Below are positions 1-64,000 of a stretch of 64,000 bases of DNA, piece by piece. The position numbers and the translations under genes are program-made. The notes under the pieces are model-generated. The model did not search any database. It had not been told where the DNA came from and was given only the letters and a program-made list of their open reading frames with translations. Each line of letters starts with the position of its first letter. Within the stretch, counting starts at the first letter, position 1. Source of the stretch: Corynebacterium humireducens NBRC 106098 = DSM 45392 (GTDB taxonomy: Bacteria > Actinomycetota > Actinomycetes > Mycobacteriales > Mycobacteriaceae); the NCBI RefSeq assembly GCF_000819445.1, contig NZ_CP005286.1, positions 1,860,001-1,924,000 on the forward strand, read 5' to 3'.

Positions 1-1179
1 CCGCAGCATGCGGGCGAAGGTCGTCTCATCGACGATGGGCACGCCGAACTCCCGGGCCCGGCGGGCCTTGCCGCTCATGGAGTCCGGGTTCGCCGCCACC
101 AGCAGCGCGGAGCGCCGGGTGACGCCGCCGACGTCGAGTCCCGCGGCCCGGGCGCGCTGCTCCCAGGTGTCCCGGCCCAGGGTGAGGGCACCGGTGAAGG
201 TGACACGGTCGCCGTGCCGCAGGCCGGTGTCCTCGGCCTCGCCGTAGACCGGCTCCGCCAGCAGCGCGTCGACGGATTCCGGGTCCACGGCCAGCTGCAC
301 CGCGATGTCGTGCAGATGCGCGCGTTCCGCGGCGGTGACCACCCCGTCGGCCCACGCCTCGACGGCGAGCTGACGCAGGTAGTCGAGGTGGATCTCCAGG
401 ACCTCGTCGCGGCTGAGGCCCAGCTCCCCGGCGGCGGCCACGAGCTGCTCGATCTCGCTGCGCGAGAGGTGGTGGTCCAGCAGGGCACCCCGCAGGAGGA
501 CACGGTAGCGGTCGATCTCGGCGACCCCGGTGTCCGGGACGTTCGCGGTCAGCCGCTCGAACCAGTGACCCGCCCCGTCGGAGGCCGGCTCCGTGCCGCG
601 GACGAGGAGCGCCTCCCGCGGCAGGTCAGGCACGGGCCACGACAGGGGTGCCACGTCCCCGCCACGGGCCCCGTGCTTCTCGACGAGCACCCGGAACAGC
701 TCCGCCGTCGCCGTCGCATCAGCCAGCGCCGCGTGCGGCAGCTCATTGTGCAGGCCGGCGCAGCTCAGGCAGTCCGCCAGCCGCTCCGGCGCACCCGGCA
801 GGTGCGCCCGGGACAGGACGCGGGTGCACAGGGACCAGGAGCCCGGGTCGGGCAGGTCGACGTCGAGACGCGCGAACTCCGCCGCCAGGAAACGGGTGTC
901 GAAGGGGGCGTTGTGGGCGATGAGGACGCGGTCGTCGAGAAGCTCGGCGAGCTCCGCGGCGATGCCCGCGAAACGCGGCGCCGACACCAGCTCCGAGGCG
1001 CTGATGCCGTGGACGTGCGTGTTGTCGATGTCACGGTCCGGCTGTACGAGCGTCTGCCAGGTGGACTCGACGGTGAGGTGTTCGTCGAGAAGCACCACGC
1101 CGACCTCGATGACCCTGTCCGAGGGCCCGAACCCGGTGGTCTCCAGATCGAGGACAGCGGACTTGAAGGGGACGGTCAC
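1..1179 (-). CDS. DEDDh 3'-5' exonuclease with BRCT domain, 3' end off window
   Basis: This is a DnaQ/DNA polymerase III epsilon-like exonuclease that would trim DNA 3' ends, with a C-terminal BRCT domain. Reading from the GTG at 1179, the exonuclease residues are visible as D11 and E13 (VLDLETTG), D94 (NAPFD) and H149/D154 (HAALAD). After a helical middle region comes a BRCT-like segment (VTFTGAL, then VTRRSALLVAANPDSMSGK) near the left edge. The frame is open for 393 codons to base 1, so the C-terminus is missing. The GTG overlaps the stop of the upstream protease gene by GTGA, which supports this start and implies translational coupling. The exact in vivo role (repair or proofreading) is not shown by the sequence. 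Confidence 0.85.
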   Translation of the reverse strand, partial: MTVPFKSAVLDLETTGFGPSDRVIEVGVVLLDEHLTVESTWQTLVQPDRDIDNTHVHGISASELVSAPRFAGIAAELAELLDDRVLIAHNAPFDTRFLAAEFARLDVDLPDPGSWSLCTRVLSRAHLPGAPERLADCLSCAGLHNELPHAALADATATAELFRVLVEKHGARGGDVAPLSWPVPDLPREALLVRGTEPASDGAGHWFERLTANVPDTGVAEIDRYRVLLRGALLDHHLSRSEIEQLVAAAGELGLSRDEVLEIHLDYLRQLAVEAWADGVVTAAERAHLHDIAVQLAVDPESVDALLAEPVYGEAEDTGLRHGDRVTFTGALTLGRDTWEQRARAAGLDVGGVTRRSALLVAANPDSMSGKARRAREFGVPIVDETTFARMLR

Positions 1180-2033
1180 TGATATTCAGCCTCCGGGATG
1201 ACGCGGTCGATGACCGTCTGGATGGCGGGCATGGACGTGTAGGACATGGTCATGGGACCGGCCTCCGGGTCCGCGCAGGAGTGGTCCTGCGCGGCGTCGC
1301 GGGTGCCCGACACCAGCCCGATGATGACGCGCTGTCCCTCGAGTTCGGCGTAGACGGGCCCGCCGGAGTCACCGGCCCGGGCACACACCGCCGCGGTGGC
1401 GGCGACGGCCCGCAGCTCGACGCCGTTGTGGTCGGCGAGGATCTCCACGCCGGTGGGGTTGATCGGGGGGCCGCACGTCTCCCCGGTGGTCATGCCGTAC
1501 TTGCAGATCGTCTCCGGCAGCTCACCGACCATCTCCGCGACGACCGTCGGCACCGTCGCGGCCGGGGTCATCATGGGGTGCCACGGGTTCGACACCTCGA
1601 TGATGCCGACGTCGAGACGGCTCGACGCCTCGTCGTAGAGGTCCGAGTACAGGAACTGCCCGACCGGGGCGCTGAAGTCCGCCTCGACGCCGTCGACGGT
1701 GGCCCACACGTGGTCACCCGGCACGCCGCAGTGCGACGCCGTGACCGCGAAGGTCCGGTCGTGCGCGGTGAAGCTGTAGGCGATGGTGCACTGACCGACC
1801 TGGATGGTCTCCCCCGGCACCGGCAGGGTCTTCGTGATGGTCACGGCCGTGCCGGGCGCCCAGGGACTGACCGCAGGGGCACGGAACTCCGTCGGGACCT
1901 GCGTCGGCGCCGCCGCGATCACCTCGGCGATGGGCGTGGGGTGCTGCCGCTGGTCCTCGACGGACCAGGCGATGAGCGACCCCACGCCGGCGGTGGTCAG
2001 TGCGACCAGACCCGCCCAGACGCGGATGTTCAC
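1176..2033 (-). CDS. membrane-anchored trypsin-like (S1) serine protease
   Basis: The 285-aa product has one N-terminal hydrophobic segment (about residues 5-23) after a short basic start, so it is probably exported and anchored. The chymotrypsin-fold triad is visible: H101 in TASHCG, D141 in SRLDVGIIEV and S223 in GDSGGPVY. Several cysteines (C82, C102, C177, C187, C217 and one near the C-terminus) could form disulfides, fitting an extracytoplasmic enzyme. The start is a GTG at 2033 overlapping the stop of the preceding 44-aa gene (GTGA). It lies in the thrC-led run of overlapping genes. Substrate unknown. Confidence 0.85.
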   Translation of the reverse strand: MNIRVWAGLVALTTAGVGSLIAWSVEDQRQHPTPIAEVIAAAPTQVPTEFRAPAVSPWAPGTAVTITKTLPVPGETIQVGQCTIAYSFTAHDRTFAVTASHCGVPGDHVWATVDGVEADFSAPVGQFLYSDLYDEASSRLDVGIIEVSNPWHPMMTPAATVPTVVAEMVGELPETICKYGMTTGETCGPPINPTGVEILADHNGVELRAVAATAAVCARAGDSGGPVYAELEGQRVIIGLVSGTRDAAQDHSCADPEAGPMTMSYTSMPAIQTVIDRVIPEAEYQ

Positions 2034-2164
2034 TGCTTGTCGACGCCGTCTTCCCCGGCCGCAGCGTCAGCCTCAGCCTCGGCCTGCGCCTTGATCATCG
2101 CGGCGAACTTCTCCGGGTCGAAGTCCTGGAAGTACTCCTGACCCATCTTGAACTCCATGGCCAC
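2030..2164 (-). CDS. small conserved-looking peptide between thrC and the protease
   Basis: A 44-codon ORF starting at GTG 2164 (or ATG 2158), six bases after the thrC stop and overlapping the protease start by GTGA. The peptide runs VAMEFKMGQEYFQDFDPEKF and then an Ala/Glu/Asp-rich amphipathic tail. It has no signal peptide or membrane segment. The tight packing on both sides argues for real translation. I do not recognise a family and assign no function. Confidence 0.6.
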   Translation of the reverse strand: MAMEFKMGQEYFQDFDPEKFAAMIKAQAEAEADAAAGEDGVDKQ

Positions 2165-2169
2165 GACGG

Positions 2170-3612
2170 TTACACCTCGGTGGTGCGGATGGAGTCGGTG
2201 ATGAACTTCTTGACGGTCTCCGCGTCGTTCGGCAGGTCCGTCACGTGGCGCTCGGCGTCGAGGATGCCGGCGAAACGCTCCGGGGTCTCCGGCTGCACGC
2301 CGGTGGCCTCCTCGATGGTCTCGGAGAACTTCACCGGCAGGGCGGTCTCCAGGCACACGATCGGGCCGTCGATCTCGGAACGCCACTCGCGGGCGACCTT
2401 CACGCCGTCGGCGGTGTGCGGGTCGAGCATGATGCCCAGGCGCTCCCACACGTCCCTGATCGTGTCGAGGCGGTCCTGGTGGGTGGAACGACCGGAGGCG
2501 AAGCCGTACTTCTCTGCGGCGGCCGGGAACGCGGGGTCGTCGGCAAGCGAGAAACCGTCGGCGCGGACGTCGACGCCGAAGTGCTGCGCGACGCGCGCGG
2601 CGTCACGGCCCAGCAGGTCGAAGACGAAACGCTCGAAGTTGGAGGCACGGGAGATGTCCATCGACGGCGAGGACGTCTCCAGGGTCTCCTCCGCCGGGCG
2701 CGGACGGTAGTTGCCGGTGCGGAAGAACTCGTCGAGGACGTCGTTCTCGTTGGTGGCGACGATGAGACGGTCGATCGGCAGACCCATCTGACGGGCGATG
2801 TGGCCGGCGCAGATGTCACCGAAGTTGCCGGTCGGCACGGAGAAGGAGACCTTCTGGTCGTTGCTCTCGGTGATCCTCAGCCAGGAGGAGACGTAGTAGA
2901 CGATCTGCGCCATGAGGCGGGCCCAGTTGATCGAGTTGACCGCACCGATACGGTTCTCGGCCTTGAACCCGGCGTCGGCGGACACCGCCTTGACCACGTC
3001 CTGGCAGTCGTCGAAGACGCCGTCCAGGGCGATGTTGAAGATGTTGGGGTCCTGCAGGCCGAACATCTGCGCCTGCTGGAACGGGGTCATGCGACCGGCC
3101 GGGGTCAGCATGAAGACACGGATGCCCTTACGGCCGCGCATCGCGTACTCGGCGGAGGAACCCGTGTCACCCGAGGTCGCACCCAGGATGTTGAGGGTCT
3201 CCCCGCGACGGGCCAGCTCGTACTCGAAGAGCTCGCCGAGCAGCTGCATCGCCATGTCCTTGAACGCGGCGGTCGGGCCCTCGGAGAGGTGGCCGATCCA
3301 CAGGCCGTCCTCGAGCTCGGTCACGGGGACGATCTCCTCGTGCGCGAACTTCGGGGAGGTGTAGGCGCGGGCGGCGATGCCCTCGAGATCCTCCGCCGGG
3401 ATGTCGTCGACGAAGAGCTTGAGGATCTCCGCCGCCAGGGCGGCGTACCCCTTCTCCTGCAGGAGAGACCGCCACTGCGTCAGCTGCTCATCGCTGATCT
3501 GCGGGTACTCGGCGGGCAGGTAGAGGCCGCCGTCGGGGGCCAGTCCACCGAGCAGGATGTCGGTGAAGGTGGCGGGAGTACGGGAGGAGTCGCGCGTCGA
3601 AATGTAATCCAC
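2170..3612 (-). CDS. thrC: threonine synthase
   Basis: Converts O-phospho-L-homoserine to L-threonine with pyridoxal phosphate in the cytosol. The 480-aa protein closely resembles the remembered C. glutamicum ThrC sequence and length (481 aa). The PLP lysine is K118 in GPTAAFKDMAM, the phosphate-binding loop follows in LGATSGDTGSSAEY, and VPTGNFGDICAGH and ETSSPSMDISRASNFERF are also typical. I chose the GTG at 3612, which gives the family N-terminus VDYISTRDSSRTP; an in-frame ATG at 3624 would add four residues. No clear Shine-Dalgarno precedes either, so the mRNA may be leaderless. It heads an overlapping run with the small peptide, protease and exonuclease. Confidence 0.97.
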   Translation of the reverse strand: MDYISTRDSSRTPATFTDILLGGLAPDGGLYLPAEYPQISDEQLTQWRSLLQEKGYAALAAEILKLFVDDIPAEDLEGIAARAYTSPKFAHEEIVPVTELEDGLWIGHLSEGPTAAFKDMAMQLLGELFEYELARRGETLNILGATSGDTGSSAEYAMRGRKGIRVFMLTPAGRMTPFQQAQMFGLQDPNIFNIALDGVFDDCQDVVKAVSADAGFKAENRIGAVNSINWARLMAQIVYYVSSWLRITESNDQKVSFSVPTGNFGDICAGHIARQMGLPIDRLIVATNENDVLDEFFRTGNYRPRPAEETLETSSPSMDISRASNFERFVFDLLGRDAARVAQHFGVDVRADGFSLADDPAFPAAAEKYGFASGRSTHQDRLDTIRDVWERLGIMLDPHTADGVKVAREWRSEIDGPIVCLETALPVKFSETIEEATGVQPETPERFAGILDAERHVTDLPNDAETVKKFITDSIRTTEV

Positions 3613-3770
3613 GTGGACAACCATACGTGGCGGGGCTGGAAGCATGCGCAACATCCCACCCGCACGCCGGGGCGGGGATCCCGGTGAATTCCCCTTTCCC
3701 GGGAAAAGCAGTTGAGTACGCTACGGGGTACTGCGGCCGCACGCCCCTGCCGGGCGGCGTTGTCCACGCC

Positions 3771-3810
3771 GCGTCGCACAGAGTCGTACAGAGTCGCAGA
3801 GAGTCGCACA
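3771..3810. repeat. four tandem 10-bp units upstream of the secreted hydrolase
   Basis: Four consecutive 10-bp units of pattern GMGTCGYASA (gcgtcgcaca, gagtcgtaca, gagtcgcaga, gagtcgcaca). The array ends one base before the GAGGAG ribosome binding site of the gene at 3827. One unit per helical turn would suit a regulator binding site, but that is inference. Confidence 0.6.
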
Positions 3811-3826
3811 GAGGAGTGAGCGCCCC

Positions 3827-4708
3827 GTGGCCTCCCGAGGTAACACACGTACCGTAGCCACCGTCACCGCGGTCCTGCTCGTCCTCGTCGTGGCCATCGC
3901 GGTGCTGCCCCGGTTCAGTGGCGCGGACACCTGCGTGCCCACCAGCACCCGGGAGTGCGGCTGCCTCACCGAGAGCTCCGAACTCGAGGGCCTGACGTCG
4001 ACGGACAAGAGAACCCTCTCCGCCGGACAGATGACCTTCGAGGAGCACAGCTTCGAACATGACGGCACGGAGAGCACCTACCGCGTGTTCTCCCACGGCA
4101 TCAACCGGGACAAACCGGCCGGTGTCGTCGTCCGCCTGCACGGTGACGGCGCCTACGAGTACCTGTACTCCAAGCGCCACCCCTCCTGCCTGGCGGCCGT
4201 CGCCGCCAGCCACAACCTCATTCTCGTGCAGCCTCTCACCCCCGCGGAGGACCGGACGTGGTGGACGGACCTGGACACCAACACCGACTGGCTGGAGGCG
4301 TTCTACGACGAGGAGATCAGCACCATGGAGGGTGTCGACCCGGACAGGGTGTGGTGGATGGGGTACTCCGGCGGGGCGGAGATGATCAGCTACGGGCTGC
4401 TCCCCTCGGCGGGCCGGGTCATCACCGCCGGGGCGATCCTGGTGGGCGGCGGCGGGGCGCCGCGGAGGACGGGCCACAGCGTGCCGGAGGAACGCGTCGC
4501 CGACCTGCCCCTGTACTGGGTCACCGGGAGCCGCGACACCGGGGAGGACCCCCGGGAGACCTTCGACGCCCTGAGCGCGGCGTCCGAGGGCGCCGACGCC
4601 TACCGGTCGCAGGGTTTCGAGGCCGTCTCCACCGATTTCTGGAGGGACGACAACCACATCTCCATCGACCAGGTGGAGATCCTCCACTCGATCCTCCGGG
4701 ACAACTGA
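3827..4708 (+). CDS. secreted or anchored alpha/beta-hydrolase, esterase-like
   Basis: A 293-aa protein with an N-terminal hydrophobic segment (about residues 10-28) followed by a Cys-containing region (C36, C44, C46). The rest looks like an alpha/beta-hydrolase of the polyhydroxybutyrate-depolymerase/feruloyl-esterase type: an HGDGAYEY oxyanion-type loop at about 105, a nucleophile elbow GYSGGAE with S181, and a late DDNHISI histidine. The start is GTG 3827 with GAGGAG at 3811-3816. The substrate is not predictable. It stands between thrC (divergent) and the lipoprotein racemase homologue, and could belong to the cell-envelope block that follows. Confidence 0.7.
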   Translation: MASRGNTRTVATVTAVLLVLVVAIAVLPRFSGADTCVPTSTRECGCLTESSELEGLTSTDKRTLSAGQMTFEEHSFEHDGTESTYRVFSHGINRDKPAGVVVRLHGDGAYEYLYSKRHPSCLAAVAASHNLILVQPLTPAEDRTWWTDLDTNTDWLEAFYDEEISTMEGVDPDRVWWMGYSGGAEMISYGLLPSAGRVITAGAILVGGGGAPRRTGHSVPEERVADLPLYWVTGSRDTGEDPRETFDALSAASEGADAYRSQGFEAVSTDFWRDDNHISIDQVEILHSILRDN

Positions 4709-4842
4709 CCCCCTGGACAGGGTGGGTGGAGCCCCTACTTCGCGCCCCACCGCTTTCTCCGGGTCACCCACCCCTTAATCTGGAAACTAGACGTAGCAAC
4801 TGACAACCGCGCAGCAGACCACACCAAGGGGGGCTGTTTTTC

Positions 4843-6300
4843 ATGAACTATCAACTCACAGGGCAGATGCACCGCAACCGGAAGACGCGGATGGCTGTCC
4901 CTGCGATCGGCACCACCGTCCTCCTGCTCGCCGGATGTGCCGGAACGGCCGACGTCGCAGAGCAGGGGGACCCCTCCCGTGACGCCACCGGCACGGTCTC
5001 CCTCGTCCCGTCCCGGGGCGCACTCAACGGTGGCAACACCGTCCTGGTGGACACCGGGGACGACACCACCGCCCCGATCACCGCCACCTTCGGCGACTCC
5101 CCGGAGGTTGAGTGCCAGTTCGACCAGAGGTCCGCCCGTCACGCCTGCACCGCCCCCGGTCGGCACACCCCCGGAACCGTGGACGTGACCGTCAATGTCG
5201 AGGGCACCCCACTGCCGCAACAGCTGCCCTACACCTATACGACGGATGGTTCCCAGGCATCCCCGGCCATGGTCATCAACACCGAGACGGTACGCCAACG
5301 GGCCCAGGAGGTCCGGGCGATCTACCCGTACGGGGTCAAACTCGGCGCCGTCCTGAAGAACGGTGAACCAGTGGACGTGTTCGGCAGAGTGATCAACGAC
5401 GCCGTCAGTCCGGACTACTTCTTCGTCCCGACCCTGGATGACGCCATCACCCTCCGAGAGTCCGGGATCCAGTCGTCCATCGCCGTCATGTACGTGTCCC
5501 GCGTCGAGGAGATTCCGCTCTTCCTGCACTACGACATCGAGGCCTCGGCCATCGACTCCGCATGGGCGGAGGAGGCGAACCGGATCGCGGCGGCAAGCGG
5601 CGGCGACCCCCTGCGGGTCCACCTCTGGATCGACACCGGCATGGGCCGGGAGGGTGTTGTCCCCGATGACGCCTTCACCGTGGCCCGCACCATCGAGGAG
5701 TCGCCGCATCTGGAGCTGGTGGGCATCGCCACCCACTTCAACGCCATCAAGGCGGACGACTCGGCGGCGATCGCGGCCAACGACCTCACCCGTCACACCG
5801 TTCTCCAGAAGAACCGTTTCGAGGGTGCGGTCAACCAGATCCGGGAGGCGGGAATGGGACAGAACGCTCTCATCCATGCCGGTGCCACCGATGTGCTCGT
5901 GCACGGAATCGAGGAACTGAACTACGACCTCATGCGCATTGGCGGGGCGTTCTTCGGAGCCTCCGCCCCCGAGGAGCGCATCTACTCGTGGACCACGACG
6001 CTCACCCAGGTCAAGGAGCTTCCGGCGGGCTGGTGCCTCGACTACGACTGCACGACCCCCACTGCCTCTCCGATCAGGGTGGGACTGGTCAACCATGTCC
6101 CGAGAAGGGAGAACGAGGTGGAGTTCACCGTCCGGGGCGTCAAGGTTCCGGCACTCCTCAACCACGGCACCGTGGTGACCCTCGACCTGTCGGGAGTGCC
6201 CGATGCCGTGGCCGGCGACGAGGTCACCCTCGACTTCGACCCGAGAGCCTTCTACAACCCTGACGGCACCGCCCCCCTGCCGGTCACCACCACCGGATAG
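4843..6300 (+). CDS. lipoprotein with TIG-like domain fused to alanine-racemase-like domain
   Basis: A 485-aa predicted lipoprotein: lipobox LLAGC with C32, then an Ig-like IPT/TIG-type segment (about 50-137), then a fold-type III PLP domain resembling alanine racemase. Racemase landmarks are K172 in GAVLKNGEP (PLP lysine), DTGMGR at 264-269, THFNAIKADD, and R365 in YDLMRIGGAFFG. The C-terminal beta domain (VRGVKVPALLNHGTVVTLDL) aligns with the usual VRGxxxPIxGRVxMD region. Y401 may match the catalytic tyrosine of the usual SYG motif, while the GYADG motif has become VNHVP. Activity outside the membrane is therefore plausible but not certain. It lies 227 bp before the poly-amino-acid synthetase gene. 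AAGGGGGG precedes the ATG. Confidence 0.8.
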   Translation: MNYQLTGQMHRNRKTRMAVPAIGTTVLLLAGCAGTADVAEQGDPSRDATGTVSLVPSRGALNGGNTVLVDTGDDTTAPITATFGDSPEVECQFDQRSARHACTAPGRHTPGTVDVTVNVEGTPLPQQLPYTYTTDGSQASPAMVINTETVRQRAQEVRAIYPYGVKLGAVLKNGEPVDVFGRVINDAVSPDYFFVPTLDDAITLRESGIQSSIAVMYVSRVEEIPLFLHYDIEASAIDSAWAEEANRIAAASGGDPLRVHLWIDTGMGREGVVPDDAFTVARTIEESPHLELVGIATHFNAIKADDSAAIAANDLTRHTVLQKNRFEGAVNQIREAGMGQNALIHAGATDVLVHGIEELNYDLMRIGGAFFGASAPEERIYSWTTTLTQVKELPAGWCLDYDCTTPTASPIRVGLVNHVPRRENEVEFTVRGVKVPALLNHGTVVTLDLSGVPDAVAGDEVTLDFDPRAFYNPDGTAPLPVTTTG

Positions 6301-6527
6301 CGCTCGCTGCGGCATGTAACGCGACCCCGACACCACCGATCTATGAAAATGACACGCCTGGAGATCCGGATCTCCCCGAAGGTGGGGACGTGAATTGTTT
6401 CCGATTCCAATTGTCTGGACTTATGCGTAAAATACATGACATAGAAAGCGAGTGTCCTGAGCTCAACGACTGACCACGAGGCCCGCCGCTGATTCGTCTC
6501 CGGGACACCAGGAACACATCTGCGAAA

Positions 6528-9500
6528 GTGGGCCATGTCTCATTCAATCCCGCCCCCCCCGCATCCCCCGGTCCCCGGGGCCCAGGCAGCGACGACCACC
6601 CGGATCTGGCGATCTACGGCGTCATGCCGGCCTCTCCCCCACGGACCCTCGTCGACATTCTCCGGGCCACGATGGCCGCCCACCCCGAGGTCGTCGCCAT
6701 CGAAGCCGCAGGTAAGGCCATCACCTACGGTGAGCTCGAGCACGTCCTCGACGCCGAAGCAGGCCGCCTGGCGGACATCGGCGTCACCCGGGGCTCCCGG
6801 GTGGGAATCCGGGTCCCCTCCGGAACCACCGACCTCTACGTCGCCATCCTCGCCACGATCTGGGCCGGCGCCGCCTATGTGCCCGTCGACTGGAACGACC
6901 CTGACTCCCGGGCCACCACCGTCTGGGAGGAGGCCGCCGTCGATGCCGTCTACGGACGTGACCTGTCCCTCACCGTCATGCGTGAGGATCCCCCCACCCG
7001 GGTGACGCCTGCGTCACCGACCCTCGACGACGACGCCTGGATCATCTTCACCTCCGGCACCACCGGCAAGCCGAAGGGTGTGGCCATCAAGCACCGGTCC
7101 GCCGGCGCGTGGGTGGACGCGGAATCCCGCATGTTCCTTCTCGACGCCCCGCTGGGCCCCCGTGACCGCGTCATGGCCGGCCTGTCCGTCGCCTTCGACG
7201 CCTCCTGTGAGGAGATGTGGCTCGCCTGGCGCTTCGGGGCGACCCTGGTCGCCGCCGACCGCGAGACCGTGCGGGCGGGCGACATTCTCGGTGACTGGAT
7301 CATCGAGCAGGACATCACCGTCGTCTCCACCGTCCCGACCCTGGCCGCCTTCTGGCCCTCCGAGGCCTTCGACAAGGTCCGCCTGCTGATCTTCGGCGGC
7401 GAGGCGTGCCCCCTGGAACTGGTGGAGAGGCTCGTCGGCGACGGCCGCGAGATCTGGAACACGTACGGCCCCACCGAGGCCACAGTGATCGTCAGTGGAC
7501 AGATGATGACCCCTGAACCGCCGGTGCGGATCGGCCGCCCCATCCCCGGCTGGGAGCTGGTCGTCGTCGGCGAGGACGAGAAACCCGTCCGGTGGGGAGA
7601 GACCGGCGAGCTCGTCGTCGGCGGTGTCGGACTGGGCCGCTACCTCGACAAGGAGAAGGACGACGAGGTCTACGCCCCCCTCCCCGCTCTCGGCTGGGAG
7701 CGTGCCTACCGCACCGGCGATCTGGTGCAGGCGGAACAGGACGGCCTCATCTTCCGGGGCCGTGCCGACGACCAGATCAAGTTCGCCGGCCGCCGCCTCG
7801 AGCTCGGCGAGCTGGACAACCACCTGACCGCGCTCCCCGACGTCCGCGTCGGAGCCACCGCACTCCACAAGACACCCGCGGGTTCCGACGTGCTGGTCGG
7901 CTACCTGGTGCCCGAACCCGGAATGACGATCGATCTCGCAGGTGCCCGGACCCAGTTGGCCACGACGTTGCCCGGCGGCATCGTCCCCACGCTCTGTGTG
8001 CTCGAGGAGATGCCCACCAAGACGTCCGGCAAGGTCGACCGCAAGGCACTGCCGTGGCCTCTGCCCCGCGCGAACGACGACACCCCCGACCTGCCCGCGG
8101 AGCTGACCTGGCTCGCGGAAAGGTGGATGGACCAGCTTGGCCCCGTCCCCCTCGCACCGGACAGTGACTTCTTCGACATGGGCGGCAGTTCAGTCGCCAT
8201 CGCCAAGCTCGCCACCGCCCTGCGGCAGGACTACCCGGGCGCCAACATCGCGGAGCTCTACCTCCACCGCACCCTGGAGTCGATGTCCGGGTACCTGGAC
8301 TCCCTGGAATCGGAGACGTCCGTCCGCCCCATGCCTGGACCACTGCCCTGGTACACCGGTCTGGTGCAGGCGGCGACCGTGCTCGCGCTCTACGTCATCA
8401 ACGGCCTGCGCTACATCGTCGGCGTGATGCTGGTTATCTGGGTGCTCAGCGCCGGCTTCCACGCCAGCTGGGTCAGAACCCCCGCCCTGCTCACGCTGGC
8501 ACCACTCATCGTGGCGTGGCTCCTGTTCTTCTCCAACCGCGGGAAGTTCCTCGTGGCGGCCGCCGGAGCCCGTGTCCTCACCTGGAGGCTCCGTCCGGGC
8601 AGCTACCGGCGCGGCGGCATGACGCATCTGCGGGTCTGGGCTGCCGAACGGCTGCTGATCCACCAGCGTCTGGACGCGGTCCTGGGCACCCCGCAGATCC
8701 GGACCCTGTACCGGCTCCTGGGCAACCACGTGGGGAAGCGGGCCGAACTCCACAGCTTCCCACCCGTGACAGGACTGCTCACGATCGGCGACGACGTCTC
8801 CATCGAACCGGAGGTCGACCTCAACGGCCACTGGATCGACGGCGACCGATTCATGGTGGGCACGATCGACATCGAGGACCACGTACGGGTGGGTACCCGA
8901 ACGGTCATCTCCCCGGACACGACGATCAGTGAAGGCGCCGAGATCCTTCCCGGCTCCCACGTCTCCGGTGCCGTCGGAAGCTGGACCCTCTGGGGAGGTT
9001 CCCCCCTGCAGCCTCTCGGCGAGGCCGGACAGAACTGGCCGCTGGAGGACGCCCACACAGATCCGGGCGTGCACCGTCTCGGTGGTCTCACCAACCATCT
9101 TCTCCATTCGGCGGGCCTCTTCTGGATCACCGTGCTCCCCCTGCTGGCCCTCCTCCCGGGAATCGGCGTGCTGTTCACGCAGATCCGGGGAATCGAGCGC
9201 TACCCCGCTCTCTTCCCGGTCCTGTACGCGTGGGTGCCGCTGACCATCCTGTTGACCATCGGCACCTGGCTCACGCTGGTCATCACCACCGTGCGCATCC
9301 TGTCGCTGTTCATCAGACCGGGCTACTACCCCGCCCAGAGTGCCACCGGCTGGGCGTTGTGGTTCACACAGACGCTCATGGAACGCACACTGACGTCCAC
9401 CTACTTCATGTACGCCTCCTGGGTGACCCCGATCTTCATGCGGCTACTGGGAGCGCAGGTGGGTAAGGGCACGGAGATCTCCACCCTGGTCTCCATCCCG

Positions 9501-10529
9501 CACCTGACCCGGATCGACGACAACAGCTTCATCGCCGACCACGCGCTCCTCTCTGCACCCCGCTACCGGGACGGCTGGGTGCACGTGGGCACCACCACCG
9601 TCGGTGAAGGCAGCTTCGTCGGCAACTCGGGCATCGTCGGCCCTGACCGCGATCTGCCCCCGGACTCCCTGGTGGCCGTCCTCTCCTCCGCGCCCTACCG
9701 TCCGGAGCAGGGCACCTCCTGGCTCGGCCGACGCCCCGTGGAGATCCCGCGGAAGAAGGTCGAGTCCGACGCGTCGAGCACCTTCGCGCCGCTGCGCAGA
9801 CTGAAGATCGGCCGTGCGCTGGTCGAGTCGCTGCGGCTGGTTCCCGCGATCCTCACCGCCTGGCTCGACCTCGCGGTCGTCTTCATCGGCACCGTCATCT
9901 TCATGCACTGGTTCTACCTGGGGCAGGCCGCCAGGGGACTGTTCATCCTCATCCTCATCTCCGGGCCCCTCGTCCTGGCCGCCGGAATCATCGCCTCGTT
10001 GATTCCTGTGATCATCAAATGGCTGGTGGTCGGTGTGTTCCGGGCGGGTGACCGTACCCTGTTCAGCACCTTCGTGTGGCGCAGTGAACTCGCGGACAAC
10101 TTCGTCGAGCCCCTCGCAATCCCCAGCCTGGTCCGCATGAGCCTCGGATCCCCGATGTTCAACATGTGGGCGCGCCTGATGGGCACCCGCATCGGCCGGG
10201 ACGTCTGGTGTGAGACCTGGTGGCTCCCAGAGTTCGACCTCATCACCCTGGAGGACCGGTGCAGCGTCAACCGAGGCACCGTGCTCCAGACCCACCTCTT
10301 CCACGACCGGGTGATGTCCATCGAGCCCGTGGTCCTCCGGCGTGGAGCGAGCCTGGGCCCCAACAGCTTCCTCCTGCCGGGAGCGAGCATCGGCGAGCGG
10401 TCCACCATCGGGCCCGGCTCACTGGTCCTCCGGCAGGATTCCATCCCCTCCGACTCCCTGTGGGAGGGAAACCCGGTGCAACGTGTCACCGCACCGGCCG
10501 CACAGATCAAGGAGGTCAGGGTGTCATGA
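6528..10529 (+). CDS. Pls/PosA-family nonribosomal poly-amino-acid synthetase
   Basis: A 1333-aa membrane NRPS-like enzyme of the epsilon-poly-lysine synthetase type, which joins one amino acid into a homopolymer. Order: adenylation domain (about 30-510; FTSGTTGKPKGV, NTYGPTEATV, YRTGDLV, KTSGKVDRKALP), carrier domain with phosphopantetheine serine S555 in DMGGSS, then about six membrane segments around three soluble left-handed beta-helix-like domains (about 745-830, 980-1055, 1215-1320). There is no condensation or thioesterase domain, as expected for this family. The start is uncertain: GTG 6528 is the longest; the domain begins near residue 40. It overlaps the acyltransferase gene by ATGA. 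Upstream 6301-6527 is A+T-richer and should hold the promoter. Confidence 0.88.
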   Translation: MGHVSFNPAPPASPGPRGPGSDDHPDLAIYGVMPASPPRTLVDILRATMAAHPEVVAIEAAGKAITYGELEHVLDAEAGRLADIGVTRGSRVGIRVPSGTTDLYVAILATIWAGAAYVPVDWNDPDSRATTVWEEAAVDAVYGRDLSLTVMREDPPTRVTPASPTLDDDAWIIFTSGTTGKPKGVAIKHRSAGAWVDAESRMFLLDAPLGPRDRVMAGLSVAFDASCEEMWLAWRFGATLVAADRETVRAGDILGDWIIEQDITVVSTVPTLAAFWPSEAFDKVRLLIFGGEACPLELVERLVGDGREIWNTYGPTEATVIVSGQMMTPEPPVRIGRPIPGWELVVVGEDEKPVRWGETGELVVGGVGLGRYLDKEKDDEVYAPLPALGWERAYRTGDLVQAEQDGLIFRGRADDQIKFAGRRLELGELDNHLTALPDVRVGATALHKTPAGSDVLVGYLVPEPGMTIDLAGARTQLATTLPGGIVPTLCVLEEMPTKTSGKVDRKALPWPLPRANDDTPDLPAELTWLAERWMDQLGPVPLAPDSDFFDMGGSSVAIAKLATALRQDYPGANIAELYLHRTLESMSGYLDSLESETSVRPMPGPLPWYTGLVQAATVLALYVINGLRYIVGVMLVIWVLSAGFHASWVRTPALLTLAPLIVAWLLFFSNRGKFLVAAAGARVLTWRLRPGSYRRGGMTHLRVWAAERLLIHQRLDAVLGTPQIRTLYRLLGNHVGKRAELHSFPPVTGLLTIGDDVSIEPEVDLNGHWIDGDRFMVGTIDIEDHVRVGTRTVISPDTTISEGAEILPGSHVSGAVGSWTLWGGSPLQPLGEAGQNWPLEDAHTDPGVHRLGGLTNHLLHSAGLFWITVLPLLALLPGIGVLFTQIRGIERYPALFPVLYAWVPLTILLTIGTWLTLVITTVRILSLFIRPGYYPAQSATGWALWFTQTLMERTLTSTYFMYASWVTPIFMRLLGAQVGKGTEISTLVSIPHLTRIDDNSFIADHALLSAPRYRDGWVHVGTTTVGEGSFVGNSGIVGPDRDLPPDSLVAVLSSAPYRPEQGTSWLGRRPVEIPRKKVESDASSTFAPLRRLKIGRALVESLRLVPAILTAWLDLAVVFIGTVIFMHWFYLGQAARGLFILILISGPLVLAAGIIASLIPVIIKWLVVGVFRAGDRTLFSTFVWRSELADNFVEPLAIPSLVRMSLGSPMFNMWARLMGTRIGRDVWCETWWLPEFDLITLEDRCSVNRGTVLQTHLFHDRVMSIEPVVLRRGASLGPNSFLLPGASIGERSTIGPGSLVLRQDSIPSDSLWEGNPVQRVTAPAAQIKEVRVS

Positions 10530-11843
10530 CCCTGGACTACCCCACTCCCCGCACCACCTTCGAGGGGGATCTACCCCCCGGAGTCCGTCCCCACCCGGGC
10601 CCCCGTCCCGAACGCAGCGTGTGGATCGGCGGTGCGCAGACCGACCCGGACGTCGGAAAGAAGCCCCGCATCACCGGTGTCGACGTCGCCCGCGGACTGG
10701 CCCTCATCGGCATGATCGCGACACATGTCCTGCCCTCCTACCACCAGGTCACCGGAGAGCCGACCCTGCAGTGGTCACTCTTCTCCGGCAACGCATCTGC
10801 ACTGTTCGCCCTGCTCGCAGGCTTCTCCCTGACGTTGATGACGGGCGGGACCAACCCGCACACCGGCCGCCGCTGGGTACGCAGCGCCGTCGCGCTCCTG
10901 GTCCGCGCTCTCCTGCTGTTCCTCGTTTTCGGACTCGCGGTGAACCTGCTCGACATGCGGGTATACAACATCCTCCCCTACTACGCCCTGCTGTTCCTGC
11001 TGGCGATCCCGTTCACCCTGCTCCGCCCGCTGCAGCTCCTGGTGGTGTCGATCCTGTTCGGCCTGCTCGGACCGGTGGCGATCCACCTGATCAACAGGAC
11101 CGCCAGCTTCAACGTCGTCGCCAACCCCACACCCACGGATCTGCTCAATGATCCGTGGAGCGTGGTCCTCAGCCTCTTCTCGGGCGGAGCCTTCCCGGTG
11201 TTCACCTGGATGACCTTCATCTGCCTCGGCCTCATGCTGGGGAGGATGGGGGTGGACCGGCTGTCCGTCCAGATACAGATCCTGGCGTCCGGAGCCGTGC
11301 TCATGGTGGCCTCCGGTGGCCTGTCGAACATTCTCCTCAACTCGGGCGGCGGTTGGCAGCGGATCATCGACGCCAACCCGGGCATGACATCGACCGACGC
11401 TTTCGAGATCGCCATCTACGGCACCACTGAAAGCAGCCTCCAGCTCGTCCCCACGACGTGGTGGTGGCTGGCGGTCGACGGCCCGCACACGAACACCCCG
11501 CTCTCTGTCGGGTACAGCGCCGGTGTCGCCCTGCTCATCCTCGGCGGCGCACTCCTGGTCAGCCGGGTCTGGTCCGAAGCCCTCACCCCCCCTCATGGCG
11601 GCGGGCAGCATGACCCTGACGATGTACACCGCCCACCTGGTCTTCATGGCCTACATCGACACCACCCGGCTGCCCATCCTGTGGTTCGTCCTCCAGATCG
11701 GTGTCGCCCTGGTGTTCGCCACGGTGTGGCGGATGAGTGTGGGACGGGGACCCTTCGAGGGGGTTGTCGCGCGGATCTCGAAGTGGACCGCCGGAGCACT
11801 GGTCCATGAATCGGCAGCCGGCAGGCACCATCTCGGGTCCTGA
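10526..11843 (+). pseudogene. DUF1624/DUF418-like membrane acyltransferase, frameshifted
   Basis: About 440 aa when the frame is repaired. The first frame (ATG 10526) has the family signature VDVARGLALIGMIATHV near residue 50 and about eight membrane segments. After a C7 run at 11586-11592 the reading continues in another frame with the family C-terminus (LMAAGSMTLTMYTAHLVF, then WRMSVGRGPFEGVV) to the TGA at 11843. Six Cs instead of seven would restore one ORF. Such proteins resemble heparan-alpha-glucosaminide acetyltransferase/YeiB proteins and may acylate exported glycans or polymers. The ATGA overlap with the synthetase suggests a joint role. Assembly error, phase variation or real decay cannot be separated here. 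Confidence 0.75.
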
Positions 11844-11857
11844 ACCTGGGACTGCCG

Positions 11858-11887
11858 AAAAAAGAGACCACAGAACTGCTGTGGTCT
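11858..11887 (-). terminator. rho-independent terminator oriented leftward
   Basis: A perfect 9-bp stem (AGACCACAG at 11865-11873 with CTGTGGTCT at 11879-11887) whose minus-strand reading is followed by C and six Ts (11863-11858). On the plus strand no T tract follows. The genes on both sides run rightward, so the orientation is unexpected. Confidence 0.7.
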
Positions 11888-11912
11888 GACCGATGGGTAT
11901 AAGGTGTGATGG

Positions 11913-13277
11913 GTGACTCATCCGATACTGACCCCACACCCCCGCGAGCAGGTGACCCGCAAGGCGCTCATCGTCTGGGTGACCGCCGTGATGGTGTACG
12001 TCGTCGCCATCACGGGGCGCACCTCCTTCGGTGTCGCCTCCGTGGACGCGATCGACCGGTTCGGTGTCGACGCCTCCCGCATCGCCGTCTTCACCGCCGT
12101 CCAGATCGGCGTCTACGCCTTCGCGCAGATCCCCGTCGGCATGCTCATCGACCGCTTCGGCCCCCGCCGACTGCTGGTCGCCGGCGCCCTCGTCATGGCC
12201 ATCGGACAGGTGCTCCTCGGATTCACCAGCTCCTACTGGGTGACCATCGGCGCCCGCGTGCTCATCGGCGCCGGTGACGCGACCGCCTTCCTGTCGGTCA
12301 TGCGCATCCTGCCCTACTGGTTCCCGCTGAAGAAGACGCCGCTGTTCACCCAGATGACCGCGGCCATCGGCCAGACCGGACAGTTCCTCTCCGCCGTCCC
12401 CTTCCTCGCACTTCTCCACGGCCCCGGCTGGACCACCGCCTTCCTCTCCCTCGGCGCCACCGGAGTCCTCATCGCCATCGCCGCAGGCGTCGCGGTGGCG
12501 GACTCCCCGGAGACCTGGGCGGCGTCGAAAAGCACGGTCGACCCGGATGAGGTCCGGGAGAAGCAGGCCCCACCGTCGAAGATCCCGATCGGCACCCTGC
12601 TGCTCACCGTGGCGAAGGAACCACTGTGCTGGCAGGGATTCTTCAACCACTACTCCGCCATGCTCATCCAGATCGTGTTCACGCTGCTGTGGAGCGCACC
12701 GATCATCACCCTCGGCATGGGACTCGACCCCGCGGCCATCGGCGTCATCCTCACGGTGAACGTGATCGCGTCGATGTTCGCCGGCCCGATCCTCGGACCG
12801 ATCTCCGCCCGCCTGGGCCGCAACCGCGTCCTCGCGTCGATCACGTTCTCGGGCTTCATCGGCCTGGCGTGGATCATCTTCTTCCTGCCGGAGGAACCGC
12901 GCGGCATCACGGCGATCATCATCGTCAACATCATCATGGCGCTGTTCACCCCGTCATCGAACTTCGGTTTCGACGACATCCGTGAGGACCTCGACCGCCG
13001 CATCGTCGCCACCGCCACCGGCATGTCCAACATGGGAGGCTTCTTCGCCGGCATGATCGCCGCCCAGCTGGTCGGTGTCCTCCTCGACCACTCCTCGCAG
13101 GGCGCGGCCTACACGTGGGCCGACTTCCGCTTCGCGTGGTGGGCCGTCATCGTCACCTGGGCGATCGGCATGACCGGGCTGATCACGTTCCGGATCATCG
13201 TCGCCCGTCGACGCCGCGAGCAGGCGGAGGGTGGCCGCGGATCCGTCCGCATCGTGGACAGTTCCGACGGCGAATAG
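11913..13277 (+). CDS. MFS transporter
   Basis: A 454-aa major facilitator protein with 12 predicted membrane segments. The loop 2-3 signature is PVGMLIDRFGPRRLL near residue 75; a charged cytoplasmic loop around 190-225 separates the two halves. The second half repeats a weaker signature (GPISARLGRNRVL). The start is taken as GTG 11913, with ATAAGG about ten bases upstream. Substrate unknown. Its place after the synthetase cluster would allow export of a product, but a terminator-like hairpin lies between, so membership is uncertain. Confidence 0.85.
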   Translation: MTHPILTPHPREQVTRKALIVWVTAVMVYVVAITGRTSFGVASVDAIDRFGVDASRIAVFTAVQIGVYAFAQIPVGMLIDRFGPRRLLVAGALVMAIGQVLLGFTSSYWVTIGARVLIGAGDATAFLSVMRILPYWFPLKKTPLFTQMTAAIGQTGQFLSAVPFLALLHGPGWTTAFLSLGATGVLIAIAAGVAVADSPETWAASKSTVDPDEVREKQAPPSKIPIGTLLLTVAKEPLCWQGFFNHYSAMLIQIVFTLLWSAPIITLGMGLDPAAIGVILTVNVIASMFAGPILGPISARLGRNRVLASITFSGFIGLAWIIFFLPEEPRGITAIIIVNIIMALFTPSSNFGFDDIREDLDRRIVATATGMSNMGGFFAGMIAAQLVGVLLDHSSQGAAYTWADFRFAWWAVIVTWAIGMTGLITFRIIVARRRREQAEGGRGSVRIVDSSDGE

Positions 13278-13343
13278 GCCCCTTACCGGCAGAAACTACC
13301 CCCGAAATAGGTGTTTACATCTCATTTTCCGCGGGGAGGAAGC

Positions 13344-13967
13344 ATGATCTTCCCCATGCGTAAGACCATCATCAGCCTCATCGCAGCCACCGCCGTGGCC
13401 TTCGGCTCCATCCAGCCGGCAACCGCCCAGTCCTCCCTCAGCTCGGAGGAGACCACCTCGGCCAGCTCCCTGAGCTCCGCCGACACGTCCTCCGAGGACA
13501 CCGGCGACACCGACGACGCCGAGGGCGACGGACTTTCCGCCGCAGGCTCCCTCGACTCCTCCTCCGAGGGCGACGCCGCCCTCATCATCGGCGTCGTGGC
13601 CGTCACCGGCCTCATCGCGGGTGGCCTCCACTGGGCCGTCCAGCAGCGCATGATCCCGAACCCGCTCCCGGGCATCATCCCGGATCCGGCTCCGGTCCAC
13701 CAGCCTGCACCGGCCCCTGCTCCCGCTCCGGCCCCGCAGCCGGCACCGGCTCCGGCCCCGGCTCCCGCGCCGGCACCTGCCCCGCAGCCCGCTCCCCGTC
13801 CTGCTCCGGCCCCGGCACCGGCACCGGCACCCGTGAACAACGGTGGCGGCGTGTACTACAAGAACTGCGCCGCCGTGCGCGCCGCAGGCAAGGCTCCGCT
13901 CTACCGTGGGCAGCCGGGTTACGCACCGCACCTCGACCGCGACCGCGACGGCATCGCCTGCGAGTAG
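13344..13967 (+). CDS. secreted/anchored protein with Pro-Ala repeat and C-terminal excalibur domain
   Basis: About 207 aa: signal-like N-terminus ending PATAQ, an acidic Ser-rich part, a membrane segment (AALIIGVVAVTGLIAGG), a Pro-Ala-rich spacer of about 50 residues (low complexity at DNA level, 13690-13840), and an excalibur calcium-binding domain (YYKNCAAVRAAGKAPLYRGQ, then DRDRDGIACE). Excalibur is an extracellular EF-hand-like motif held by two cysteines. ATG 13344 follows GGGGAGGA; ATG 13356 is an alternative. It is the first of a small rightward set with the next two genes. Confidence 0.8.
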   Translation: MIFPMRKTIISLIAATAVAFGSIQPATAQSSLSSEETTSASSLSSADTSSEDTGDTDDAEGDGLSAAGSLDSSSEGDAALIIGVVAVTGLIAGGLHWAVQQRMIPNPLPGIIPDPAPVHQPAPAPAPAPAPQPAPAPAPAPAPAPAPQPAPRPAPAPAPAPAPVNNGGGVYYKNCAAVRAAGKAPLYRGQPGYAPHLDRDRDGIACE

Positions 13968-14057
13968 TTGATTTACTCGCAGCGGCGAGTACCCTCATGC
14001 GTGGACAATTTCCCAGTTGTCCACGCATTTTTTGCTTCTCGACGTCAGCGAGGCCCC

Positions 14058-14569
14058 ATGTCCCCCAGGACCACCACCCTCCGTTCCGGGATTGCCGTCC
14101 TCTCCCTCGCGGCGTGCGCGGTGCTTTCCGGCTGTGTCGTCTCGCCCGCGGACAGCAATCCGCAGCAGGCCTCCCTGCCGTTGCCCCCGGCAACGACGAC
14201 GGTCCGGGAGACCGCGACGACCACCGCCACCTCGACGGTGACGGCGGAACCTGTCACCGAGACGATGTACATCATCCCCGACGCGTTCACCGAGACCGTC
14301 ACCGTCACCCCGGAGCCCGTCACAGAGACGATGTATCCGGAGCCCGTCACGGAGACGGTGTATCCGGTGCCGGTCGTCGAGACAGTGGTGGTCACCGAGA
14401 CCGTCGAGGTGTACATCAGCAACAGGCCCAGGCGGCGCCAGCACCGGTGGCCACGTACTATCCGAACTGCGCGGCCGCGCGGGCGGCTGGCGTCGCCCCC
14501 ATCTATGAGGGCCAGCCGGGCTACGGCACCCATCTGGACCGGGACCGCGACGGCATCGCCTGCGAGTGA
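14058..14569 (+). pseudogene. excalibur-domain lipoprotein with apparent frameshift
   Basis: From ATG 14058 the protein has a lipobox (VLSGC) and repeated Thr/Glu/Val/Pro motifs (VTETMY, VTETVYPVPVVETVVV). Near 14420 the reading must move to another frame to reach YYPNCAAARAAGVAPIYEGQ and DRDRDGIACE, ending at TGA 14569. The length is 512 bp, two bases beyond a multiple of three, so the net shift is -1 (or +2). A single missing base around GTGTACATCAGC would explain it. Without the shift the lipoprotein would lack its excalibur domain. Confidence 0.65.
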
Positions 14570-14610
14570 CCCCCTTCCTCCGTGCCCGTCCCCACCGACA
14601 GCGAGGTCCC

Positions 14611-15054
14611 ATGACTCCCCACGCCTCTGCCCCGCCCCGGAAGACTCTCCGGAGGATTCTGGCTTTCGGCACGATCAGCATCGGCCTGCTCCTGTTCTTC
14701 ACCTCCTTCAGCATGGGAGGCTGGCGGGACACCCTCGGGGGAATCCTCATGGGGTCGGCACTCATCCTTCCCGGAGCGTGGTTCCTGTGGGCGGAGAAGA
14801 ACGACCGGGACAGGTTCGCCGCCTATGAGGAGAAGCTCCGGCAGCACGTCTACTACTCCGGTCTCCTGGGACCTGAGGACCAGCCCGTCGTGAGTGGCAT
14901 GGGCACGCCGGAACCTCCGCGGCCGGTGAACCGCCGCTGGGGCCTGATCTACCTGGGGTCCGTCGCGCTCTTCGCCCTGGCCGCGACCGTCCTGCCCCCG
15001 ACCGAGACCACCGCCGGGGAGCACACCACGGTGACCTCGACCCCGACGCCGTGA
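14611..15054 (+). CDS. small membrane protein, unknown function
   Basis: A 147-aa protein with two early hydrophobic helices (about 16-34 and 41-60), a charged cytoplasmic-looking stretch with DRDRFAAYEEK, a third helix around 112-130 and a Thr-rich tail. It lies 41 bp after the second excalibur gene, with a similar leader (AGCGAGGTCCC before ATG against AGCGAGGCCCC before the lipoprotein ATG). I do not recognise the family. Confidence 0.65.
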   Translation: MTPHASAPPRKTLRRILAFGTISIGLLLFFTSFSMGGWRDTLGGILMGSALILPGAWFLWAEKNDRDRFAAYEEKLRQHVYYSGLLGPEDQPVVSGMGTPEPPRPVNRRWGLIYLGSVALFALAATVLPPTETTAGEHTTVTSTPTP

Positions 15055-15064
15055 CCCCGGTCCC

Positions 15065-15769
15065 TCACTCCAGGATGTAGCGGATCGTCCCCTGCGGGTC
15101 CTCCAGGAACTCGCGGGTGGCGATGACCGCCTCCGCCTCCTCGTAGACGGTCTCCTCGAGGCCTTCCTCGGTGATGTCGATGATCGCTGCGTCGGGGATG
15201 GCCAGCATGATCGGTGAGTGGGTGGCGATGATGAACTGTGCGCCCCGCCGCACCGCCTGGTAGATCTCCGCGACCAGTGCCATCTGCCGCACCACGGACA
15301 GGCCGGACTCGGGCTCGTCGAAGATGTAGAGGCCGGCGCCGTCGATCTGCTCCCCGAGGATCGACATGACCGACTCGCCGTGCGACATCTCGTGGCGTGA
15401 CTGCTCGGCGTCGGGAAGCGTGTCGAAGACGGTCACCGTGTCGTAGTGGGTCTCCGCACGCAGGAAGTAGCCGCGCATCGGGATGTCGCGGCCCCGCAGG
15501 GTGAGCCAGCGGGACAGCGGCGAGTGCGTCGGGTGGATCTGCCCGCGGAAGGCCCGGTCACGGAGGGGGCCACCGCCGGGGTCGAAACCGGCGGCGATGG
15601 CGATCGCCTCGATGAGTGTCGATTTTCCGGAACCGTTATCGCCCACGAAGCAGGTGACCGGGGAGGTCAGCCGGAGCGACTCCCGCTGCATCAGGTGACG
15701 CACCACAGGGATCCGGGTGACGTAGGTGTCCTCCTCGATGGGGGCCACTCGCAGAGATCGGATGAACAT
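15065..15769 (-). CDS. ABC/AAA-type ATPase, stand-alone
   Basis: A 234-aa ATPase of the RecF/SMC-like AAA type: Walker A GDNGSGKST (about 43-51), signature-like MSHGES, Walker B LYIFDEPESGLS and a switch histidine in IIATHSPIML. It has no membrane domain and no adjacent permease. Such genes are common housekeeping ATPases of unknown role in actinobacteria. It ends ten bases from the convergent membrane-protein gene. The IS5-family element begins 43 bp upstream of its ATG. Confidence 0.75.
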   Translation of the reverse strand: MFIRSLRVAPIEEDTYVTRIPVVRHLMQRESLRLTSPVTCFVGDNGSGKSTLIEAIAIAAGFDPGGGPLRDRAFRGQIHPTHSPLSRWLTLRGRDIPMRGYFLRAETHYDTVTVFDTLPDAEQSRHEMSHGESVMSILGEQIDGAGLYIFDEPESGLSVVRQMALVAEIYQAVRRGAQFIIATHSPIMLAIPDAAIIDITEEGLEETVYEEAEAVIATREFLEDPQGTIRYILE

Positions 15770-15811
15770 ATCCCCATGCTAGTGGCGGAGATCACCCCGC
15801 CGCCGCGTTTA

Positions 15812-16818
15812 GAGGGTGTTACGAAAGTCGTTTCAGCCAGTAGCGGATATTCGCCAACTGCACCGTGGCCTCGAAATGCACCGCTAACTTGTCGAAACGC
15901 GTGGCACACCCACGATGCTGCTTGATCCGGTTGATACCCCGCTCCACGGCATTACGCCGCTGGTAAGCCACGGCATCGAAGGCAGGGGGTCGGCCACCGG
16001 CCGACCCCCTGCGCCGACGGTTGGCGACCTGGTCCTTCGGCTGGGAGATCGTCGCCTTGATCCCCCGCGCCCGCAACCACGCCCGGTTCGCCCGTGAGGA
16101 ATACGCCTTGTCCGCCAACACCCGCTCGGGTCGTTTCCGCGGCCGACCACGCGTGGCGGACGGCACCCGGATTTTCTCCAGTACCCGCACCATCTGTGGA
16201 CCATCACCGGCTTGACCTGGGGTGATCGCAAAGGACAGCACCCCGCAGTCAGCGTCAATGGCCACATGGATCTTGGTCGACCACCCGCCCCGCGAGCGGC
16301 CGAACCCATGATGATCCGGCTCCCCCGGGTGGCGGAGGGGGCTGTCTTTCCGTGCACCCGCGGCGTGGATATGTCCACGGGTGGTTGTGGAATCCACGCT
16401 GACCTCCCAGGAGAGTTTTCCTTTCTCCTGGGCGTGGGTGAGCAGCCGGGTGTGCACGTTCTCCCATACTCCGTTGGCCCGCAGCCGGGCGAACAGATCG
16501 TGGACCCGCCACCAGGGGCCGTAGCGCTCATGGACATCGCGCCACGGGCAGCCGGTGCGGATGCGAAAGAAGATGCCGTTGACCAGGGACCGTAGGTCCC
16601 AGGTGCGGGGGCGTCCCCGCCGTGACGGGGCCGGTAGCAGTGGGACAAGCAGGTCCCATTCAGCGTCGGTGAGGTCATGGCGTGCTGAGGGCGGTACAGT
16701 AGGCAACGAGGGTTTCCTTGCAAGCGTTGATGATTCGACACCAACAGCGTGCGCGGGGAGACCCTCGTTGCTGTTTATGACACGCCGGTCTCACTCACCG
16801 GATTTTCGTAACACGCTC
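15812..16818. mobile_element. IS5-family insertion sequence, complete
   Basis: A 1007-bp element with 18-bp terminal inverted repeats: left 15812-15829, right the complement of 16801-16818, 16 of 18 positions equal (GAGGGTGTTACGAAAGTC against GAGCGTGTTACGAAAATC). A TA dinucleotide at 15810-15811 and 16819-16820 is the likely target duplication. It holds one transposase gene on the minus strand. The right end supplies the last base of the stop codon of the gene at 16818-17147. Confidence 0.9.
15819..16706 (-). CDS. IS5-family DDE transposase
   Basis: The 295-aa product starts MPTVPPSARHDLTDAEWDLL and shows the IS5/IS427-type layout: N-terminal DUF4096-like segment (RTGCPWRDVHERYGPW), first catalytic D in VSVDSTTTRGH, second D in LADKAYSS and E in RRNAVERGINRIKQHR with the DDE-type R/K spacing. 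It is a single uninterrupted ORF, whereas some IS427-group members need a frameshift. The TAA stop lies inside the left terminal repeat. It appears intact. Confidence 0.93.
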   Translation of the reverse strand: MPTVPPSARHDLTDAEWDLLVPLLPAPSRRGRPRTWDLRSLVNGIFFRIRTGCPWRDVHERYGPWWRVHDLFARLRANGVWENVHTRLLTHAQEKGKLSWEVSVDSTTTRGHIHAAGARKDSPLRHPGEPDHHGFGRSRGGWSTKIHVAIDADCGVLSFAITPGQAGDGPQMVRVLEKIRVPSATRGRPRKRPERVLADKAYSSRANRAWLRARGIKATISQPKDQVANRRRRGSAGGRPPAFDAVAYQRRNAVERGINRIKQHRGCATRFDKLAVHFEATVQLANIRYWLKRLS

Positions 16819-17147
16819 TAGTCGTTGCGACGCGGCGGCTCCTGCCGGCCGGTGAGGATGTCGATGACGCTGCGGATCGCGGCGTCACCGATCTGGGCAC
16901 CCTGACCACCCCAGTTACCGGAACCGAAGGGTCCGCGGGCATGCTCGGGGCGGGGGTGGGTGGTTCGCGTGGTGGCGTCGACGACCTCGTCTCGGTCAGC
17001 GGTGTCGGCGGCGGTGACGATCAGGGTGGTGTCCTCCAGCTCGAGGCGGACGTCGTCGCTGACGCCGGCGGTCCGGGCAGCGTCGACGAGCGCACGCAGG
17101 TCGGCGAAGGTGGCGTCGGAGAGATCGATGGACAGGGACAGTGACAT
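16818..17147 (-). CDS. small hypothetical protein, stop codon formed at IS junction
   Basis: 109 aa. The N-terminus (MSLSLSIDLSDATFADLRAL) and middle look like an alpha/beta fold for about 60 residues; then comes a Gly/Pro-rich stretch (RGPFGSGNWGGQG) and a C-terminal helix (DAAIRSVIDILTGR). No signal peptide is seen. The ATG at 17147 is preceded by GAGGAG-like bases. The stop TAG (16820-16818) uses the first base of the inserted IS, so the original C-terminus may have been the same or longer. Family not recognised. Confidence 0.65.
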   Translation of the reverse strand: MSLSLSIDLSDATFADLRALVDAARTAGVSDDVRLELEDTTLIVTAADTADRDEVVDATTRTTHPRPEHARGPFGSGNWGGQGAQIGDAAIRSVIDILTGRQEPPRRND

Positions 17148-17240
17148 TGTCGGCTCCTCATGTGTCGGGTTGTATGGCCTCAGCGTAAACGCGCGGGCAC
17201 GGGGGTGTCACCACCCCTAGTGGTGACACCTCACCCCGAC

Positions 17241-20200
17241 TCAGGGTTGCAGCGCCGCCTCACCCCAGAACACCTCGTCAACGACCTGCCGGGCCTTCCG
17301 CGTCACCTTGAGGTAGTGCTCGAGGAATCCCTGGTAGTCCTCGGGGTCCCAGCCTGCCGCGCCGGCGACCTGCGCGAGCGCCGGCCCCGGTCCCGGCAGC
17401 TGGTCGGTGCGTCGGCCTTTGACCAGCACGAGGGAGTTGCGGGCGTTCGTGGCGCACAGCCACGCCTCCCGCAGGATGGCGACGTTCTCCGGGGGGATGA
17501 TCTCCTTCTCGGCGATGACGTCGAGAAGCTCCAGCGTCGATGTGTTGTGGAGTTCGGGGTACTCGTGGGCGTGCATCATCGTCAGCAGCTGCACGGTCCA
17601 CTCGATGTCGGTCAGCGCGCCTCGCCCCAGCTTCGTGTGGGTCGTGCGGTCGGCGCCACGCGGCAGCCGTTCGTCGTCGATGCGGGCCTTCATACGGCGG
17701 ATCTCCCGGATGTCGCTTGCCGACGCCCCCTTCTCCGGGTAGCGGAACTCGTCGATCATGGTGAGGAAACGGGTGCCCAGTTCCTCATCGCCGGCGACGA
17801 CCGTGGCGCGCAGCAGGGCCTGGATCTCCCAGATCTCACCCCACTGCCGGTAGTAACGCTCGTAGGAGTCGAGGGTCCGCACCACGGCACCCGAGCGTCC
17901 CTCCGGACGCAGACCGAGGTCGACCTCCAGTGGCGGATCACCGGAGGGCTTCGCCAGGCGCGCACGCATGCCCTCGCAGATGCCGATGGCCCACTTCACC
18001 GCCTCACCGTCCTCGACACCGTCCGCCGCCTCGCAGACGAACATCACGTCGGCGTCCGAGCCGTAGCCCAGCTCCGCCCCACCGAGACGGCCCATGCCGA
18101 TGATGGCGATCCGGGCCGGGGGCTCCGGGAGATCGTTCTCCTCCAGGCTCCACCGCACCTCCGCCAGGAGGCTGGCCTGCAGCACCGCGTCCCATACGAG
18201 GGACAGCTCCATGCAGACCTGGTCGACCGGCATGAAACCGAGCAGGTCGGCGGAGGCGATGCGGGCCAGCTCCACGCGGCGCAGCGACCGCGCCACCGAC
18301 ACCGCCCGGTCGGGGTCGGAGTGCCGTTTCGAGGAGGCCACCAGGGCCTTGCAGACCTGGTCGGGGGCGGGTGCCAGCACCTTCGGGCCGGTGGCTCCGT
18401 CGCCGAGCTGTTTCACGAAGTCCGGCGAGGAGATGATCAGCGCCGAGGTGTACGGGGAGGTCCCGAGGATCCGCATGAGCCGCTGGCCGACCACGCCCTC
18501 GTCGCGCAGCATCCGCAGGAACCACACACGGTCGTAGGCCGCGTCGGAGAGCTTGCGGTAGTTGAGCAGGCCGGCATCCGGGTCGGCGGTCTCCGACAGC
18601 CAGGTCATCAGGGTCGGCAGCAGCATGGCCTGTAGCTTCGCCTTGCGTGAACCTCCCGCCGCCAGCGCCGTGAGGTGCTCGAAGGCGCGGACGGGGTGAC
18701 GGTAGCCGAGCGCCGCGAGCTGCAGCTTCGCGGCCTCCGGGGACAGGGTGATCTCGTCGACGGAGAGGTTGACCACGGTGTGCAGCAGCGGGCGGTAGAA
18801 CAGCCGCGAATGCAGGTCCGAGATGAGCAGACGGATCCTGCGCAGGTGCTTCTGCAGGGCGTCGACGGCGGACTTCTTGCCGGACCCGACGAAACCGGCG
18901 GTCCCGGCCAGCCAGACGAGGTTCTTCTCGTCGTCGTCGGCCGGCATCGTGTGCGTCCGGCGGAGCCGGTGCAGCTGCAGGCGGTGCTCCAGCAGGCGGA
19001 GGAACTCGTAGGCCTCGATGAGCTGGTGCCCGTCCTCCCGTCCGACGTAACCCCCGTGCACGAGTGCCTCGAGTGCGTCGACGGTGGCCAGCACGCGGAG
19101 CGTCTCATCGGAACGGCCGTGGACCAGCTGCAGCAGCTGGATGGCGAACTCGACGTCGCGCAGCCCGCCGACCCCCAGCTTGAGCTCGCGCAGGCGCAGT
19201 GCCTCGGGAACGTTCTCCAGGACGCGGCGACGCATGGCCTGCACGTCGTCGACGAAGGAGTCCCGCTGCGAGGCCGTCCACACCATGGGGGACAGCGCCT
19301 CGATGTAGTCACGCCCCAGGTCCATCGACCCGGTCATGGGGCGGGCCTTGAGCAGGGCCTGAAACTCCCAGGTCTCCGCCCAGCGCCGGTAGTACGCGAC
19401 GTGGCTGTCCAGGGTGCGCACCAGCGCGCCGGACTTACCCTCCGGCCGCAGGTTGGCGTCGACCTCGAAGAACGCCTTCGACCCGATCCGCATCATCTCA
19501 CCGGCCAGGCGCGTGGCCTTCGGGGTGGCGGGCTCCGCGACGAAGATGACGTCGACGTCGGAGATGTAGTTCAGCTCCCCGGCACCGCACTTGCCCATCG
19601 CCATGACCGCCAGACGCGTGTCGACGCCCCGCCCCTCCCCGTAGACCCCCGCCACGGCGACGGCGAGGGCGGCGGTGAGGGCGGCGTCGGCAAGCGCGGT
19701 GAGCAGGCCCGTGACCGTGGTGAACGGGATGACGGGCTGTTCCGGGACCTCGCCGCGCCGGGCACCGAAGGTGCCGGCCAGGTCGTGCGCCGCGATCCGC
19801 ATGATGAGGGTGCGGTAGGTCAGACGGAGGGCGGTGGCGGCCTCGGAGTCGACGATCCGCGCCCGGTAGGTACCGGGCGTGGTGAGGTCGCTGGTGGCGG
19901 TGTCGGTGACGCCCTCGGGTTCGTCGGCCACGTCGAAGTCGGCCGGCACCGCGTCGACGGCGCCGAGCATCACCTGCATGAGCTCCTCGGGGGTCGGCAG
20001 ACCGCGGGCGAGTTCCTGCCAGAGGTGCGGGTTGGCGGCGAGGTGGTCGCCGAGGGCGGTTGACCCGCCGAGCAGGGCGAACAGCCGGACGCGGAGCCCG
20101 GGATCCCGACGCAGTGCATCGTCGAACTCCGCCCTGTCGTCGCCCAGGGCCGCCATGATGCGGACGAGCGTGTTGAGCGCCAGATCCGCGTCCCCGGCCC

Positions 20201-20324
20201 CGGCGAGAGCCCACAGCAGGTCAACGGAGTCCTCGTTGTCCCAGCCCAGCTCCGCGAGGTCCTCGGCGGCGCGGCGACCGGTGAGACTGAGGACCGCCGA
20301 CGACGGGACGATGGTGCGGGTCAT
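17241..20324 (-). CDS. glnE: bifunctional glutamine synthetase adenylyltransferase/deadenylase
   Basis: 1027 aa. Adds and removes AMP on glutamine synthetase I in response to nitrogen status signalled by PII. Two nucleotidyltransferase domains are visible: the deadenylase half with KCGAGELNYISDVDVIFV (about residue 250) and the adenylylase half with MGRLGGAELGYGSDADVMFV (about residue 750), each with a DxD metal pair and each followed by an EGKSGA/EGRSGA motif. The length matches actinobacterial GlnE. The ATG at 20324 lies 24 bp after the glnA2 stop, so the two are probably one operon. Confidence 0.96.
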   Translation of the reverse strand: MTRTIVPSSAVLSLTGRRAAEDLAELGWDNEDSVDLLWALAGAGDADLALNTLVRIMAALGDDRAEFDDALRRDPGLRVRLFALLGGSTALGDHLAANPHLWQELARGLPTPEELMQVMLGAVDAVPADFDVADEPEGVTDTATSDLTTPGTYRARIVDSEAATALRLTYRTLIMRIAAHDLAGTFGARRGEVPEQPVIPFTTVTGLLTALADAALTAALAVAVAGVYGEGRGVDTRLAVMAMGKCGAGELNYISDVDVIFVAEPATPKATRLAGEMMRIGSKAFFEVDANLRPEGKSGALVRTLDSHVAYYRRWAETWEFQALLKARPMTGSMDLGRDYIEALSPMVWTASQRDSFVDDVQAMRRRVLENVPEALRLRELKLGVGGLRDVEFAIQLLQLVHGRSDETLRVLATVDALEALVHGGYVGREDGHQLIEAYEFLRLLEHRLQLHRLRRTHTMPADDDEKNLVWLAGTAGFVGSGKKSAVDALQKHLRRIRLLISDLHSRLFYRPLLHTVVNLSVDEITLSPEAAKLQLAALGYRHPVRAFEHLTALAAGGSRKAKLQAMLLPTLMTWLSETADPDAGLLNYRKLSDAAYDRVWFLRMLRDEGVVGQRLMRILGTSPYTSALIISSPDFVKQLGDGATGPKVLAPAPDQVCKALVASSKRHSDPDRAVSVARSLRRVELARIASADLLGFMPVDQVCMELSLVWDAVLQASLLAEVRWSLEENDLPEPPARIAIIGMGRLGGAELGYGSDADVMFVCEAADGVEDGEAVKWAIGICEGMRARLAKPSGDPPLEVDLGLRPEGRSGAVVRTLDSYERYYRQWGEIWEIQALLRATVVAGDEELGTRFLTMIDEFRYPEKGASASDIREIRRMKARIDDERLPRGADRTTHTKLGRGALTDIEWTVQLLTMMHAHEYPELHNTSTLELLDVIAEKEIIPPENVAILREAWLCATNARNSLVLVKGRRTDQLPGPGPALAQVAGAAGWDPEDYQGFLEHYLKVTRKARQVVDEVFWGEAALQP

Positions 20325-20348
20325 GCTCGCTTCTCCTCTTCTGCCTGG

Positions 20349-21686
20349 TCAGTAGTCCAGGGTGTTCCGCAGCTCCCAGGGCGTGATCTGCTCCTGGTAG
20401 CTGTGCCACTCGTTCCACTTGGAACGCAGGAAGTACTCGTAGACCTGCTCCCCCAGGATGTCGGCGACGAAGTCGGACTTCTCCAGCACACGCAGAGCCT
20501 GGTCCAGCGAGGACGGCAGGTCCTCGTACCCCATGGCCAGGCGTTCACGCCGGGTCAGCGCCGAGATGTCGTCCTCTGCCGGGTCCTGCAGTTCGTACTC
20601 CTCCCGGATGCCCTTGAGCCCCGCGCCGAGCAGCACGGAGAAGGCCAGGTAGGGGTTGCATGCGGAGTCCGGGGAACGGACCTCGACGCGGCGGGACTCA
20701 GCCTTGGCCAGCCGGTAGGTGGGGACCCGGACCAGGGCGGAACGGTTGGACACGCCCCAGGTGGCCGCGGTCGGCGCCTCGTTCCCGAAGACGATGCGCT
20801 TGTAGGAGTTCGGCCACTGGTTGGTCACCGCGGAGATCTCCTGCGCGTGGCGCAGGATGCCGGCGATGAAGTGCTTGCCGGTCTTGGACAGCGAGATCTC
20901 GTCGTCCGGGTCGTGGAAGGCGTTCGTGTCGCCCTCGAACAGGGACATGTGCGAGTGCATCGCCGAGCCGGCGTGCTCCGTGAAGGGCTTAGGCATGAAG
21001 GTGGCGCGGACCCGGTTGGAGGCGGCCACCTGCTTGATGAGGTAGCGGAACGTCATGATGTTGTCCGCCATCGTCAGGGCGTCGGCGTGCCGCAGGTCGA
21101 TCTCCTGCTGGCCCGGCGCGGTCTCGTGGTGGGAGAACTCCGTGGCGATGCCCATCGCGTCGAGGGCTGTCATTGCTTCCCGACGGAAGCGCGGCGCCAT
21201 GTTGTACGTGGCCTGGTCGAAGTACCCGCCGTTGTCTGTGGGGGCGATCATGCCGGGACCCTCCCCCTGGCTGAACAGGTAGAACTCGACCTCGGGGGAG
21301 ATCATGCAGGTGAATCCCTCGTCGGCGGCCAGGCTCACCTGGCGACGCAGGATCTGCCGCGGGTCCGACCAGGAGGGCTGCCCGTCGGGCATCGTGATGT
21401 CGCAGAACATCCGGGCGGTCTGCAGCTCGGGGTTGTCCGTGTCGAAGGGCAGCACCTGGAAGGTGGAGGGGTCGGGCAACGCGATGGTGTCCGACTCCGA
21501 GACTCGGGAGAGACCCTCGATCGAGGAACCGTCGAATCCGACCCCCTCCTCGAACGCCCCCTCCAGCTCGGACGGGCTCATCATGACGGACTTGAGGTAG
21601 CCGAGGATGTCGGTGAACCACAGCCGGATGAAGCGGATGTCCCGTTCCTCGACGGCGCGGAGCACGAATTCCTGTTGACGATTCAT
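20349..21686 (-). CDS. glnA2: glutamine synthetase type I, GlnA2
   Basis: A 445-aa class I glutamine synthetase. Landmarks: DGSSIEGLSRV, the catalytic glutamate region EVEFYLF, SAMHSHMSLF and KTGKHFIAGIL, and NRSALVRVP. It lacks the long insertion and the typical adenylylation NLYxLP segment seen in GSI-beta, which fits GlnA2 (GSI-alpha-like). In corynebacteria the main enzyme is GlnA encoded elsewhere; GlnA2 is reported as a secondary enzyme of unclear role. Its order with glnE is the conserved actinobacterial arrangement. Confidence 0.94.
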   Translation of the reverse strand: MNRQQEFVLRAVEERDIRFIRLWFTDILGYLKSVMMSPSELEGAFEEGVGFDGSSIEGLSRVSESDTIALPDPSTFQVLPFDTDNPELQTARMFCDITMPDGQPSWSDPRQILRRQVSLAADEGFTCMISPEVEFYLFSQGEGPGMIAPTDNGGYFDQATYNMAPRFRREAMTALDAMGIATEFSHHETAPGQQEIDLRHADALTMADNIMTFRYLIKQVAASNRVRATFMPKPFTEHAGSAMHSHMSLFEGDTNAFHDPDDEISLSKTGKHFIAGILRHAQEISAVTNQWPNSYKRIVFGNEAPTAATWGVSNRSALVRVPTYRLAKAESRRVEVRSPDSACNPYLAFSVLLGAGLKGIREEYELQDPAEDDISALTRRERLAMGYEDLPSSLDQALRVLEKSDFVADILGEQVYEYFLRSKWNEWHSYQEQITPWELRNTLDY

Positions 21687-21869
21687 GCCCTCAACTCTAA
21701 TTGCGCACCCGACACGACCGTCCCGAGGTCGCCTCCCCGGGCTGCGGCGGGGGTGATTTCCCCGCCCTGTCCGCGCTGGTCGTCAGGGCTCGCACGGGTG
21801 AGCGGGGGTGGACATGTCGGGTGCGGATGATCAACTGTCCCTGCCCGAACAAATCGAACACTCATTCCC

Positions 21870-22940
21870 ATGAATGGAGAGCCGGCAGCCGTGCACCTTC
21901 CCGAACTCGACGACATCTCCGAGCAGACCATCACCAGAGAACTTCTCGACGCCGCCCGCCAGGGCTGGACCCCCGACGACCTGCGCCACGTCCTGGGCCC
22001 CGCAGTGGTGCCCCTCCTCCGGGCGACCCACCCGCGGGTACCTGGTGTGGCACATCCACGCATCGCGGCCGCCTGGGACCGCCACCTCGGCGAGGTCGCC
22101 GACGACACCCCGGCCGCGCTCGACCACCGCGCGCGGCAGGTACTCGCCGGCGATCTGTGGCGCCTGCCCGCGTTCACCGACACCGACGTCTACACGGACC
22201 GGCACGCACTTCTGCGGGGCGGTGACCCTGCGTCAGGCCCCTCCCCCGCGCAGCGACGCGCCCGGCAGCGCATCACCGGGCTGCTCCGGAAAGCCCGGTC
22301 CACCACCTTCGCAGCGGAGGCCGAGTCCCTGGTGGCGAAGGCCCAGCAGCTCCGTCAGCGCTACCGACTCGAGCACGCGCTCGATGAGGGGCCGGAGGAA
22401 CTGGGCGACGTGGTGAGCGTCCGCGTCCACCTGCACGCCCCCTGGATCCGATTCCAGTTTCTGTTGCTCGGTTCCGTGGCGGTCCCCAACTCCTGCCGCA
22501 CGGTCCTGTCGGGCGAGGTCGGCATCGCCACCCTTCTGGGTCACCCTGATGACGTCCGGCACTGCCTCGAGCTGTTCACCAGCCTCAACCACCAGCGGGA
22601 CTACTTCATGCGGCACTCCCCCGGCGCCACCGCCGCGCACCGCCGGGGACAGACCTCCGCTTACCGACGTTCCTTCCTCTTCGCCTACGCGAACCGCATC
22701 CTGGACCTGCTGAACCAGGCGACGATGGACGTTCCGGCGGACGCGGGAGCATCCGGCGGCGCACTGCCGGTGCTCGCCCGGCGCGACGCGGTGGCGGAGG
22801 AGGTCCGCGACCGGATCTTCCCCCACACCAGCGGAATGAGCTTCGGGCACCGACACTGTCACTCGGGGTCCACCGACGGTGTCGCCGCCGCCGAACGCTC
22901 TCACCTGGGACCGTCCCGGACCACTCTGAACAGTGCCTGA
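21870..22940 (+). CDS. DUF2786-containing protein
   Basis: A 356-aa protein. Residues about 130-170 carry the DUF2786 helix pattern (RQRITGLLRKARSTTF then EAESLVAKAQQLRQRY). The rest is unassigned, with a middle beta-rich part (VHLHAPWIRFQFLLLGSVAV). No signal peptide or membrane helix. It is divergent from glnA2, with 183 bp between. ATG 21870 is used; GTG 21891 is possible. Function unknown. Confidence 0.75.
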   Translation: MNGEPAAVHLPELDDISEQTITRELLDAARQGWTPDDLRHVLGPAVVPLLRATHPRVPGVAHPRIAAAWDRHLGEVADDTPAALDHRARQVLAGDLWRLPAFTDTDVYTDRHALLRGGDPASGPSPAQRRARQRITGLLRKARSTTFAAEAESLVAKAQQLRQRYRLEHALDEGPEELGDVVSVRVHLHAPWIRFQFLLLGSVAVPNSCRTVLSGEVGIATLLGHPDDVRHCLELFTSLNHQRDYFMRHSPGATAAHRRGQTSAYRRSFLFAYANRILDLLNQATMDVPADAGASGGALPVLARRDAVAEEVRDRIFPHTSGMSFGHRHCHSGSTDGVAAAERSHLGPSRTTLNSA

Positions 22941-23029
22941 GCGCCACGCCGTCACCCCCGGCACGGCGGTAGATTGGGGTCAACACCCCCTTCCCCCACC
23001 CCTTCGACACACCCACAGGAGGAGCAACC

Positions 23030-24928
23030 ATGTCCACCAGCACGTTTCTAGAGGTCGAGGCTAAGTTCGCGGTCTCAGACACGTCCGTTGTCCCGGATCT
23101 GACCCGGCTGACCGGTGTCGACGCAATCGCGGCGACGAAGACCCACCGGCTGTCAGCGGTCTACTACGACACGGCGGACCTTCGTCTGACCCGTTCCCGG
23201 ATCACCCTCCGTCGACGGGAGGGCGGGGACGACGACGGCTGGCACCTCAAACTCCCCGGCATCGCCGGGCGGCTGGAGATCCATGCGCCTCTGGGGGAGC
23301 CGGTGGACGGTCGCTTCGAGGTTCCTGAGGAGATCGCCTCCCAGGTCCGTGCCCTGGTCCGGAGGGAGACTCTCAACCCGATCGCGCAGGTGGACAACGA
23401 GCGGGTGGAGTCGACTCTGGCGGCCGCGGACGGCACGCCTGTGGCGGAGTTCTGTGATGACCACGTCTCCGCCTGGTCGCTGCTCCCCGGCGGTGCCCAC
23501 ACCTCCTGGCGTGAGTGGGAGGTCGAGCTCACCGGCGACTCCCCGGCCACGACCGTGGGGAATCCGCTTCTGCTCTCGGCCACACAGCTGCTGGTCGGTG
23601 CCGGGGCGCGGGTGTCCTCCTCCCCCTCCAAGCTCGCCATGGCACTGGGCGACTCGGTGTCCTCGGCGGAGCTGCCGCCTTTCCTCGTCGATGCGGACAT
23701 CGACCCGGAGTCCCCGGCCGCGGCCGTCATCGCGGCACTGAAGCTCAACCGGGACAAGCTCCACGAGTACGACCCCAAGGTGCGCCGCGACGAATGGGAC
23801 TCCGTCCACCAGATGCGCGTGGCGACCCGCGAGCTGCGCAGCCACATGGAGACCTTCGACGGCATTCTCGGTGGCGAGGAACTCAAGCACATCGAGTCGG
23901 AACTCAAGCTCCTGGCAGGCATGCTCGGCTACGCCCGCGACGCGGAGGTCGTCGAGGAACGTTTCCTCCGTCTGCTGGACTCGGAGGACTCCGACGTCCT
24001 CGACGAGACCACCCGTGAGCACCTGCGCCATGACATGGGTGAGGAGTACCGGCGCGCGCACCGTCGTGTGGTCGCGACGCTGAACTCCGACCGCTACCTG
24101 GCGTTGCTCGACGCCATCGACGCGCTTCTCGCTGATCCGCCGGTGGCCGGCGCCCACGCCCATGTCCCGGTAGAGCAGGTCGCCTCCCCTGAGCCAGCCA
24201 CCGAGGAGGATGTCGCCGCCGACCTGGACATGGGTGCCGAGGGTGGCGCCGGCGAACCGGTCATGGAGGTGTCCACCGACGGCGTCGACCCGGAGGAGGA
24301 CACCACCGAGGAAGAGGCGGACATGGTGGCGGAGGGCGCTCCGACGGAGGATCCCGGGGCCGACGTCCCTGTGGAGGTCCACCGTGCCCAGAGCCCGGAG
24401 GAGGTGGAGGCGATCCTCTCGGAGCACCTGGAGGACGCCTACCGCCGCCTGATGAAGCGGCACCACAAGGCCGTGAAGAACTGGGACAACATGGAGCTGA
24501 CCCTGCACCAGCGCGAGGAGTACTTCCACGACATGCGCAAGTCGGCGAAGAAGCTGCGCTACGCGGCGGAGGCGGTCGGCGCTGCCACGCAGTTGAAGAC
24601 GAAGCGGCTGTACAACGCCTGTAAGGCGCTGCAGTCCAGCCTCGGGGACTTCCAGGATGCGGTGACGTCCCGGGACAAGCTCGTGCAGATGTCACAGGCG
24701 GCCCGCCGCCGCGGCGAGGACACCTTCGGTTACGGGCTGCTCTACCAGCGTGAGCGCACCATCGGCCTGAAGTCGCTGGAGGACTACGCGGAGGAGGTCA
24801 AGACGATCCGGAAGGCGTATGAGCGTCTGATGAAATCCGTGAAGGAGGCCCACGAGAAGGCCGAGAAGGAGGCAGCGAAGGCGGCCAAGAAGAAGGACAG
24901 GAAGAACAAGAAGAAGGACCAGGACTAG
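23030..24928 (+). CDS. CYTH and CHAD domain protein
   Basis: 632 aa. The N-terminal CYTH (triphosphate tunnel) domain has the ExExK motif at residues 8-12 (EVEAK), and basic/acidic strand residues such as TLRRREGG. A CHAD helical domain starts about residue 215 (HQMRVATRELRSHMETF) and ends with LYNACKALQSSLGDFQDA. CHAD proteins bind polyphosphate. The CHAD halves are split by an acidic insert (about 375-460, many Glu/Asp) absent from the minimal fold, and the C-terminus is a Lys-rich helix (KEAAKAAKKKDRKNKKKD). AGGAGGAG precedes ATG. The position matches Rv2226 of M. tuberculosis. Confidence 0.9.
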   Translation: MSTSTFLEVEAKFAVSDTSVVPDLTRLTGVDAIAATKTHRLSAVYYDTADLRLTRSRITLRRREGGDDDGWHLKLPGIAGRLEIHAPLGEPVDGRFEVPEEIASQVRALVRRETLNPIAQVDNERVESTLAAADGTPVAEFCDDHVSAWSLLPGGAHTSWREWEVELTGDSPATTVGNPLLLSATQLLVGAGARVSSSPSKLAMALGDSVSSAELPPFLVDADIDPESPAAAVIAALKLNRDKLHEYDPKVRRDEWDSVHQMRVATRELRSHMETFDGILGGEELKHIESELKLLAGMLGYARDAEVVEERFLRLLDSEDSDVLDETTREHLRHDMGEEYRRAHRRVVATLNSDRYLALLDAIDALLADPPVAGAHAHVPVEQVASPEPATEEDVAADLDMGAEGGAGEPVMEVSTDGVDPEEDTTEEEADMVAEGAPTEDPGADVPVEVHRAQSPEEVEAILSEHLEDAYRRLMKRHHKAVKNWDNMELTLHQREEYFHDMRKSAKKLRYAAEAVGAATQLKTKRLYNACKALQSSLGDFQDAVTSRDKLVQMSQAARRRGEDTFGYGLLYQRERTIGLKSLEDYAEEVKTIRKAYERLMKSVKEAHEKAEKEAAKAAKKKDRKNKKKDQD

Positions 24929-24932
24929 ACGC

Positions 24933-24964
24933 GGTGGCCCGGCCCCTGACGGGACCGGGCCACC
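24933..24964. terminator. hairpin between convergent genes
   Basis: A 10-bp perfect stem (GGTGGCCCGG at 24933-24942 with CCGGGCCACC at 24955-24964) just after the CYTH/CHAD stop and before the stop of the convergent small gene. It has no T tract, so it may serve as a bidirectional or weak terminator. Confidence 0.55.
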
Positions 24965-24986
24965 GGGTTGTTCACACGGGGTGGGG

Positions 24987-25205
24987 CTACTTGTCGGTCT
25001 CCCAGGAGGCCGGCTTGCCCCAGTCGTCCTCCTTGCGGTCCTCCGCGTCGGCGGCGGCGGTGCGTGCCGCGGCGATGTCGAGCGCGGCCGCAGCCTCCTC
25101 GCGGGTGTCGTAGGGCCCCATGCGGTCGTCCCAGGCGCCTTCCTTGCCCTGGGTGACGTCACCGGTCTTCGGGTCGAAGTACCACTTCAGATCCTCAGGT
25201 TCCAT
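24987..25205 (-). CDS. small conserved actinobacterial protein, SPOR-like motif
   Basis: 72 aa, beginning MEPEDLKWYFDPKTGDVTQG and containing DDRMGPYDTREEAAAAL, the pattern of small actinobacterial proteins whose YDT-x-EEA segment recalls SPOR folds. It is acidic, soluble and without a signal. It lies convergent to CYTH/CHAD and divergent from the galactokinase-like gene. GGAGGAC precedes the ATG. Function unknown. Confidence 0.65.
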   Translation of the reverse strand: MEPEDLKWYFDPKTGDVTQGKEGAWDDRMGPYDTREEAAAALDIAAARTAAADAEDRKEDDWGKPASWETDK

Positions 25206-25317
25206 GCTGTCCTCCTCTGTCGATTCTGTCGGATAGATAAAGCCCAGGCTACCTGTGCTCGACGGTGTATGGCGGCGGCTACAGTGGGAAAGGTCACGAC
25301 TGTAAGGAGATTCAGAA

Positions 25318-26601
25318 ATGCCGATGTGGCCTGTTGCCGACCTGCCCGTCACCGATCGTGCGGCCGCCGCCCACCGTGAGCGGACCGGTGCAGAACCGGT
25401 GTCGGTGGCCCACGCCCCCGCCACCTGGCTGCTCATCGGTGAGCACGTCGACCACTCCGGTGGTGTGGTGCTGGCGGCGCTGGCCGAACCCGAGGTGGGT
25501 GTCGCACTGAGCCCCCGCTCGGACGACCTGGTCACTGTCGTGGCTCACGTGACCACGCCCACCGGGGTGGACCTCGTGGAGGACCAGATCAGCCTGGGTG
25601 TCGTGGCGGAGATGGCCGCCGCCCAGCAGCCGTCCATCGATGAGCGGGGTCGCCCCGAGGAACCGCCGACCCCGGAGGGTGGTCTGGCGGCCCGGGTGGG
25701 TGGTCTGGTCTGGACGATGATCAACCGCCAGCTCCTCTCGCGTGACACCGGCGGCCTGGAGGTCACGGTGGTCAGCGACATCCCGGATGGCGCGGGACTC
25801 GGCGATGAGGCCGCCCTCGACGTGGCCTTCACGCTGGCTCTGCTCGCGGACTCCACGGACCTGGACGACGCCCCGATGCGGGCCCGGCTGGCGGAGATGT
25901 GCAGCCAGTCCGCGGAGATGTTCTCGCCTGCCCCGCCGCTGCGGGCCCGGCACACGGCGGCCCTGCGGGGGCAGCCGGACACGGTGTCGGTCATCGACTA
26001 CGCCGACGGTTCGGTCACCCAGGTCCCCCATCCCCAGTCCTCCGATCTGGAGTTCTTCGCCGTGTCGGTGGAGCAGGCCCGCGTGGACCGTGCGGACGCC
26101 ATCCTGGAACGGCGCCGTTTCGTGGCCGAGGCCTGCCGCGCCTTCGGCACGGAGTCCCTGCGGCTGCTCCCCGATGCGCCGCAGCGGGTGGTGGAGTGGC
26201 TCACCGCCGTCCACAAGGTGCACGGCACGGAGGACACCCCCTCGGTGGCGGAGGCCGCCGCCTGGCTGGCGTTCGAGGAGAAGGAGACGATCCGTGCGCA
26301 GCGGATGGCGCGGGTGCTGCGTTCCCGCCGCACGGAGGACATCTGGCCGCTGCTGGCCCAGTCCCAGTCGGGCCTGACGGGGCCCTACAGTCTGCTGGGT
26401 TCCGAGGCGATGGTGCAGCTGTGTCTTATCCGTGGGGCGTTGGGCGCCCGCGCGGCGTCGGCGGGCAACGTGGAGGCCGTCATCGCGGGTGTGCCGGGCC
26501 GTCAGGCGGACATGTTCGTGCGGGACCTGTCGGAGGATGGTCTGGTCGTGGTGCGGCTGGGTCGCGGGCGGGTGGCCGACGTCTTAAAGCCTGAACAGTG
26601 A
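25318..26601 (+). CDS. galactokinase-like GHMP kinase
   Basis: A 427-aa GHMP-superfamily protein. The galactokinase signature appears as GEHVDHSGG (canonical GEHTDYNGG) near residue 42. The ATP loop is altered: SDIPDGAGLGDEAALDVA instead of a Ser-rich PxGxGLSSSAAL. A C-terminal motif resembling GxxxGGxGFGG is not evident. It may phosphorylate a sugar other than galactose or have lost activity. AAGGAG precedes the ATG at 25318. It stands next to a DJ-1/PfpI gene rather than to other Leloir genes. Confidence 0.75.
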   Translation: MPMWPVADLPVTDRAAAAHRERTGAEPVSVAHAPATWLLIGEHVDHSGGVVLAALAEPEVGVALSPRSDDLVTVVAHVTTPTGVDLVEDQISLGVVAEMAAAQQPSIDERGRPEEPPTPEGGLAARVGGLVWTMINRQLLSRDTGGLEVTVVSDIPDGAGLGDEAALDVAFTLALLADSTDLDDAPMRARLAEMCSQSAEMFSPAPPLRARHTAALRGQPDTVSVIDYADGSVTQVPHPQSSDLEFFAVSVEQARVDRADAILERRRFVAEACRAFGTESLRLLPDAPQRVVEWLTAVHKVHGTEDTPSVAEAAAWLAFEEKETIRAQRMARVLRSRRTEDIWPLLAQSQSGLTGPYSLLGSEAMVQLCLIRGALGARAASAGNVEAVIAGVPGRQADMFVRDLSEDGLVVVRLGRGRVADVLKPEQ

Positions 26602-26615
26602 TTCGTGTCACAGTG

Positions 26616-26621
26616 TAGGCT
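26616..26621 (+). promoter_or_regulatory. -10 element TAGGCT, leaderless start
   Basis: TAGGCT followed by six bases and the ATG at 26628. No Shine-Dalgarno is present, so transcription probably begins at the start codon. Confidence 0.5.
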
Positions 26622-26627
26622 GCGGGC

Positions 26628-27236
26628 ATGACGCATATTGTGCTCTACGCCTTCGACACCATGGCCGACTGGGAGTACGGCCCCCTCGCCGGTGCCCTCG
26701 GCCACCTCCGGGAGACCGGGATGGCCGTCGACCTCATCGTCGCGGGTGACTCCACCGCGGAGGTGAGCACCTTCGGTGGCCTGCGCCTGCACCCGGAGTA
26801 CACGCTGGGGGAACTGGATCCGGCGCACATCGACATGCTCGTCCTGCCGGGCGGCTCGACATGGCACAGGCGCCACGACGCCATCCTCGGTCTGGGCGCC
26901 GACCGGCTCGCCCACGGGCAGCCCGTCGCCGCGATCTGCGGCGCCACGCTCGGGCTGGCGCGGAGGGGGCTTCTCGACGCCCGCCGTCACACCAGCAACA
27001 GCGCCGACTTCCTCGCGGAGAGCGGCTACCGCGGGGGTGGGCTCTACGAGGAGGCCCGCGTCGTCGTCGACGGTCCCCTCATCACCGCGCCGGGCACCAG
27101 CGCCCTGGAGTTCACCCGGGAGATCCTCGTGGCCGCGGGGCTGATGAACGCGGAGGCGGCGCACGCCTGGCACCAGATGTACGCCACGGGCGACCCGTCC
27201 TGGGGTGGGCGGCTCATGGCGGCGCTGCGCGGGTAG
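26628..27236 (+). CDS. DJ-1/PfpI-family protein
   Basis: 202 aa with the flavodoxin-like glutamine-amidotransferase fold: MTHIVLYAFDTMADWEYGPL at the N-terminus, and the nucleophile elbow AAICGATLGLARRGLL with a cysteine at about residue 104. TSNSADFL and TAPGTSALEF are typical of the ThiJ/PfpI branch. Members act as glyoxalases, chaperones, amidases or regulators; none can be chosen from sequence. It follows the galactokinase-like gene by 26 bp but has its own leaderless promoter-like box. Confidence 0.85.
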   Translation: MTHIVLYAFDTMADWEYGPLAGALGHLRETGMAVDLIVAGDSTAEVSTFGGLRLHPEYTLGELDPAHIDMLVLPGGSTWHRRHDAILGLGADRLAHGQPVAAICGATLGLARRGLLDARRHTSNSADFLAESGYRGGGLYEEARVVVDGPLITAPGTSALEFTREILVAAGLMNAEAAHAWHQMYATGDPSWGGRLMAALRG

Positions 27237-27242
27237 ATCCGG

Positions 27243-28640
27243 TCAGTCCGCGGGCCAGGCGAAGGCGACGTCACGTGTCTGCCTGTCCGCCCGGATGAGC
27301 GACACCTTCGTCGTGGTCCCCTGCTCGGGGTGGCCGAGGGCGTTGGCCAGCACGGGCGGCTCGGCGACGAAGATGCGGGCCTGGTCGCGTTCCCGGTCGG
27401 AGGAGAGGATGACCGCGTCGAAGTTGTGGCCCACCCACGGCGCGAGGACGGTCGCCTCGGTGAGGTCGAGGCTGGCCCGGTCCACGGAGCTGGCCAGCGC
27501 GGAGGTGCGCTGCATGACGGCGATGACCTCGTCGGCTCGTCCGGCGACCCACTCCGGAACCTCCCGCCCGGCGCAGAGTGCGAGGCAGTACTCCGTGGCG
27601 AAGCGGTCGACGAGACGCCGCAGCGGTGCCGTGACGTGCGCGTAGTAGCCGCCGATGCCGGCGTGGACCTCCGCGTCGCCGGCCTCGACGCGGGCGTAGC
27701 CGGAGCCGCGCAGGAGTTTCTGGGCCTCCCGCATGACGGCCATGCCGCGGGGCGTGTCGGCGTCGATGAACTGGAGGAACTCGCCGATGGGGCGGTCGTC
27801 GGGAAGTTCGTACCCCAGGGCACGGACCTCGGAGCGGAACTGGGCCTCGGACTCGGGGGTCGCGGGGCGCAGGATCCGCAGGAGTCCCTGCCCGTGGTGG
27901 ACCATGAGCTGCCCGGCGCACATGCCGGTGAGCAGGGAGATCTCCGAGTTCCAGTCCATGACCTCGTGGCGGGGTTCGACGATGAGCTCGTAGGTGCCGT
28001 CGTCGAGGGACTTCACACGCTGGGAGGGCAGGCGCAGGTTGATCGCGCGCCGACGCAGCGCCGACACCTCCCGGAGCTGTCCCACCTCCGGCAGCAGGGT
28101 GACGGAGGGGTGCATCTCGCCGCGGAGGTAGTCCCCGTGGACCTCGTCGTAGTCGAGGCGGGCATGGGACCGCACCAGGGCGCGCTCGACGTGGAACTCC
28201 TCGACCTCACCGGCGAGGTCGAGGTCGAAGGTCCAGACGACGGCGGGCCGGTCGACGTCGGGAAGCAGGGACGCCGACCCCTCGGACAGTTCCTCCGGGT
28301 GCAGGCGGGCGGGTTCGTCGGGCAGGTAGATCGTCTGGCCGCGGCGCAGGGACTCCGCCTCGAGGGCGCTGCCGGGGACGATGAACGCGGCGACGTCGGC
28401 GATGGCGTAGAGCACCCGGTAGCCCGTGGCGCTCCGCTCGATGTAGACGGCCTGGTCGAGGTCCCTGGACCCGACCGGGTCGATGGTGACGAACGGGACG
28501 CCCCGCATGTCCCGCCGCTGCCCGGCGAACCGGTCCTCCGCGGCCGCCGCCTCAGCGTGCAGTTCAGCGGGGAATTCGGTCGGGACACCGAACTCCTCGG
28601 CGATGCCACGGAAGTTGAGGGGCGCAGCGTAGAGCTTCAT
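27243..28640 (-). CDS. RNB-domain ribonuclease, short actinobacterial form
   Basis: 465 aa of the RNase II/R superfamily, 3'-5' exoribonuclease. The RNB metal site is seen in FVTIDPVGSRDLDQAVYIE and the later HAGIGGYYAHVTAPLRRLVDRF. It lacks the cold-shock and C-terminal S1 domains of full RNase R/II, starting with only a short N-terminal segment (FRGIAEEFGVPTEF). Such reduced RNB proteins are usual in actinobacteria. Convergent with the DJ-1 gene, six bases apart. Confidence 0.88.
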   Translation of the reverse strand: MKLYAAPLNFRGIAEEFGVPTEFPAELHAEAAAAEDRFAGQRRDMRGVPFVTIDPVGSRDLDQAVYIERSATGYRVLYAIADVAAFIVPGSALEAESLRRGQTIYLPDEPARLHPEELSEGSASLLPDVDRPAVVWTFDLDLAGEVEEFHVERALVRSHARLDYDEVHGDYLRGEMHPSVTLLPEVGQLREVSALRRRAINLRLPSQRVKSLDDGTYELIVEPRHEVMDWNSEISLLTGMCAGQLMVHHGQGLLRILRPATPESEAQFRSEVRALGYELPDDRPIGEFLQFIDADTPRGMAVMREAQKLLRGSGYARVEAGDAEVHAGIGGYYAHVTAPLRRLVDRFATEYCLALCAGREVPEWVAGRADEVIAVMQRTSALASSVDRASLDLTEATVLAPWVGHNFDAVILSSDRERDQARIFVAEPPVLANALGHPEQGTTTKVSLIRADRQTRDVAFAWPAD

Positions 28641-28682
28641 GAGGTCCCATTGTTACACAGGAGCCGGGTACCCTGGGTCCCC

Positions 28683-28888
28683 ATGGACATCGCCCTCTCG
28701 GAGACTCACCAGGCCCAGCTGGAGATGCTGGCACTCGAATCAGGTCGTTCGCAGGACCAGGTCGTCGCGGAACTGATCCGCCGGGAGTGGGAGCGCTACT
28801 CGGCGCGGCAGGCGGTGTGCACCGCCAGTGACAACATCGCGGCGGCGCGGGAGGTCGTCGAGAAGCAGCTCCGCGAGATACACAGGGG

Positions 28889-28895
<7 letters not shown>
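28683..28895 (+). CDS. small protein, possibly ribbon-helix-helix
   Basis: 70 aa. The start MDIALSETHQAQLEMLALES then GRSQDQVVAELIRREWERY has the strand-helix-helix pattern of CopG/Arc-like DNA-binding antitoxins. No toxin gene is next to it. TACCCT at 28669 plus eight bases before ATG suggests a near-leaderless mRNA. Its 3' end, including the TGA, overlaps the complement of the 3' end of rnpB. Confidence 0.6.
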
Positions 28896-29296
<401 letters not shown>

Positions 29297-29325
29297 TCTC
29301 CCCACCTTACTCCGGTGTCGGGCGA

Positions 29326-30522
29326 TCAGGAAGAGCGCAGGTGGGCGGTGTCGTTGAAGATGCGCAGAGTGGAACCCACGCGGGCGTCGGCGTCGTCGAA
29401 GAACTCGACAACGCTCAGCGACGCCAGATCGAGGAACATCCGCGCCACCACGTGCGGCCCGGCGTCGAGGGCCTGCCGGACGAAGGACTTGATCGGCTGG
29501 ACGTGGCTGACCACCAGCACCGTCTGCCCGGGGTAGCGCTGCTGCAGGTCCCGACGCACGGAGCGCACCCGGTTGTGCAGCTTCTGCAGGGACTCGCCAC
29601 CCGGCGGGGCGATGGACGGGTCGGCGAGCCACTCGTCGTGGAGCTCGGGGTGCATGGTGTGCGCCTCGTCGAAGGTGAGACCCTCCCACTCGCCGAAGTC
29701 CTGCTCGATGAGCTTGTCGACGACCTCGACCTCCAGCCCCAGCACCTCCCCGGCGGCGGTGGCCGTCTGCACGCAGCGGTCCAGCGGCGAGGAGACGATG
29801 ACGTCTATGCCGCCGCGGTCCTGCAGCGTGCGCGCCGCCGCCCGGGCCTGCTCCCGTCCCAGCTCGGTGAGCGAGGGGTTCGAGTGGCCCGAGTACTGCT
29901 TGGCGGCCGACATCGGGGTCTGTCCGTGGCGCAGGAGGACGAAGCGCGTCGGGCGGGAGGTCGCCCCGGTCCAGTGCGCGGGGGTGCCGGTCTGGGAGTC
30001 CGGGGTGGCGACGATCTCGCAGTCGTCCACGGCGGGGTCCACGGCCGGGTCCTCGGCGGGGGTGGCGTCGGTGCCGCCCACGATGCCCGGCTCGGCGCCG
30101 GCGGCCGCGGCGTCCATGGCCTGGTTGGACAGGGCGTCGGCGACCTCGTTCCTCCCGCGCGGCACCCAGGTGAAGGTGACGGAGTCGAAGGACTCCATGA
30201 GGCGGCGGGCCTGCAGGGCGAGTTTCTGCATGTCGGGGTGCTTGATCTTCCAGCGCCCGGACATCTGCTCGACGACGAGCTTGGAGTCCATGTACACCTC
30301 GACGGTGCGGGCCCCCAGGTCGCGTGCCGCCTCCAGGCCGCGCAGCATGCCGTGGTACTCGGCGACGTTGTTGGTCGCCCGGCGGCCCACGACGTAGACG
30401 ATGTCCCGCAGCGCGGTCCTCCCGTCGGCGGCGTAGACCACCGTGCCGGAACCGGCGACCCCCGGGTTGCCCCGGGAGCCGCCGTCGGCGTAGACGATCA
30501 CATGGTCATGCGGTCCCGGCAC
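29326..30522 (-). CDS. bifunctional RNase H (type I-like) and histidine phosphatase
   Basis: 398 aa. The N-terminal RNase H domain has YADGGSRGNPG, NVAEYHGMLRGL, YMDSKLVVEQMSGRWKIKH and RNEVADALSNQAMD (D, E, D, D active site). After an acidic linker, the C-terminal phosphoglycerate-mutase-like domain has RHGQTP (catalytic His) and SPLDRCVQTA, DFGEWEG and VSHVQPIKSF. It corresponds to Rv2228c. GTG 30522 shares one base with the upstream stop (TAGTG) and has GGAAG nine bases before; GTG 30504 matches the Rv2228c N-terminus and is an alternative. Confidence 0.92.
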   Translation of the reverse strand: MPGPHDHVIVYADGGSRGNPGVAGSGTVVYAADGRTALRDIVYVVGRRATNNVAEYHGMLRGLEAARDLGARTVEVYMDSKLVVEQMSGRWKIKHPDMQKLALQARRLMESFDSVTFTWVPRGRNEVADALSNQAMDAAAAGAEPGIVGGTDATPAEDPAVDPAVDDCEIVATPDSQTGTPAHWTGATSRPTRFVLLRHGQTPMSAAKQYSGHSNPSLTELGREQARAAARTLQDRGGIDVIVSSPLDRCVQTATAAGEVLGLEVEVVDKLIEQDFGEWEGLTFDEAHTMHPELHDEWLADPSIAPPGGESLQKLHNRVRSVRRDLQQRYPGQTVLVVSHVQPIKSFVRQALDAGPHVVARMFLDLASLSVVEFFDDADARVGSTLRIFNDTAHLRSS

Positions 30523-31244
30523 TAGGCCTGCTTCCGGATGAGGTAGGTGCCGCACTCGGGGCAGCGGGGCAGCTCATCGGCCGGGGCCCGGCGGATGCGC
30601 TCCTGGTCGGCGCCGGAGAGCACGATGTAGCAGCCGCCGCAGGTGCGGCCGTTGAAGTCGGCGGCCCCGACGTCGGAGTCGTTCTTCTGCGCCTCGTACT
30701 CGGCGAGGACGTTCTCCGGGAGCTGGGCGCGCAGGTCGGCGATGTGCTCGGCGGGGTCCTGGACGGCGGAGCTGGCGGCCTCGGCGGCCTCGGCGGCGCG
30801 CTGGGCGGCCTCCAGCTTCCGGGCGATCTCGTCGCACCTGGCACCGTGGTTGTCGCGGTTGTTGCGCAGGGCGTGGATCTGGTTGTGGCACTCGGTGAGT
30901 TCGCCCATGAGGTCGGCGATGCGGGACTTCACGGAGTAGCGGTCGTGCTCGAGGTCGCGGCGGCGTTCCTCGTCCAGCTCGGCGGAGAGCTGGGCCTTGT
31001 CGTCGGCGGCGCGCTTGCGCAGCTTGCGCTCGTCCTCCTGGATGCGGAGGATCTCCGCCTCCATGTCGTCGACGGCCATCTGGGCGGCCGCGGAGGCGTT
31101 GAGCATGCGCTGCTGCTCCTTGAGCAGGCGGTCGACCTCCTCGCGCTCCGGGGTGACGAACGCCTTGTCGCCCACCACGTCGAGGGATCGTTCGGTGTTG
31201 GCCAGCTCCAGCAGGATCGTCTGCTGCTTGGGGTCGAGTTTCAT
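30522..31244 (-). CDS. C4-type zinc-ribbon coiled-coil protein
   Basis: 240 aa, corresponding to Rv2229c. A long heptad-rich coiled coil (about residues 10-170, many Glu/Arg/Lys/Leu) leads to a C-terminal zinc ribbon with CGGCYIVLSG and CPECGTYLI. It may act as a nucleic-acid or protein adaptor; the role is unknown. It overlaps the RNase H/phosphatase start and follows the Nif3 stop by 11 bp, so it sits in a three-gene operon. Confidence 0.88.
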   Translation of the reverse strand: MKLDPKQQTILLELANTERSLDVVGDKAFVTPEREEVDRLLKEQQRMLNASAAAQMAVDDMEAEILRIQEDERKLRKRAADDKAQLSAELDEERRRDLEHDRYSVKSRIADLMGELTECHNQIHALRNNRDNHGARCDEIARKLEAAQRAAEAAEAASSAVQDPAEHIADLRAQLPENVLAEYEAQKNDSDVGAADFNGRTCGGCYIVLSGADQERIRRAPADELPRCPECGTYLIRKQA

Positions 31245-31255
31245 GTCTACTCTTT

Positions 31256-32389
31256 CTACTCGCTTGCGTGGGCGGACAGGGTCCAGGGGTCGGTACGGAG
31301 GTCGATGACATGCGTCTCGACGTCCGCCTCCCGTCCCACTATCTCAGCAGCCTGCGCCGTCCAGGGGAATTCGCTGGCCCAGTGGGCGGTGTCGATGACG
31401 GGCGGACCACCGGCCCGCAGGTACTCGTCGACGGGGTGGTGGCGCAGGTCGGAGGTGACGTACACGTCGACCCCGAGGCCGCGGACGGCGTCGAGGAAGC
31501 TGTCGCCGGAGCCGGAGCTCACGGCCACGCGCTGCACGGTGGCGTCCGGGTCGCCGGCGGCGCGCACGCCCCACTCGGTGACCGGCAGGGCGTCGGCGAC
31601 CTGCTGGGTGAACTCGCGCAGGGTCATCGGCTCCGGCAGCTCGCCGATACGTCCCAGCCCGAGGGCCTCGTCGGCGTCGGTGGTGTCGGCCGTCTCGACG
31701 ATGTCGAAGGCCGGCTCCTCGTAGGGGTGGGCGGCGCGCAGGGCGTCGATGAGCGCGCGGCGGCGCCGGGCCGGGGCGACGAACTCGACGCGGACCTCCG
31801 CGGCCCGGTACGTCTGCCCGATCTCCCCCTCCGTGGGGTCGGCACCCGCGACGGGCGTGAACTGGCCGGTGCCCTCGATGTCGAAGGAGCAGTCGCGGTA
31901 GTTGCCGATCTCGCCGGCGCCGGCGTCGAAAAGCGCCTTCTTGACGGTGTCGACGGACGCGGGCGGCACGTGGACGCCCCACTTGTCCACGCCCGCGCCG
32001 GACTTCGGCAGGATCGGGCGGCCCGGGGTGATGCCGACGAGTTCCGCGAGGCGGTCGTTGACGCCGGGGCGGGCGGAGTCGGCGTTGGTGTGCGCGGCGA
32101 ACAGGGCCACGCCGCCGCGGATGAGGGTGTGGATGACCCTGCCCTTGGGGGTGTCGGCGGCGACGGAGGTCACCCCGCGCAGGAGCAGCGGGTGGTGCAC
32201 GACGAGCATCTGCGCGCCGCTGCGCACCGCCTCCTCCGCGACAGCCTGGGTGCAGTCGAGGGCGAAGGCCACCCTGGTCACCTCATCGGCCGGGTCGCCG
32301 CAGATCAGGCCGACGGCGTCCCAGCTCTCGGCGAGCGAGGGCGGGTAGGCGGACTCCAGGATCGAACGAATGTCACCGACGGTACTCAT
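31256..32389 (-). CDS. Nif3-like dinuclear metal-centre protein
   Basis: 377 aa. The family metal ligands are visible in MLVVHHPLLLRG near the N-terminus and DTAHWASE near the C-terminus; a middle insert forms the PII-like domain typical of long Nif3 proteins (GNYRDCSFDIEGTGQF). It corresponds to Rv2230c and probably forms a hexamer. ATG 32389 begins MSTVGDIRSILE. Suggested roles include GTP cyclohydrolase-like hydrolysis, which is unproven. Confidence 0.9.
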   Translation of the reverse strand: MSTVGDIRSILESAYPPSLAESWDAVGLICGDPADEVTRVAFALDCTQAVAEEAVRSGAQMLVVHHPLLLRGVTSVAADTPKGRVIHTLIRGGVALFAAHTNADSARPGVNDRLAELVGITPGRPILPKSGAGVDKWGVHVPPASVDTVKKALFDAGAGEIGNYRDCSFDIEGTGQFTPVAGADPTEGEIGQTYRAAEVRVEFVAPARRRRALIDALRAAHPYEEPAFDIVETADTTDADEALGLGRIGELPEPMTLREFTQQVADALPVTEWGVRAAGDPDATVQRVAVSSGSGDSFLDAVRGLGVDVYVTSDLRHHPVDEYLRAGGPPVIDTAHWASEFPWTAQAAEIVGREADVETHVIDLRTDPWTLSAHASE

Positions 32390-32412
32390 GGCCCCCAAGT
32401 GTAGACGGGCGC

Positions 32413-32952
32413 CTAGTCGTCCTCGTCGTCGTCCCAGTCGTCGAACGCCTCCTCGAGGACCTCCCACACCGCGGGTGGCATGCCGTCCTCCCACTCATGG
32501 TCGGCGGCGTAGTCCCCCGTGTTGATCTCCTGCCCCGGGACCGCCCGGAACAGCTCCTCGGGGATCTGCCAGGCGACGTCCGCGCCGTTGCGCGCCTCCC
32601 CGGTCCAGTCCTGTCCGTCGTCATCCTGAGGGTCGAAGGCGATGCCACCGTCGACCAGTTCCCCACCGGTCAGGCGTTCCTGCAGGTGGTGGATGATCCG
32701 CCAGCTGCCCCTGGCGAAGTCCGGGACGTCATCCTCAGACGGGTACTCCTGCATGAAACCCGGCTGGGAGTACCAGTAGAGGGCGAGAGCGCTCGCCCGG
32801 TCGAGGCGGGGGTGGGACGCCATCCACTCCGCGAGTTCGGCGCTGTAGTCGTAGTTCATGGTCGTGACGACGACCAGCCACTCGACCGGCCCGGCCTCGT
32901 CCAGGAACTGCTGCATGAGCCGCACCTGCAGGCTCTCCGCATCATCAGTCAT
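32413..32952 (-). CDS. DUF4274-containing protein
   Basis: 179 aa. The N-terminal half has the DUF4274 pattern: WLVVVTTMNYDYSAELAEWM, HPRLDRASALALYWYSQPGF. The C-terminal part is acidic and ends in a run of Asp/Glu (DDWDDDEDD). Soluble, no signal. It sits between Nif3 (23 bp) and the divergent HAD gene. Function unknown. Confidence 0.75.
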   Translation of the reverse strand: MTDDAESLQVRLMQQFLDEAGPVEWLVVVTTMNYDYSAELAEWMASHPRLDRASALALYWYSQPGFMQEYPSEDDVPDFARGSWRIIHHLQERLTGGELVDGGIAFDPQDDDGQDWTGEARNGADVAWQIPEELFRAVPGQEINTGDYAADHEWEDGMPPAVWEVLEEAFDDWDDDEDD

Positions 32953-33005
32953 GCCCGGACCATAACCGCGGGCCCGGGTTCGCGCAGTGTGGCAGATTGG
33001 GGGCC

Positions 33006-33662
33006 GTGAGCATTCTTCTTCTCGACGTCGACGGCACCCTCATCGATTCCCTCCCCGGCATCCAGGGTGGCTTCCTGCACACCCTGGACCAGCTCGGCTG
33101 GCCGCACCCGGAGCAGGAGTTCACCGACCGCATCGCCGGTCCCCCGATGGAGGTGACGCTGCGGTCGCTGGGCATGAGTCCGGAACAGGCGTACGAGGGT
33201 CTGCAGATCTACCTGGAGTACACGCGCCGGGGCGGGTGGGCCAACGCCACCAGCTTCCCCGGCATGCTCGACCTGCTGCGCCGTTGGAGGGAGCAGGGGT
33301 TGACGATCGCGACGGCCACGTCGAAGGGCGAGGGTTTCGCCCGGCTGATCCTCGAGCGCGAGGGTTTCCTGGACTACATCGACTTCCTCGGTGCGGCGCA
33401 GGAGGACGGCCCGCGACGTGGCAAATCCGCTGTGATCGACTATGTTCTCGATGCGAACGGGTGGGCGGCTGACACACACGCTATCCTCATGGTCGGTGAC
33501 CGCTCCCACGACATCGAGGGGGCGGCGGAACACGGTATTGATACAGTGGCCGTCTCCTGGGGTTACGGAACCCCCGAGGAGTGGGCCACCGCGGCCCACA
33601 CCGCACACACTCCGCAAGATCTGGAAGGGATCGTCAATGACTGGCTCGCCGCGCGAGGATGA
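33006..33662 (+). CDS. HAD-superfamily hydrolase beside tyrosine phosphatase (PtkA-like position)
   Basis: A 218-aa HAD hydrolase of the phosphoglycolate-phosphatase type. Motif I is LLLDVDGTLIDS, motif II ATATSKG, motif III a lysine near RRGKSAV, and motif IV VGDRSHDIEGA. In M. tuberculosis the equivalent (Rv2232, PtkA) is reported as a kinase acting with PtpA; here only HAD phosphatase motifs can be claimed. GTG 33006 fits the motif spacing; there is no Shine-Dalgarno. The 3' end overlaps the next gene by 26 bp. Confidence 0.85.
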   Translation: MSILLLDVDGTLIDSLPGIQGGFLHTLDQLGWPHPEQEFTDRIAGPPMEVTLRSLGMSPEQAYEGLQIYLEYTRRGGWANATSFPGMLDLLRRWREQGLTIATATSKGEGFARLILEREGFLDYIDFLGAAQEDGPRRGKSAVIDYVLDANGWAADTHAILMVGDRSHDIEGAAEHGIDTVAVSWGYGTPEEWATAAHTAHTPQDLEGIVNDWLAARG

Positions 33663-34149
33663 GCGTTACCACGTCGACTTCGTCTGCACCGGCAACATCT
33701 GCCGCAGCCCGATGGCCGAGGTGATCTTCCACGACGCCGTGGAGGCCGCCGGCCTGTCCCCGTTCGTCCGCGTCTCCTCCTGCGGCATCGGTGGCTGGCA
33801 CGTCGGCAACGGAGCCGACCGCCGCGCCGTCGCGGAACTGCGGGCCGCCGGCCACGACGGTTCCGACCACGTCGCCTCCCAGATCGGCCCCGAGGACATG
33901 GCCGCCGACCTGCTCGTGGCCCTCGACACCGGCCACGTCTCCGAGCTGATCGCCCGCGGCGTCGACGAGAGCCGCATCCGCCTGCTGCGCAGCTTCGACC
34001 CGGCCTCCCCCGAGCAGGCCTCCGTCGCCGACCCGTACTACGGCGGGCCGGAGGGCTTCGTCGAGACCCGGGAGCAGATCGAGGCCGCCGTCGCGGGCAT
34101 GCTCGAGTTCGTGCGCGCAGCCGTCCAGGTGAGCACCCGGAGCCACTAG
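33637..34149 (+). CDS. low-molecular-weight protein tyrosine phosphatase
   Basis: 170 aa. The P-loop FVCTGNICRSP gives the nucleophilic cysteine and arginine, and DPYYGG supplies the general acid. The fold and length match PtpA (Rv2234) of mycobacteria. It overlaps the HAD gene by 26 bp, supporting co-translation and a shared phosphorylation-related job. ATG 33637 begins MTGSPREDERYHVDFVCTGN. Confidence 0.92.
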   Translation: MTGSPREDERYHVDFVCTGNICRSPMAEVIFHDAVEAAGLSPFVRVSSCGIGGWHVGNGADRRAVAELRAAGHDGSDHVASQIGPEDMAADLLVALDTGHVSELIARGVDESRIRLLRSFDPASPEQASVADPYYGGPEGFVETREQIEAAVAGMLEFVRAAVQVSTRSH

Positions 34150-34159
34150 ACACGGCCTG

Positions 34160-34165
34160 TACACT
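34160..34165 (+). promoter_or_regulatory. -10 element TACACT, leaderless start
   Basis: TACACT, seven bases, then the GTG at 34173. No ribosome binding site is visible. Confidence 0.5.
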
Positions 34166-34172
34166 GTTTTCC

Positions 34173-35141
34173 GTGGATACGTCAGGGAAGACAGTGACCA
34201 GGCAGAGGTACGGAAGCACGCGTCAGAAGGGCCGGAGGGGCTGGCTGACCTTCCTGCGCCCGGGATGGGTCGTGATGTTCCTCCTCGTCGTCGCCTTCTC
34301 CTACGCCGCGTTCACGTTCCTCGCGCCGTGGCAGCTCGGCAAGGACGACGCCATCGTCCACCGCAACGAGCAGATCGACGCCGCCTTCAAGAGCGACCCG
34401 GTGCCCGTCACCGACGTGTTCGACGCGGACGGGGTGATCACCGCGGATGAGGAGTGGCGCCGCGTCACCCTGCAGGGCGAGTACCTCCCGGACGCTGAGG
34501 TCCTCCTGCGCATGCGCCCCGTCGACTCCTCCCCCGCCTTCCACGCCCTCACCCCGTTCCGCCTGGACTCCGGGGAGACGTTCCTGGTCAACCGCGGTTT
34601 CACCGTGCCCATCGACGGCAACATCCCCGACATGACCGAGGCCCCGACCGGGCCGGTCACGATCTCCGGTCACGCCCGTCTCAACGAGGTGAAGCCGACC
34701 AGCGCCCCGATGGAGGACCAGGGCTACCGCCAGGTCTACGGCATCCACACCGAGCAGGTCTCCGAGGTCGTCGGGCTCCCCCTGGCCCGCGACTACGTGC
34801 AGCTGTCCGCCGGTGAGGCCGGCGAGCTCAACGCGATCCCGGTGCCCAAGCTCGACCGCGGTTCCCACCTGTCCTACGGCTTCCAGTGGATCGCGTTCGG
34901 CATCATGGCCCCGCTGGGCCTGGGCTACTTCATCTGGGCCGAACTCCGCGAGCGTCGCCGCGTGCGCGCCGAGGAACAGCAGCTTGCCGACGCCCCCGTG
35001 GTCACCGACACCGCCGAGGCCGTCGCGGAGCCGGTGGCACCGCAGGCACCGCAGGCACCGCAGACGCAGCGTTCGCGTTACGGCGACGAACGCCCCGACC
35101 ACTACGCGCGTTTCGCCCGCCGCAACCGTGACCGATTCTGA
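34173..35141 (+). CDS. SURF1-family protein, cytochrome oxidase assembly
   Basis: 322 aa corresponding to Rv2235. It has one membrane helix near the N-terminus (PGWVVMFLLVVAFSYAAFTF) and one near residue 235 (IAFGIMAPLGLGYFIWAE), with the SURF1 loop between (VTLQGEYLPDAEVLLRMRP, PFRLDSGETFLVNRGF). SURF1 helps heme a insertion into cytochrome aa3 oxidase. The C-terminal tail is Ala/Pro-rich then basic. Start is GTG 34173. Confidence 0.9.
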   Translation: MDTSGKTVTRQRYGSTRQKGRRGWLTFLRPGWVVMFLLVVAFSYAAFTFLAPWQLGKDDAIVHRNEQIDAAFKSDPVPVTDVFDADGVITADEEWRRVTLQGEYLPDAEVLLRMRPVDSSPAFHALTPFRLDSGETFLVNRGFTVPIDGNIPDMTEAPTGPVTISGHARLNEVKPTSAPMEDQGYRQVYGIHTEQVSEVVGLPLARDYVQLSAGEAGELNAIPVPKLDRGSHLSYGFQWIAFGIMAPLGLGYFIWAELRERRRVRAEEQQLADAPVVTDTAEAVAEPVAPQAPQAPQTQRSRYGDERPDHYARFARRNRDRF

Positions 35142-35221
35142 ATAGTCCACATACAGGCAGAACGGCCCGCGGAGCACTAGGGTGGTAGACGTCAACCCAC
35201 CTAGTTTCCGCAGGACGAATC

Positions 35222-35962
35222 ATGGGCTTCTGGAACAGACTTCTGGCTTCCTCCGGCGTGGATCGCATCATCGACGCACGCGCCGCCGGCACCCCCTCCC
35301 CCCGTCGACGGCGCGACGCCGACGGGCCTGAGCCTCTGGCCTGCGATCCCCGCGAGGCCGCCCAGGTCCTGCTACTCGCCCTGGACAACGCCGCGGACCT
35401 CGGCTTCGTCCCCCGCCGGGAGATCACGGTCGACGACGTCGACTTCAACTTCTACAACGGGCCGGACGGCTTCCGCCTCGAGCACCTCACCGCACTGCTG
35501 CAGCTCACGGAGGATGACGGCACCCCCCTGTTCGAGCGGTCCTTCGTGTTCGACCCGGAGTGCGTCGAGGCCAACGACACCTACTCGCAGCTGCTGTGGC
35601 AGATCGCCGACGCCGCCGGCACCCGCGAGCGTTTCGCCGACGTCCACTGCGACCTGCACTTCGGGCCCGGCTTCGCGGACAACCCCGTCGGCGAGCTGAG
35701 CTACTTCCTCGACGGTGAGGTGGTCCACCTGGACGTCGCCGTGGAGGGTGACTGGGCCGACCCCGAGGTCATCCGCCGGATCTTCGAGGACGCCACCCCG
35801 CAGGGCCACCGCTGGGTGAGCACCGGCGACTACGGCGTCCATGTCTGGGTGGTGGACGAGCACGCCGACGAGGTGGCGCGTCTCTTCGCCGCCGAGGACA
35901 TCGCCGCGGAGGCCCGCATCGCCGGGCACATCCACCGGGAGCGTCACACAGGACGCAGCTAG
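35222..35962 (+). CDS. hypothetical protein
   Basis: 246 aa. After a short amphipathic N-terminus (MGFWNRLLASSGVDRIID) and basic linker, the protein is an acidic alpha/beta domain (REITVDDVDFNFYNGPDGFR, HCDLHFGPGFADNPVGEL). No membrane helix. AGGACG precedes the ATG. A strong hairpin follows the stop. Family not recognised. Confidence 0.65.
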   Translation: MGFWNRLLASSGVDRIIDARAAGTPSPRRRRDADGPEPLACDPREAAQVLLLALDNAADLGFVPRREITVDDVDFNFYNGPDGFRLEHLTALLQLTEDDGTPLFERSFVFDPECVEANDTYSQLLWQIADAAGTRERFADVHCDLHFGPGFADNPVGELSYFLDGEVVHLDVAVEGDWADPEVIRRIFEDATPQGHRWVSTGDYGVHVWVVDEHADEVARLFAAEDIAAEARIAGHIHRERHTGRS

Positions 35963-35966
35963 GAAC

Positions 35967-36008
35967 AGATCAGGCCCGTTCCCCTCTCCCGGGGAACGGG
36001 CCTGATCT
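35967..36008. terminator. strong 18-bp hairpin terminator
   Basis: AGATCAGGCCCGTTCCCC (35967-35984) pairs perfectly with the sequence ending at 36008 across a six-base loop. On the plus strand it is followed by GCTTAA. It lies six bases before the left attachment repeat, so it was probably the original 3' flank of the tRNA-Val gene on the other strand. Confidence 0.8.
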
Positions 36009-36013
36009 GCTTA

Positions 36014-36064
36014 AACAGTGGTGCGCCCTGACGGGCTCGAACCGCCGACCTACTGGGTGTAAAC
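36014..36064. repeat. attL, 51-bp repeat of tRNA-Val 3' half
   Basis: Identical over 51 bp to 46189-46239. It contains the T arm, variable loop, anticodon 3' strand and CCA region on the minus strand, but lacks the 5' half of the tRNA, so no tRNA is made here. Confidence 0.95.
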
Positions 36065-36375
36065 AAGGGTAAACGTCCTGGTCAAACCTGTTCGTGCAGG
36101 TCAGGACACTTTACCCCGTCTCACATAATCCCAGGTGATAACAGCCATTTTTGGGCAACTGTGGGCAAAATGTGGGCACCAACAGCGGGCTGATCGGCCC
36201 CACATCACACGCGCACGCGCGCGAGGACCAGGCCCCACACACCCCACCGACCAACAGCTTCTTGCAGCTCAAACCCCCGGTCAGCTCCGCCAGAGAGATA
36301 TTCCGAACCGTGGGCAAAGGGGGGATCTGCCGCCGGGGCGGGCTCAGGATTCCGGCCGCCCCGGTACTCAGCTGG
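36065..36375. promoter_or_regulatory. left-end non-coding region with integrase arm-like repeats
   Basis: No gene is seen in these 311 bp. TGGGCA occurs at 36152, 36162 and 36173 (spacing 10 and 11) and again near 36310. The 20-bp block at 36160-36179 (TGTGGGCAAAATGTGGGCAC) recurs at 46117-46136 near the other end. This arrangement suggests arm-type sites for the tyrosine integrase. An alternating CG-rich stretch lies around 36208-36222. Confidence 0.55.
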
Positions 36376-36906
36376 TCAGCGGACCCAGCCCTTGTTCTCC
36401 TGCTCATCCAGGTTGACCTTGGAGTAACCCCGCTCGATACGCGGGATCTCCTGCGCCTTGTTCAGGCGGCGGGTGATCTCCTCCGGGTCCTTGATGAACG
36501 CGGCGATCCACTGCTCACGCTGTCCCGGTGATGCCTTACCCACCCGGATGGCCTGGTCGACTACCTGCTCAGCATTGAGCCGGCCTGCCTGAGTCTGGGC
36601 GACGACACCGACCTTCAAGGTCTCCTGCATCTTGTCCCACACGGCAGCGTCGACCACGACGGTTCTGTCGATCTTCGCCTGAGCCTTGACCTGAGCCTTG
36701 ACGTCGTTGATTGCTGCGGCGATCTCCTGGTCGGTGGCACCGGAAAGGGTTTCCACCGCGGCGACAACCTCCTCGAGGGTGGCGGCCTGGTCGAGTCTCA
36801 GGGCGGCGGTGAGTCGGTTCCACTGCTCCGGGCTGAAGCCGATGTTCTCCTCGGCAGCCGGTGGGGTGCCCTCCTCGTTGCGGGCGAATCGGTTGAGGAA
36901 ACTCAC
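36376..36906 (-). CDS. probable internally initiated scaffold protein
   Basis: In frame with the protease, GTG at 36906 is preceded by GAAAGGAG (36920-36913) with a six-base spacer (AACATC). The same leader style (GAAAGGAACATC before GTG) drives the decoration gene of this element. The 176-aa product starts VSFLNRFARNEEGTPPAAEE and carries the helical scaffold region without the protease, like lambda Nu3 inside gene C. Inference from the ribosome binding site; expression is untested. Confidence 0.6.
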   Translation of the reverse strand: MSFLNRFARNEEGTPPAAEENIGFSPEQWNRLTAALRLDQAATLEEVVAAVETLSGATDQEIAAAINDVKAQVKAQAKIDRTVVVDAAVWDKMQETLKVGVVAQTQAGRLNAEQVVDQAIRVGKASPGQREQWIAAFIKDPEEITRRLNKAQEIPRIERGYSKVNLDEQENKGWVR

Positions 36907-37515
36907 GATGTTCTCCTTTCGGGAGGGGGTGGCCAGGGCGGCCAGGTTGGGGGCCGGTGCGTTACTGCGCCCGGCGTAGCGGTACTGGGTCAGGGCTGAA
37001 GCGGACACCGTGGCCGGTTGTTCAGCCTTCATGCCGTGGATGGCGTCGGCCAGACCAGCTTTCACAGCTTCTTCCGCGCTGAACCAGGTCTCTGCCTTCA
37101 TGAGGTCGCGCCATTGCTCCTTGGTGCCGCCCGCTTTCGTGGCGTAGATGCCAGCGAGAGTGTCTGAGATGCGGTTGAGCTGTGCAGCGTCCTTGGTGAG
37201 CTGATCGAAGTTGCCCTGTGTCATGAGCATGGCGTCATGGATCATGAGCTCGGCGTTACTGCACATGACGAGCCGGTCGGCACCGCCGATGGCGATGTAG
37301 CTGGCGGCGCTGGCGGCCAGGCCCTCAATGATGACGGTGACCTTCCCGGCGTACTCACGGAGAGTGTTCATGATGGCCAGCCCTGCGTAGGCGTCACCAC
37401 CCGGGGAGTTCACCCGAACCGTGAGGTCACCACTGCGGTTGGCCAGGGCGGTGGTCACTGCCTTCGGAGTGCTGTCACCGGTCCCGATCTCGTCGTAGAT
37501 GAGTACGTCATTCAC
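36376..37515 (-). CDS. ClpP-like head maturation protease fused to scaffold-like C-terminus
   Basis: 379 aa. The N-terminal 180 residues are a ClpP/S49-like phage prohead protease: VRVNSPGGDAYAGLAIMNTL, catalytic serine in GLAASAASYIA, and histidine in ELMIHDAML. From about residue 200 the protein is helical, Gln/Glu/Ala-rich and scaffold-like (VAAVETLSGATDQEIAAAIN, VKAQVKAQAK). It matures the capsid shell. It lies downstream of the decoration and capsid genes in the left-running transcript. Start GTG/ATG at 37515 gives MNDVLIYDEIG. A strong internal start at 36906 may yield the scaffold alone. Confidence 0.88.
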   Translation of the reverse strand: MNDVLIYDEIGTGDSTPKAVTTALANRSGDLTVRVNSPGGDAYAGLAIMNTLREYAGKVTVIIEGLAASAASYIAIGGADRLVMCSNAELMIHDAMLMTQGNFDQLTKDAAQLNRISDTLAGIYATKAGGTKEQWRDLMKAETWFSAEEAVKAGLADAIHGMKAEQPATVSASALTQYRYAGRSNAPAPNLAALATPSRKENIVSFLNRFARNEEGTPPAAEENIGFSPEQWNRLTAALRLDQAATLEEVVAAVETLSGATDQEIAAAINDVKAQVKAQAKIDRTVVVDAAVWDKMQETLKVGVVAQTQAGRLNAEQVVDQAIRVGKASPGQREQWIAAFIKDPEEITRRLNKAQEIPRIERGYSKVNLDEQENKGWVR

Positions 37516-37524
37516 GGGTGTCTC

Positions 37525-37905
37525 CTAGTGGGCGAGGGAGACCAGGGCGTCAGCCCCGGCGGTCGCGTCATCCGCAGCCCAGCCGACGACCGTGCCGGTG
37601 GTGGCGGGGATGGCGGTGCCGTCCTCCCCCACCTCGATGCCGGTGCCCGCGGTGATGGCAGCTCCGGCGAGGACGGTGACGACTCGGCCGGAGCCGCGGG
37701 CGACACCGACAAGATCGTCCTGGTCGGCGTCATACTTCGCGACACCGGCAACAGCGGAACCGGCGGGGGCGGTGGCTACGGCGATGTTGCCGTAGCGCAT
37801 GGGGCCGGAGTAGGAGACGAAGGTCTTACCGCTCACCGCAGCGGTGGCCACTGCGGTCAGGTTAGTACCGGGGTTGAAGCGGTCACGCATTTCGTTGAGA
37901 TACAC
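37525..37905 (-). CDS. DUF2190-like capsid decoration protein
   Basis: 126 aa, starting at GTG 37905 behind GAAAGGAACATC. The Ala/Gly/Val/Thr-rich beta pattern (GTNLTAVATAAVSGKTFVSY, VVTVLAGAAITAGTGIEVGE, TGTVVGWAADDA) is typical of DUF2190 cement proteins located between capsid and protease genes in phages. It probably stabilises the capsid surface. Confidence 0.75.
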   Translation of the reverse strand: MYLNEMRDRFNPGTNLTAVATAAVSGKTFVSYSGPMRYGNIAVATAPAGSAVAGVAKYDADQDDLVGVARGSGRVVTVLAGAAITAGTGIEVGEDGTAIPATTGTVVGWAADDATAGADALVSLAH

Positions 37906-37920
37906 GATGTTCCTTTCGGG

Positions 37921-38808
37921 TTAGGCGTCGATGCCGTGGATGGTGGCGACAGCCGCGGGGAGGGTCACACCCATGACCGGGACGGCGTAGCCCTGAACCC
38001 AGTCCTGGCGGTGCTGCTCATCACGCCAGGTACTGACGGTCAGGCCCTCCTCGTAGCGGACGAAACCGGCATTGTTCGGGTCGACCAGAAACGCCTTGTC
38101 GCTGGCGACGTAGGGGGAGGAAATCATCTCGAGACCGTAGTCATCGAGCATGGCCTTCAGGCCGGTGCCGTAGATGCCGCGGAGGTTGGCGCGTGTCATC
38201 GGGTTGACCAGCAGGCGCTTGTACTCGATGCCCAGCTCCAGGTTCTCGGCGAGGGCGAACACACCCGCAATGTGATAGTGCGGGCGGTCCATCGGCGGGG
38301 TGGGTGTCGCACCGTCGACCAGGGTCTCATGCCACGGAGTGTCGATCACCAGCTGTACATTCTCTCCGGCGTTGATGACCGCATCGAGGGTGGAGATAGC
38401 CACGCGGTTGATCTTGCGGGCGATGGTGTTGGCCAGGCGGGTGGTGTCGTTGTCGAAGTCGATGGAGTTGTTGCGCTTGCGGGCCTCATCGGAAACGGCG
38501 AACTTGCCTCCGAAGTCCTGCACCCGGGCAAGCTGTGCCTCCGGGCGGGCGGTGTAGAGGACCGGGTACTCATCGCCGGGCTGGCGGTTGGCGACATCGT
38601 TCTCGGTGAACAGGTGCTTCTCGGTGATCTTGGAGTAGATCACGGTGCCGCCGGTGACTTCACCACCCTCGGCGAAGACGGAATCGACGATCAGGTTCTT
38701 ACCTGCGATCTCGGCGACACGCTGCTCGATGATGGTGGGATCGTTGAGCGCCTGGTCAACGGAGATGACGCCGTTGTTGTAGTCGGCGCGGCCGGGGTAA
38801 AAAGACAC
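37921..38808 (-). CDS. major capsid protein
   Basis: 295 aa from GTG 38808 (AAGGAG eight bases upstream). The sequence (VSFYPGRADYNNGVISVDQA at the start; VLYTARPEAQLARVQDFGGK; EYKRLLVNPMTRANLRGIYG; ISSPYVASDKAFLVDPNNAG) fits an HK97-fold actinophage capsid protein. Its neighbours are decoration protein and protease on one side and a 67-aa protein on the other. It forms the satellite or prophage head. Confidence 0.82.
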   Translation of the reverse strand: MSFYPGRADYNNGVISVDQALNDPTIIEQRVAEIAGKNLIVDSVFAEGGEVTGGTVIYSKITEKHLFTENDVANRQPGDEYPVLYTARPEAQLARVQDFGGKFAVSDEARKRNNSIDFDNDTTRLANTIARKINRVAISTLDAVINAGENVQLVIDTPWHETLVDGATPTPPMDRPHYHIAGVFALAENLELGIEYKRLLVNPMTRANLRGIYGTGLKAMLDDYGLEMISSPYVASDKAFLVDPNNAGFVRYEEGLTVSTWRDEQHRQDWVQGYAVPVMGVTLPAAVATIHGIDA

Positions 38809-38809
38809 G

Positions 38810-39013
38810 TTAGTTCTCCTTCTCAGAGGCGGCGGCCAGGTAGCCCAGGTACCAGACAGCGACATGGCTGGGATCGAGGTAGGCCGGTGGCTGGGGAATG
38901 CCCGGCACCTGGCCGGTGAACGCGATCCCCTCCTCCTGCGGGTTGAGGTGCTGGTCAGTCGGCAGACTGTTGAACAGGTCGCTCAGTGAGAGCGGGATAA
39001 TGCGTAGTGCCAT
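38810..39013 (-). CDS. small protein upstream of capsid gene
   Basis: 67 aa, MALRIIPLSLSDLFNSLPTD, then Pro-rich (VPGIPQPPAYLDPSH) and ending EKEN. GGAAGGAGTGCCCCTC precedes its ATG. Its stop is one base from the capsid start, which suggests coupling. It could be a minor head or assembly factor. Family not recognised. Confidence 0.6.
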   Translation of the reverse strand: MALRIIPLSLSDLFNSLPTDQHLNPQEEGIAFTGQVPGIPQPPAYLDPSHVAVWYLGYLAAASEKEN

Positions 39014-39047
39014 GAGGGGCACTCCTTCCTTGTAGTTGGGGTATGAG

Positions 39048-39416
39048 CTATCGCCAGTCGCGGAAGACTTCCACGTCCTCACGGTTGAGGTGCCACCGGC
39101 CGGCGATCTTCTGCCCCGGGAGTCGTCCCCTGGCCAGCAGGTCACGGACGTTGCGCTCGGTGCAGTCGAGGAGTTCAGCGGTGGTGGCGACGTCGATACG
39201 CTCATACTCGATATGCTCATCGGCCAGCTGCTCAGGCGGTGCCGTGGTTCCGGTGGCGGAAGTCAGTTCTGCCGCCAGGACGAGGACGTTGGACTGCAGG
39301 CGGGCACCGTGCCGGCCGGCGATGTCCTGTGCGGCGATGATGGCGCGACCCAGGGCGACAGCGTCATCGCGGTTGAGGATCACCCCACCAGCGGGGAGAT
39401 AGCGGACTCTAGACAA
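39048..39416 (-). CDS. helix-turn-helix DNA-binding protein, MerR/excisionase-like
   Basis: About 122 aa. The C-terminal winged-helix region VATTAELLDCTERNVRDLLA, then RLPGQKIAGRWHLNREDVEV, is a helix-turn-helix of the excisionase/MerR type. The start is uncertain: TTG 39416 overlaps the upstream WhiB-like stop (TTGTCTAG), while GTG 39383 is an alternative. A role in excision or regulation is likely. Confidence 0.6.
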   Translation of the reverse strand: MSRVRYLPAGGVILNRDDAVALGRAIIAAQDIAGRHGARLQSNVLVLAAELTSATGTTAPPEQLADEHIEYERIDVATTAELLDCTERNVRDLLARGRLPGQKIAGRWHLNREDVEVFRDWR

Positions 39417-39702
39417 CGTTGACCCCCTCGAGAGTGGTGGTGACCTGGCGGGCGTCGACACCGGCCCAGATTCCCTCACGCTGGCCCAGGGGAAGGTCAA
39501 GAAGGGCTTGGGCACACCGGACGGTGACGGGGCACCTGGCGCACATCTGGCGGGCCTGATCGTGCCGGTCCTCGGCGTCGAGGAGTCGCTCGTTCTTCCC
39601 GGGCGCGTCGAACAGTGGGGCGTGGCCAGTGCAAGCGGCGCCGTGAAGATCCGGGTTGATGAGGGCGGTCAGTTCGGTGGGAATCCTCGGCCAGTGGGTC
39701 AA
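39409..39702 (-). CDS. WhiB-like iron-sulfur regulator
   Basis: 97 aa. Four Fe-S cysteines: C24, C54, C57, C63 (CARCPVTVRC), followed by the GIWAG turn at 77-81 and a basic tail start. Actinophages often carry Wbl proteins that alter host or lysogeny control. TTG 39702 overlaps the previous stop by TTGA, fitting the coupled style of this element. It is shorter at the C-terminus than many chromosomal Wbl proteins. Confidence 0.85.
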   Translation of the reverse strand: MTHWPRIPTELTALINPDLHGAACTGHAPLFDAPGKNERLLDAEDRHDQARQMCARCPVTVRCAQALLDLPLGQREGIWAGVDARQVTTTLEGVNVV

Positions 39703-39887
39703 GGCTGGTCGACCTCCTCAAGCAAGTCGGCCAGGGCGTTGGCCAGGTCGATGGCCTGCTGTTGGGTGAGGCTGGCGAGGGTGGGGCCGCGGAAGAAGAT
39801 CCGGCCAGGGGTGATCCTGTCGTGGCGGATGACGATGGGCAGGGTGCCACCACCAGTGAGCCGGTTGACTCGAAGACGGATAGTCAT
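39699..39887 (-). CDS. small phage-type protein, unknown
   Basis: 62 aa: MTIRLRVNRLTGGGTLPIVI, then RHDRITPGRIFF and a C-terminal helix (QQQAIDLANALADLLEEV). GAAAGGCAACC precedes the ATG at 39887. Its stop overlaps the WhiB-like start. No family recognised. Confidence 0.6.
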   Translation of the reverse strand: MTIRLRVNRLTGGGTLPIVIRHDRITPGRIFFRGPTLASLTQQQAIDLANALADLLEEVDQP

Positions 39888-39925
39888 GGTTGCCTTTCGA
39901 TTTCTGTAGAGAAGTTTCGCTGGAA

Positions 39926-40090
39926 CTGATTCCACTGATTCCAGCAGGTCAGGGGGCGATTCCACGGAATTGTGGAATCAGTTCCACCGGAAGTGGAATC
40001 AGTTGGAATCGGTATGGAATCAGTGTGGAATCAGTCGGTGACCTGCATGGAATCAGTGGAATCACTTTTTTCAGAACTTTCTTTGAATTC
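39926..40090. other. iteron array and A+T-rich tract: candidate replication origin
   Basis: GGAATCAG appears at 39974, 39995, 40016, 40027 and 40049, with variants GGAATCGG at 40005 and GGAATCAC at 40058; inverted copies CTGATTCC are at 39926 and 39935. Spacings are close to one or two helical turns (21, 10, 11, 11, 22, 9). An A+T-rich stretch (40063-40090) follows and includes the helicase stop. Such arrays beside P4-type helicase/primase genes serve as origins in phage satellites. Confidence 0.75.
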
Positions 40091-41519
40091 CCTTGACTAC
40101 CTCCACCCGTTTCCCGGTTATCTCCCGCTTGGTGGGACCGACTCCGGGGAGGCCGGCGGCCTTGAGCTTGGCCTTGAACCGGTTCTGGGAGACCGGAGTG
40201 CCACCCCGCCCCCTCATCGACAACTGGAAGGCGGCGTACACCTCGGCCAGTGGCTCGTAGTCCTCAGGCTCTCCGGTGACGGCGTAGTGCTCCCGGATGA
40301 AGGTGGCTTCGGGGGCGGCGGCGTCATGGAGCATTTCGACGGTCTCGGCGGTACTGGCCGGAGTGGTGAACCTCCCCTGGTCGTGCAGGCGGGTGGCACC
40401 GTGCAGGGCCCAGTTGAAGATCCCGGGCAGCTCGACGACCAGGCGGTCGAACAGGCTGGTGTCCTCCCTACCGATGTGGCTGACAGCGGTCTCGAGGACG
40501 ACCCACCGGTCGACGAGGGCACCGGAGGAGTCGCGGAAGGACGGCAACTCGTTGGAGACGAGCATGACGCGGGTGGGCAGGGTGCCGGTCCAGTTGTCCT
40601 GGTACTTCTTCTCGACGGGCACGGCGTCCTGGCCGATGACCATGAGCAGTCGTTCAACGACGGCGTCAGGCAGTGCGCCGCTGTCGCGGGAGTCGGAGAG
40701 CACGGCCAGGGGTTTGCCTACCCAGTCGGCCAGCCCGAAGTTCCCGGCCAGGGACTGCATGGACGTCGGCGCAACGTTGGTCGCCCCCAGCAGGGCGGTG
40801 ACGATCCGGACGATCAGGCTCTTACCGGAGCGGCGGGGGCCGATGAGCATGAAGCCCTTCTGCTGGTCCAGACGTCCGGTGACGAGGTAGCCGAAGATCT
40901 CCTGCAGGGCGAGGCCGGCGGCCGGGTCGTGGGCGAACGTCGTGGTGACGAAATGCTCCCACTGCGGGCAGGTGGCCTGCGGGTCGTAGTCGAAGCCCAG
41001 TGCCCACGTGTTGAACAGCTGCGGGGTGTGGGGGCTGAGCGTGACCGTGGACAGGTCCAGCAGGCCGTTGCGCAGGCTGACGAGCTGCTCGGCACCCTGA
41101 GTGCCGTCGAGCCATGTGGGGGCGTCCAGACGGTCGGGGATGAACGTCTGCAGCTGCAGGGGCTCGATGATGTTGTTGACCTTCGCGGTCGTCGGAGCCC
41201 ACGCTTTCGGCTCTCCGTCCTTATCGGTGTAGGTGACCTCCTCGAGCCGGTCCCAGACGGGCTTGCGCAGCTCGAGTTCGGTGGACAGCTGACGCCAGTA
41301 GGTGCCTTCCCAGCTCCACCACTGTCCACGCCAGTACACCAGGGTTCGGTGCCCGCCGGTGGTGAACAGGTCGGCAATGAGGCGGCGGGCAACCTGCATG
41401 GGGAACGAAGACGGCGGGTAGGTGTTCCAGTCGTCGGCGGCGTCGACAGCACCGGTGGCGACGAGCTCGGCGACGCTCGGCGGGTCGGGCAGGGGGACGA
41501 CGTTGCTCAGGTTCGACAC
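40071..41519 (-). CDS. D5/P4-type SF3 helicase (phage/plasmid primase C-terminal family)
   Basis: 482 aa. The helicase core has Walker A GPRRSGKSLIV near residue 238, Walker B-like LAVLSDSRDSG, and sensor region TRVMLVSNELPSF, as in DUF5906/P4-type replicative helicases. An N-terminal D5-like region precedes (VYWRGQWWSWEGTYWRQLS, LRNGLLDLST), and a winged-helix-like C-terminus contains NRFKAKLKAAGLPG. GTG 41519 directly follows the prim-pol stop (TAAGTG). It probably opens the adjacent iteron origin. Confidence 0.88.
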   Translation of the reverse strand: MSNLSNVVPLPDPPSVAELVATGAVDAADDWNTYPPSSFPMQVARRLIADLFTTGGHRTLVYWRGQWWSWEGTYWRQLSTELELRKPVWDRLEEVTYTDKDGEPKAWAPTTAKVNNIIEPLQLQTFIPDRLDAPTWLDGTQGAEQLVSLRNGLLDLSTVTLSPHTPQLFNTWALGFDYDPQATCPQWEHFVTTTFAHDPAAGLALQEIFGYLVTGRLDQQKGFMLIGPRRSGKSLIVRIVTALLGATNVAPTSMQSLAGNFGLADWVGKPLAVLSDSRDSGALPDAVVERLLMVIGQDAVPVEKKYQDNWTGTLPTRVMLVSNELPSFRDSSGALVDRWVVLETAVSHIGREDTSLFDRLVVELPGIFNWALHGATRLHDQGRFTTPASTAETVEMLHDAAAPEATFIREHYAVTGEPEDYEPLAEVYAAFQLSMRGRGGTPVSQNRFKAKLKAAGLPGVGPTKREITGKRVEVVKGIQRKF

Positions 41520-42353
41520 TTACGCCGCGCTCCGTTCTGCCCCTTCGCGGGCACTGCGGTGGGTGGCCTCGATTTCCTTCTCGTCGAGGCCGATGGTGAG
41601 GGCGGCGTCGAGAAGCTCGTCGACGCGGTGCTCGTAACCGAACTGGTAGGCCTGGAACAGGACACTGTTCAAGGTGGTGTTGCGGGTGCCGTCGGTGGCG
41701 GCGAGAAGCGTGGCGACCAGGTGCCCGCCGTCGCCCTTCTTGATCAGGTTGACGGGGATGATCGGGCGCGGTGGCTTGACGGGCTTGAACACGTGACGCT
41801 GCAGGTGGTGCGGGAGCTCGGGCAGCTCGGCAGGGTCGCACCAGGACAGGCAGCGGTAGAGTCGGCCGGTCTTCGGGTGGATGGACCCGGGCATGACGAG
41901 CAGGCCACCGTGGTGCTTGATGTCGATCCCCTTCCCGGCGGTATCGCGAAGGTCCATGCGGTAGGGCAGGCGGAACCACACGTGCAGTCCACCGGTCCCG
42001 GTCTCGGTGACGAAGGTGGCCGGCAGGGTGTGGCCGGCGTTGATCGCGGCCCAGGTGTCCAGGCCACCGCTGCGGACGTCGACGTCGAGGACGACGACGT
42101 GGGCCGGGGGCCGGCCCCCGATGTTGGCGTCAGGCCAGCGGGTCCACCACTGGCTGATCTGGTCGAGGTTGTCGGTGAAGTCGGCGAAGCTCATGTCCCA
42201 CATCGGCCGTTTCCCCGCGGCCGCGTAATGCCATGTCGGGGGCATGAGTGGGCCGACCTCGAATCCCCACCCGGCGAGGGTGATGGCGTCGACATGCTGC
42301 GGGCTCATCTGGCCGTTGGCGGGCTGTTTCCGCTCGAAACTGTTGGGAGACAC
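41520..42353 (-). CDS. bifunctional primase-polymerase (prim-pol)
   Basis: About 277 aa. The prim-pol signature is visible: AHVVVLDVDVRSGGLDTW (acidic pair), ETGTGGLHVWFRLP (histidine) and GGLLVMPGSIH. It makes primers and can extend them. GTG 42353 starts VSPNSFERKQPANGQ; ATG 42308 is possible. The C-terminal helical part may link to the helicase encoded immediately downstream. Together they form a split primase-helicase replication module. Confidence 0.85.
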   Translation of the reverse strand: MSPNSFERKQPANGQMSPQHVDAITLAGWGFEVGPLMPPTWHYAAAGKRPMWDMSFADFTDNLDQISQWWTRWPDANIGGRPPAHVVVLDVDVRSGGLDTWAAINAGHTLPATFVTETGTGGLHVWFRLPYRMDLRDTAGKGIDIKHHGGLLVMPGSIHPKTGRLYRCLSWCDPAELPELPHHLQRHVFKPVKPPRPIIPVNLIKKGDGGHLVATLLAATDGTRNTTLNSVLFQAYQFGYEHRVDELLDAALTIGLDEKEIEATHRSAREGAERSAA

Positions 42354-42431
42354 AGAATCAACTTTCTGTCGTAGGTGAGTGAATGGGGCCCGTCCTGTGA
42401 GATGTGGCGTGGTCCTCGTTGTTGAGGTTGT

Positions 42432-42494
42432 GCGCTCCGGGGACTTGAACACCCGGTGTCTGCCAGTAGCGCGGTTCAGGCGTCACAGTGACGC
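42432..42494 (-). other. structured spacer: tRNA T-arm-like hairpin plus palindrome
   Basis: In the 146-bp gap between the zinc-ribbon and prim-pol genes, the minus strand holds GCGCT...AGCGC enclosing ACACCGGGTGTTCAAGTCCC, which mimics a tRNA T arm and acceptor. Next to it is the palindrome GCGTCACAGTGACGC (42480-42494). They could be an operator, terminator or RNA element; function not known. Confidence 0.35.
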
Positions 42495-42499
42495 AACGG

Positions 42500-42730
42500 T
42501 CAAGGGGCAGGGATCATGGTGATTCCGTAGGCTCGGCCGTTCACAATGCCGAGGTAGTGGGTGAACATGTTGTTGACTTGCGCCTCGACGTCCTGCTCCG
42601 GGGTCTGACACTTCGGGCACAGCACGGCAACGAGCAGGCCGGCCTTCCACTCCCCGTTCCACAGCTCGACATCATGCGAACCCAGTCGGAACCGGCGGCG
42701 GCACACCGTGCACTTGTAGGGCTTCTTCAC
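42500..42730 (-). CDS. small zinc-ribbon protein
   Basis: 76 aa from GTG 42730 (GAGG seven bases upstream). Two cysteine pairs, CTVC near residue 9 and CPKC near residue 42, suggest one zinc ribbon; the C-terminus is AYGITMIPAP. The GTG overlaps the stop of the 25-aa peptide by GTGA. Function unknown, likely nucleic-acid related. Confidence 0.6.
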   Translation of the reverse strand: MKKPYKCTVCRRRFRLGSHDVELWNGEWKAGLLVAVLCPKCQTPEQDVEAQVNNMFTHYLGIVNGRAYGITMIPAP

Positions 42731-42804
42731 TGCGGGCACCTCGTCACTTCCAGGCCCAGGGCGACGACCAGGACGGTGACGCCGACGAGCGCAACACCGA
42801 TCAC
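42727..42804 (-). CDS. 25-aa putative membrane peptide
   Basis: GTG 42804 to TGA 42727: VIGVALVGVTVLVVALGLEV then TRCPQ, almost entirely one hydrophobic helix. Both ends overlap neighbouring genes by GTGA, the coupling style used throughout this element, which supports translation. Possible roles are inhibitory or holin-like; none shown. Confidence 0.45.
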   Translation of the reverse strand: MIGVALVGVTVLVVALGLEVTRCPQ

Positions 42805-43022
42805 GGCTCCCCCTCGATCTCCTCGACGTCGAGGACGTCACCCAGGATGTGGAAGGTGTGGGGGTCGTGCGGGCCGACAAGCTCGAGGATCACACCGCTC
42901 TCCGGGCTCGTCCGGTTCGCGGACGGGCGGAACAGGGCCGTGGGGCCGAACTCCTCCCGGATGATCGATTCGACGCTTTCACCGACGTAGGACAGGCCCC
43001 CGCGGATGGTCAGGCGGATCAC
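42801..43022 (-). CDS. small protein, unknown
   Basis: 73 aa starting MIRLTIRGGLSYVGESVESI at GTG 43022. It has a beta-rich middle (SGVILELVGPHDPHTFHILG) and acidic end. Overlaps the previous gene by GTGA and the 25-aa peptide by GTGA. No family recognised. Confidence 0.6.
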   Translation of the reverse strand: MIRLTIRGGLSYVGESVESIIREEFGPTALFRPSANRTSPESGVILELVGPHDPHTFHILGDVLDVEEIEGEP

Positions 43023-43570
43023 AGTTCCTCCTCGAGCCGTGCGAGCTGGAAGTCACGCCGACGACGCCGGGCATGGCGAGCTTCGGCCAGCAGTTCCGGG
43101 GTGACGGTGGTGACGTCCTGGTCGAGGACTTCCTCGAGGAACTCAACGGCGTCATGTTCGAGCTGCTCGGTCCACTGGTCGGTGCCCAGGGCGTCGAGAA
43201 GTTCGACGGAGTACGTGATGTCAGCTTCGGCACCCTGGACGATGACGGCACGCTCGTTGTTCAACCGAACACGCCGGTCCTTCTCGGCGGCGGCGCGGGC
43301 GTGCTCGGACTGCGCAGCGACGCAACCCTCGTTGATCGTGACGGCCTGCGGGCCGTCGGCGACCATCTCCTGCGCGACGTGGATGGGAACCAGGACGGGG
43401 ATGAAGTCTTCCTTCGAGATCTTCACGCCTTCCCAGGTGCCGAAGGTGTCGCGGGTGTTGTGTCCCCAGCGGGAAAGGTAAGCTGTGGTCACGGAGCGCT
43501 CTGCAATGCTCTTGTTGTCCTCGACGCCGGTGGCCGCCGGCGCGGGGACATTCTTCGTGTTGGTGGACAT
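43019..43570 (-). CDS. hypothetical phage-type protein
   Basis: 183 aa: MSTNTKNVPAPAATGVEDNK, then a predicted alpha/beta part (WEGVKISKEDFIPVLVPIHV), and a C-terminal coiled, charged helix (RHARRRRRDFQLARLEEEL). GAAAGGAACTGACCC precedes the ATG. Function unknown. Confidence 0.6.
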   Translation of the reverse strand: MSTNTKNVPAPAATGVEDNKSIAERSVTTAYLSRWGHNTRDTFGTWEGVKISKEDFIPVLVPIHVAQEMVADGPQAVTINEGCVAAQSEHARAAAEKDRRVRLNNERAVIVQGAEADITYSVELLDALGTDQWTEQLEHDAVEFLEEVLDQDVTTVTPELLAEARHARRRRRDFQLARLEEEL

Positions 43571-43573
43571 GGG

Positions 43574-44023
43574 TCAGTTCCTTTCGGTGAGTGCGGCGCG
43601 GCCGCGGGACAGGATGGTCGACGGATCATCGGGGCCGGCGTTCCGGGTGAGCGTGAAGAGCACCATCCGGGTCAGTCGGCTGACCAGGCGGAGGGCGTCT
43701 TCCTCGGTGAGGGTCCACGCCCCGGTGGGGGTGATGATCTGCAGGCCGGCGCCGGTGGCGAGGATGTCGCCTACCTCGATCGGGCCGTCGTAGTCGTCGT
43801 GATCGTCGTCGAGGTCTTCGGGGTAGTCCTCGGCGGCCTTGAGCGTGTTCGCCTGGATACGGGCGTCAAGCTCGTCGGCCGGGACGGTGCGGATGGTCTC
43901 GTGCCCCTCGGCGAGGAGTTCGTCGGCCAGGCAGTAGACGTAGCAGTCCTCCGGGTTGGTGACGACGTGCGGGGCCCGGCGGCGAAGCTCACCGGCCAGC
44001 AGTTCACGGATGTAGTCGGTCAT
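43574..44023 (-). CDS. hypothetical acidic phage-type protein
   Basis: 149 aa: MTDYIRELLAGELRRRAPHV, a Cys pair in EDCYVYCLADELLAEGH, a run of Asp/Glu (EDLDDDHDDYDG), and a C-terminal LTEEDALRLVSRLTRM. Stop and next start are close; the upstream AlpA-like gene ends three bases before. Unknown function. Confidence 0.6.
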   Translation of the reverse strand: MTDYIRELLAGELRRRAPHVVTNPEDCYVYCLADELLAEGHETIRTVPADELDARIQANTLKAAEDYPEDLDDDHDDYDGPIEVGDILATGAGLQIITPTGAWTLTEEDALRLVSRLTRMVLFTLTRNAGPDDPSTILSRGRAALTERN

Positions 44024-44025
44024 GG

Positions 44026-44229
44026 TTACGCGGCTTCCTGCGGGACGTCGTCAGTGCGGGTACGCAGCTGGGATTCCTCCCACGCCTCGACGTCCTCGAG
44101 GCGGTAGAACACGCTGCGGCCGACCTTGAAGTACTTCGGGCCGTCCCCGCGGTACCTCATCTGGGCAAGAGCCTGCGGGGTCTTATCCCACCGCTCCCCC
44201 AGACACCCCGGGTTCAGAATGATGCTCAT
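44026..44229 (-). CDS. AlpA/excisionase-like helix-turn-helix protein
   Basis: 67 aa. KTPQALAQMRYRGDGPKYFKV then RSVFYRLEDVEAWEESQ is the winged-helix pattern of AlpA/Xis regulators (helix, basic turn, VFYRxEDVxAW). It is the first gene of the left-running transcript, divergent from the repressor, so it may be the excisionase or early activator. GAAAGGAATGG precedes the ATG. Confidence 0.78.
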   Translation of the reverse strand: MSIILNPGCLGERWDKTPQALAQMRYRGDGPKYFKVGRSVFYRLEDVEAWEESQLRTRTDDVPQEAA

Positions 44230-44330
44230 TCCATTCCTTTCTCAGTAGCGGGCCACTGAACACTGTGGCTATCAGTAGATAACCACAGCGCCTAGACGCT
44301 GTCAATAGCTAGCGTCTGTACACTGTGGGC
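44230..44330. promoter_or_regulatory. divergent operator-promoter region of the element
   Basis: Between the AlpA-like and repressor genes. Two inverted repeats are visible: CTGTGG (44263-44268) with CCACAG (44283-44288), and AGACGCT (44294-44300) with AGCGTCT (44311-44317). CACTGTGG is repeated at 44261 and 44321. TACACT (44319-44324) six bases before the repressor ATG would give a leaderless mRNA. The repeats are likely repressor operators. Confidence 0.65.
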
Positions 44331-45035
44331 ATGACGGAGAGTTTTCCCACACTTCCCCAGGTCATCGGCGCTAACGTGCGACGCCTACGCGGCAATCACC
44401 CCCTGGCCGATGTCGCCTCATTCGGCCGACTCCTCGGAGTCCGCTGGTCAAGCGGCTCAATCCACGCGATAGAGCGCGGCGACTTCAAAGCAACCATCGA
44501 AACCATCGCGCTCCTACTCGTCGCCCTCGACAGCCTCGAGACCGAAGGAAAAACCCTCCGGGGCTCCCTAACCATCCGAGACCTACTCGAAGGCGACGAC
44601 CTCCCCGGCGGACAGTCTGTCCAGCTCACGGACGAATTAGTCACTAGCCGTTCAAGAATCCTGGCACTTCTCGAAGGCGGCACCTCCGGAACAATCATCG
44701 ACGGAGAGCGAATGCTCAAGAAAGCTGCCGAAGGGGTCAAGGACTACGTCAACCAGCTCGAAAACCTTCACCTGGCCAGCGACACGATCGATCACCTGTC
44801 AGCGGTCGAAAAGTCAGGCCCGATTACGGCCACGGAGCAACGGCTTTCAGCTAACGCAGGAATCCACGAAACCGAGTTCAGGTCCTGGGCCCTACACCTC
44901 TGGGGCAAGCCATTCGAACAGCATCGCGACGAAATCGCCGGCAAGGACTCAACCCCACAGAAAAAGGGCCGCGTATCCCGCGCGCTCCTCGCGGAAATCA
45001 AGACCGCCATGAAGGCCAACCGTGGCAACGATTGA
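44331..45035 (+). CDS. XRE-like repressor of the element
   Basis: 234 aa starting MTESFPTLPQVIGANVRRLR. The N-terminal helix-turn-helix reads FGRLLGVRWSSGSIHAIERGDFKATIETI; the rest is helical, perhaps a dimerisation domain. It is right-running and followed by the integrase with a 14-bp overlap. Codon use is less G+C-biased than in core genes. It probably controls the divergent left-running genes. Confidence 0.75.
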   Translation: MTESFPTLPQVIGANVRRLRGNHPLADVASFGRLLGVRWSSGSIHAIERGDFKATIETIALLLVALDSLETEGKTLRGSLTIRDLLEGDDLPGGQSVQLTDELVTSRSRILALLEGGTSGTIIDGERMLKKAAEGVKDYVNQLENLHLASDTIDHLSAVEKSGPITATEQRLSANAGIHETEFRSWALHLWGKPFEQHRDEIAGKDSTPQKKGRVSRALLAEIKTAMKANRGND

Positions 45036-46164
45036 GCCCTACGAAACGAAAGCCGGTCGGCGCTACCGCGTGCGCTACCGCACACCGGACCGACGATCCA
45101 CCGATAAGCGCGGATTCAAGACGAAGCGCGACGCCCAAGACTGGCTGGCAGCCAACACGGTCCAGATCAACACCGGCACCTGGCGCCCACCGGCGGCCGG
45201 GAAGATCACCGTCAACGAAGCAGCCCAAGCGTGGCTGGCCGCGAAGTCAGCGACCGTCGCGCCGAAGACCCTCACCGCCTACGAGCAGGCCGTCAACCGG
45301 ATCAAGACCATCGGCACCATCGGCCGCGTCAGACTCGTCGACGTCGACCACGAAGTCGTCGAACAGTGGGTGATCGACATGAGCCTGCACACCGTGCGCG
45401 GCGGGAAACGCATGGCGCCGAAGACCATCCGCAACACCTTCTCCGTCCTCTCCGGAGTGATGAAACGCGCGATCCGGGACAAGCGCATTCCAGCCAACCC
45501 CTGCGAAGGCGTAGACCTCCCGAAGGTCACCACGCGAGACAAGACGATCCTCTCCCCCGCCGACGTCGCCACGATGGCAGCGGCGGCAGGCGACTACTCC
45601 GATCACGTCAACGCCCTGGCGATGGCTGGCCTACGGTGGGGCGAACTGGCCGGCCTCCAGGTCCAGGACGTCGACCTCGACCGGCGCCGCCTGCAGATCA
45701 ACCGGCAGATCACAGAGAACAAGGGCAAGTTGATCGAGGGCCCACCGAAGCACGACAAACGGCGAACCGTGCCGATCATCCGGCCGTTAGCGGCGATCCT
45801 CGAGACACGGGTCGAGGGCAAGACACGGGACGAGCTCGTGTTCCCCACCACCGGCGGAGCGGCAATGTGGCCGGGCAACGCTCGGCGGGACTGGTTCGAT
45901 CCAGCGGCGACGGCGGCCGGCTACCCGAAGCTGACGCCTCATGAGCTCCGGCACACGTTCGCGTCCGTGGCCATCTCCGCGGGGGCGAACGTGAAGGCCC
46001 TGCAGCACGCGCTCGGCCACCACTCGGCGGCGTTCACTCTCGACGAGTACGGGCACCTGTTCCCGGACGACATGGACACATTCGTCAACGCCATGTCCTC
46101 CCGATTCACTACAGAGTGTGGGCAAAATGTGGGCACGGAAAAGGAAACAGGCCACGACGGTTAG
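45022..46164 (+). CDS. tyrosine integrase
   Basis: 380 aa. The N-terminal arm-binding AP2-like strand region is YETKAGRRYRVRYRTPDRRS; the core-binding SAM-like domain follows; the catalytic domain has R in MAGLRWGELAGL, HELRHTFAS, the second H in ALGHHSAAF and the nucleophile in TLDEYGHLFP. GTG 45022 overlaps the repressor end. Integration occurred in tRNA-Val just downstream. The last codons overlap one of the TGGGCA arm-like repeats. Confidence 0.95.
   Translation: MATIEPYETKAGRRYRVRYRTPDRRSTDKRGFKTKRDAQDWLAANTVQINTGTWRPPAAGKITVNEAAQAWLAAKSATVAPKTLTAYEQAVNRIKTIGTIGRVRLVDVDHEVVEQWVIDMSLHTVRGGKRMAPKTIRNTFSVLSGVMKRAIRDKRIPANPCEGVDLPKVTTRDKTILSPADVATMAAAAGDYSDHVNALAMAGLRWGELAGLQVQDVDLDRRRLQINRQITENKGKLIEGPPKHDKRRTVPIIRPLAAILETRVEGKTRDELVFPTTGGAAMWPGNARRDWFDPAATAAGYPKLTPHELRHTFASVAISAGANVKALQHALGHHSAAFTLDEYGHLFPDDMDTFVNAMSSRFTTECGQNVGTEKETGHDG
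46119..46135. repeat. right arm-like TGGGCA pair
   Basis: TGGGCA at 46119 and 46130, 11 bp apart, inside the 3' end of the integrase gene. The surrounding 20 bp (46117-46136) equal 36160-36179 at the left end. Likely integrase arm sites. Confidence 0.5.
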
Positions 46165-46188
46165 GAAAAACCTGTCGTGACCTGCTGT

Positions 46189-46239
46189 AACAGTGGTGCG
46201 CCCTGACGGGCTCGAACCGCCGACCTACTGGGTGTAAAC
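46189..46239. repeat. attR, 51-bp repeat inside tRNA-Val
   Basis: Identical to 36014-36064. It forms the 3' half of the intact tRNA-Val gene, so integration keeps the tRNA functional. Confidence 0.95.
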
Positions 46240-46269
46240 CAGTTGCTCTTCCAGCTGAGCTAAGGGCGC
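46194..46269 (-). tRNA. tRNA-Val(TAC)
   Basis: A 76-nt cloverleaf: acceptor GCGCCCT...AGGGCGC, D arm AGCTCAGCTGGAAGAGC, anticodon stem ACTGG/CCAGT with loop TTTACAC (anticodon TAC), T arm with GGTTCGAGC, and encoded CCA. It is the attachment site of the adjacent element. Confidence 0.96.
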
Positions 46270-46333
46270 GCACACCCGCGTAACGGGTGCCGCAAGAGTA
46301 CCACGGGCCTCAGCAGGGCCGGTGAATGAGGTA

Positions 46334-46762
46334 CTACTTCTGCGGGCCGCTGCTCTGCAGGCAGGAACCCTGCCAGGCACCCAGGCGGGTGGCCGTGGTC
46401 TGCACGAGACCTGCGAGCTGGGCGGATTCGGAGATCTCACCGGGGGCGATGAAGCCGGGCTTGCCGGCACCCGGGGTCAGCAGCCAGATGCGACCACCGT
46501 CGGCGAGCGGGCGGAGGGAGTCGACGAGGCCGTCGACGAGGTCCCCGTCCTCCTCGCGCCACCACAGCAGGACAACGTCGCAGAGTTCATCGGTGTCCTC
46601 GTCGAGGAGCTCCTCCCCGATGACATCCTCCACGGCCTCGGAGATGGCCGAGTCGGAGTCCTCGTCCCAACCGACCTCCTGCACGACCATGTCAGGCTCA
46701 ATGCCGAGAATCTGTGCGTATTCCTGGGCGTTCTTGTTCGCAACGCCCGGAGCGTCCACCAC
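46334..46762 (-). CDS. DUF3052 protein
   Basis: 142 aa, acidic, with GIEPDMVVQEVGWDEDSD and the later RPLADGGRIWLLTPGAGKPG, the DUF3052 pattern. Its place next to aceE is the same as Rv2239c beside Rv2241 in M. tuberculosis. Start at GTG 46762 gives MVDAPGVANKNAQEYA. Function unknown. Confidence 0.85.
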   Translation of the reverse strand: MVDAPGVANKNAQEYAQILGIEPDMVVQEVGWDEDSDSAISEAVEDVIGEELLDEDTDELCDVVLLWWREEDGDLVDGLVDSLRPLADGGRIWLLTPGAGKPGFIAPGEISESAQLAGLVQTTATRLGAWQGSCLQSSGPQK

Positions 46763-47178
46763 TGTGTATGTCCTCCTTGTTCGTGACCGGCACCCACTCG
46801 GGGCCGGTCAATTACAGATACTGCTAGGCAGAATACAAGGTATGCGGGGCATTTTCCTGTTTTCGCACATGAACGGGCGTGGGAGATGACCCTCGTTGCC
46901 GCCCCTTGTGGGCTGGTTGTGACCTCGGGGGTGGGAGCCGGGGTTTGCAATCTCCGCCACACACCTCGCGGAGAGGCGGGACAGGCCTGCGACAAGGGGC
47001 GATGGGACGTCGATAAGCGGAACGCCGGACCCGTTCATCTTCGCAAGCTTTACAGGAATGCAGAACTACGTTGGCCAATGAAAACACGTATCCTGGACTG
47101 GACACTCGGGCCTGTCCGGACCACCTTGCCGGCGGGCCCGTTGCTCCACCACGACACCCAGAAACCTGGAGGCACATC
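46763..47178. promoter_or_regulatory. aceE upstream region, non-coding
   Basis: 416 bp with no convincing gene. GTTTGCAA at 46943-46950 resembles a RamB half-consensus, and RamB is known to control aceE in C. glutamicum; this match alone is weak. TTGCAGG-like and TACAGGAAT strings near 47050-47060 could form the promoter. GGAGG at 47168-47172 is the aceE ribosome binding site. Confidence 0.4.
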
Positions 47179-49935
47179 ATGGCAGATGACCTGAACGCGA
47201 ACGGCCGCAAGGGCAACTCCCACTACCCGGCGATCCGCGACGGCGTCGCGTCCTACCTCAAAGACACCGACCCGGAGGAGACCCAGGAGTGGATGGACTC
47301 CCTCGACGGTCTCCTCGCGGAGAAGGACCCGGCCCGCGCCCGCTACCTCATGCTCCGCATGCTGGAGCGCGCGGCCCTCAAGCGTGTCCCGCTGCCGAAC
47401 CTGACCTCCACAGACTTCGTCAACACGATCCCCACCACCATGGAGCCGGAGTTCCCGGGTGACGAGGAGATGGAGAAGCGCTACCGCCGCTGGATGCGCT
47501 GGAACGCCGCCATCATGGTGCACCGCGCCCAGCGCCCCGGCATCGGCGTCGGCGGCCACATCTCCACCTACGCCTCCGCCGCCCCGCTCTACGAGGTCGG
47601 CTTCAATCACTTCTGGCGCGGCAAGGACCACCCGGGCGGCGGCGACCAGATCTTCTTCCAGGGCCACGCCTCCCCCGGCATCTACGCCCGCGCCTTCCTC
47701 GAGGGGCGCCTGAGCGAGGACGACCTCGACGGCTTCCGCCAGGAGGTCTCCCGCGGTGAGGGCAACGGCATCCCGTCCTACCCGCACCCGCACGGCATGC
47801 CTGATTTCTGGGAGTTCCCGACCGTCTCCATGGGACTGGGCCCGATGGACGCGATCTACCAGGCACGTTTCAACCGTTACCTGCACAACCGCGGCATCAA
47901 GGACACCTCCGACCAGCACGTGTGGGCCTTCCTCGGCGACGGCGAGATGGACGAGCCGGAGTCCCGCGGCCTCATCCAGCACGCCGCGCTGAACAACCTG
48001 GACAACCTCACCTTCGTGGTCAACTGCAACCTGCAGCGTCTCGACGGCCCGGTCCGCGGCAACACGCAGATCATCCAGGAGCTCGAGTCCTTCTTCCGGG
48101 GTGCCGGCTGGTCCGTCATCAAGGTCATCTGGGGCCGCGAGTGGGACGCCCTGCTGGAGAAGGACGAGTCCGGCGCGCTGGTCAACGTCATGAACACCAC
48201 CCCGGACGGTGACTACCAGACCTTCAAGGCCAACGACGGCGCCTACGTCCGCGAGCACTTCTTCGGCCGCGACGAGCGCACCGCCAAACTCGTCGAGGAC
48301 ATGACCGACGAGGAGATCTGGGCCCTGCCGCGCGGTGGCCACGACTACCGCAAGGTCCACGCCGCCTACAAGCGGGCGCTGGAGACCAAGGACCGCCCGA
48401 CCGTCATCCTCGCGTTCACCATCAAGGGCTACGGCCTGGGCCACAACTTCGAGGGCCGCAACGCGACGCACCAGATGAAGAAGCTCGCCGCCGAGGACCT
48501 GAAGAACTTCCGCGACAAGCAGTCCATCCCGATCCCGGACGAGGTCCTCGAGGCCGACCCGTACCTGCCGCCGTACTACCACCCGGGCGAGGACGCCCCG
48601 GAGATCCAGTACATGAAGAAGCGTCGTCAGGAGCTGGGCGGTTTCATCCCGGAGCGTCGCCAGACCTACACCCCGCTGCAGGTCCCGGACATCGAGAAGC
48701 TGCGCAGCGTGCGCAAGGGCTCCGGCAAGCAGGAGGTCGCCTCCACCATGGCGCTCGTGCGTGCCTTCAAGGAGCTCATGCGTGACAAGGAGCTGGGCCG
48801 CCGCGTCGTGCCGATCATCCCGGACGAGGCCCGCACCTTCGGCCTCGACTCCTGGTTCCCGACCCTGAAGATCTACAACCCGCACGGCCAGAACTACGTG
48901 CCGGTCGACCATGACCTCATGCTGTCCTACCGGGAGGCCACCGACGGCCAGATCCTCCACGAGGGCATCAACGAGGCCGGTTCCGTCGCGTCCTTCATGG
49001 CCGCCGGCACCTCCTACGCCACCCACGGCGAAGCGATGATCCCGCTGTACATCTTCTACTCGATGTTCGGTTTCCAGCGCACCGGCGACGGCATCTGGGC
49101 CGCCGCCGACCAGATGGCCCGTGGCTTCCTCATCGGCGCCACCGCCGGCCGCACCACCCTGACGGGTGAGGGCCTGCAGCACATGGACGGCCACTCGCAG
49201 ATCCTCGCCTCCACGAACCCGGGCGTCGTGTCCTACGACCCGGCGTTCGCCTACGAGATCGCGCACCTGCTCCATGAGGGCATCGACCGCATGTACGGCC
49301 CGGGCCGCGGTGAGAACGTCATCTACTACCTCACCGTGTACAACGAGCCGGTCCCGCAGCCGGCCGAGCCGGAGAACCTCGACGTCGAGGGCCTGCACAA
49401 GGGCATGTACCTGTTCTCCCGCGCGGAGGAGCTCGAGGTCGAGGACGGCCACGAGGCCTCCATCCTGGCCTCCGGCATCGGCATGCAGTGGGCGCTCAAG
49501 GCCCAGCAGATGCTGGCCGAGGAGTACAACGTGCGTGCCAACGTCTTCTCCGTCACCTCCTGGGTCGAGCTGGCCCGCGAGGGTGCGGCGAAGAACAAGG
49601 AGCAGCTGCGCAACCCGGCCGCAGAGATCGAGGAGGCCTTCGCCACCAGGCAGCTGAAGCAGGTCGACGGCGGCACCTTCGTGGCCGTCTCCGACTTCGC
49701 GACCGACCTGCAGGAGCAGATCCGCGCCTACGTCCCGGGCGAGTACATCGTCCTGGGCGCCGACGGCTTCGGCTTCTCCGACACCCGTCCGGCCGCCCGC
49801 CGCTTCTTCAACATCGACGCCGAGTCCATCGTCGTCGCGGTCCTCATGGGCCTGGCCCGCGAGGGCAAGATCGACATCTCTGTGGCCCAGCAGGCCGCCG
49901 AGAAGTACCAGCTGGACGATCCGACCGCTGTGTAA
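47179..49935 (+). CDS. aceE: pyruvate dehydrogenase E1, homodimeric type
   Basis: 918 aa. Thiamine-diphosphate E1 subunit that decarboxylates pyruvate and passes acetyl groups to E2; in corynebacteria it joins the PDH-ODH supercomplex. The ThDP motif is [12 protein letters not shown] to [15 protein letters not shown]; other landmarks are [33 protein letters not shown] and [18 protein letters not shown]. It closely resembles the remembered C. glutamicum AceE. ATG 47179 has GGAGG six bases upstream and gives [12 protein letters not shown]; the longer frame from 47071 is not supported by homology. Confidence 0.97.
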
Positions 49936-49949
49936 CTGATCCCCCGGTC

Positions 49950-49973
49950 AAGGCCCTGCTCCGGCAGGGCCTT
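49950..49973 (+). terminator. aceE terminator
   Basis: AAGGCCCTGC (49950-49959), four-base loop, GCAGGGCCTT (49964-49973), followed by GCTGCTTTCCC. Fourteen bases after the aceE stop. Confidence 0.8.
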
Positions 49974-50001
49974 GCTGCTTTCCCGCTTGTCGACGCCCCT
50001 C

Positions 50002-50802
50002 TCACTCCCTGTTGAGGTACCGCGGCCAGGAGGTGTCGCGGGTGGCCAGCGAGATCTCCACCGCGGTGTCGAGCTCCGCTGCCAGGGGCTCGGGCAGCTT
50101 GTGCCGGAGCGCGTCGCCGAGGCGCGCGATGACCTCCAGGCGCAGCAGGTTGCGGGTCTCCGTGATGTAGATGCGCGGGTACCGGGTGGCCAGCTCGACC
50201 TCGGAGGGGTCGGCGGGCCCGCCGTACATCTCGACGAAGTAGTGGAGGTACTCGCTCTTCACGTCCTCGTTCCAGACCTCCCCGGTGAGCCGTACCCAGT
50301 GCACCGCCCGGCACCGTCGCTCCAGCGCAGGGTTGTCCTGCAGGACCGACTCGATGAAGGAGTCCCCCACCTCATCGCACAGCCGGGCGGGCAGGTGCTC
50401 CTTGAGCGGGTAGTCACGGGTGCGGCGGAACACCTGGTAGATGTCCTCCATGAGGGGTGCCACGGGGTCGCAGTCGCGGATCTCCCACGAGGGGTCGGGG
50501 ATGCACCCCCGGCCGTGGTCGTGGTGGACCTCGGGGAGCTCTGGCTCGGTGCCCCAGATCTCGAGGCTGCCGCACCCCGCCTCGTGCGTGAGGTGACGGC
50601 GACCGGCGGCGAACCAGTTCCACTCACTGCCGAACGGGTCACCGGTCAGCGGGGCGAGGACGATCCACTCCAGTATGGTCTCCTCGCCGGACGAGGAGAG
50701 GGCGGCACCGGTGAGGGGGTCGGCCCGGTACTCACCACGGTCATACTCGACGAAGCGGGTCTCCCCCTGCCCGTCGATTCCTTCGATACGCCAGTTGACC
50801 AC
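50002..50802 (-). CDS. hypothetical protein
   Basis: 266 aa, acidic and soluble. It begins MVNWRIEGIDGQGETRFVEY and contains His/Cys-rich parts (HEAGCGSLEIWG, VHHDHGRGCIPDPSWEIRDC). No motif I can name. Its start lies in the short gap before the convergently placed hydrolase operon end. Function unknown. Confidence 0.65.
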   Translation of the reverse strand: MVNWRIEGIDGQGETRFVEYDRGEYRADPLTGAALSSSGEETILEWIVLAPLTGDPFGSEWNWFAAGRRHLTHEAGCGSLEIWGTEPELPEVHHDHGRGCIPDPSWEIRDCDPVAPLMEDIYQVFRRTRDYPLKEHLPARLCDEVGDSFIESVLQDNPALERRCRAVHWVRLTGEVWNEDVKSEYLHYFVEMYGGPADPSEVELATRYPRIYITETRNLLRLEVIARLGDALRHKLPEPLAAELDTAVEISLATRDTSWPRYLNRE

Positions 50803-50909
50803 TGTTGATCACTCCCTCAATCTTCTTCAGTCGGTGCCTGGGCACCGTATCGCACGGTCCCGACATGTCCTGCCGGACGATCGAATGGAAAAGCGATCCG
50901 GGCCGGTGG

Positions 50910-51719
50910 CTATCCCTCCAGTTCCGCCCAGATCGCCGCGTTGGTCTCCGACCAGAGGGGCTTGGCCCAGTCGCCGAAGGGACGGTCCGTGAGGGCCACC
51001 ATGGCGCGGCCGGTGCCCGGCGCGACCCAGACGTAGGTGCCCGACTGTCCGAAGTGGCCGAAGGTGTCGGGCGGCATGGTGGCGCCCAGCCAGTGCGGCT
51101 CCTTGTCACCCTTGATCTCGAAGCCGAGTCCCCAGGGGCAGGGCTTCATCATGCCGTAGCCTGGGACGATGCCGTTGAGCTCCGGGAACTGGACGGAGGT
51201 GGCCTCCGCCATGGTGGACTCGTGGATGAGGGTGGGGTTCATCAGCTCGAGGAGGAAGGTGATGAGGTCGTGGGCGGTGCCCTCGGCCTCCCAACCGGCG
51301 GAGCCGCGCAGGCGGGTCCACTTCATGTTGAGCGGCTCCATGATGCCCAGCTGGAGGTACTCGGCGAAGGTCATGCCGGCGGCGTCCTCAACGGCGTCGG
51401 CAAGGATCTCGAACCCCTGGTTGGAGTAGATGCGGCGCTCCCCCGGGGCACGCTCGCGGTCGCCGCGGTTGAAGCCGACGCCACTGGCGTGGGCGAGCAG
51501 GTGCCGCACGGTCGACCCCTCGGGGCCGAGCGGGGTGTCGAGCTCGAAGATGCCCTCCTCCACCGCCATGAGGAAGCCGTAGGTGGACAACGGCTTGGTC
51601 ACACTCATGAGTTCGAAGACCTTGCCGAGGTCACCGACACGATGGATGTCCTCGCCGTCGATCACCGCCGCCGCGTAGTTGTCGACGGGCCAGTGCTTCA
51701 CCAGATCCAGAGCATTCAC
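50910..51719 (-). CDS. serine hydrolase of the class C beta-lactamase/EstB type
   Basis: 269 aa. SxxK motif in MSVTKPLSTYG (about residue 39), YxN as YSNQGFE (about 97), and a C-terminal HFGQSG in place of KTG. No signal peptide, so it is probably a cytosolic esterase or peptidase rather than an antibiotic-resistance enzyme. It lies 10 bp after the next hydrolase gene in the same direction. Confidence 0.82.
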   Translation of the reverse strand: MNALDLVKHWPVDNYAAAVIDGEDIHRVGDLGKVFELMSVTKPLSTYGFLMAVEEGIFELDTPLGPEGSTVRHLLAHASGVGFNRGDRERAPGERRIYSNQGFEILADAVEDAAGMTFAEYLQLGIMEPLNMKWTRLRGSAGWEAEGTAHDLITFLLELMNPTLIHESTMAEATSVQFPELNGIVPGYGMMKPCPWGLGFEIKGDKEPHWLGATMPPDTFGHFGQSGTYVWVAPGTGRAMVALTDRPFGDWAKPLWSETNAAIWAELEG

Positions 51720-51729
51720 GCCCCTCAGT

Positions 51730-52776
51730 CTAGGAGAAGTCCGCCTTCGCCTGTTCCAGGGTCCGGATCATCAGCCGGTCGATCGCGGCGTTGAGCACCT
51801 CCGGGGCCTCGAGGGGCACCATGTGGCCGGCATTCGGGGCGATCTGCAGCCACGCCTCGGGCCACACCTCGATGAGGCGCTCTGCCTGGGACAACGGGGT
51901 GACGCCGTCCTTCTCCCCGGCGATGACGTAGCCGGGGATGCCCTGCAGGTGCTCCCCCGCGGCCAGCTCATCGTGGACCTGCAGGTCATCGAAGTAGCCG
52001 ACGAAGGTCTCCAGCGGGGTCTCGTGGATCATGGCGGCGTGGAACTCGATGATGTCGTAGTCCGTCTTCCGGTGGAAGACCGTCACCGCCAGGGTCGGGG
52101 CGAGGATGAGGGCCGCCTGCTCCTTGAACTTCCGGGCCTCCTGCGGGGAGCTCTCCACCGCCTCGTAGACCTGGGTGGCGACGGGCGACGCAAGGATCTG
52201 CGGCAGCCCCTGGTCGGAGAGCGCCTCGATGGAGGTGTCCACGAGGACGATGCCGGCGATGTTGCCGCGCAGCACGGGCGGGCAGCGCCGCACCAGGTTG
52301 AGTGCCACGAGGCCGCCGAGCGAGTGACCGACGAGGATGATCGGACCGTCCACGCCCCGGGCCTCCATCACCGCAAGGGTGTCGTCGGCGGCGCCCTCGA
52401 CGGTGCACGCCGCGGGATCGCACTTGCCGGTCTGGCCGTGGCCGCGGACGTCGAGAAGCAGGAGCCGGGCCGACGGCCACCTCTCACGCAGGTGATTGAC
52501 CTGCAGGTAGAAGGACTCGGCAGCGAGGGTGAAGCCGTGGACGAAGACGACGGTCACGGAGGAGTCGTGGGCGTGGACGTCGCCGTACTCGTACCAGTGG
52601 ACGCGGATGCCGTCGTTGTCCACGGTGCCGACCCGGTCGATGTCCGTCAGCCCCGGCTCACGCACCCCGGAATGGAGTTCGCCGAGTTCCAGCGCCAGAC
52701 GACGGCGACCGCCGGGGGTCAACCTCATCACCCAGCTGCGGAGGAGTTGCGGAACGTCGCTGAGGGTGAAAGCCAT
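51730..52776 (-). CDS. alpha/beta hydrolase
   Basis: 348 aa. Oxyanion region VFVHGFTLAAESFY, nucleophile elbow GHSLGGLVAL, acid in AGEKDGVTPL, and histidine in NAGHMVPLEAP. Likely an esterase/lipase-type cytosolic enzyme acting on an acyl substrate. ATG 52776 (MAFTLSDVPQLLRSW) is chosen; a longer frame upstream overlaps the divergent acyl carrier protein and is not real. Confidence 0.85.
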   Translation of the reverse strand: MAFTLSDVPQLLRSWVMRLTPGGRRRLALELGELHSGVREPGLTDIDRVGTVDNDGIRVHWYEYGDVHAHDSSVTVVFVHGFTLAAESFYLQVNHLRERWPSARLLLLDVRGHGQTGKCDPAACTVEGAADDTLAVMEARGVDGPIILVGHSLGGLVALNLVRRCPPVLRGNIAGIVLVDTSIEALSDQGLPQILASPVATQVYEAVESSPQEARKFKEQAALILAPTLAVTVFHRKTDYDIIEFHAAMIHETPLETFVGYFDDLQVHDELAAGEHLQGIPGYVIAGEKDGVTPLSQAERLIEVWPEAWLQIAPNAGHMVPLEAPEVLNAAIDRLMIRTLEQAKADFS

Positions 52777-52809
52777 ACCTGCGACCTTACCGACCCCCTC
52801 CCCGCCCAC

Positions 52810-52815
52810 TAGGAT
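52810..52815 (+). promoter_or_regulatory. -10 element TAGGAT, leaderless start
   Basis: TAGGAT, seven bases, ATG at 52823. No ribosome binding site. Confidence 0.5.
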
Positions 52816-52822
52816 CGGTGTC

Positions 52823-53056
52823 ATGACCATCTCACCCGAACTCGCCCAGATCATCGAGGAGGCCTCCGGACTGGAGGCCGACGCGCTCACCCCCGAGGCG
52901 AAGATCTCCGAGCTGGGGATCAACTCCCTGGCGATGATCGAGATCGCCGTCCGCATCGAGGACGCCTTCGGGGTGCGCCTCGACGACGAGACCGTGTTCC
53001 GGACCTCCACGGTGGGTGAACTGGCGGAACTCATCGAGACCCCCGGCCCCCGCTAG
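52823..53056 (+). CDS. acyl carrier protein
   Basis: A 77-aa acidic four-helix carrier. The phosphopantetheine site reads LGINSLAMIEIAVRIEDAFG, with Asn before the attachment serine instead of the usual Asp (DSL). In the mycolata the acpM gene lies just after aceE, so this may be the fatty-acid synthesis or related carrier. The start is leaderless. Confidence 0.85.
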   Translation: MTISPELAQIIEEASGLEADALTPEAKISELGINSLAMIEIAVRIEDAFGVRLDDETVFRTSTVGELAELIETPGPR

Positions 53057-53088
53057 CTTCTCGACGCGCGGTTTGGCACCGCAGCAGC

Positions 53089-53094
53089 CACAAT
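53089..53094 (+). promoter_or_regulatory. -10 element CACAAT, leaderless start
   Basis: CACAAT, seven bases, ATG at 53102. This supports the ATG at 53102 rather than 53093. Confidence 0.35.
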
Positions 53095-53101
53095 GGCGGC
53101 C

Positions 53102-53905
53102 ATGACCGCCAGCATCAGCTACCTGACCGACATGGACGGCGTCCTCATCCGTGAGGGCGAGATGATCCCTGGGGCCGACCGTTTCCTCCGTGCCCTGCAC
53201 GAGCACGACATCGAGTTCATGGTGCTCACCAACAACTCGATCCACACCCCGCGTGACCTCTCCGCCCGTCTGTCCGCCTCCGGCCTCCGGATCCCGGCGG
53301 AACGGATCTGGACGTCCGCCACCGCCACCGCTCACTTCCTCGCCCAGCAGCGCTGGGAGGGCACGGCGTATGTCGTCGGGGAGTCCGGACTGACCACCGC
53401 CCTGCACGCGAAGGGCTGGATCCTCACCGACGCGGACCCGGAGTTCGTGGTCCTGGGCGAGACCCGCACCTACTCCTTCGAGGCGATCACCACCGCCATC
53501 AACCTCATCATCGGCGGAGCCCGGTTCATCTGCACCAACCCGGACGTCACCGGACCCGCCCCGCAGGGCATCCTGCCGGCGACCGGGTCCGTGGCCGCCC
53601 TCATCACCGCCGCGACCGGCAAGGAGCCGTACTACATCGGAAAACCGAATCCCATGATGCTGCGCTCCGCGCTCAACACGATGGGCGCGCACTCGGAGCA
53701 CACCGTCATGATCGGTGACCGCATGGACACCGACATCAAGACCGGCATGGAGGCCGGCATGCGCACCGTCCTCGTGCGGTCGGGCATTTCCGACGACGCC
53801 GCGGTCGACCGCCACCCCTACCGCCCGACCCGCGTGGTCGACGACATCGGGGTCGTCGCGGACGCCATCCTCGACCCCTTCGGGGACGGTCACTACCAGG
53901 GCTGA
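53102..53905 (+). CDS. HAD-IIA hydrolase, NagD type
   Basis: 267 aa. Motif I is YLTDMDGVLIREG, the IIA-type TNNSIHTPRDLS follows, motif III YYIGKPNPMMLRSAL, and motif IV MIGDRMDTDIKTGMEAG. Broad sugar-phosphate or nucleotide phosphatase; substrate not predictable. The upstream ACP ends 45 bp before. Confidence 0.9.
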   Translation: MTASISYLTDMDGVLIREGEMIPGADRFLRALHEHDIEFMVLTNNSIHTPRDLSARLSASGLRIPAERIWTSATATAHFLAQQRWEGTAYVVGESGLTTALHAKGWILTDADPEFVVLGETRTYSFEAITTAINLIIGGARFICTNPDVTGPAPQGILPATGSVAALITAATGKEPYYIGKPNPMMLRSALNTMGAHSEHTVMIGDRMDTDIKTGMEAGMRTVLVRSGISDDAAVDRHPYRPTRVVDDIGVVADAILDPFGDGHYQG

Positions 53906-54003
53906 GGTGTGACCTGCCTGGCGGGCAGGTGACCCGCCAGCCGGAAAAGGCTACAGTGTGGACCGAGAGGGCAACCCCCTGGCCCGCATTCCACACAGGG
54001 GGA

Positions 54004-55071
<1,068 letters not shown>

Positions 55072-55145
55072 CCCCTCTGAAGACACGTCGACGCCGCGCT
55101 TCCCCCTCCGGGGTGGCGCGGCGTTGGTGATTTCGGGGCAGGTTG

Positions 55146-55571
55146 CTAGTCGGTCAGTGAGAGTTCGGCGGTGAAGCCGTAGTCACGGGCCAGGTTGATC
55201 ACCATGTCACGCAGGCGTGCGAGTTCGTCCTCCGTGCCGGTGAGGACCTGACGGCAGTCGATGTAAGAACCCGGCCCGCTGCTGTGGCTGCGGTGCCACG
55301 AGGTGAACCAGTCTGCGGTCAGCGGATCAGCACCGGGGACACGGAGCTCGGACTCACTCGGGATGCAGATGACCATGGCCGTCTCAATGCGCGGGCGCAG
55401 AGCCCGCGGCATGCCGGTGATGGTGAGCATGGCGGTGCGCGCGACCGTCGACGCCGGGGTGCGGTAGGCAGCGGCGAGAACGGACACGTCGGAGGGCTCC
55501 CACAGATGGTCCGGTGCCTCGGAATCGGCGGCGCCCAACCAGCGTGCGAGCGTTGGTGCAAGGGTGGTCAT
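55146..55571 (-). CDS. hypothetical protein
   Basis: 141 aa: MTTLAPTLARWLGAADSEAP, VAAAYRT-like helix, then MLTITGMPRALRPRIETAMV and DMVINLARDYGFTAELSL. Soluble, no signal. AAGGA lies ten bases before the ATG. Upstream is a long structured leader. Family not recognised. Confidence 0.6.
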   Translation of the reverse strand: MTTLAPTLARWLGAADSEAPDHLWEPSDVSVLAAAYRTPASTVARTAMLTITGMPRALRPRIETAMVICIPSESELRVPGADPLTADWFTSWHRSHSSGPGSYIDCRQVLTGTEDELARLRDMVINLARDYGFTAELSLTD

Positions 55572-55860
55572 GTCGAAGATCCTTAGGCAGGAACGACCAC
55601 CGCACTTGCATCCGCCTACGACGGTAGGCGGATGCGGCGGTGTAAGACGAGGTTCGTCTTCCCCAACGGCCTCGTTTACGACTTACTTGCTAAGTGCTTG
55701 CTAACACGGACCAGTTTCCATCCCGTCGATCACACCAGCAACTCTAAACCCCCACTTCAACCCCCGTTTATTCAAGCTTCAGTTGAGGGTTAGGGATATC
55801 CGAAAGGGGTGCCGAGGGAGGCTTCCCCCGACCCCGTCGACGCCACAGGCTGGCATAACC
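55572..55860 (-). promoter_or_regulatory. structured, A+T-richer leader region
   Basis: No gene is seen. On the minus strand there is a 12-bp perfect hairpin (55608-55619 with 55624-55635), a 7-bp hairpin AAGACGA/TCGTCTT near 55650, and a direct repeat of TTGCTAA near 55684-55700. A -10-like TAGAGT lies near 55740. It may be a regulatory leader for the gene at 55146-55571 or leftover mobile-element DNA. Confidence 0.4.
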
Positions 55861-56042
55861 GGCTCTTCGCTTTTTAGAGTGCGTTGATCTTCCCCTACAG
55901 CTGCCCGGAGTGGATCAGGCACCGCAAGATGTAGTGGTCCAGGTTCCTGAACCCGAGGGCGATTCCCCGCAGGTGCTCCAGCCGTCCGTTGATAGCCTCA
56001 ACTGGCTCGTTCGACGCGCCGATATCGAAGTAGGCGAGGACG
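55861..56042 (-). mobile_element. ISL3-family remnant with transposase C-terminus
   Basis: The end GGCTCTTCGCTTTTTAGAGT at 55861 closely resembles the terminal repeat of IS31831-type elements. Inside, the minus strand encodes an ISL3-type transposase tail, VLAYFDIGASNEPVEAINGR then LEHLRGIALGFRNLDHYILR, ending at TAG 55895. The rest of the element is missing; it stops where the IS3 remnant begins. Confidence 0.8.
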
Positions 56043-56611
56043 GACCTGACCCCTGTTTAGTGGACACCCAACACCCCGGCTTCACACCGGTAAACCGGCC
56101 TGCCGATTGCCGACGGGTCGAATATGTACCTCGCGACCGTCATCGACTGTTTCTCCCGCCGGCTGGTGGGTTTCGCGATTGCGGACCACATGCGCACCTC
56201 CCTGGTCCAGGACGCGCTGATCATGGCCAAGGGACAGCGCGGGAGCCTGAAGGACGCTGTTTTTCACTCCGATCACGGAAGCGTCTATACCTCGCATGCG
56301 TTCCAGGACACGTGTACGCAGCTGGGGATCCGGCAGTCCATGGGAGCGATCGGTAGCAGTGCGGATAACGCGTTGGCGGAGTCGTTCAACGCGGCGTTGA
56401 AGCGCGAAGTCCTTCAGGATGCCAAGACGTTTGCCAATCAGCTGGCCTGTCGGCGGGATGTGTTTCGCTGGTGTACCCGCTACAACACGGTGCGCCGGCA
56501 TTCCTGGTGTAGATATCTCGCGCCGGCAGTGTTTGAGGAGCAGTGTCCTGTTATGCTGAGATCTGCTTCCTGATCACATCCCCCGTGTCCACTTTCCGGG
56601 GGTCGGGCCCA
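56043..56611 (+). mobile_element. IS3-family remnant, internally deleted
   Basis: The ends share CTGACCCC...AGTGGACACC at the left and, reversed, CGACCCC...AGTGGACACG at the right, as in IS3-family terminal repeats. OrfA and the first half of OrfB are lost, with a break near 56098. Only the OrfB C-terminal fragment remains. About 570 bp instead of the usual 1.2-1.5 kb. Confidence 0.75.
56124..56573 (+). pseudogene. IS3-family transposase OrfB fragment
   Basis: 149 aa of the rve integrase core: MYLATVIDCFSRRLVGFAIA, HSDHGSVYTSHAFQDTC and NALAESFNAALKREVL, i.e. the second Asp region and the Glu of the DDE triad. The first catalytic Asp survives in VIDCFS but the upstream HTH and strand are missing, so it cannot transpose. 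Confidence 0.85.
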
Positions 56612-56613
56612 TC

Positions 56614-56876
56614 GCCGCGGTACCGTCGGCGGTGAACACGACGCCTGTGCCGCTGACGAGCACCTGCGCTCCATCGGCATGGACCGGTGGCCGGTGTTCT
56701 TCGCCGTCGACTTCGACATCACTCTGACCCAGTGGAGCTTCGTGGCGTCGGAGAATTTCCGGGCCACCTGCCGGATGCTCGGCCGAGACCGGATGGAGAT
56801 CTACGACCACTCCCGGGTCTGCGACTGGGCACGTGAGGACGCAATGATCGCTGACCTCGGTGGGGCAAACTCCTGA
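56614..56876 (+). pseudogene. DUF1906 glycoside-hydrolase-like fragment
   Basis: In frame from the IS3 remnant edge: DEHLRSIGMDRWPVFFAVDF then MLGRDRMEIYDHSRVCDWA, the C-terminal part of a DUF1906 (Rv2525c-like) TIM-barrel domain. The N-terminal half is missing, cut by the insertion. The TGA at 56874-56876 overlaps the amidase ATG. Confidence 0.65.
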
Positions 56877-57469
56877 TGATGCACCACACCGGCGGCTCCA
56901 CCCCGGACCGCACCTCCCCCGGCTACGTCGCCGATAGCCCCGACGTCGGCGCCAGCATCGCCTACCACGCTGGCCTGGCTGACCCGGGGTGTAGTGGTGC
57001 CGCCGGTCAGGGCTACCCCACCCGACCGTCGACCACCGGCCCGAAGCTGTATACCTCGGGCGATGCCCGCTACATCGGGATCGAGCCACAGAACTCCGGC
57101 CGGGAGCCGTGGGAACCCGAACTGTACGACGCGTTCGTGCGCTCCGCGGCCGCGGTGCTCTGCTACAAGGGCCTGTCCGCCGACCGGGCCCACCTGCCCA
57201 GCCGCAAGGAGTACGCCCCCAGCCGCAAGGTTGACCCCAACCTGAACATGGACGCGTTCCGCCGTACTGTTCAGCACCTGATCGACCGCGTCCACTTCGA
57301 GCCCACCCACAAGTTCCAGTCCCGCTACGTGAACGCCAACGGCGTTCGGCCTGAGCACTACGAGACGCTGATGGGCTACATCCTCAACAACCGCAAGATC
57401 GAGGACTTGCGGGCTATCACTACCGGACCCACCCCGACGGCCGATGCCGCTTGTGAAGGTGCGGGCTGA
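56876..57469 (+). CDS. phage-type N-acetylmuramoyl-alanine amidase, possibly truncated
   Basis: 197 aa with amidase_2-like zinc residues: HHTGG at the start, and a late SRKEYAPSRKVDPNLNMDAF pattern typical of phage endolysins (KxDP). IGIEPQNSGREPWEPELYDA lies between. The zinc HH is only three residues from the start, so the normal N-terminal strand may be lost or encoded upstream with DUF1906. It may come from an old prophage or be a fused cell-wall hydrolase. Confidence 0.6.
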   Translation: MMHHTGGSTPDRTSPGYVADSPDVGASIAYHAGLADPGCSGAAGQGYPTRPSTTGPKLYTSGDARYIGIEPQNSGREPWEPELYDAFVRSAAAVLCYKGLSADRAHLPSRKEYAPSRKVDPNLNMDAFRRTVQHLIDRVHFEPTHKFQSRYVNANGVRPEHYETLMGYILNNRKIEDLRAITTGPTPTADAACEGAG

Positions 57470-57542
57470 TCTACCGGGCTAGTCTTCGCAGTCGCGTTCC
57501 AATCCCTGATCACGGGCGAATGCTCTTGTGGTGAATAGATGA

Positions 57543-57581
57543 TGGAAACGCCCCCTCCGACCTTGCCGGAGGGGGCGTTTC
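57543..57581. terminator. 16-bp bidirectional terminator
   Basis: GGAAACGCCCCCTCCG (57543-57558) pairs perfectly with 57566-57581 across a seven-base loop. It lies between the amidase gene and the oppositely directed tRNA, and can serve both. Confidence 0.85.
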
Positions 57582-57592
57582 CGCTGTTCAAC

Positions 57593-57666
57593 GTGGGGCC
57601 AGCGGGGCTCGAACCCGCGACCTACGGATTATGAGTCCGCGGCTCTAACCGACTGAGCTATGGCCC
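57593..57666 (-). tRNA. tRNA(CAT), Met or lysidine-type Ile
   Basis: A 74-nt cloverleaf: acceptor GGGGCCA/TGGCCCC, anticodon loop CTCATAA (anticodon CAT), T arm with GGTTCGAGC, no encoded CCA. Elongator Met is most likely in this context, but Ile2 with a modified C34 cannot be excluded without comparison. Confidence 0.92.
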
Positions 57667-57770
57667 CCTGAAGGTGGAACCTCGTCAGTATAACCGCGCG
57701 GCACCCCGTTCCTGCAAAGTGTCTGGACCTGCTTTCACGGCACCTCGAATATGTGGGTTGAACTGGCGAT

Positions 57771-57799
57771 TTGTCACCTGAACGAAGGTGTCATATAGT
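57771..57799 (+). promoter_or_regulatory. sigma-A promoter of tRNA-Asn
   Basis: TTGTCA (57771-57776), 17-bp spacer, TATAGT (57794-57799). This is close to consensus and upstream of the tRNA-Asn gene by about 50 bp. Confidence 0.75.
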
Positions 57800-57852
57800 T
57801 ATGTCTCGTTGCAGGGAAGCGCGAAAGCGAAGAACAGCACAACACAAGTTAA

Positions 57853-57925
57853 TCCCCTATAGCTCAGTTGGCAGAGCATTCGACTGTTAATCGAAAGGTC
57901 ACTGGTTCGAGCCCAGTTGGGGGAG
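57853..57925 (+). tRNA. tRNA-Asn(GTT)
   Basis: Acceptor TCCCCTA/TGGGGGA, D arm AGCTCAGTTGGCAGAGC, anticodon loop CTGTTAA (GTT), T arm GGTTCGAGC, discriminator G. 73 nt. Confidence 0.96.
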
Positions 57926-57933
57926 CAGAAGAG

Positions 57934-57959
57934 AAGGCCACCGGATTTCCGGTGGCTTT
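57934..57959 (+). terminator. tRNA-Asn terminator
   Basis: GCCACCGG (57937-57944), loop ATTT, CCGGTGGC (57949-57956), followed by TTTCTGCGTTT. Nine bases after the tRNA. Confidence 0.85.
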
Positions 57960-58133
57960 CTGCGTTTCAGGGTGCGTCCGGCTATTGACCCCGTGACGTG
58001 ATGCAGGTTACACTCACTGTATTGCTTCACCGAACCGGTTCCAGCTTCTGCAGAACCGAGAACGTGAAGAAGTGAATCCCGGGACCGTTGCCCTGCAACG
58101 AACACCCCGGGATTTGCGCTGTGCCGGCAGCAC
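57960..58133. other. intergenic region with hairpins
   Basis: No ORF. It holds the palindrome GAACCGGTTC (58032-58041) and a hairpin AATCCCGGG/CCCGGGATT (58075-58083 with 58106-58114) that could end the leftward YwiC-like transcript. A small RNA cannot be excluded. Confidence 0.4.
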
Positions 58134-59000
58134 TCAGAGGAAGATGGCCGCCAGGACCGCCGCACAGGCGATGAGCAGCACGGGCACCTCGGCCATGCCG
58201 ACCCGGCGGGCGGTCCAGGGCTCGCCACGCCGGGCCGACCACGGGATACCCACCGCACGGCCGAGGGCCACGAGCATCGTGAGCACCGCGAGGGATCCGG
58301 CGAGCCACTTCCCCGCCCACACGGCGATCGCCAGCACGATGAGCAGCGCGATGACGTGGTAGCCGATGGAGATCTTCAGGTAGAGCGGGTTGTGGCGCTC
58401 ACGGATCATGGTCTTGACGAAGGGGATCGTGCCCGAGAAGTACAGCGCCAGGAACACCATGCACACCCAGATGATGGTCGGCACCTCCCCCGGCGCGCCG
58501 GACCCGGCGCCGACGGCGGTCAGGGCGGGCAGGAGCAGGGCGGAGGCGACGACCGTCGATACGCCGGAGAGGGCGGAACGCCCGCGGCCCTGCAGGGTCT
58601 CCCACACGGCGACCGCCACGAGTGGGGCGAACGGGATCGCCCACCACATGAGCTGCGGTTGCAGCAGGAGCGCGACCGCGATGCCGGCCATGGAGACGGG
58701 CCCGTAGACGTAGATCGGCCGCAGGTAGCCGGACCGGCGCCGCGGGTTGCGGGCCTTGGCGGCGAGGCCGAAGGCGAAGAAGGCGAAGTAGCCGAAGAAC
58801 CAGGCGAGCAGCACCGCCGGGAGGACGGCGAGGGGGCGCCACGAGGGGGCGTCGGCAAGCATGTGGACGCCGGAGATGAGGCCCAGGGCGGCGGGGCTGA
58901 TGAGCATCGCCCAGGCGCCGTGCTGGTTGGGGACCCACGGGGAGACGCCGTGCCTGCCGCGTTTCCCGTTCTTGCGCTGTCGGACAGTGGTCGTGGCCAT
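58134..59000 (-). CDS. YwiC-like integral membrane protein
   Basis: About 288 aa. WVPNQHGAWAMLISPAALG is the YwiC-like signature; eight or nine hydrophobic helices follow, with conserved LRPIYVYGPVSM and FVKTMIRERHNP. The family resembles prenyltransferase-like membrane proteins, but the role is unknown. ATG 59000 is chosen; GTG 59009 is possible. Confidence 0.82.
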   Translation of the reverse strand: MATTTVRQRKNGKRGRHGVSPWVPNQHGAWAMLISPAALGLISGVHMLADAPSWRPLAVLPAVLLAWFFGYFAFFAFGLAAKARNPRRRSGYLRPIYVYGPVSMAGIAVALLLQPQLMWWAIPFAPLVAVAVWETLQGRGRSALSGVSTVVASALLLPALTAVGAGSGAPGEVPTIIWVCMVFLALYFSGTIPFVKTMIRERHNPLYLKISIGYHVIALLIVLAIAVWAGKWLAGSLAVLTMLVALGRAVGIPWSARRGEPWTARRVGMAEVPVLLIACAAVLAAIFL

Positions 59001-59048
59001 GCCACTCACGTTAGCACCATCCGAAAGTTTGATACGAGTTCCTCCGGG

Positions 59049-59189
59049 TTATTTCCCCGGAGGGGACAGGTGTCCCGACTCCCCCGCACCGGTGCCCGGA
59101 TACGGCTCCTGCTCGGCGACGCTGGCGCAGAGGAGCGCGGCGAAGGCCAGCACCCCGGCCAGCCGACCACGTGGGTTGTCGCTGTTCAC
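59049..59189 (-). CDS. 46-aa putative exported peptide
   Basis: GTG 59189 preceded by GGAGG four bases upstream; the peptide VNSDNPRGRLAGVLAFAALL then CASVAEQEPYPGTGAG has a basic N-terminus and a hydrophobic core like a signal or anchor. It ends at TAA 59049, 49 bp before the YwiC-like gene. Too short for routine calling; the leader quality makes it plausible. Confidence 0.45.
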   Translation of the reverse strand: MNSDNPRGRLAGVLAFAALLCASVAEQEPYPGTGAGESGHLSPPGK

Positions 59190-59328
59190 GCCACCTCCAT
59201 CCGCTTTGTTGGTAGTACGAACTTATCGCGTCCGCGACCGGGTGTCCGGGGATTGGAGGTCACATTCGCCTAACGCCATCTGTCGCTCTCTTCGCCCGCT
59301 CCACCGACGACCCCCGCACTCATGCATC

Positions 59329-59334
59329 TACCAT
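59329..59334 (+). promoter_or_regulatory. -10 element TACCAT, leaderless start
   Basis: TACCAT, six bases, ATG at 59341. No ribosome binding site. Confidence 0.5.
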
Positions 59335-59340
59335 GATGTC

Positions 59341-61176
59341 ATGACCACTAGCACGCCCCTCGAGCAGTACGCCCTCCTGTCCGACACGCACACCGCGGCC
59401 CTCGTCGCCGAGGACGGCAGCATCGACTGGCTCTGCCTGCCCCGTTTCGACTCCCAGGCGGTGTTCACGAAACTGCTGGGCACGGAGGAGCACGGTCACT
59501 GGCGTATCGACGCCCCCGGCGCCCGCGTCACCGTCCGCCGCTACCTCGGCGACTCCTTCGTCCTGGAGACGACGTGGGAGTCGGACACCGGCACCGCCAC
59601 GGTCACCGACTTCATGCCGATGGACCCGGAGAACGAGCTGTTCGACTGCACCGACCTGGTGCGCCGCGTGGTGTGCACCTCCGGGGAGATCGACATCCGG
59701 GCGGTCCTGCGCCTGCGATTCGACTACGGCCAGGCCACCCCCTTCCACCGCTACCGGGTGCTCGACGCGGAGCGGAACATCGGCGAGATCCGCTGCGTCG
59801 CGGGCCCCGACTCGGTCCACCTCCGCGGGCCCTACCTGACCCTCAACGAGGACACCGGCGCCCACCTCGGGGAGTTCCGCCTCACCGAGGGCGAGAGCCT
59901 CGAGTGGGTGCTCACCTGGTTCCCCTCCCACCACGACACCCCGGAGGCCCCCGACTACAGCGAGGCCCTGGCGATCACGCAGCAGGCGTGGGAACGGTGG
60001 GCGGCGGGAAGCAGTTACACGGGCGAGTACCCGGAGATGGTGACCCGCTCCCTCCTCGTGCTCCGCGCGCTCACCGACTCCCGCACCGGCGGCATCGTCG
60101 CCGCCCCCACCACCTCCCTGCCGGAGGAGTTCGGCGGCGAACGCAACTGGGACTACCGCTACGTGTGGCTGCGCGACTCCGCGTTGACCATCGAGGTGCT
60201 CGTCGAGTCCGGGTTCACCGCGCGTGCCGACAACTGGCGTCAGTGGCTGCTGCGCGCCATCGCCGGCGACTCCCGGGAACTGCGCATCATGTACGGCCTG
60301 CGCGGCGAACGGCACCTCCCGGAGTTCGAGCTCACCCACCTGCCCGGCTACGAGAACTCCCGCCCGGTGCGCATCGGCAACGGCGCCGCCGAGCAGTACC
60401 AGGCGGATGTCGTCGGGGAGGTGATGATCGCCCTCGAGACCCTGCGTAACGCGGGCGTCGAGGAGGACGAGTTCTCCTGGGACCTGCAGAAGTCGATCCT
60501 CGACTTCCAGGAGCACATGTTCGACATCAAGGACCACGGCATCTGGGAGATGCGCAGCGAACCCGCCTACTTCACCCACGGCCGCGCCATGATGTGGGCG
60601 GCGTTCGACAGGGGCGTGAAGGCCGTCGAGAAGCACGGGCTCGTCGGCCCCGTCGACCGCTGGCGCGAACTCCGCGAACGACTGCGCACCGAGATCATGG
60701 AGCAGGGTTGGAACGAGGAACTGCAGTCCTTCACCCAGACCTACGGCGGCACCGACGTCGACGCCTCCCTCCTGCAGCTCGCGCAGATCGGTTTCCTCCC
60801 CTACAACGACCCGCACATCCTCGGCACCGTCGCCCGCATCGAGGAGACGCTTCTCGACGACGCCGGCTTCCTCCACCGCTACCCCGCCGGCACCGGCGTC
60901 GACGGCATCGCCGGCCGCGAGTACCCCTTCCTGCTGTGCTCCTTCTGGCTCATCGAGCAGTACGCCCACTCCGGCCGCCTCGACGAGGCCCGCACGAAGA
61001 TGGACCGCGTGTGCGGCGTCGCCTCCGACCTCGGGCTGCTCGCCGAGGAGTACTCCACCGAGTTCGGCAGGCTCGCCGGCAACTACCCGCAGGCCTTCTC
61101 CCACCTCGGGCTCATCCGCGCGGCCGCCGCGATCTCCCACCCGGGGACGCCCATCGACTCAGAGGCCACCAGGTAG
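59341..61176 (+). CDS. GH15 glycoside hydrolase, trehalase-like
   Basis: 611 aa. The N-terminal beta domain begins EQYALLSDTHTAALVAEDGS then IDWLCLPRFDS; the (alpha/alpha)6 barrel has NWDYRYVWLRDSALT (first acid region) and EEYSTEFGRLAGNYPQAFSH near the end. Mycobacterial relatives (Rv2402 type) act on trehalose; a glucoamylase-type activity is possible. Cytosolic, no signal peptide. ATG 59341 is leaderless. Confidence 0.88.
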   Translation: MTTSTPLEQYALLSDTHTAALVAEDGSIDWLCLPRFDSQAVFTKLLGTEEHGHWRIDAPGARVTVRRYLGDSFVLETTWESDTGTATVTDFMPMDPENELFDCTDLVRRVVCTSGEIDIRAVLRLRFDYGQATPFHRYRVLDAERNIGEIRCVAGPDSVHLRGPYLTLNEDTGAHLGEFRLTEGESLEWVLTWFPSHHDTPEAPDYSEALAITQQAWERWAAGSSYTGEYPEMVTRSLLVLRALTDSRTGGIVAAPTTSLPEEFGGERNWDYRYVWLRDSALTIEVLVESGFTARADNWRQWLLRAIAGDSRELRIMYGLRGERHLPEFELTHLPGYENSRPVRIGNGAAEQYQADVVGEVMIALETLRNAGVEEDEFSWDLQKSILDFQEHMFDIKDHGIWEMRSEPAYFTHGRAMMWAAFDRGVKAVEKHGLVGPVDRWRELRERLRTEIMEQGWNEELQSFTQTYGGTDVDASLLQLAQIGFLPYNDPHILGTVARIEETLLDDAGFLHRYPAGTGVDGIAGREYPFLLCSFWLIEQYAHSGRLDEARTKMDRVCGVASDLGLLAEEYSTEFGRLAGNYPQAFSHLGLIRAAAAISHPGTPIDSEATR

Positions 61177-61218
61177 GCTGTCCCCTGACCTTCCACCCCC
61201 TGAATCAGTAGGAGCCTC

Positions 61219-61458
61219 ATGATCCAGTTCGTCATCGGAGCCGCAGCAGGATACGTCCTGGGAACCAAGGCCGGCCGGCAGCGATTCGAGCAGATCAAGA
61301 AGGGCTACACCGCCGCCGTCAACTCCCCCGTGACGAAGAAGGCCGTCAACGCGACCCGCAAGGCCGTCGCCGACCGCCTCGACCCGCAGCCCCGCATGCG
61401 CGAGGTGAAGAACCTGCGTACCGACGACCAGCAGGTGCTGGAGCCGGACCAGGACTAG
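61219..61458 (+). CDS. small YtxH-like protein
   Basis: 79 aa: MIQFVIGAAAGYVLGTKAGR is a short membrane-associating glycine-rich helix followed by a basic coil (RQRFEQIKKGYTAAVNSPVT). AGGAGCCTC precedes ATG. Its TAG abuts the CTA complement of the dnaG stop with no gap. Function unknown. Confidence 0.75.
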   Translation: MIQFVIGAAAGYVLGTKAGRQRFEQIKKGYTAAVNSPVTKKAVNATRKAVADRLDPQPRMREVKNLRTDDQQVLEPDQD

Positions 61459-63369
61459 CTACTCCGCCGGCAGCCCGCGGAAGGCCCGCTCGTTGAGTTC
61501 CCGGCGCGCCTGCTCCAGGGCGACCAGGTCGGCGAACAGGGAGTTGTAGGCCTGCTCGTCGTCGGAGGGGCGCATGCGCTGCAGCTGGCTCTTGAGCTGG
61601 GCGATCTGGTTGCCCACCTCTGCCTCCTGCAGGCGGGAGAGCACCGAGTCGGCGTAGTCGCGCAGGTGCGCCGCCTCCATGGGGATCTCCTCGACCGCCA
61701 GCTCGGAGACGAGGTTGCGGCCCATGAGGTCGACCATCTCGCCGGCGACACCGGCGATCCAGTCCACGCCGCTGTGGGCGGTGGCGGCACCGCCCAGGCG
61801 GCCCATCCCCTCGCGGATCATGCGGTAGGCGGGGTGGGTGAAGGCGTCGGTGCTCAGTCCGTCGAAGTAGGGGCCGACGATCTCCGGGTACTGCAGGGCC
61901 AGTTTGAGGGACTCGCGCTGCGGCCACAGGTAGGGGTCGCGCGGGTTCGGCATGGGCACCGCCGGGGTGGTGTCGATGGGCGCGGACGAGGCGTCGTCGA
62001 AACGCACGGCGCGGCGGCGCTTCTCCTCCTTCGGACGGCGGGCCTCCGCGCGGACCTGCTGCACGACCCCCTCGGTGTTGGCCCAGCCGACCCAGCCGGC
62101 GAGCTGGCGGGCGTACTCGCCCTGGAGAACCGGGTCCTTGATGGAGGCGACGACGGGGACGGTGCGTCGCAGGGCCTGGAGACGCCCCTCCACCGTGTCG
62201 AGGTTGTGCTCCGCGAGCATCGACTCGACGACGAACTGGAACATCGGGATGCGGTCGGCGACGAGGTCGCGGACGGCGGCGTCGCCCCGCTCGAGGCGCA
62301 GGTCGCAGGGGTCCATCCCGGCGGGGGCGACGGCGACGAAGGACTGGCCGGTGAACTTCTGGTCCCCCTCGAAGGCGCGCATGGCGGCCTTCTGACCGGC
62401 CTCGTCACCGTCGAAGGTGTAGATGAGCTCGCCGCGGAAGTAGTTGTCGTCGAGCATGAGGCGCCGCAGGATCTGCAGGTGCTCCTCACCGAAGGCGGTG
62501 CCGCAGGAGGCGACGGCGGTGGTCACGCCCGCGGCGTGCATCGCCATGACGTCCGTGTAGCCCTCGACGACGACGGCCTGATGCCCGGCGGCGATATTCT
62601 TCTTCGCCACGTCCAGGCCGAAGAGCACCTTCGACTTGTTGTAGAGCATGGTGTCGCGGGTGTTCATGTACTTGCCCATGTTGTCGTCGTCGAAGAGCTT
62701 GCGCGCCCCGAAACCGATGACGTTGCCGGACAGGTCCTTGATGGGCCACAGCAGGCGGCGGTGGAAGGCGTCGATGGGTCCGCGGCGGCCCATCTTCGAC
62801 AGGCCCGCGGCCTCCAGCTCCTTGAACTCGAAACCCTTGCGCAGCAGGTGCTTGGTCAGGGTGTCCCAGCCCTCCGGGGCGTAGCCGCACTCGAAGGTGT
62901 AGATGTGCTCCTGGGAGAAGCCGCGGTCGAGGAGGAACTCGCGGGCGGTCTGCGCCTGCGGGGTCTCCAGCTGCTCGCGGTAGAACTGGTGGGCCGCCTT
63001 GTTGGCGTCGATGAGGCGCTTGCGGGTGCCCGGTTCCTCGCGACGCGCGCCCGTCGTCCCGCCCTGGTAGTTGATCGTGTACCCGATCTCCTGGGCCACC
63101 GCCTCCACCGCCTCGGGGAAGGAGATGTGCTCCATCTCCATGAGGAAGGTGAAGACGTCGCCGCCCTTGCCCGTGGAGAAGCAGTGGAAGTAGCCGCGGT
63201 TCGGGCGGACGTGGAAGGAGGGGGTGCGCTCGTCCTTGAACGGGCTCAGTCCCTTGAGCGAGTCATGCCCGGCGGGCTTGAGCTGAACGTACTCGCCGAC
63301 GATCTCCTCGATGAGGGCCCGCTCGCGGATCGCCTGAATGTCACTGTCCGGAATACGCCCCTTAGCCAT
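61459..63369 (-). CDS. dnaG: DNA primase
   Basis: 636 aa. Synthesises RNA primers at the replication fork. The toprim domain has AVVVEGYTDVMAM and YTFDGDEAGQKAAM. The N-terminal zinc-ribbon position reads GLSPFKDERTPSFHV then GYFHCFSTGKGG: three of four zinc ligands are changed (S42, K45, T66; C63 kept). The helicase-binding C-terminal domain follows from about residue 460. Normal length for actinobacteria. ATG at 63369. Confidence 0.96.
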   Translation of the reverse strand: MAKGRIPDSDIQAIRERALIEEIVGEYVQLKPAGHDSLKGLSPFKDERTPSFHVRPNRGYFHCFSTGKGGDVFTFLMEMEHISFPEAVEAVAQEIGYTINYQGGTTGARREEPGTRKRLIDANKAAHQFYREQLETPQAQTAREFLLDRGFSQEHIYTFECGYAPEGWDTLTKHLLRKGFEFKELEAAGLSKMGRRGPIDAFHRRLLWPIKDLSGNVIGFGARKLFDDDNMGKYMNTRDTMLYNKSKVLFGLDVAKKNIAAGHQAVVVEGYTDVMAMHAAGVTTAVASCGTAFGEEHLQILRRLMLDDNYFRGELIYTFDGDEAGQKAAMRAFEGDQKFTGQSFVAVAPAGMDPCDLRLERGDAAVRDLVADRIPMFQFVVESMLAEHNLDTVEGRLQALRRTVPVVASIKDPVLQGEYARQLAGWVGWANTEGVVQQVRAEARRPKEEKRRRAVRFDDASSAPIDTTPAVPMPNPRDPYLWPQRESLKLALQYPEIVGPYFDGLSTDAFTHPAYRMIREGMGRLGGAATAHSGVDWIAGVAGEMVDLMGRNLVSELAVEEIPMEAAHLRDYADSVLSRLQEAEVGNQIAQLKSQLQRMRPSDDEQAYNSLFADLVALEQARRELNERAFRGLPAE

Positions 63370-63409
63370 GATGAACAGGGTACCGCGCGGGTCAAACCCC
63401 CGGCCTGGT

Positions 63410-63415
63410 TAGGAT
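63410..63415 (+). promoter_or_regulatory. -10 element TAGGAT, leaderless start
   Basis: TAGGAT, six bases, GTG at 63422, in the short gap divergent from dnaG. Confidence 0.5.
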
Positions 63416-63421
63416 CGGGGC

Positions 63422-63838
63422 GTGAAGAAGAACTCCGTCCTCGCCACCCTCGGGGCCGTCCTCCTCGCCGCCGTCGCCGCCTTCTACGGCATCGACCTCG
63501 GCTCCTCCGGGCAGCCCTCACCGCTTGTCGACGACCTCGAGGTCTGCGAGGTCGCGTCCCTGCCGGCGGAGGCGGAGCCGGTCATCGCCGACATCCTCTC
63601 CGGCGGCCCGTACGAGTACCCGGGCGAGGACGGCGGCCACTTCGGCAACTACGAGGGACTGCTGCCCGAGGAGAGGGGCAGCTACTACCGCAGCTACACG
63701 GTCGACACGCCGGGTATGGGTCACCGCGGGCCGAAGCGCATCGTCGTCGGCGGGGGCACGGAGACCGATCCGGAGGTCTGGTACTACTCCGGGGACCACT
63801 ACGAGTCGTTCTGCGTCATCCCGGATGCGGAGGACTGA
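63422..63838 (+). CDS. secreted guanyl-specific ribonuclease (RNase Sa/barnase superfamily)
   Basis: 138 aa. N-terminal signal or anchor (SVLATLGAVLLAAVAAFYGI). The enzyme domain matches RNase Sa: VCEVASLPAEAEPVIADILS, GGPYEYPGEDGGHFGNYEG, YTVDTPGMGHRGPKRIVVGG and a catalytic histidine in GDHYESF. Two cysteines (one after DLEV, one in SFCVIP) match the RNase Sa disulfide. It would cut RNA after guanosine outside the cell. GTG start, leaderless. Confidence 0.9.
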   Translation: MKKNSVLATLGAVLLAAVAAFYGIDLGSSGQPSPLVDDLEVCEVASLPAEAEPVIADILSGGPYEYPGEDGGHFGNYEGLLPEERGSYYRSYTVDTPGMGHRGPKRIVVGGGTETDPEVWYYSGDHYESFCVIPDAED

Positions 63839-63841
63839 GAC

Positions 63842-64000
63842 TTGGACTTCGAAACCACAAAGGCAGATCTAGAAACTCTCGCATATTTGCTTGATTCTTT
63901 AGCACCAGCCGCAGCCGACCCTGCGGACCTTCTGCAGTCGCTTGGATCATTCATATACGACATGCGACAAAGTTTCGATTCACACGAATCTGTATCGGCA
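63842..64000 (+). CDS. partial ORF, A+T-richer, unknown
   Basis: TTG 63842 opens a frame to the window end (53 codons): LDFETTKADLETLAYLLDSL then APAAADPADLLQSLGSFIYD. It begins three bases after the ribonuclease stop. Base composition drops sharply compared with the window (about half A+T). It could be the immunity partner of the nuclease or unrelated imported DNA. No family recognised from this part. Confidence 0.4.
   Translation, partial: MDFETTKADLETLAYLLDSLAPAAADPADLLQSLGSFIYDMRQSFDSHESVSA

Follow-up and report, generated by a model that had tools for sequence, protein, structure and literature searches.

A type-B Pls/PosA synthetase cluster with a membrane acyltransferase and a racemase-like lipoprotein in a Corynebacterium genome

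A 64 kb stretch of DNA (the window; positions 1,860,001-1,924,000 of a single-contig Corynebacterium genome of 2,681,312 bases) encodes, on the plus strand and in this order, a hydrolase, a racemase-like lipoprotein, a Pls/PosA synthetase and a membrane acyltransferase that starts at 10526. Judged by its domains, the ORF at 6528-10529 is a cationic homopolymer synthetase of the Pls/PosA family. Tentatively, and at somewhat less than an even chance, we read the locus from its sequence as a type-B cationic-isopeptide cluster, most likely for a lysine polymer of the antimicrobial type, accompanied by an extracytoplasmic PLP racemase as an accessory that would act outside the cell. The features discussed below are, in coordinates of the window:

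3827..4708, plus strand: secreted alpha/beta-hydrolase, 293 aa, with an N-terminal hydrophobic segment and a GYSGG nucleophile motif
4843..6300, plus strand: racemase-like lipoprotein, 485 aa, with lipobox C32, a TIG-like stretch (54-137) and an alanine-racemase fold (134-485)
5356..5358, plus strand: Lys172 codon; this residue aligns with Lys39, the PLP lysine of alanine racemase
6043..6045, plus strand: Tyr401 codon; this residue aligns with Tyr265', the catalytic tyrosine of alanine racemase
6528..10529, plus strand: type-B Pls/PosA synthetase, 1333 aa, with adenylation (~46-508), carrier (528-590) and membrane polymerisation (613-1317) regions
6553..6560, plus strand: C8 run near the Pls start
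10526..11590, plus strand: HGSNAT-like membrane acyltransferase (PF07786), N-terminal ~355 residues, its start overlapping the Pls stop
11586..11592, plus strand: C7 run at the acyltransferase frame break
11589..11843, plus strand: remaining, C-terminal stretch of the acyltransferase, read in a different frame; over 82 residues it shares 72% identity with the C-terminus found in the relative G139

A promoter scan found no promoter-like site, and one terminator-like site, fewer than the mean of 2.2 for shuffled sequence. Neither the hydrolase nor the second Pls of this genome (see below) had been noticed in an earlier note on this DNA.

The synthetase ORF opens at GTG and its frame stays open for 1333 aa. 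Adenylation and carrier domains (PF00501, 191.5 bits; PF00550, 34.3 bits) precede the Pls/PosA terminal domain (TIGR02353, 549.1 bits, cut-off 423.1), and six hydropathy peaks fall into three pairs (619-669, 864-919, 1108-1156). Of the three beta-helix-like domains claimed in the earlier note, only the final one (residues 1268-1300) showed hexapeptide similarity (PF00132); the arrangement itself comes from the published model of the PosA C domain, described as three left-handed beta-helices over six helices (PMC10522769). The note's main description, a 1333-aa A-PCP-membrane synthetase, is confirmed: AMP-binding, PP-binding, TIGR02353 and six hydrophobic segments are all present.

The structure of the adenylation domain of the Streptomyces albulus poly-lysine synthase (7WEW) is matched by the window Pls at 577 bits. 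With the ten pocket positions placed by what we take to be the gramicidin-synthetase numbering, the pocket prediction gives the code DAESIGTVIK, against DAESIGTVVK for S. albulus in the 7WEW alignment, i.e. the code is that of the epsilon-poly-L-lysine synthetase with one change, V to I at the ninth position. Among codes read from 86 sequences (some genomes being represented more than once), DAESIGTVVK occurs in 43 of 44 type-A sequences (one is cut), while the 39 type-B codes comprise 31 DAESIGTVIK, five ending in TIIK, two ending in SVIK and one that is cut. The window code carries Asp and Glu at positions 1 and 3 (DAE...), the rule given for Pls/PosA enzymes (PMC10522769), and position 2 has been tied to chain length, Ala going with lysine and Phe with short diamino acids (Patel and Gulick, PMC10522769). 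By its pocket code and the position-2 rule, type B most likely works on lysine, and with its fixed Ile it might prefer a slightly shorter substrate. The PosA delta-poly-L-ornithine synthetase belongs to the same TIGR02353 family but has the pocket DMEHNGTVSK (PMC10522769). The epsilon-poly-L-lysine Pls enzymes of S. albulus and C. variabile (the latter compared by description only, as given in PMC8117764) share with the window Pls the A-PCP-membrane architecture with six TM segments, a near-identical adenylation code and, for C. variabile, a coryneform host; they differ in that the type-B code ends in I-K instead of V-K and in that type B is accompanied by an acyltransferase and often by a hydrolase.

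Pls matches were found in 113 of 151 Corynebacterium genomes (threshold 1e-100), and type-B Pls, assigned by at least 49% identity over long stretches, in 24 of the 151, a fragment in G129 being left out. Both types are present in the window genome, whose second Pls (type A) is 46% identical to the window Pls. In a maximum-likelihood tree built from 32 type-B and 3 type-A rows the two types split with full support, type B forming a separate clade beside the commoner coryneform type A. A third Pls type occurs in Kocuria (32-35% identity; the three codes read are DFEYLGTVTK). It coincides with the racemase in this genus, being present in all six carriers and none of the 21 other genomes, and was set aside as evidence of linkage, five of the six carriers forming one clade in the type-B tree and the sixth not being placed there.

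The acyltransferase matches PF07786 (HGSNAT-like; 52.9 bits, cut-off 22), and its ATG at 10526 does overlap the Pls stop as ATGA, as the earlier note had it. We compared type-B neighbourhoods at 37 loci (24 from Corynebacterium, 12 from Kocuria, one from Citricoccus); one of them (L170) has just 331 bases upstream, and at that length at least nine further type-B genes lie outside the comparison. An acyltransferase lies downstream of Pls on the same strand at all 37 loci, up to ~2 kb away where Pls is broken, and a hydrolase lies within 2 kb at 21 of 37, three times on the opposite strand and twice downstream. The window hydrolase weakly resembles extracellular PHA depolymerases (22.6 bits, below the 150-bit cut-off). 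The proposal of a Pls-family homopolymer cluster that includes a membrane acyltransferase is well supported by TIGR02353, the 7WEW match, the code and the 37/37 pairing; of the "trio" that had been proposed with the racemase, the Pls-acyltransferase pair stands, the racemase is not a constant third member and a hydrolase is often present. Enzymes of the HGSNAT type acetylate an amine across a membrane using cytoplasmic acetyl-CoA, HGSNAT itself acting on glucosamine, and this analogy suggests that the type-B acyltransferase may cap alpha-amines of the polymer. The window protein shares with heparan-alpha-glucosaminide N-acetyltransferase the PF07786 domain and several hydrophobic segments, but its frame is broken (see below). 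The Pls of C. variabile is described as partnered, in an operon, by a peptidase (Jiang et al., PMC8117764); given this difference in partners, type B with its acyltransferase looks like a separate kind of cluster.

The N-terminal hydrophobic stretch of the lipoprotein ends, as read by eye, in the lipobox LLAG-C32; residues 54-137 match Plexin-A1 (E 7e-5), which marks a TIG-like stretch, and an Ala_racemase_N domain is found (E 2e-33), all in keeping with the TIG-like plus alanine-racemase-like lipoprotein first described. The score stays below the cut-offs of TIGR00492 (alr equivalog; 89.8 vs 168 bits) and of NF009879/PRK13340, a model that we take to cover Bsr (54.7 vs 434 bits). The structural model has a confident alanine-racemase fold, with barrel and beta domain, and the fold matches as well as the Pfam/NCBIfam matches are alanine racemases and not PLP-independent DapF relatives of the PddB type. 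For the comparison of residues, the family was aligned by MAFFT to six Alr sequences from corynebacteria, a few of which are near-duplicates. The equivalent of the PLP lysine (Lys172) is K in 60 of 62 family rows and E in two, the equivalent of the catalytic tyrosine (Tyr401) is Y in all 62, and those of His166, Arg136 and Arg219 are also kept; the rows are 35-80% identical to the window protein. The positions that we take to be Tyr43, Tyr284 and Tyr354 of alanine racemase are lost (a gap, Leu415 and Thr483), Tyr43 and Tyr354 being conserved PLP-phosphate residues; the GYADG entryway is lost too, an invariant Trp occupies the position of the carbamylated Lys, and there is an invariant cysteine pair. 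The PLP-site check suggested earlier thus came out divided, lysine, tyrosine and fold being kept but not the three other tyrosine positions. Compared with alanine racemase and BsrV, the fold, the PLP lysine and the catalytic tyrosine are held in common, whereas the TIG-like domain, the lipid anchor and the invariant Trp and cysteines set the lipoprotein apart, as does the loss of phosphate and entryway residues. From these features it appears to be a distinct exported relative of alanine racemase; the lost residues, together with the two rows that lack the lysine, make it possible that racemase activity has been lost.

The family is rare. The profile A2 (1e-60) finds it in 3 of 242 Corynebacterium genomes, namely the window genome, G139 and C. 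halotolerans (G305); fourteen low-scoring Corynebacterium matches (24-32% identity) were rejected as members on the same search, and six of them are standard alanine racemases by their KANAYGHG-like motif. The gene adjoins type-B Pls at two of the 37 loci (window genome and G139), which excludes it as a constant member of the type-B cluster; it lies 384 kb from Pls in C. halotolerans, and away from Pls also in Citricoccus and Kocuria. Across the wider taxonomic family there are 8 carriers among 395 genomes, six Kocuria (of 27 genomes of that genus) and the Citricoccus-like G152 (Citricoccus zhacaiensis) and G861; the contigs of G152, G154 and G155 end at the racemase or close to it, so that its upstream side falls beyond them. 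Searches of the phylum Rokubacteria (95 genomes) and of the order Lysobacterales (398 genomes, with at most three candidates scored in the listed genomes) each returned the seed itself and no other carrier. Among the 12 carriers tested (13 are known, G861 being outside the test) 11 have a Pls, the one without a match being the Lysobacterales MAG. All ten tested actinobacterial carriers have type B (in G154 only part of the gene is present, where the contig ends), but type B is also found in 12 of the 21 Kocuria genomes that lack the racemase. The hypergeometric value for co-occurrence, kinship ignored, is 0.063 in Kocuria and 0.0036 in Corynebacterium, the latter mixing the base rate of the 151 genomes with a carrier from outside that sample. 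Racemase carriers sit at three places of the type-B tree, in Citricoccus, Kocuria and Corynebacterium; the label count on this tree set carriers against type-A rows only and is uninformative on racemase gains.

The argument for a link between racemase and Pls draws on the 10/10 co-presence in Actinobacteria and on one independent adjacency in an unrelated Rokubacteria MAG. There, a single 5.8 kb MAG contig (L082) carries in order an AdoMet-decarboxylase-like gene, SbnB (441 bits, cut-off 327), a protein with carrier and Pls terminal domains (700 bits) and no adenylation domain, and, one base behind it, the racemase lipoprotein. SbnB is an enzyme of diaminopropionate biosynthesis, so this cluster points to a monomer other than lysine. 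The finding of this exported racemase next to synthetases whose probable monomers differ gives the best hint that it may recognise a feature common to these polymers, an alpha-carbon with a free amine, instead of one monomer. A racemase "dedicated" to the cluster, as the earlier note had put it, is weakly supported: the Rokubacteria adjacency and the 10/10 co-presence speak for it, the 2/37 adjacency and the location elsewhere in three taxa against it. Co-conservation within Corynebacterium, proposed there as a check, is likewise mixed, type B being present in the carriers but the racemase in just 3 of 242 genomes.

On our preferred reading of a lysine-type cluster with an exported accessory, Pls would polymerise lysine via the side-chain amine and pass the chain across the membrane, the acyltransferase would cap chain amines on the outer side from cytoplasmic acyl-CoA, and the secreted hydrolase may trim or release the product. 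The lipoprotein would be an accessory specific to certain lineages, a PLP-dependent racemase with the alanine-racemase fold and an anchor on the outer side of the membrane. It would invert, in the extracellular space, alpha-carbons of the same type of amino acid, those of the polymer itself or of lysine set free from it. Because the lipoprotein is predicted to lie outside and adenylation should take place in the cytoplasm, the adenylation domain of Pls probably receives no D-monomers from it, and D-residues made before polymerisation, as the earlier note's proposal would allow, are unlikely. The rare racemase adjacency, the frequent occurrence of type B without a racemase, the Lysobacterales carrier without a Pls match, the lost cofactor and entryway residues and the broken acyltransferase frame count against the main reading. 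No product was reported in culture for the C. variabile enzyme, a different Pls (Jiang et al., PMC8117764), so expression of the window cluster cannot be assumed.

How the lipoprotein would act can be narrowed to some extent. A polymer epimerase, here an exported alanine-racemase relative whose active site has opened and which would turn finished L-polymer partly to D outside the cell, so shielding it from L-specific hydrolases or tuning its activity, is chemically conceivable, since every residue of a Pls isopeptide has a free alpha-amine and a PLP Schiff base could form inside the finished chain; the lysine-like code in Corynebacterium and the SbnB cluster in Rokubacteria would also fit recognition of the backbone rather than of a monomer. 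We know of no PLP enzyme that epimerises a polymer in this way, nor was one found in the open-licence literature searched, and we consider this clearly unlikely. Quite possible, though we doubt it, is a BsrV-like broad-spectrum racemase of free extracellular amino acids, whose proximity to Pls would be incidental or ecological. Its product, D-lysine or similar, would serve wall remodelling or signalling. The lipoprotein scores far under the presumed Bsr model, however, it is set apart by the invariant Trp, the invariant cysteine pair and the lost entryway, and an incidental neighbour is hard to square with the tight Rokubacteria operon with SbnB and Pls. An enzyme that feeds D-lysine to Pls for a poly-D- or mixed polymer has a precedent in PddB, which is described as making D-Dab for a translationally coupled poly-D-2,4-diaminobutyrate synthetase, PddA (PMC8225329), and both systems have a racemase gene beside a Pls-family synthetase. 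PddB, however, is reported to be related to DapF, to need no cofactor and to act on free Dab ahead of polymerisation, the free D-Dab being adenylated directly (PMC8225329). The window protein is an alanine-racemase-fold lipoprotein that its lipobox and invariant cysteine pair would place outside, from where D-lysine would need re-import, and the nine readable type-B codes from racemase-bearing genomes are all DAESIGTVIK, as in most racemase-negative ones; we regard such a supply as very improbable. The barrel might also have been reused in a protein that is no longer a racemase but binds or chaperones the cationic polymer or pieces of it. The loss of the three tyrosines and of the carbamylated lysine, the invariant Trp, the TIG-like domain and the two rows without the PLP lysine would all suit such a role, but it is improbable in view of the retention of the catalytic Lys in 60 of 62 rows and the Tyr in 62 of 62, at 35-80% identity to the window protein.

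A further alternative concerns the whole cluster, which in this strain may be a decaying remnant whose function is lost, the acyltransferase and perhaps the Pls start being disrupted at C runs. The single acyltransferase frame to 11843 assumed earlier does not exist: the frame from 10526 stops at 11809 and the conserved C-terminus (TMYTAHL...) lies in a different frame (11523-11843), with the break near 11,590 at the C7 run, so that the gene is not intact in the window genome; in the nearest relative, G139, the whole acyltransferase is in one frame. The C8 run near the Pls start is preceded by a GTG (6528) and an ATG (6535), which are not in the same frame across it. The C7 and C8 runs are the only C/G runs of at least seven in the 64 kb window, and an even sample of 400 kb from elsewhere in the genome contains one; the chance of two in 5.3 kb is near 1e-4 by hand arithmetic, in a test made post hoc. 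Long runs are absent from within the cluster at the 36 other type-B loci, and across all 37 loci such runs are rarer inside clusters than outside (2 in 203 kb vs 10 in 557 kb, the latter including an A8), which argues against a general role. In this strain the runs may reflect phase variation, relaxed selection or sequencing error. Decay would agree with the broken frame, with the C8 run and with type-B Pls genes that are fragmented or carry stops in G012, G099, G102 and G150. The window Pls is nevertheless open for 1333 aa from its GTG, and the C runs may vary in length or be sequencing errors; we find loss of the cluster rather unlikely, and retain the lysine-type cluster with an exported accessory as the working interpretation.

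Coryneforms commonly carry Pls genes. The existence of a separate Pls clade that has a membrane acyltransferase of its own suggests capped, less cationic products that would be missed by assays for free poly-lysine. If an exported racemase is indeed tied to such polymers, stereochemistry would be set after synthesis in a way that is new.

A literature search, mostly without subscription journals, found no alanine-racemase lipoprotein with Pls, and the words "racemase" and "epimerase" do not occur in the main text of PMC10522769. Plasmid searches with two members of the racemase family gave no match, and five plasmid contexts of other Pls genes (of 40 record matches) have no racemase among the features in the PLSDB tables, which are incomplete. 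Among the best 120 of 4640 Pls matches, one carrier-Pls protein (P0202) is listed with a JGI contig of the same length, 26,897 bases, as a racemase (P0065), which is suggestive only.

The only C/G runs of at least seven nucleotides in the 64-kb window both lie within the Pls-acyltransferase gene pair, and the reading frames conflict at each of them:

6553-6560, C/G run at a frame conflict
11586-11592, C/G run at a frame conflict

One further run of at least this length was found elsewhere in the genome (400 kb sampled), and none was found inside any of the 36 other type-B clusters examined. These C runs could reflect either phase variation or a sequencing error.

A third type of Pls, with the predicted specificity code DFEYLGTVTK, is encoded in three Kocuria loci (L133, L134 and L135). 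The code has Phe at position 2, like those of diaminopropionate and diaminobutyrate enzymes. Relatives that are 32-35% identical to the window Pls were found in 6 of 27 Kocuria genomes, exactly the six that bear the racemase, a match not counted as evidence owing to kinship. Corynebacterium halotolerans (G305) has a third match of its own, a partial one, consisting of a lone adenylation-like stretch with 49% identity to the type-B A domain:

G305:C1:2219399-2220589, adenylation-like stretch in a 480-aa frame

The Pls-family protein of a Rokubacteria operon (contig L082) is a carrier-Pls devoid of the adenylation domain:

L082 3-5837, operon in the order AdoMet-decarboxylase-like protein, SbnB, carrier-Pls, racemase lipoprotein
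L082 2105-4594, carrier-Pls without adenylation domain, ~830 aa

Within the length range searched, 4640 relatives of this protein were detected at 1e-80; among the best 120 of them (about 774-850 aa), one has Burkholderiales as its named source. Carrier-Pls proteins of this kind (~830 aa, no adenylation domain) seem to constitute a large family.

Pls homologues are also plasmid-borne. Mycobacterial plasmids carry one (47.5% identical; L212, from Mycobacterium intracellulare) adjoined by a gene of the PLP-dependent cysteine synthase family. On an Aureimonas plasmid (L211), the genes immediately after Pls encode a GNAT N-acetyltransferase and a phosphopantetheinyl transferase, a further instance of an acetyltransferase adjoining Pls.
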